In this document: positions 1 through 17,426 of the stretch, piece by piece
Position numbering within the stretch: position 1 is the stretch's first letter
How the letters are laid out: every line of letters starts with the position of its first letter
From: Planctomycetota bacterium
Lineage (GTDB): Bacteria > Planctomycetota > GCA-002687715 > DRQF01
Length of the DNA: 17,426 nucleotides
NCBI GenBank assembly: GCA_015485455.1
Contig: WFTN01000420.1
Span: forward strand, 1 to 17,426
Direction: 5' to 3'
The notes under the pieces: generated by a model
Database searches by the model: none
Told to the model about the DNA's origin: nothing
Seen by the model: only the letters and a program-made list of their open reading frames with translations
Translations under genes and position numbers: made by a program

Positions 1-1357
1 CTTCATGGCCTGTCCATTCTGCAGACAACATGTAGGGAGGTTGAATGGCGTCTGCATAACGATTTCTGTCTCCTACGGTGGCAACCCAGGGCAATTCACC
101 GTCTACAGCATCAATCGTCACAGTTCCCTTTTCCAGAACCTTCCATTTTCTTCCTTTGAATTCGAAGCTTTGGGCTCTGCGCAAGGTCTTGGGATTCACC
201 TGGGGGAATTCTTCCAGTTCTTTCAAGAAGGTGAAGTGCCCGGCGTATTCGCTCAGCCAACGGTATCCAGCGGCATGGGAGGACAAGAGATATTCTTCGG
301 TGAAGTATTTGACACCTTCGTCTCGCTCGTAGACTCTTAGGTAGCCAACGATGCGGTAATCTTGGCCGAAGAGGTGGCAGGCCGATCCGATTGGGATGAA
401 TGGGGATGGGCGTTTCTTGTCTGGGTCAGCAAGACCAATGAGAGGGATATCTGAAGGGTTTAATTCAAAATTGGCGTGACAACTCTGGCAGGTGAGCTGA
501 ACGGCCCTTTCTGGATTGTGGATCGCTACGGATGCAGGGCAGTTGGGGCAGGGAACTCGCTCCAGGCTTAGATCAACGATGGCTCCGCAATGGTTGCAGG
601 TGAGAGAGTCCAGGTTTCCTTCCGGGTGCTCAAGAGAGCCACCACAGGATTCACAGTTGAGGGCTAACTCCCGGCCAGACTTCTTGACCACACGCTGTCT
701 TTGTTCGCCACTTCCCCTATGCTCTGTTTCAAGAGAATCTTTTTGGTCTGGAGAAAACTCTTGGTCGACGCGAAGGTCTTTGGGCGCCAGTTGTTTCCCC
801 AGGAAGCATCGTGTTTCTTGTCCATCAATTTCAATGGTGGCAAATGAACCTTCTGGGCCAACCAAGTCGATATAAGGGTGCTTTTCTCCTGCAATGATCG
901 GGAAAGGCAATTGACCTTCCGCAGCTTCAGTGGTGGCCACACCAAGCTCGCGGACGACGAAATCCTTCTGTTTGAGGGTCAGGATGTCTCCAACCTCAAG
1001 TTGGGAATAGGTCGCCGAGAGTTCCGTATCTTGGGACAGCTCTTCTAAGGCCAATCGGTCTTCGTCCTGTGAGATCCACCCGGATTCTCCATCTTCAAAT
1101 TCGACGTACCACTCGTCCCAAAAACCAGCATCGTAGGCGTAACGGACACGTCCTCGGACGCCGAAACCACGTCCGGCAATTGAGCCGGTGAATCCAAGTG
1201 CTAAAGGCCCAAGAGGAGGGCGGAGAACTGCCATCTTGCCTGAGAGTTTGAGAGCTTCTTGGTCAACAACAATGGAAGATTGACAGTATCCACAGACTGC
1301 GAAATGGGCCCGGGTTTGATCAATATCCAGATTGGCGCCGCAATTGGGGCACTTCAT
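1..1357 (-). CDS. DUF4178 zinc-ribbon protein, C-terminus cut off by the left edge
   Basis: The frame opens at an ATG at 1355-1357 behind a purine-rich site (AAGAGGGAAC) and stays open to position 2, giving 452 residues with no stop. Six CxxC motifs are visible: C3/C6, C22/C25, C235/C238, C254/C257, C270/C273 and C290/C293. They suggest three zinc ribbons, one N-terminal and two in the middle. Residues about 55-108 (GFTGSIAGRGFGVRGRVRY, then WDEWYVEFEDG and GWIS) match the DUF4178 pattern of strands ending in a 'W.EW...F.DG...WL' signature. A second copy lies at about 323-382 (YRIVGYLRVYE, EEYLL, YRWLSE). Function is unknown. DUF4178 proteins are often found near polyamine synthesis genes, DUF350 membrane proteins or SPFH proteins, none of which is visible here. 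It lies 51 bp downstream of the AI-2E-family gene on the same strand, so co-transcription is likely. Family assignment rests on motif recall. Confidence 0.82.
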   Translation of the reverse strand, partial: MKCPNCGANLDIDQTRAHFAVCGYCQSSIVVDQEALKLSGKMAVLRPPLGPLALGFTGSIAGRGFGVRGRVRYAYDAGFWDEWYVEFEDGESGWISQDEDRLALEELSQDTELSATYSQLEVGDILTLKQKDFVVRELGVATTEAAEGQLPFPIIAGEKHPYIDLVGPEGSFATIEIDGQETRCFLGKQLAPKDLRVDQEFSPDQKDSLETEHRGSGEQRQRVVKKSGRELALNCESCGGSLEHPEGNLDSLTCNHCGAIVDLSLERVPCPNCPASVAIHNPERAVQLTCQSCHANFELNPSDIPLIGLADPDKKRPSPFIPIGSACHLFGQDYRIVGYLRVYERDEGVKYFTEEYLLSSHAAGYRWLSEYAGHFTFLKELEEFPQVNPKTLRRAQSFEFKGRKWKVLEKGTVTIDAVDGELPWVATVGDRNRYADAIQPPYMLSAEWTGHE

Positions 1358-1408
1358 CGTCTGTTCCCTCTTCTTAAGGAAGGATTGTAGGGGCCCAAAT
1401 AATTCATT

Positions 1409-2539
1409 TTATTCGTCTCCGCCTATCATCAAGGCGAACTGGCGTGTTGTCTCAAAGTGCTCCAGAATGATTCGGAGGGTGACGGTGATGGGGACTGCCA
1501 AAATCATGCCACCGATTCCCCAAAGCCAACCCCAGAAACCCAGAGAAAGAACCACAACGACGGGGCTGATTGCCAACCCTTTGCCCACCACCCGAGGTTC
1601 AACAAAATTTCCGATTACTTGTTGGGCAATAGTGAGTGATACTCCGAGCCACAGGGCTGTGATGGGAGAAAATTGGAGAAGGGCAATGAAACAAGGAAAA
1701 AGGGTGGCGATGACACTGCCTAGATAAGGAACGAAATTGAAAACGAAAATGATGATTCCAAATGTCACAGCGTAGTGGAGGCCGAATGCCCACATGACGG
1801 CAATACCTGATATGGCCGTGAGCAAACTAATCCATACTTTGAGAGAGACATAACGTGTGACACTAAGACCAACTTCTCGGAATACATCTAAGATCCCCTC
1901 TGCCTTTTCATCGCCATAGACTTGTTTGAGGCGGGCTGGCAGTTTGTCTGACTCTAAGAGAAGGAGCATCATCATGACCAAGACAACAAGCATCTCTCCA
2001 AAGACACCGAAGAAGAAAGAGGCTCCGGTACCGAGAATTCTTGAAATCATGGCCGGGTTGGCAAGCTCCTCCAAGCGTTCCCTGGGAATGATTTTTTCGC
2101 CGGGTGTTTTGTTGCGGTCGGCAATGGGGTCGATTTTGTCCCATGACAAGAAGTCTACCAATGCTTCATGTCCCTCGAGATACTCATCGATGTTCTTCTG
2201 GAATGAAGCGATGTTCTTCTGGTAATGGCCCTCGTTGTTCTTGCTAAAGGACGCCAAATCATTGGAGATCACACCTTCGGCGATCGAGAAGAGGCCGAAG
2301 AGAAAGGCAAAAGCAAAAGCGTAACCAAAGATCCCAGCTCGTCGACTCAGCTTGGCGGTCAGGGGCTTGATCAAGAAGCACAAGAAGATGGCAATGATAA
2401 AAGGCCGAATGACCCCTTGGAGCTCTGACAATGCCAAGACGCCAATGGCAGATGTGACGGCGGTACTCATCAAAATGATGGCCTGCCCAGCCCGGGACGC
2501 GGGTTTGTGATCTTCAGGGTTGGGGCGCGTACCGGTCAT
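1409..2539 (-). CDS. AI-2E family transporter (UPF0118) membrane protein
   Basis: A 376-residue polytopic membrane protein, of normal length for the AI-2E/PerM family. Hydrophobic segments lie near residues 20-58 (two helices), 70-92, 172-196, 233-256, 258-288, 291-310 and 322-358. A long soluble segment at about 93-165 follows the first three helices, as in the family. The C-terminal half carries the family hallmarks FNFVPYLGSVIA (267-278) and NFVEPRVVGKGL (311-322), followed by the glycine-rich run GFWGWLWGIGGMILAVPI. Members have been proposed to export autoinducer-2 or to act as cation/proton exchangers; the substrate cannot be read from sequence, so no symbol is given. The ATG at 2537-2539 has only a weak ribosome-binding site. 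It is the first gene of a minus-strand pair with the DUF4178 gene. Confidence 0.9.
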   Translation of the reverse strand: MTGTRPNPEDHKPASRAGQAIILMSTAVTSAIGVLALSELQGVIRPFIIAIFLCFLIKPLTAKLSRRAGIFGYAFAFAFLFGLFSIAEGVISNDLASFSKNNEGHYQKNIASFQKNIDEYLEGHEALVDFLSWDKIDPIADRNKTPGEKIIPRERLEELANPAMISRILGTGASFFFGVFGEMLVVLVMMMLLLLESDKLPARLKQVYGDEKAEGILDVFREVGLSVTRYVSLKVWISLLTAISGIAVMWAFGLHYAVTFGIIIFVFNFVPYLGSVIATLFPCFIALLQFSPITALWLGVSLTIAQQVIGNFVEPRVVGKGLAISPVVVVLSLGFWGWLWGIGGMILAVPITVTLRIILEHFETTRQFALMIGGDE

Positions 2540-2890
2540 TGACGTAAATCTCTATCTTCCATGTGTTTCCAGCGCCATTCTCGCATCAAAGTGAGGAGGA
2601 AGCTACCCTCATTTGTAAGCTTCGGGGTTACCTGCAGAAATCAATTCAGATGGAAGCCGGATTATTTCTGCATCTTTATGCAAGGATGGAGAATTTGGGC
2701 TTCATTGGCGGTGTGGCTGGGCTCACGCCCGATCTCACATCATTGCTTACCCCATGTCCGGACGGTGGGCTATCTCAGGTTTTAATAATGTCTCCTTGAC
2801 TCAGGGAAATGGGGTTCAACTGCCGATGAGAAGGAAACGGAGTCCAAGTGACGTATCTTGGCCTCGTAATTGAAGAAGGGATTTGCGCCC
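2540..2890. other. Intergenic region with divergent promoters expected
   Basis: About 350 bp between the AI-2E-family gene (minus) and the DUF4388 gene (plus), so promoters for both should lie here. I see no convincing -35/-10 pair on either strand. TTGACT occurs at 2796-2801 on the plus strand, but no -10 box follows at proper distance. A short inverted repeat, TGCAT-CTTT-ATGCA (2669-2682), is the only symmetric element I noticed and could be chance. Short open frames here lack a credible ribosome-binding site and family resemblance, and I do not call them. Confidence 0.5.
2873..2881 (+). promoter_or_regulatory. Ribosome-binding site that decides the DUF4388 start
   Basis: The purine run AAGAAGGGA ends 9 bases before the ATG at 2891. 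It overlaps the codons of a more upstream TTG start (2870), which has no comparable site in front of it. This favours the ATG at 2891. Confidence 0.6.
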
Positions 2891-3673
2891 ATGTCCGGAA
2901 TGGACCTCATTGAGCTACAAGAGAAGATCGCTAGGATGTGTTCGAGCTTGGTCGTCCGAGTCAATGACCATACGAAACGTCTCACGCGGTGGCCTGAAGA
3001 GCTGAGCCAACTGAATCAGGTTGTTTCGGTCGTGAATGAGCTTGGTCGGGTTGTCACTCACATGAAGAAATCGGCTGCGGCCGGTAAGGAAACGACCCAA
3101 AGAGAGAAAACCCAGAAGATCTTGGCCCAGGCATTCGAAGATGTCCTCGGTTCGGTGGATGTTGATACACTTGGGCAGGCGGAAGACGCAGAAGGTTCCT
3201 TCACTTTCGACGGTCGAATTTTCTCAGTAGCCGAGATCCTACAGTTTCTAGCTGATACAAGGCGCAGTGGCCGCGTGCGGGTTGATGGGCCCCAGGAATC
3301 ATTTGTCCTCAATTTAGACAAGGGGACTCTGATGAGCGCATTCAGCACTAACAGTCCTCCGGGATTTCGCTTGGGTGAGATCTTGATTCGAAAATTCGGC
3401 ATCGACAAAGACCTGTTGACGAAGTTCTTGAGTCAAGGCAATCAAGGGCGCGCTCCTTTGGGCGTCGCTCTTTCGGACCAGGCCATTGTACCTCAATCAT
3501 TGGTCTATGAAGCTCTTCACTACCAGATGGTGCGACTCTTTGAGAGATGTTTGGCGCTGGAGAACGCCGACATCGAATATGACCCTTCGCTGATCGAAGA
3601 ATCCATGGATGGTCCTTGTCTCAAAGTGGCTGACATCCTCCTGGGTGCCATGGGGGCTCCAACCCCTCGCTGA
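2891..3673 (+). CDS. DUF4388 (PATAN-like) domain protein
   Basis: 260 residues from the ATG at 2891; a TTG at 2870 would add seven residues but would consume the ribosome-binding site. There is no signal peptide, so the protein is probably cytoplasmic. The first ~100 residues are helical and unassigned, with a basic stretch around residues 58-76. From about residue 104 the DUF4388 pattern begins: FTFDGRIFSVAEILQFL, then an SGRVRVDG strand and VLNLDKGTLMSA. After it, LGEILIRKFGIDKDLL and APLGVALSDQAI...LVYEALHYQM resemble the paired 'LGE.L...G.I....L..AL..Q' repeats of MshEN/GspE N-terminal modules. DUF4388 proteins occur in planctomycetes, myxobacteria and cyanobacteria, often tied to two-component signalling or gliding; the exact role is unknown. 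It converges on the CofD-like gene with a 23-bp gap. Confidence 0.82.
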   Translation: MSGMDLIELQEKIARMCSSLVVRVNDHTKRLTRWPEELSQLNQVVSVVNELGRVVTHMKKSAAAGKETTQREKTQKILAQAFEDVLGSVDVDTLGQAEDAEGSFTFDGRIFSVAEILQFLADTRRSGRVRVDGPQESFVLNLDKGTLMSAFSTNSPPGFRLGEILIRKFGIDKDLLTKFLSQGNQGRAPLGVALSDQAIVPQSLVYEALHYQMVRLFERCLALENADIEYDPSLIEESMDGPCLKVADILLGAMGAPTPR

Positions 3674-3696
3674 TCCATCGCAGTTGATGAGCTTGT

Positions 3697-4893
3697 TTAA
3701 GTCAGAGAAAGCAAAGTCTCGTTGATCTTGGCCCCATCCAAGCTTTGAGGGTCTTGCTCGTTGACAAGGTCCAGATCCAACACTGAAACTCCTTGAGCCG
3801 CAATGGCCTCCACGTCAATTCCGTTTAAGTACTTTCCTCGTTCTGAGTCGATCAAAACAAAGTCCAAAAAGTCCGTGGTAGCTGTGTCTTCACCGGCATC
3901 TCTACGCAAGTAAGCGATGAGTGTTGCGACACAGGCCTCAACCGACATCCCATATTGCTCCGGATCATGACCGGTGTTCGGAATGTAGACTCGAGGACCT
4001 CGTGCCCTCCGAATGGACTTACCAACCCCACTGGGCAACAGATTTGCTATCAGGCTGGAGTAGAAGCTTCCCATGGGAAAGCAGATCAAGTCAGCTTCTG
4101 TTATGGCGGCGCCAATGCTCCGTTCTAATACGCATGTGACGGGTGCTTGGGGGTTCTCACGATCCGTTAAGAATATGCGTTCGATGGGGGACTTGATGGA
4201 CGCGCTTTCTTTTCCAGTGAAGAGATGTTGTCGTACCAAGGACGTGCCATCCTCGAGCCGAACGCATAGGTCTAAATGAGCATTGACTGTTGCTCGAACG
4301 GATCCTCTTACTTCAAGCAAGCGAGAGTAAAGGTAGGTGACAGCATCGATGTCGCGATTGCTTTGAAGATAGGCTCCTGCCAGCGTCAAGTTCCCCAAGC
4401 TCGCGCCGCTTAGGTCGAAATTTCTCGGCATTTCTTGGCAGAACGAACGCAGATGACTTCCAACCAAGTTGCGGATCGGTTGGGGGATTGATTCCATCAA
4501 GGGGTCTCGTCCCAAGTCAAGTTGAGCCAATTGCTCTTGCAAAACCATGGAGTCCCCATCTTCTGGAAATCGAAATCCGAAGAACTTTCGAATCTCGTCG
4601 TTGCCCGACAAATTGTCGTCTGCAAGAGTGCATAGTCGATTGCGAATGTCACCAATGCTTGGCATGGCGAATGCTTCACGAAGACTTGCAGATGAGCCAC
4701 CTGAATCAAAGGGAGTCATCAAGTGACAGCTATTGAAGGAGTATTCCTTGATGTTCTTGGACACCTCGCGCAAGGCAGAGCCACCAGAGAAAAAGAGAAT
4801 TTTGGGACCTAATTCGGGGGCTCTCCGGTAGCGTTCTATGCGAATTCGATCTGGGATCTTGGCTACTCGGTTAATCGGAATTCGTCGACGCAT
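3697..4893 (-). CDS. CofD/YvcK-like protein, GAK-system type
   Basis: 398 residues, soluble, no signal peptide. The N-terminal motif KILFFSGGSALREVSK (31-46), followed by TPFDSGGSSASLREAF (60-75) and the helix GDIRNRLCTLAD (81-92), is the nucleotide/substrate-binding start of the CofD/YvcK fold. PMGSFYSSLIANLLPSGV (273-290) corresponds to the 'GPGS..TS...NLL' motif of the same superfamily. The wording (FFSGG, NSCHL.TPFDSGGSS) fits the subgroup annotated as GAK-system CofD-like proteins better than classic YvcK or the F420 enzyme CofD. That subgroup normally sits beside an ATP-grasp enzyme, an HprK-related kinase and small XXXCH or amphi-Trp proteins; none is encoded here. The reaction is unknown; phospho-transfer is the family expectation. 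Both flanking genes are unrelated, and the ATG at 4891-4893 has a poor ribosome-binding site. The superfamily is secure; the subgroup is from memory. Confidence 0.78.
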   Translation of the reverse strand: MRRRIPINRVAKIPDRIRIERYRRAPELGPKILFFSGGSALREVSKNIKEYSFNSCHLMTPFDSGGSSASLREAFAMPSIGDIRNRLCTLADDNLSGNDEIRKFFGFRFPEDGDSMVLQEQLAQLDLGRDPLMESIPQPIRNLVGSHLRSFCQEMPRNFDLSGASLGNLTLAGAYLQSNRDIDAVTYLYSRLLEVRGSVRATVNAHLDLCVRLEDGTSLVRQHLFTGKESASIKSPIERIFLTDRENPQAPVTCVLERSIGAAITEADLICFPMGSFYSSLIANLLPSGVGKSIRRARGPRVYIPNTGHDPEQYGMSVEACVATLIAYLRRDAGEDTATTDFLDFVLIDSERGKYLNGIDVEAIAAQGVSVLDLDLVNEQDPQSLDGAKINETLLSLT

Positions 4894-4974
4894 GAATTGG
4901 AGGCTTTCATTTGCGGGAATCAGGTAGCTGTGCTCTTAGATGATTGCGCTTTTATTCTTGCGAAAGGAGAAGCT

Positions 4975-5076
4975 ATGTCAAGTCGAAGGCCGGACTTAGT
5001 GGTGATGGGACGCCTCACCTTCTTCTACCATGTCAGGACTTCGTTTCGGCAGGTTTGCTCCTGGATAGGCAGATAA
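4975..5076 (+). CDS. Possible 33-residue small ORF with a strong ribosome-binding site
   Basis: ATG at 4975 is preceded by AAAGGAG with a 5-base spacer, one of the best Shine-Dalgarno matches in the window. The peptide (starting MSSRRPDLVVMGRLTF) is basic, with a partly hydrophobic middle and no recognisable family. Its TAA stop at 5074-5076 runs into the A-run that is the U-tract of the minus-strand terminator. It is divergent from the CofD-like gene. A chance match is the simpler explanation; I keep it as a low-confidence candidate. Confidence 0.2.
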   Translation: MSSRRPDLVVMGRLTFFYHVRTSFRQVCSWIGR

Positions 5077-5108
5077 AAAGCCGACCCCAATGATTCATTG
5101 GAGTCGGC
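5075..5108 (-). terminator. Intrinsic terminator after the tandem secreted-protein genes
   Basis: Arms 5080-5092 and 5096-5108 are 13 bases each around a 3-base loop. In the minus-strand transcript they pair fully if one G-U pair is allowed (GCCGACTCCAATG with CATTGGGGTCGGC), and TTTTTAT follows directly. It begins 25 bases after the stop of the 650-residue secreted-protein gene. Read on the plus strand, the same hairpin has no T-run after it, so it is one-directional. Confidence 0.9.
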
Positions 5109-5133
5109 CTGATTGAAGAAAACCCGACTTGGT

Positions 5134-7086
5134 CTACATAACCGTTACTTGCACGGCGTTGGAGAGGGCAACCCCAGCTCCTCCAGTCGTGAAGAAGGCA
5201 CATTGGAATGATCCGAGAACCCCGATTGGCAAATTAGGAACACTGAAACCAATGTTGGCAATTCCGTCTGCTGCCGTAATAAAGAAGGAGTTGAGACCTC
5301 CTATTACTGTGCCATCCGCTAGGACAGTCAAGGCAGTTGGCAAGCCGCTCACGGGGTCAATGGGACCACCCATGTCAATACTGCCCACATTAGGGAAGGA
5401 GGCAACATTGGGATTGAGGGGCCCTGAGAACAGGATGATTGGCTGAAGTGCTTCACCTTCCATCTTGAATTGCAAGATGTCGCCTTCTGTGACGTTGGTG
5501 AAGTAGGGACCACCAAAACCAAAGGTCAGAGGGTCTGTATTGATATTCCTTGGGTCGTTGATATCCAAGACGGCTAAACCGGGTTGGGGAGCTTGCCCGG
5601 GGGTTGATAGGACCTCAAGCACAGAAAGATCATCGATGGCGATGTCATGGTTGTTACTTCCGCTATTGGTCGTTTCCCCTCTCAACACCAACTGGATCGT
5701 TTGCCCTGCGAAGGCGTTGAGGCTCAAAGCTTGGAAGGTCCAGTTCGGGCCAATGTGGCCCTGAGGACCAAAAACATCTGTCGTGATGAGGCCACTGGGT
5801 TGGCTAATGACATCAATCGAGAACAAATTTTGCTGTGTCGGGCCGGTGGCACTGTTGGAATAAATGAAGAATCGCAAACTTGGGTTGAAGGCTCCCAGTA
5901 GATCGAAACACGGAGATCGAAGATTGATGGCCGCATGATTGCTGTCATCATCGACGTAGGCGTAGCCACCAGAACCGGCGACCCCTGTGGTGTTGTCCGC
6001 GGAGGGACCTGTGTTGAATGTAGGGGTCGCGTCGTTTCTAAATAACCAGTCCGAGTTAAATCCGCTAGCCTCGGTTGTCTCTTGGACATAACCCGCGGGA
6101 GCTACGGTTGAACCGTTGACTCCTGTGACCGTGAAGTCTTCAGTATAGGGAAAAAGGACAATGCGGGTTTCACCACCACTGTAGATGGTTTCGGTCAAAC
6201 TGTCGTTCGAAGTGTCGAAGTCAATCAAACCACTGGCCGTACAGGTCACTGTATGGGCGCCGATTGTTGAGAGGTCGGCGGTGGCCGTGAATGTATATGA
6301 GGCTGTATCCCCTAATGCAAGGGGGGCAGCTAAAGGGAAAAACTCGAAGGTGGGAGGGCCGCCATCGACAGTGAAGGACACGGTGATCACGGTGCCTGAA
6401 GGAACAGTCACTGTGCCGAAATTACGAAACTCAAATGAGACCACTTCTGTCGACGATCCCGCGGCGCAACTAAGAGGGTCATTCACAGGCGAAAGGATCT
6501 TCGTTGTCGCCAAGTCATCGGAGAAGAGCATTTGGTTGGTGTAATGAATGTTGCCATTCCAGATGCGGGGATTAAACGTCAGATTGAAATAACCTCCGCC
6601 GTAACCCTGATAGTATTCCAGGTCTGTATTGGATGCATAGAGAGTGCCAGGGGCACCGGTGCCGGTGGTGTATCTGACACTAGCACCGTTGATGCCGGTT
6701 ATATAGAATGCTTGGGTGTCCCCAGGGAAAATAGGGAAGTTCAGGTTGAGCCCCAAAGGTGTTGGGTTGCCAGCGCCTGCACCTACAACACCAGTTGCTG
6801 TCCCAAGAAGGGTCCAGTTGGCGTTGCTCATGCGGTTGTTCACATAGGAAACATTGGGTGTGATGAGGGCCCAAACTTCGAAGTCACCTGTGGTGACAGC
6901 CGTGTTGATGTCGAAGTCATTGATAATCACACCGGTGAGCGATTTGACATCGAACATGTTACCTGTGGAACCGTTATTGTCGGCAAAGGTTGTGGTCAAT
7001 GGGGATTGGGCCTCGGCTTGGGTTGTACTCACAGCGATGAATGCAACGAGTAGCAAAAGGCTCAAAAAGGACTGGTTAAATTTCAT
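5134..7086 (-). CDS. Secreted modular protein: unnamed N-terminal beta domain, Ig-like, MAM-like and C-terminal beta domains
   Basis: 650 residues. A Sec signal peptide is clear (MKFNQSFLSLLLLVAFIAVS..., likely cut near AEAQ-S at residue 27). Residues ~28-183 form an aromatic- and glycine-rich domain without a name known to me, ending WNGNIHYT. Residues ~196-300 resemble a CARDB/Ig-like module. Residues ~312-492 have MAM/choice-of-anchor-J features: FPYTEDF, GFNSDWLFR, GGYAYVDD, SPCFDL, and a closing HDIAIDDLSVLE. Residues ~497-650 are a terminal beta domain (GQAPQPGLAVLDIN, VGSIDMGGPIDP, ALSNAVQVTVM). No catalytic residues are evident; a structural or adhesive cell-surface role is inferred. 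No LPxTG, PEP-CTERM or lipobox is seen. ATG 7084-7086 follows an AAAGGAG site. The gene lies 45 bp downstream of a paralogue and ends at a strong terminator. Confidence 0.85.
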   Translation of the reverse strand: MKFNQSFLSLLLLVAFIAVSTTQAEAQSPLTTTFADNNGSTGNMFDVKSLTGVIINDFDINTAVTTGDFEVWALITPNVSYVNNRMSNANWTLLGTATGVVGAGAGNPTPLGLNLNFPIFPGDTQAFYITGINGASVRYTTGTGAPGTLYASNTDLEYYQGYGGGYFNLTFNPRIWNGNIHYTNQMLFSDDLATTKILSPVNDPLSCAAGSSTEVVSFEFRNFGTVTVPSGTVITVSFTVDGGPPTFEFFPLAAPLALGDTASYTFTATADLSTIGAHTVTCTASGLIDFDTSNDSLTETIYSGGETRIVLFPYTEDFTVTGVNGSTVAPAGYVQETTEASGFNSDWLFRNDATPTFNTGPSADNTTGVAGSGGYAYVDDDSNHAAINLRSPCFDLLGAFNPSLRFFIYSNSATGPTQQNLFSIDVISQPSGLITTDVFGPQGHIGPNWTFQALSLNAFAGQTIQLVLRGETTNSGSNNHDIAIDDLSVLEVLSTPGQAPQPGLAVLDINDPRNINTDPLTFGFGGPYFTNVTEGDILQFKMEGEALQPIILFSGPLNPNVASFPNVGSIDMGGPIDPVSGLPTALTVLADGTVIGGLNSFFITAADGIANIGFSVPNLPIGVLGSFQCAFFTTGGAGVALSNAVQVTVM

Positions 7087-7131
7087 TTTGTTTTCTCCTT
7101 TGTGGTCAACAAGGTTTCTTGTGACGAATCC

Positions 7132-9267
7132 TTAGTTGACAGTCACTTCAATCGCGTTCGTCATGCCGACTCCCGAAGGAGTTGAGTTCAAAAGTGCTGC
7201 TTGGAATGTCGTCAAAATTCCAGGTGGCACAGGGGGCATAGTGAAGAACACGTTGGCGGTTCCTGCAGATGTAGTATTGAAGAACGGATTGAAGCCCGAA
7301 GGAACCGAGCCATCTGCGAAGATGACGACTCCCGTAGGAAGCATACTCATGGGATCAATGGGGCCACCAATGTCAATGCTACCAACAACAGGGAAGATCG
7401 CGGCATTGGGGTTCTTGGTGCCCAAGAGAAGGATGATTGTTTGATTTGGTTCGCCTGAAAAATCAAACGTCAACAAATCACCGACATCCACATTGCTGGT
7501 GTAAGGGCCCTTGTCACCAGAAGAGACAGCGGCCAAACCTGGGCTTATGGCGTTATTGATGTCCATAACGGCAACTCCTGGCTGAGGAGCTTGGCCAATA
7601 CCTGGTACGAAATCGAAGATGGTAATGTCGTCGATGGCAAGGTCATGTGTGTCACCTCCACCGTCGCTCCGGCCTCGGAATACGAGACGGCACAAGGAAC
7701 CATTGAAGGCCCCTAAGTTGACAACATAGGGTTGCCACAAGGAGCCGACATGCCCGGTTTGTGGCAATACATCCAAAGTAATGGCACCACCTGGTGAGGT
7801 GATAACATCCACTGAAAGGAAGTTCTCGTTGGCTCCTCCGGTGCCGTTCGCATTTGCACTATAGAGCCAGAATTTGAGACTGGGATTGGATGTATTGGTG
7901 AAGTCAAAACATCTTGTAACTAAGTTGACGGCACTGTGATTGCCAGCATCTTCCACATAAGCGTAATAGCCTGTGCCTCCGGTGAGACCCGTTGAAAAGT
8001 CTGCCATGGGGCCAGTTCCCACAGTGGGTGTGGCTTGATTGGTGAAAATCCATTCGGAATCGGGACCAGAAGAGTCATCTGGATCTTGGACCCAGCCTGC
8101 CGGTGGTAGAATACTTTGATTTGAAGCGATCCCAGAGAAATCTTCCACATAAGGAAACGCTGCGATAGGTACCTCATTAGTCACCAGAACTCGGGTTGCG
8201 GTGTTATTGAGGTTGACGACATCTCCAGGGAACATCGTTGTGACCGTCATGGTCAAGGCGGGGGTCATAGAGAGATCCACTGGCGTGGGAATGCTCAGCA
8301 CTTCGGAGTCGCCCGTGTTGAGAATTTGCGTCGTGGTGATCATGTCAGACAGCACCAAGACAGTGTTGACCCGGACTTCCACGGGAATAACGGTTCCAGC
8401 GGCAATGGGATTTGTGCCCGTGTTGGAGATTGCGATGCTGATTGTTTCAGACGCCGAAAGTGTCTTGCAATTAGTCGGGCGGGTGACTGGGCTTGTGATC
8501 GAGGAACAGGCGATGTCGTCCGTTACGAGATTGAGATGACCCAGAGCTTGCGCTCCAATTTCTAAGCTTGAAAGAGTTCGGTCCCAAACGCGGAATTCGT
8601 CAATGCGCCCACGCCAAGTAGCATTGCCAGGACCGAAACCGCCGATGATCAGACCAGTCGTGCCGCTTCCTACCAAGTCGATAGGGGCAGGCTGCGTGAC
8701 GGGTGGACGTACGATTCCATCTACATAAGGCGTGATCGTCAAGGCCCGGGAGTCGTGAACCAACGCTACGTGCTTCCAAGTTGCAAACTGAACCGCTGTG
8801 GTAATTGCGACTTTCTTTATGCCAGCTCCCTCCAATGTGAGAGTGGAGTTGGGGCCAGAGGGATCGCGGTAGCACCTGAAGTTCGAAATTGTTGGGTCGC
8901 CAAAGACGTAGCGCGTCGTGCTAGGAGACGATTCTGTGTCAATGATCCAAAACTCGATCGTCCAATCACCGGTGACGGAGAAGGCAGTGTTAATGACGCA
9001 GGGATCCGCCGTGGTATTTGCTGTCTTAAGACACGCTGGCCCCAAAACAACGCCACCAGTGCTATTTGTGTTCGTGTTGAAGGCAGCACCATTCTGGATG
9101 GTTGGCGAAACGCCAGGAAGGCCAGGGAAAGCACGGTCTGCTGTGACCGACCCGCTTGTTTCACTGAAACGTAGATAGAGAATTTCTGGGCGTTGAGCCT
9201 GAAGCGCAACTTGGAATGCGCAGAATAGGAGTGTAAGCCTAACTGCCTCGCGGAGCCTGATTTGCAT
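7132..9267 (-). CDS. Secreted LamG/Ig-like/MAM-like modular protein, paralogue of its downstream neighbour
   Basis: 711 residues with a signal peptide (LTLLFCAFQVALQAQ, likely cut after residue 24). Residues ~27-238 form a LamG/concanavalin-like domain: ILYLRFSETSG, the GDWTIEFWI core, WKHVALVHDSRALTITPYVDG, and the terminal WRGRIDEFRVWDRTLSSLEI. Residues ~250-365 are an Ig/CARDB-like module. Residues ~370-552 are MAM/choice-of-anchor-J-like (FPYVEDF, GPDSEWIF, GYYAYVEDAGNHSAVNL, HDLAIDDITIFD). Residues ~556-711 are the same terminal beta domain as in the downstream gene (GQAPQPGVAVMDIN, VGSIDIGGPIDP, MTNAIEVTVN). LamG domains usually bind glycans or proteins; no glycoside-hydrolase active site is apparent. 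ATG 9265-9267 follows AAAAGGTGA. Spacing of 45 bp to the next gene and the lack of a terminator between them indicate one transcript. Confidence 0.87.
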   Translation of the reverse strand: MQIRLREAVRLTLLFCAFQVALQAQRPEILYLRFSETSGSVTADRAFPGLPGVSPTIQNGAAFNTNTNSTGGVVLGPACLKTANTTADPCVINTAFSVTGDWTIEFWIIDTESSPSTTRYVFGDPTISNFRCYRDPSGPNSTLTLEGAGIKKVAITTAVQFATWKHVALVHDSRALTITPYVDGIVRPPVTQPAPIDLVGSGTTGLIIGGFGPGNATWRGRIDEFRVWDRTLSSLEIGAQALGHLNLVTDDIACSSITSPVTRPTNCKTLSASETISIAISNTGTNPIAAGTVIPVEVRVNTVLVLSDMITTTQILNTGDSEVLSIPTPVDLSMTPALTMTVTTMFPGDVVNLNNTATRVLVTNEVPIAAFPYVEDFSGIASNQSILPPAGWVQDPDDSSGPDSEWIFTNQATPTVGTGPMADFSTGLTGGTGYYAYVEDAGNHSAVNLVTRCFDFTNTSNPSLKFWLYSANANGTGGANENFLSVDVITSPGGAITLDVLPQTGHVGSLWQPYVVNLGAFNGSLCRLVFRGRSDGGGDTHDLAIDDITIFDFVPGIGQAPQPGVAVMDINNAISPGLAAVSSGDKGPYTSNVDVGDLLTFDFSGEPNQTIILLLGTKNPNAAIFPVVGSIDIGGPIDPMSMLPTGVVIFADGSVPSGFNPFFNTTSAGTANVFFTMPPVPPGILTTFQAALLNSTPSGVGMTNAIEVTVN

Positions 9268-9679
9268 GGGTGTTCACCTTTTCGAAATACGTCGCTCACA
9301 TGTGTTGGGGTCTGCTTCTTAGGCACGGCCTGAGCGATCTTGACTTGTCATTTGCGGACAAACGCACATCCAGACCCTAAATTCTTGCTGGGAATCCTGC
9401 AAGGAACATTTCTAACAATGTCGTTTTGTACTCATGAGGTGTGCGTTTTTTACTCGTAAGTTGTTTTGATTCCGTGCAAAGAGCTTCTGACGCCCGTGTT
9501 TTCGCGGCTATTTTCTCCCTTTCTTGGATGATTTTGAAGGAAGGAGGCCTGTCGGTGGGGAGATTTTGTTCGTGGTGATTCGATTTCTTGCTAATAGCCG
9601 AGTCAGGGATTAGCCTCGAAAGGAAGGGGTAAGCAGTTGTTGTGCCTCAGTTTGCAGTGATTCGATAAGGACGATTAGA
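9268..9679. other. Divergent intergenic region upstream of the secreted-protein pair and the DUF1579 gene
   Basis: 412 bp without a gene. It should hold the promoter of the secreted-protein operon (minus) and that of the DUF1579 gene (plus). The main structure is a two-copy 22-bp tandem repeat at 9421-9464, listed separately. The decamer GTGATTCGAT occurs at 9575-9584 and again at 9657-9666, just before the DUF1579 start. I found no convincing sigma-70 box pair on either strand. Confidence 0.5.
9421..9464. repeat. Two tandem 22-bp repeats, possible operator
   Basis: Copies 9421-9442 and 9443-9464 match at 17 of 22 positions. The core CGTTTT-K-TACTC is conserved in both, and the repeat ends in TGT. 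A period of 22 bp equals about two helical turns, placing both copies on the same DNA face. They lie about 155-195 bp upstream of the LamG gene and about 215-260 bp upstream of the DUF1579 gene. Confidence 0.55.
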
Positions 9680-10168
9680 ATGAATCAAGAATGCGCGATG
9701 CCGGAACCCAGCCAAGAACACGAGATGATTGTGAAGAATGCGGGGGTGTGGGATGTCAAATGTCGTTTCTTTATGGGCCCAGACCAGCCGCCACTGGAGA
9801 GCGAAGGGGTGGATACCATTAGCGCCATTGGTCAATTCTGGACTGTAGGCCGTTTCGAAGCGGATTTCATGGGCATGCCTTTCGCCGGATCTGGTCAACT
9901 TGGTTATTTACCAAAGGAAGGCTGTTTCATCAGTACATGGATCGACTCTATGTCGACTTTCATGTTTACTCTCAAAGGTCAATATGATGAAGCGACCAAG
10001 ACCCTTGACTTGAAAGGTGAAGGCCCAAACCCAGCGGATGGCGAATTGATCCCACAACGAGTTGAGCATGAATTCGTTGACGACAATCACCACAAGTTGC
10101 GCATGTACATGACCACGGAGCATGGGGAGGTCAAGTCCTTCGAAATGGACTACACGCGACGGATCTAA
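9680..10168 (+). CDS. DUF1579 domain protein
   Basis: 162 residues with no signal peptide or membrane segment. The pattern is that of DUF1579: an N-terminal EHEMIVKNAGVWDVKCRFF strand, ESEGVDTISAIGQFW...FEADFMGMPFAGSGQLGYLPKEGCFISTWIDSM, a GQYDEATKTLDLKGEG turn, and a closing strand with FEMDYTRRI. Family members are lipocalin-like beta barrels of unknown function, common in planctomycetes. The ATG at 9680 follows TAAGGACG with a suitable spacer; the next in-frame ATG (9698) has no better site. It stands alone on the plus strand and converges on the small CxxC gene, 118 bp away. Confidence 0.85.
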   Translation: MNQECAMPEPSQEHEMIVKNAGVWDVKCRFFMGPDQPPLESEGVDTISAIGQFWTVGRFEADFMGMPFAGSGQLGYLPKEGCFISTWIDSMSTFMFTLKGQYDEATKTLDLKGEGPNPADGELIPQRVEHEFVDDNHHKLRMYMTTEHGEVKSFEMDYTRRI

Positions 10169-10286
10169 GCTGGCTGTGTTTTCCTATGGCAACCGCAACC
10201 CTTCCTTCCCTTTCTTGATGGGGGAAGCGAGGGGCCCGATTCGATTTGAAGGCTGGGTAAGCGGTTTCGCCTGTCTGTTCGTGTCT

Positions 10287-10526
10287 CTATTGCCCCAACT
10301 TTTCCTTTATCCAATTGTTGAAATCCACCGCCATGACTTGTCCAATGCATTCACTTTCGTCTTCGTGGATAAACTGAAAATAGAATCGTACGCTTTCTTC
10401 TTCAGTGCTCGTCTTGTGGCTATTTGCATTCACGGTGGTATAGGTTTTGCCACATTCAGAGCACTGAGTTAGTTCTTTTCTTACACGGATGAGGGCGTCG
10501 TATTTTCTTGGTATTCCGTCGGTCAT
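10287..10526 (-). CDS. Small CxxC protein, third gene of the sigma-kinase operon
   Basis: 79 residues, starting MTDGIPRKYDALIRVRKEL. It has a single CSECGKTY motif at residues 22-29, which could be half of a zinc site or a redox pair, and a lone cysteine in DESECIGQ. The C-terminal half (VRFYFQFIHEDE...VMAVDFNNWIKEKL) looks like a small alpha/beta fold. I do not recognise the family. The start is 32 bp after the kinase stop on the same strand, in front of a weak purine-rich site (GAAAGAAA). No terminator separates them, so co-transcription is likely. Coding status is supported by context and a protein-like composition, not by homology. Confidence 0.55.
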   Translation of the reverse strand: MTDGIPRKYDALIRVRKELTQCSECGKTYTTVNANSHKTSTEEESVRFYFQFIHEDESECIGQVMAVDFNNWIKEKLGQ

Positions 10527-10558
10527 TTTCTTTCGGCCTATTTCAGATAGTCAAAAAT

Positions 10559-12661
10559 TCAATTCTCGTCCACATTGGTCTTTTTGGTCTCATCCAACAT
10601 TTTTTGGGCTTGAAGCTGAATGTCTTTGAGAAGTGTCTCCTTGCCTGCGATGTTCTCCAACTTTGGCAAGGCTATGTCTTTGGATTGATGTTTGTAGTAT
10701 TCCAAGATGGTCCCCCAGCCTTGAAGATCATTTGTCCGTAGGGTGGATTCAAATTCTTCTGCCATGGTTCTCATGGCCGGCATTCCTACTAAGAGGACAT
10801 TTTGAGCCATAACGTAGCGCAATGCTTCTGGATTTTCCTTATTTCGGAAGAATAATAGAGCCAATTCAGCGGCGTCGGCAGTCCGAAATGCCGCTAGTCC
10901 GAAAAGGGCGTTTACACGACAGGCACCGTCTTCTGTCTCTTCAAGGACTTGCCGCAAGAAAGGTACCACATTGTCGTCAGGGATTCGGAAAAGTGCTTGG
11001 GAACACCAGATTCTAATGAGCTTACTCGAATCGTTGAGGCAGTGATCGGTAAGAGATTGTGCAGATGCCTCGTCTCCCACTTGCATCAGAATGCGGATGG
11101 CTGCTAAACGGACGCCATCATTCTCGTCTTCCAATTTCTGGCGAATCCAACTCTTGGCCACTGCTCCGAAAAAATCGATTTCTTTGGTTATTTGACTGAG
11201 GGAACGATCCTGAAGAATAAGCCCTAGGGCGGAGTTGTCTTGAATCTCAACAAAACGATCAAAGGATGATTGGAAGTCCCGCCATCGTTGCTGGAATTCG
11301 GCGGCGGATCGTGTTTGCTCTGTTCTTCGTTGCACTTCATCTGTAGCGAGGACGCTGAGGAGTCCGACGACGGGGAGGGCGAAGGCAAAGATGGCCAGAG
11401 TGCGGTTTCTTTGGGTCCATCTGGTCAACTTGACTGCAACACTGGCAGGACGGGCGTGAATGGGGTGCATCTTGAGTACCCGGGAGATGTCCTCAGCAAA
11501 TTCTAAGGATGTGGCGTAGCGTCGATCCCTATCTTTCTCCATTGCCTTGGAAACAACAGTTGCGATGTCTTTGGGGGCGTCTTTGTTGAGTTTTCGTAGG
11601 TCCTCGGGCTCCTTCGTCAGGATGGCCTGATAGATCTCTTCTCTTGTAGGTGCAGCGAAGGGTCGTTGCAATGTAATCGCTTCATAGAGGCTGACAGCCA
11701 AGGAGAAAATGTCCGTACGGTGATCAAGGCGAATTCGATGGGCGGATAATTGTTCCGGCGACATGTAAGCCGGCGTTCCGAAGAAGTCGCCAGTCTGGGT
11801 GAGATCCATGCGTTCGGACTGTTCGTCGTGGGCCAATCCAAAATCAAGAATGACAGGTTCTCCATTTTTTCGCACCATGACGTTTCCTGGTTTGATGTCT
11901 CGGTGAATAATGCCAGCGGTATGGGCTTCGTGGAGTGCCAAGGCTGTTCTTTCGAATGTTCTAAGAATCGAACGAAGCGCCTCTTTGTTTGGCAGGACTG
12001 TGTTGACGATTTTGCCCGCAGTTGTGGCGGCGAGCTCACGTGGACTTTCATCCGCTATAATTGATGGAAAAAAGATCTCTTCGTTCGGAGACTCATTCTC
12101 TTCTTCCGAATTTTCGAATGACTCTGTAGCTCCTCTGGTGCGCTGGGTTTCGATTTGGTTGGCGATTGAGGTGCCTTCAATCAGTTCCATGGCGATGTAG
12201 GGCATGCCGTCATGAATGTCGGATTCAAAGACAGTGCAGATACTCGGGTGATTGAGCTTGGAACACAATTCAGCCTCTCGTTGAAAGCGACGAAGGGTGG
12301 ACTCACTGCCCAAGTCGACTCGTGTCAGTATCTTGATAGCCACAGTACGATCGAGCTTCTGATCTTTAGCTGAAAAAACAACAGCTTGGCCCCCTCTGCC
12401 AATTTCAGGCCCCAAGAGATAGCGCCCAACTGTGTCTCCTGTTTCTGCGATCCTAAAAATCATACCTGGGATGTTGCAGCTTTCCCCTGTAGAGGGGTCG
12501 GAAGCATCCAGATTCATGCGCAGATAGAGTTCCTCGATCAAATCATGGTGACCGTCGAAAAGCCGCTGATAGTCTTCTAATTCCCTTTGAGTTCCCGCTT
12601 CCAATTCCGCCAAGAATAGTCGTTGGAACTGCTCTTTGATTTGATCATGTTTTTCAGTCAT
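10559..12661 (-). CDS. Transmembrane Ser/Thr protein kinase with C-terminal HEAT-like sensor region
   Basis: 700 residues. A helical N-terminus (1-55) precedes a Hanks-type kinase domain (~80-400). Landmarks are the glycine loop GRGGQAVVF (88-96), VAIK with catalytic lysine K110, HRDIKPGN with D255 and N260, DFG at 273-275, and GTPAYMSPEQ at 295-304. All key residues are present, so an active kinase is expected. An acidic insert of about 45 residues (~174-218, SEEENESPNEE) lies between the hinge and the catalytic loop. One membrane helix follows (~421-439), so residues 440-700 should be extracytoplasmic. They contain HEAT-like helical pairs (~505-690). Residues 537-590 align without gaps with residues 186-239 of the HEAT protein encoded divergently next to the sigma gene. 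The start codon overlaps the sigma-factor stop as ATGA, implying translational coupling. A likely target is the partner sigma factor, as known for some other kinase-linked ECF sigmas; this is inference. Confidence 0.92.
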   Translation of the reverse strand: MTEKHDQIKEQFQRLFLAELEAGTQRELEDYQRLFDGHHDLIEELYLRMNLDASDPSTGESCNIPGMIFRIAETGDTVGRYLLGPEIGRGGQAVVFSAKDQKLDRTVAIKILTRVDLGSESTLRRFQREAELCSKLNHPSICTVFESDIHDGMPYIAMELIEGTSIANQIETQRTRGATESFENSEEENESPNEEIFFPSIIADESPRELAATTAGKIVNTVLPNKEALRSILRTFERTALALHEAHTAGIIHRDIKPGNVMVRKNGEPVILDFGLAHDEQSERMDLTQTGDFFGTPAYMSPEQLSAHRIRLDHRTDIFSLAVSLYEAITLQRPFAAPTREEIYQAILTKEPEDLRKLNKDAPKDIATVVSKAMEKDRDRRYATSLEFAEDISRVLKMHPIHARPASVAVKLTRWTQRNRTLAIFAFALPVVGLLSVLATDEVQRRTEQTRSAAEFQQRWRDFQSSFDRFVEIQDNSALGLILQDRSLSQITKEIDFFGAVAKSWIRQKLEDENDGVRLAAIRILMQVGDEASAQSLTDHCLNDSSKLIRIWCSQALFRIPDDNVVPFLRQVLEETEDGACRVNALFGLAAFRTADAAELALLFFRNKENPEALRYVMAQNVLLVGMPAMRTMAEEFESTLRTNDLQGWGTILEYYKHQSKDIALPKLENIAGKETLLKDIQLQAQKMLDETKKTNVDEN

Positions 12662-13236
12662 CTATCTCGACGATTCCATTCTTTGGACATCTTATCTTGG
12701 AGTAACTTACGTCCCCGAGAAAGACGTTGTTTAACAGCGGCTTCCGAGATATTAAGATGGTTGGCGGTTGCGGCAACTGTCATGAGGCGGATATGGTAGC
12801 AGTTTAACACCGATGAGTAGAGCGTATCTAGGTCGGCAATGAGTTTGTGGGTCCAGATGCGATCATCGTCCCGGGTCACGATGCCAGTGCTGGGATGAGG
12901 GGCTGCTGGCGGACTCGGAATTTGAGATGCCCCGACATCGTTTCTCTGACGGCGAAAAAGATTTGCTAGACGCCAACGTCCCAGTTGCAAAGCATAGGCC
13001 AAGAATTCAGTTTCACTTAAGTCCTTCGGGAATCGTTCCAATCGCTCCAATAGGTCTAAGAGTGCAGATTGAGCCACATCCTCCGCTTCTGTTTTGCGCC
13101 GAGCTTCCAGTCCCATTCTTTTTTCAATGTATCGAATTAAGCGATCCCGCACACCATTTAAGAGGATGGATTGGGCCTCTTGATTGCCTTCTCGGGCCTG
13201 AGTGTAGCTCGTCTTGAAACTTTTCTCGGTGGTCAT
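12658..13236 (-). CDS. ECF-type RNA polymerase sigma factor linked to a Ser/Thr kinase
   Basis: 192 residues. Region 2 spans ~18-100 (GNQEAQSILLNGVRDRLIRYI, TEAEDVAQSALLDLLERL for core binding and -10 contact, then LGRWRLANLFRRQR). A proline-rich linker follows (~104-118). Region 4 spans ~131-181, with a helix-turn-helix in MTVAATANHLNISEAAVKQRLSRGRKLL. There is no region 3 and no C-terminal extension. The region 4 lead-in (LDTLYSSVLNCYHIR) departs from the common 'LP...R.VL.L' pattern. No anti-sigma factor gene is nearby; the next gene, overlapping by ATGA, is a Ser/Thr kinase, which suggests control by phosphorylation. The ATG at 13234-13236 has a weak ribosome-binding site. Confidence 0.9.
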   Translation of the reverse strand: MTTEKSFKTSYTQAREGNQEAQSILLNGVRDRLIRYIEKRMGLEARRKTEAEDVAQSALLDLLERLERFPKDLSETEFLAYALQLGRWRLANLFRRQRNDVGASQIPSPPAAPHPSTGIVTRDDDRIWTHKLIADLDTLYSSVLNCYHIRLMTVAATANHLNISEAAVKQRLSRGRKLLQDKMSKEWNRRDR

Positions 13237-13274
13237 TGGGTGTAATTATCTTAGATTCGGCCTTCGTACAAGAA

Positions 13275-13303
13275 ATATCAGACTTCTGTCACCGGAATGA
13301 CAA
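13275..13303 (-). promoter_or_regulatory. Candidate promoter of the sigma-kinase operon
   Basis: On the minus strand TTGTCA (13298-13303, five of six matches to TTGACA) is followed after exactly 17 bases by TGATAT (13275-13280, a weak -10). Transcription would begin about 30 bases before the sigma ATG. The -35 half overlaps an inverted repeat. Sequence-only prediction. Confidence 0.3.
13287..13302. promoter_or_regulatory. Inverted repeat TGTCA-N6-TGACA in the divergent promoter region
   Basis: Perfect 5-bp arms (13287-13291 and 13298-13302) around CCGGAA. It lies in the 132-bp gap between the sigma gene and the divergent HEAT gene and covers the candidate -35 box of the former. It could be an operator for a dimeric regulator, but short palindromes also arise by chance. 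Confidence 0.35.
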
Positions 13304-13368
13304 TGGCAGAGCAAAGAAGTTGGCAAAACGAATCAAGTGCCGATCCATCATAAGAGGAGAACCATATC

Positions 13369-14403
13369 ATGAAAGCCAGCTTACCAATTTTGACTCTTGT
13401 CGTCGGGGCCATCATCGGCTGGGGAGGCCACAATCTTGTCGCCGATGGAACGGATGACAGGATTGACTCCCAGGACTCGGAGCAAATGGTCGGCATGACC
13501 CAAGCGGAACATATGGAAATCGTTGGTCGACTCAAGAAAACGATCGCGGCGCTCAAAGGCGATGCGCAAGAATCCCGTTCCGCTGCTCGTGTTGCCAAGA
13601 CTGAGAATAGTGCTTTGCTCGCCGAGCTCAAGAAAGTCAAAGGAGAAAATGCTGAAATGACTGCCAGGGTGGATGCGGGAGATCTGAAGAAAAAGGAGAG
13701 GATGGCGGCCATCGAAGATCGGTTCAAGAAACTCCGGGGCAAGGGCATCGGTGCACTGATTTCGAACAATGAAATCGGGAAACTCGTGGCGGACCTTCTT
13801 CAAGAGGGGCCTCAAGGTCAGGCGGCTGTTTTAGCTTTATTGGCATCAGAAGACGGAGATGAGCAGATGCTTGGCGTCGTCCTGATGCTCCAGGGAATGG
13901 CCTCAGTGGAGTCGATTGATCCTTTGACGAAGATGGCATTGGAGAATGGGGATGAGACCATGAAGGCCATGGCATCTCAAGTCCTCATGCGCATGGATGA
14001 CAAAGAAGCGGGGGCAGCCTTAGAAAAGCTTGTTGCTGAGACTAAAGATGAAGGAGTGAAAGTGAATTCGCTTTTTGGTCTGGCCCGCCAAGGAAACAAG
14101 AATGGAGTCCAACAGCTTTTGGACTACTACAACGACGAAAACAGCAAACATGCAGACGTACTGACCCAATCATTTTTCGTTCTTACGAATCCAGAATCCC
14201 AACCTTTGATTGACGCCGCTGTTGCACGATTTGCGGATAATGGTAACGACAGTGAGAGAGCGCGGATCAATGCCGCGGCCGTCAAATACTATGGCCACGT
14301 CAAAACCCCTGCCTCCAGACGGGCATTAGAGAACCTTGCGAATGACCCGAATGTGAGTGTCCGTGTCAAAGAAAAAGCTCGGGCTGCGATGATGGGTTGG
14401 TAG
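13369..14403 (+). CDS. Membrane-anchored coiled-coil and HEAT-repeat protein, divergent from the sigma-kinase operon
   Basis: 344 residues. The N-terminus (LPILTLVVGAIIGWGG, residues 5-20) is an uncleaved membrane anchor or signal peptide, so the rest is probably extracytoplasmic. Residues ~45-122 form a charged, heptad-like coiled coil (IVGRLKKTIAALKGDAQ, ENSALLAELKKVKGENAEM). Residues ~130-344 are HEAT-like helical pairs ending in VRVKEKARAAMMGW. Residues 186-239 align without gaps with kinase residues 537-590, sharing LT, SQ.L.R, D, ET.D and VN.LFGLA (19 of 54 identical by eye). ATG 13369 follows GAGGAG with a 9-base spacer. The shared promoter region and domain point to a role with the sigma-kinase pair, perhaps as ligand, scaffold or target. 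No enzymatic motif is seen. Confidence 0.85.
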   Translation: MKASLPILTLVVGAIIGWGGHNLVADGTDDRIDSQDSEQMVGMTQAEHMEIVGRLKKTIAALKGDAQESRSAARVAKTENSALLAELKKVKGENAEMTARVDAGDLKKKERMAAIEDRFKKLRGKGIGALISNNEIGKLVADLLQEGPQGQAAVLALLASEDGDEQMLGVVLMLQGMASVESIDPLTKMALENGDETMKAMASQVLMRMDDKEAGAALEKLVAETKDEGVKVNSLFGLARQGNKNGVQQLLDYYNDENSKHADVLTQSFFVLTNPESQPLIDAAVARFADNGNDSERARINAAAVKYYGHVKTPASRRALENLANDPNVSVRVKEKARAAMMGW

Positions 14404-14437
14404 GTGGCTGTTTGTGGATGCCTGAGCTGTTTCATGA

Positions 14438-16483
14438 CTACCTCTGAGCCCGCCAGCCCGAGTAATCCACATCGAGAGGAGGGAGGGGATCAGTTCGGTG
14501 GTTCCCTTTCTTCAGATAGTGATCAAACCAACGCAAGGTTCTGACGGCATAGTCGTAGCGATTGGTGTTGATGCGATTTCCGTGGCCCTCATTGGCGTAT
14601 TGCACGAGCCGTGTTGGTGTCTTCGTGGCCATTTTTACTGCTCGGTAGAGCATGAAGGGTTGGGAAGGATGGACCCGGGGGTCTTTGTCGCCACCCAAGA
14701 GCAGAAGGGGTGTGGTGCACAACTCGGCAAATTCCAAGGGACTTCGGGAATCCAAGAAAGCTTTCTGTTCGTGGGGGTGTTTTTCCTCGTAGTGAACATG
14801 GAAGAATTCCTTGGGAATGTCCGTTGTGTACCATTTGCTTCTGATGTGGGTGAAGGGGACAAAGCTCACTGCCGCGGCGAAATGTTTGCTCTGCTTTGTT
14901 GCCGCCCATGCCGCTGTGTAGCCGCCATAGGAACCCCCTCCGATACCGACTCGCTTGATGTCAATGAGACCCTTCTTGGCGAAGAACTGAATTGCATCCA
15001 AATGGTCGTTGAACTCCGCACCCATGGGGTCGCCGTGGTCTTTCTTAGCAAAGGCCACGCCATATCCTGTACTGGAACGGTAGTTAGGGAGCCAAGCGAA
15101 ATAACCCCGTGCCGCCAACATCTGGCCCCACGATGAGTAAGAGGTATTCCAGCCTTCTGAAAAGTGAGATTCTGGACCCCCATGAGCAACGACCACAAGG
15201 GGGTAGCGTTTGGTCTTGTCGTAGTTGAGGGGATAAATCAAGAGCCCTTCGATGGGCAAACCATCCCGTGCCGGAAAGGTGAGAGTTTCTTGCTTCCCCA
15301 AAGCGTAATCATCCAACCACTCATTCGAGTAGCTTAAGCGGACGGGTTGGCCCCCAATAACAAAGCGATGAGCCTCTGCGGGGAAACGGGCGTGGGATGC
15401 GGCTGTCACTAGGCTGTTTGGATCTCCTGGCACAAGGGCAATGTGCTTGAAGGCCAGCCCCTTGCCCCCCCCCAGAGGTGTGATTTGACCGTTGGAAAGA
15501 TCGAGTGCACCCACATAAGTACGCGCACCATAACTGGCAACGACAACAAGGTTCTTATTGTCCCGCCAGATGATCTGATGCACCATGCCGGAGAATTTCT
15601 GAGTGACCAGCGATGTTTTCTGGTTGTTTAGATCGGTGATGTGCAACATGCCAGCATGGGGATCTCGCTTGTCCACGGCGCCGATCCAACACAATTTCTT
15701 GTTGTCTGGGGAAATGGCGAAATTGCCGAGTTTGCCTGGATTGTCAGCTGCTAATTTGACGGCACTTGAGGCCAGATCGAGCTGGTAGAGTTTGCAGCCA
15801 ACGTAACGGTCATCGATAGAGCTTGTTGGGGCTGCAGAAAACGCGATCTTCTTGCCGTCCCGAGACCAGACGAAGTCAACGACGCTATTCTTCGTGGTCA
15901 GTCTTCTGACGTTGCGACCTTTCTCGTCGCAAAGGAAAAGTGCCATCGATGATAAACCTTCGTCAACAAAGATAGGTTTGAATCCGGATTTTCTGGCGTC
16001 TATGCGGTGCTGGGGTTTGGGTAAGCGCGCAGTGAAAGCGATGGCTTTGCCATCTTCTCGCCATTTGTATGAGGCGACACCAAAAGGCGCGTTTGTCAGC
16101 CGTTCGCTTTTTCCTCCTTGGGCCTTGATGCGATAAATCTGCTGGTACTTATCTTTTTTTTGGCGATCAAGATGGGTGATCCATTGGCCGTCCGGAGAGA
16201 AGCTCACTCCATGGACTTGGGTTTTGCCGCCGATCAAAAGTTCAGGGCGGAATTCGCCGGAGAGTCCAACCTGAAACAAATGAACATAATTGCTGCCAGC
16301 GGGGTCGCCGGCGAGTCTGGGCTCGGAACGAGTGAAAACGGCGCTCTTGCCATCAGGCGCCGGGATGACCTGATAGACCGTTCGCAAAGTGGCGACGTCG
16401 AATGGGGTGAGCCCATCTTGGGGTGACTGGCTCCAAAGGAAGCCACTGAAGACAAATGCCCAAAGCAAGAGTGACGTTTTCAT
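14438..16483 (-). CDS. Secreted S9-family peptidase (prolyl oligopeptidase/acylaminoacyl-peptidase type)
   Basis: 681 residues, normal for family S9. The N-terminus (MKTSLLLWAFVFSGFLWSQS) is a signal peptide. Residues ~30-390 are a beta-propeller built from TolB/PD40-type blades (VSFSPDGQWITHLDR, YKWREDGKAIAFTAR, FVWSRDGKKIAFSA, FAISPDNKKLCWIG). The C-terminal ~280 residues are the alpha/beta hydrolase domain: VVAHGGPESH (431-440), the nucleophile in GIGGGSYGGY (S518), the acid in GGDKDPRVHP (D601) and the base in NEGHGNR (H634). The triad is complete. It should cleave oligopeptides that enter the propeller; bond preference cannot be told. ATG 16481-16483 follows AGAAGGAAC. It lies 31 bp downstream of an S46 peptidase gene, probably in the same transcript. 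A run of nine G in its coding strand keeps frame. Confidence 0.93.
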   Translation of the reverse strand: MKTSLLLWAFVFSGFLWSQSPQDGLTPFDVATLRTVYQVIPAPDGKSAVFTRSEPRLAGDPAGSNYVHLFQVGLSGEFRPELLIGGKTQVHGVSFSPDGQWITHLDRQKKDKYQQIYRIKAQGGKSERLTNAPFGVASYKWREDGKAIAFTARLPKPQHRIDARKSGFKPIFVDEGLSSMALFLCDEKGRNVRRLTTKNSVVDFVWSRDGKKIAFSAAPTSSIDDRYVGCKLYQLDLASSAVKLAADNPGKLGNFAISPDNKKLCWIGAVDKRDPHAGMLHITDLNNQKTSLVTQKFSGMVHQIIWRDNKNLVVVASYGARTYVGALDLSNGQITPLGGGKGLAFKHIALVPGDPNSLVTAASHARFPAEAHRFVIGGQPVRLSYSNEWLDDYALGKQETLTFPARDGLPIEGLLIYPLNYDKTKRYPLVVVAHGGPESHFSEGWNTSYSSWGQMLAARGYFAWLPNYRSSTGYGVAFAKKDHGDPMGAEFNDHLDAIQFFAKKGLIDIKRVGIGGGSYGGYTAAWAATKQSKHFAAAVSFVPFTHIRSKWYTTDIPKEFFHVHYEEKHPHEQKAFLDSRSPLEFAELCTTPLLLLGGDKDPRVHPSQPFMLYRAVKMATKTPTRLVQYANEGHGNRINTNRYDYAVRTLRWFDHYLKKGNHRTDPLPPLDVDYSGWRAQR

Positions 16484-16514
16484 CTCTGTTCCTTCTAAAC
16501 TCGAACTCTACTTA

Positions 16515-17426
16515 CTACATCCAGCTAAGAAGCTCAGAAACAACCCGATCGGCATTGTAGATTCTCTGGAGAGCTTCCAGGATTGCCGCGGTATGAACGG
16601 AGACACTCCGGGGGATGTCACTGCGATAAACAAAGTTATTTCCCAACATTTCGATGTTGCCATCGAAAATGAGGCCCACAACTTCTCTTTTCGCATTGAT
16701 AACAGCGCTTCCGGAATTGCCACCGATGATGTCGTTGGTGGCGACGAAGTTCACTGGTTTCGCGAGATCGATCTTGTCGCGCTTGTCCAACCAAACCTGG
16801 GGCAGATCAAAAGGGTATTGATTGTCGAAGGCGGTGGCTCTTCCGTAGAGGCCATAGAAAGTTGTTCTCCATGGGGCAATGGTACCGTTCATTGGGAAAC
16901 CTTTTACTTTGCCATCAGAGATTCGCAAAGTACCGGTGGCATCTGGACTCACGGATGTGCCGTACACAGCAAAGAGAGCTTGTCCAATTTTGGTCTTCTG
17001 AACTTTGAGCTTTGTTCCCAACTCTTGCATTTTGCCTTTTTCAGCTTGAGTCATCTTATGGAGGATGAGAGCTGCTTGGATGGCTGCATCTTTGCTGCCC
17101 TTGAGAACATCCATTCCAGCTTCCATTAATTCCTTGGCGGTATTTCCGGCGGCACACGGAGAATTGGCGTGCAACTGGGCAACGGCCTCTGTAGGGGATA
17201 ATTCTGGGTAGATGGCGGCGATGAAAGCATCATTTTTCGGCGCCCAGGTACGGCCATGATCCAACCATAAACCTAGGTTAATCAGGTCTGCTCCTTTGGC
17301 GAGAGCTATGTCTTTCAGGCCGCCCCTTCCGGTTAGAGCTTTCCTGGCTGCCCCTTTTTCCTTTGCTGAAAGACTGGGGTCGTTGACGCGGACCAAATTC
17401 AATGCTCGAGATAATAAGGGATTTCG
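16515..17426 (-). CDS. S46-family dipeptidyl-peptidase (DPP7/DPP11-like), N-terminus beyond the right edge
   Basis: The frame is open through the last base of the window (the upstream codons read RNPLLSRALNLVR), so a TTG at 17400-17402 is not the true start; 303 residues of a family usually about 700 long are visible. The serine-protease motif IIGGNSGSAVIN carries the catalytic serine (TCC, complement of 16713-16715). It is followed by VVGLIFDGN, and PRSVSVHTAAILEAL and RVVSELL match the usual S46 end. The His and Asp of the triad lie outside the window. The residue 18 positions after the serine, which sets P1 preference in characterised S46 enzymes (Gly in DPP7, Arg in DPP11), is glycine here, so a preference for hydrophobic P1 residues is expected. 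These enzymes remove dipeptides from oligopeptides in the periplasm. The S9 peptidase gene follows 31 bp downstream. Confidence 0.9.
   Translation of the reverse strand, partial: RNPLLSRALNLVRVNDPSLSAKEKGAARKALTGRGGLKDIALAKGADLINLGLWLDHGRTWAPKNDAFIAAIYPELSPTEAVAQLHANSPCAAGNTAKELMEAGMDVLKGSKDAAIQAALILHKMTQAEKGKMQELGTKLKVQKTKIGQALFAVYGTSVSPDATGTLRISDGKVKGFPMNGTIAPWRTTFYGLYGRATAFDNQYPFDLPQVWLDKRDKIDLAKPVNFVATNDIIGGNSGSAVINAKREVVGLIFDGNIEMLGNNFVYRSDIPRSVSVHTAAILEALQRIYNADRVVSELLSWM

Follow-up and report, generated by a model that had tools for sequence, protein, structure and literature searches.

A stretch of 17,426 nucleotides of contig WFTN01000420.1 from a Planctomycetota bacterium (GenBank assembly GCA_015485455.1), here called the window, was found to carry a gene for a Hanks-type Ser/Thr kinase (700 aa; 10559..12661, minus strand), a gene for an ECF-type sigma factor (192 aa; 12658..13236, minus strand) and a gene for a free membrane-anchored coiled-coil/HEAT protein (344 aa; 13369..14403, plus strand). 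The sigma and kinase genes overlap by 4 bases, and the HEAT gene is divergent from both across an intergenic region of 132 bases (13237..13368). These coordinates agree with the original prediction, made from the DNA letters, which had placed the sigma gene in the middle.

The kinase consists of a kinase domain (Pkinase, E 2.2e-38), one membrane helix and a C-terminal HEAT ectodomain (HEAT_2, E 2.3e-12). It has the features of a Hanks-type receptor kinase, namely the VAIK lysine (107), HRD (HRDIKP, 253), DFG (273), a single span and a domain predicted to lie on the outer side of the membrane. A hydropathy scan disclosed one hydrophobic helix in the kinase, at residues 421-439 (11345..11401, minus strand), bearing out the single helix foreseen by the original prediction, and another at the N terminus of the free protein. 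In the AlphaFold2 model of the free protein a long helix, probably a coiled coil, spans residues 45-123 (13501..13737, plus strand); the HEAT region (HEAT_2, E 4.7e-10) covers residues 117-324 (13717..14340, plus strand).

The sigma factor was recognised as ECF by TIGR02937 (59 bits, cutoff 42.9), with Pfam scores of 31.2 for Sigma70_ECF (cutoff 21.1), 24.1 for region 2 (cutoff 24) and 25.6 for region 4_2, just under its cutoff of 25.7. By gene order it belongs with the kinase-linked ECF factors, since a Ser/Thr kinase gene adjoins it and no anti-sigma gene lies beside it, likewise in the congener described below. Membership of ECF43 was considered and rejected: region 2.2 keeps EAED (residues 50-53; 13078..13089, minus strand), with no uncharged replacement carrying a phosphorylated threonine. 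As this acidic motif is intact, the sigma factor is not ECF43-like. E52 and D53 are invariant in 10 aligned sequences, as are T117 and T121 of the motif TGIVTR (residues 117-122; 12871..12888, minus strand) in the linker between sigma2 and sigma4.

The original prediction had aligned kinase residues 537-590 with residues 186-239 of the free protein without gaps, counting 19 identities in 54 positions by eye; the count is exact, and this is the best ungapped 54-residue segment between both proteins. Homology is longer than first noted, and local alignment extended it to about 205 residues, kinase 468-672 (10646..11260, minus strand) against free protein 117-324, with a score of 128 that none of 1000 shuffles reached (mean 37, s.d. 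5.9, maximum 67). BLASTP gave an E value of 1e-9, and a profile of seven free proteins matched the ectodomain over 181 columns (hhalign probability 98.4, E 4.3e-15). Within the own genome, which is 77% complete, each of the two HEAT regions has the other as its best match apart from itself: the free protein found the kinase at 2.0e-8 (runner-up 0.0025), and the ectodomain found the free protein at 8.8e-10 (runner-up 0.07). The original prediction had left room for a similarity no stronger than that between unrelated HEAT proteins, and the far weaker runner-up values speak against this. Some observations do fit generic HEAT-repeat likeness. The ectodomain model (kinase residues 441-700, mean pLDDT 92.2, AlphaFold2) and that of the free protein both have designed alphaRep HEAT-like proteins as top fold matches, as any HEAT protein would, and the ectodomain is matched almost equally by one HEAT protein of genome G048 (2.3e-7) and by the congener's free protein (1.6e-7). 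Nevertheless the scores, the mutual best match, and the signature motif and tree given below reject this explanation, which is left with hardly any probability. By their sequences, the outer domain of the kinase and its free neighbour are distant paralogues.

They are not each other's nearest relatives across 59 related organisms. In a search with the free protein the kinase region ranks 9th of 21 rows. The kinase region in turn is matched more closely by the free proteins of G002 (1.3e-16) and G011 (2.1e-12) than by its own neighbour. Both HEAT regions fall in a Planctomycetota family of membrane-anchored coiled-coil/HEAT proteins, defined here by an N-terminal helix, a coiled coil and a HEAT domain with a signature of the type N[SA]x[FYV]GL; the free protein has all of these, and the kinase ectodomain has the HEAT domain and the signature only. 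This signature is the VN.LFGLA stretch noticed in the original prediction, and it reads ACRVNALFGL in the kinase (residues 580-589; 10895..10924, minus strand) and GVKVNSLFGL in the free protein (residues 229-238; 14053..14082, plus strand). The pattern was written after the alignment had been inspected; 21 of the 23 family rows chosen contain it (exceptions G011 and G263), and none of four tandem-HEAT controls does. In the family tree the ectodomain, on a branch of 2.31, nests inside the clade of free HEAT proteins of the order (support 98/97), and a tree placing it outside that clade, a test named only after the tree was inspected, was disfavoured (AU p 0.0196). Grouping of the ectodomains with the free proteins of their own genus, as local duplication would predict, was not rejected (AU p 0.155).

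The trio of kinase, sigma and divergent HEAT genes recurs in G001 (contig JAJRYU010000491.1), the one congener examined. The genes around the trio, encoding MAM/laminin-G-like, DUF1579, S9 and S46 proteins, are kept there too, so that the kept adjacency is weak evidence of partnership. Of the order's 12 genomes, 5 contain the free HEAT family, and in G002, G008 and G011 the 20 kb around the free HEAT gene hold neither a kinase motif nor a sigma factor of this type; since the free proteins stand alone in these three relatives, they have a role without the kinase. Free HEAT proteins without sigma-kinase neighbours also occur in other families of the phylum. Homologues of the sigma factor and of the HEAT protein lie on contigs of equal length in two further lineages (22992 and 7758 bases). 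Among the relatives listed by a protein search with the ectodomain, none came from the P0015 or P0017 organisms, though the cut G001 kinase escaped that search too; scans of genome contigs found nothing with a single protein and three loci with an alignment, and a plasmid search gave no match. The proposal that the HEAT gene is conserved beside sigma-kinase pairs thus holds for the congener, but the pairing is limited to a genus-level group, and in the congener the surroundings are kept as well.

Five relatives of the sigma factor elsewhere adjoin kinases with other ectodomains (WD40, TPR or FGE-sulfatase), and the 4-12 kb read around them contained no HEAT-family protein. Because the sigma relatives adjoin kinases with such varied outer domains, this locus is a known kinase-linked sigma chassis with a new sensor. 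The membership of the ectodomain in the coiled-coil/HEAT family, taken with the solitary free genes of the order relatives, indicates on sequence grounds that the kinase captured its sensor domain from this family. The same HEAT module also ends ECF anti-sigma-type proteins in G026, G045 and G053, of which the first two adjoin a sigma gene and the third has FecR. As in the kinase, the module is there the C-terminal domain of an ECF regulator, with a zinc-finger or FecR protein in the place that the kinase holds at this locus. This argues that the domain, rather than the free protein, has a part in signalling, and it ties an uncharacterised envelope family of Planctomycetota to gene control.

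How the free protein relates to the kinase admits several readings. Tentatively, we favour a genus-level kinase-linked ECF locus in which the kinase carries a HEAT-family sensor, a free member is encoded divergently and both would act in envelope sensing that leads to sigma activation. Both HEAT domains would face the periplasm, where they would have one envelope component as a common binding partner or else contact each other; kinase activity would then depend on how far the free protein is occupied, and the kinase would activate the sigma factor by phosphorylation, and the sigma factor would read its own locus and a further regulon. As region 2.2 is already acidic, the most likely phosphosite would be a linker threonine, T121 or perhaps T117. 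In 31 sigma loci (from the top 34 sigma rows, three without a DNA locus being excluded), the linker motif G.VTR.[DE] was found in 8, and its position within the linker was confirmed for the sigma factors of L135 and L032. A kinase motif lay within 1.5 kb in 8/8 loci with the linker motif and in 9/23 without it (Fisher p 0.0035, uncorrected for kinship), an association drawn post hoc, with kinases called by motif and only 1-3 kinship-corrected pairs; the kinase-linked locus of G153, with GTLTRRD, runs counter to it. A more specific form, in which the ectodomain mimics its HEAT neighbour and competes for its partner, so that the amount of unbound partner would be read out as sigma activity through linker-threonine phosphorylation in a sigma class with acidic region 2.2, seems unlikely. 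Counting against the favoured reading, the ectodomain is evolving faster than the free HEAT region (46% against 69% identity between this genome and G001), which makes a strictly shared ligand less likely, and it carries three cysteines that are its own.

It may instead be, with a probability well short of even, that a HEAT gene copy was fused onto the kinase and that the free neighbour is an independent envelope protein with no present-day partnership. The solitary free proteins of the order and of other families, the long ectodomain branch with its new cysteines, the local grouping left standing by the AU test and the generally kept gene order in G001 all fit such a history; the contigs shared by sigma and HEAT homologues in two further lineages count against it, as does the HEAT module of the anti-sigma-type proteins, though this last favours the domain and not the free protein. 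Less probable, indeed rather unlikely, is that the free protein is a target gene of the sigma factor in a divergent autoregulated regulon, the kinase sensing an envelope structure served by the HEAT protein without direct contact. ECF systems commonly autoregulate, and the genes do diverge across 132 bases, but a two-species comparison of this region showed no conserved promoter-like pair, the observed count of promoter-like pairs being reached by 19/300 and 27/300 shuffles. The cysteines C541, C553 and C581 (within 10919..11041, minus strand) are common to the kinases of this genome and G001 and absent at those columns from 21/21 aligned non-kinase family members, 18 of which have no cysteine anywhere in the HEAT domain. 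A redox or metal sensor to which the HEAT neighbour is irrelevant is very improbable all the same, since the pattern comes from two kinase sequences and the cysteines stand in for small or aliphatic residues (Ala/Leu/Val), possibly as neutral changes. The original suggestion of a signalling unit, in which the HEAT protein may be ligand, co-receptor or decoy and the kinase may control the sigma factor, thus keeps the paralogous domains, the kinase-linked ECF sigma factor and the recurrence in G001 on its side, and has the solitary HEAT genes of G002, G008 and G011 against it. For the few uncultured Planctomycetota that carry the locus, a partnership of HEAT protein and kinase as a two-part envelope-sensing unit is plausible. 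The locus offers a simple test case for a linker threonine as the switch of kinase-linked ECF factors outside ECF43 with an acidic motif.

The closest known systems are the ECF43 pairs EcfK-PknS of Xanthomonas citri and EcfP-PknT of Vibrio parahaemolyticus, in which an ECF sigma factor likewise adjoins a transmembrane Hanks-type kinase. The kinases of these pairs also have a periplasmic repeat domain, which is TPR in PknS and HEAT here. According to the accessible part of the source, PknS phosphorylates EcfK at linker residues, the phosphosite being a threonine in the sigma2-sigma4 linker (PMC13147305); linker threonines are conserved here. The acidic motif of region 2.2 is typically missing from ECF43 factors, whereas this sigma factor has EAED, and the ectodomain here is a HEAT domain with a free paralogue encoded at the same locus. 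The kinase-linked groups ECF59, 61, 62 and 217, likened here by description, share both phylum and kinase neighbour with this locus; the accessible text on them reports the acidic motif outside ECF43 and mentions no HEAT partner (PMC8999054), in contrast to the HEAT neighbour here, and ECF59 is instead said, in the accessible text of another source, to have a serine where the acidic motif would stand (PMC8103513). A literature search, with subscription papers mostly outside its scope, found no paper joining a HEAT-repeat periplasmic kinase to a sigma factor, nor one treating HEAT repeats, a kinase and a sigma factor in planctomycetes; in the one paper where HEAT repeat, anti-sigma factor and ECF all occur, they stand, in the accessible text, in separate tables and a reference. 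Planctomycetota receptor kinases with TPR or WD40 arrays, as described in the accessible part of PMC11032199, have the same build of cytoplasmic kinase, single span and periplasmic repeats, and the present kinase differs from them in a HEAT ectodomain that comes from a family of free envelope proteins.

In the 4.13 Mb parent genome, which its named congener places in Planctomycetota (614 contigs, 77% complete), contig C420 carries minus-strand genes for an ECF-type sigma factor (192 aa, 12658-13236) and a Hanks-type Ser/Thr kinase (700 aa, 10559-12661) that overlap by 4 bases. Divergent from the sigma gene and 132 bases upstream of it is a gene (13369-14403) for a free protein of 344 aa, with a hydrophobic helix at its N-terminus, a long helix (residues 45-123) and then a HEAT domain. 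The kinase has its catalytic motifs, a single hydrophobic helix (residues 421-439) and a C-terminal HEAT region, here called the ectodomain. Convergent to the HEAT gene are genes for an S9 prolyl oligopeptidase-like protein and an S46 peptidase (14438-17426), the latter running off the end of the window, which also encodes a GAK-system CofD-like protein (3697-4893; TIGR04357, 488.5 bits) and a pair of proteins with MAM domains (5134-9267), of which one also has a laminin-G-like domain.

The original prediction that the kinase and the free protein are related was made from 19 identities in 54 residues, a count that proved exact, and the homology extends over kinase residues 468-672 and free-protein residues 117-324 (E 1e-9 by BLASTP, 4.3e-15 by profile comparison). 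Within their own genome the two HEAT regions are paralogues and mutual best non-self matches, the runner-up matches having E values of 0.0025 and 0.07. Across 59 relatives they are not mutual nearest. The ectodomain matches the free proteins of two genomes of the same order, G002 (1.3e-16) and G011 (2.1e-12), better than its own neighbour (8.8e-10), and that of the congener G001 (1.6e-7) about as well as a HEAT protein of G048 (2.3e-7). For the free protein, the kinase (2.0e-8) ranks below HEAT domains from G026 (6.7e-14), from another G001 protein (1.0e-11) and from G053 (5.3e-9). AlphaFold2 predicted 13 helices for the kinase HEAT region (mean pLDDT 92.2) and 14 for that of the free protein (mean pLDDT 79.5), a fold that by itself does not discriminate this kinship from that with other HEAT proteins.

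A 23-domain tree places the window and G001 kinase ectodomains, on a long branch, within the free-HEAT clade of the order (98/97) and nearest to the G002 free protein (91/86, not starred). Forcing them outside this clade was disfavoured (AU p 0.0196), and grouping them with the free proteins of their own genus, as local duplication predicts, was not rejected (AU p 0.155). By this placement, the kinase took its sensor from the coiled-coil/HEAT family. Both ectodomains have cysteines C541, C553 and C581 (window numbering), absent at those columns from all 21 other aligned members. Identity between window and G001 is 70% for the kinase domain, 69% for the free HEAT region, 58% for the sigma factor and 46% for the ectodomain.

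Four homologues of the free protein, 47-59% identical and one of them from G001, came from a database search. Using an 11-row domain alignment to search 392 genomes from the phylum added, beyond the alignment's own rows, four proteins at 132-178 bits (G252, G279, G168 and G255), below which scores fall to 92 bits or less; at E 1e-8 there are matches in 212 of the 392, mostly weak ones that are probably ordinary HEAT proteins. These four and the weaker G263, G211, G071, G051 and G171 read as an N-terminal hydrophobic stretch, a charged coiled-coil-like stretch and HEAT. The signature N[SA]x[FYV]GL plus flanks, composed after the alignment was seen, occurs in 21 of 23 hand-picked family rows and none of four tandem-HEAT controls. 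In three relatives from other families the HEAT module is the C-terminal part of ECF anti-sigma-type proteins: G026 (zf-HC2) and G045 (FecR, with an HxxxCxxC stretch by eye), both adjoining a sigma gene, and G053 (FecR), where the contig is cut. Such proteins lie at L038 9079-11504, L090 3396-5761 and L091 2-1456. At L037 (G001:C722, 852-10128) the congener has a second coiled-coil/HEAT protein, whose neighbours are an ABC transporter, a methyltransferase-like protein, two radical SAM proteins and a pair of short precursor-like proteins that resemble each other by eye; the locus may be a cluster for a peptide natural product. In G002 a large MscS-type mechanosensitive channel gene directly follows the free HEAT gene (L034, 6379-9861).

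The expectation that sigma factor, HEAT-kinase and divergent HEAT gene recur together held in G001 (MAG Dive96_bin3.79), which has the same layout, and failed in G002, G008 and G011, where 20 kb around the free gene contained neither a kinase motif nor a sigma-model match. In G001 the S9 and S46 peptidase genes also follow the HEAT gene, with one additional gene between, and a second contig holds the kinase tail, a DUF1579 gene and a laminin-G-like gene in the window's order; since the entire surrounding stretch is conserved, adjacency there is weak evidence of a kinase-HEAT partnership. Among the 12 genomes of the order, five have a strong free family member and two a HEAT-kinase; a sixth, G010, has a weak free-family match only (4e-4). 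In two further lineages sigma and HEAT homologues occur on equal-sized contigs (22992 and 7758 bases) and are thus probably on the same ones; no kinase of these lineages was among the database-search matches, a search that also missed the cut kinase of G001. The fifth HEAT protein, on a 2711-base contig, has no sigma to match, and for six of the ten sigma proteins no equal-sized contig carries a HEAT protein.

The sigma linker reads TG.VTR in all ten aligned sequences, with T117 and T121 invariant. Among the best 34 rows of a sigma search of 392 genomes, DNA was available for 31; G.VTR.[DE] was found in eight, all with a kinase motif within 1.5 kb, versus 9 of 23 loci lacking it (Fisher p 0.0035, uncorrected for kinship and counting both window and G001; independent pairs are too few for a test). 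One of these nine, G153, has a near-miss (GTLTRRD); the other eight are sigmas of a more distant type. A second set of kinase-linked sigmas (L154-L159) has a different, Ser/Thr-rich aligned linker, e.g. QTSPS. At six related loci (five with G.VTR.[DE], plus G153) Pfam assigned FGE-sulfatase domains to the kinases of G235 and G153, WD40 to those of G026:C125 and G067 and TPR to that of G026:C116, the G109 kinase being cut; no HEAT-family match was found in the 4-12 kb of each. The window pair is therefore a known kind of sigma-kinase chassis in which the sensor is the unusual part.

The favoured reading is envelope sensing by the ectodomain and the free HEAT protein, both putatively periplasmic, which would act as partners through mutual contact or a common partner, and the kinase would phosphorylate the sigma factor at a linker threonine, switching on a presumed regulon. 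The model for this last step is EcfK, a sigma factor reported in PMC13147305 to be activated by its kinase via a linker threonine. The portions available of the literature, including PMC13147305, PMC8999054, PMC11032199, PMC8103513 and PMC3174227, yielded no paralogous free partner next to a sigma-linked kinase. Compared with ECF43, the group of EcfK-PknS and EcfP-PknT, as described in PMC13147305 and PMC8999054, the window sigma differs in region 2.2, where it retains EAED.
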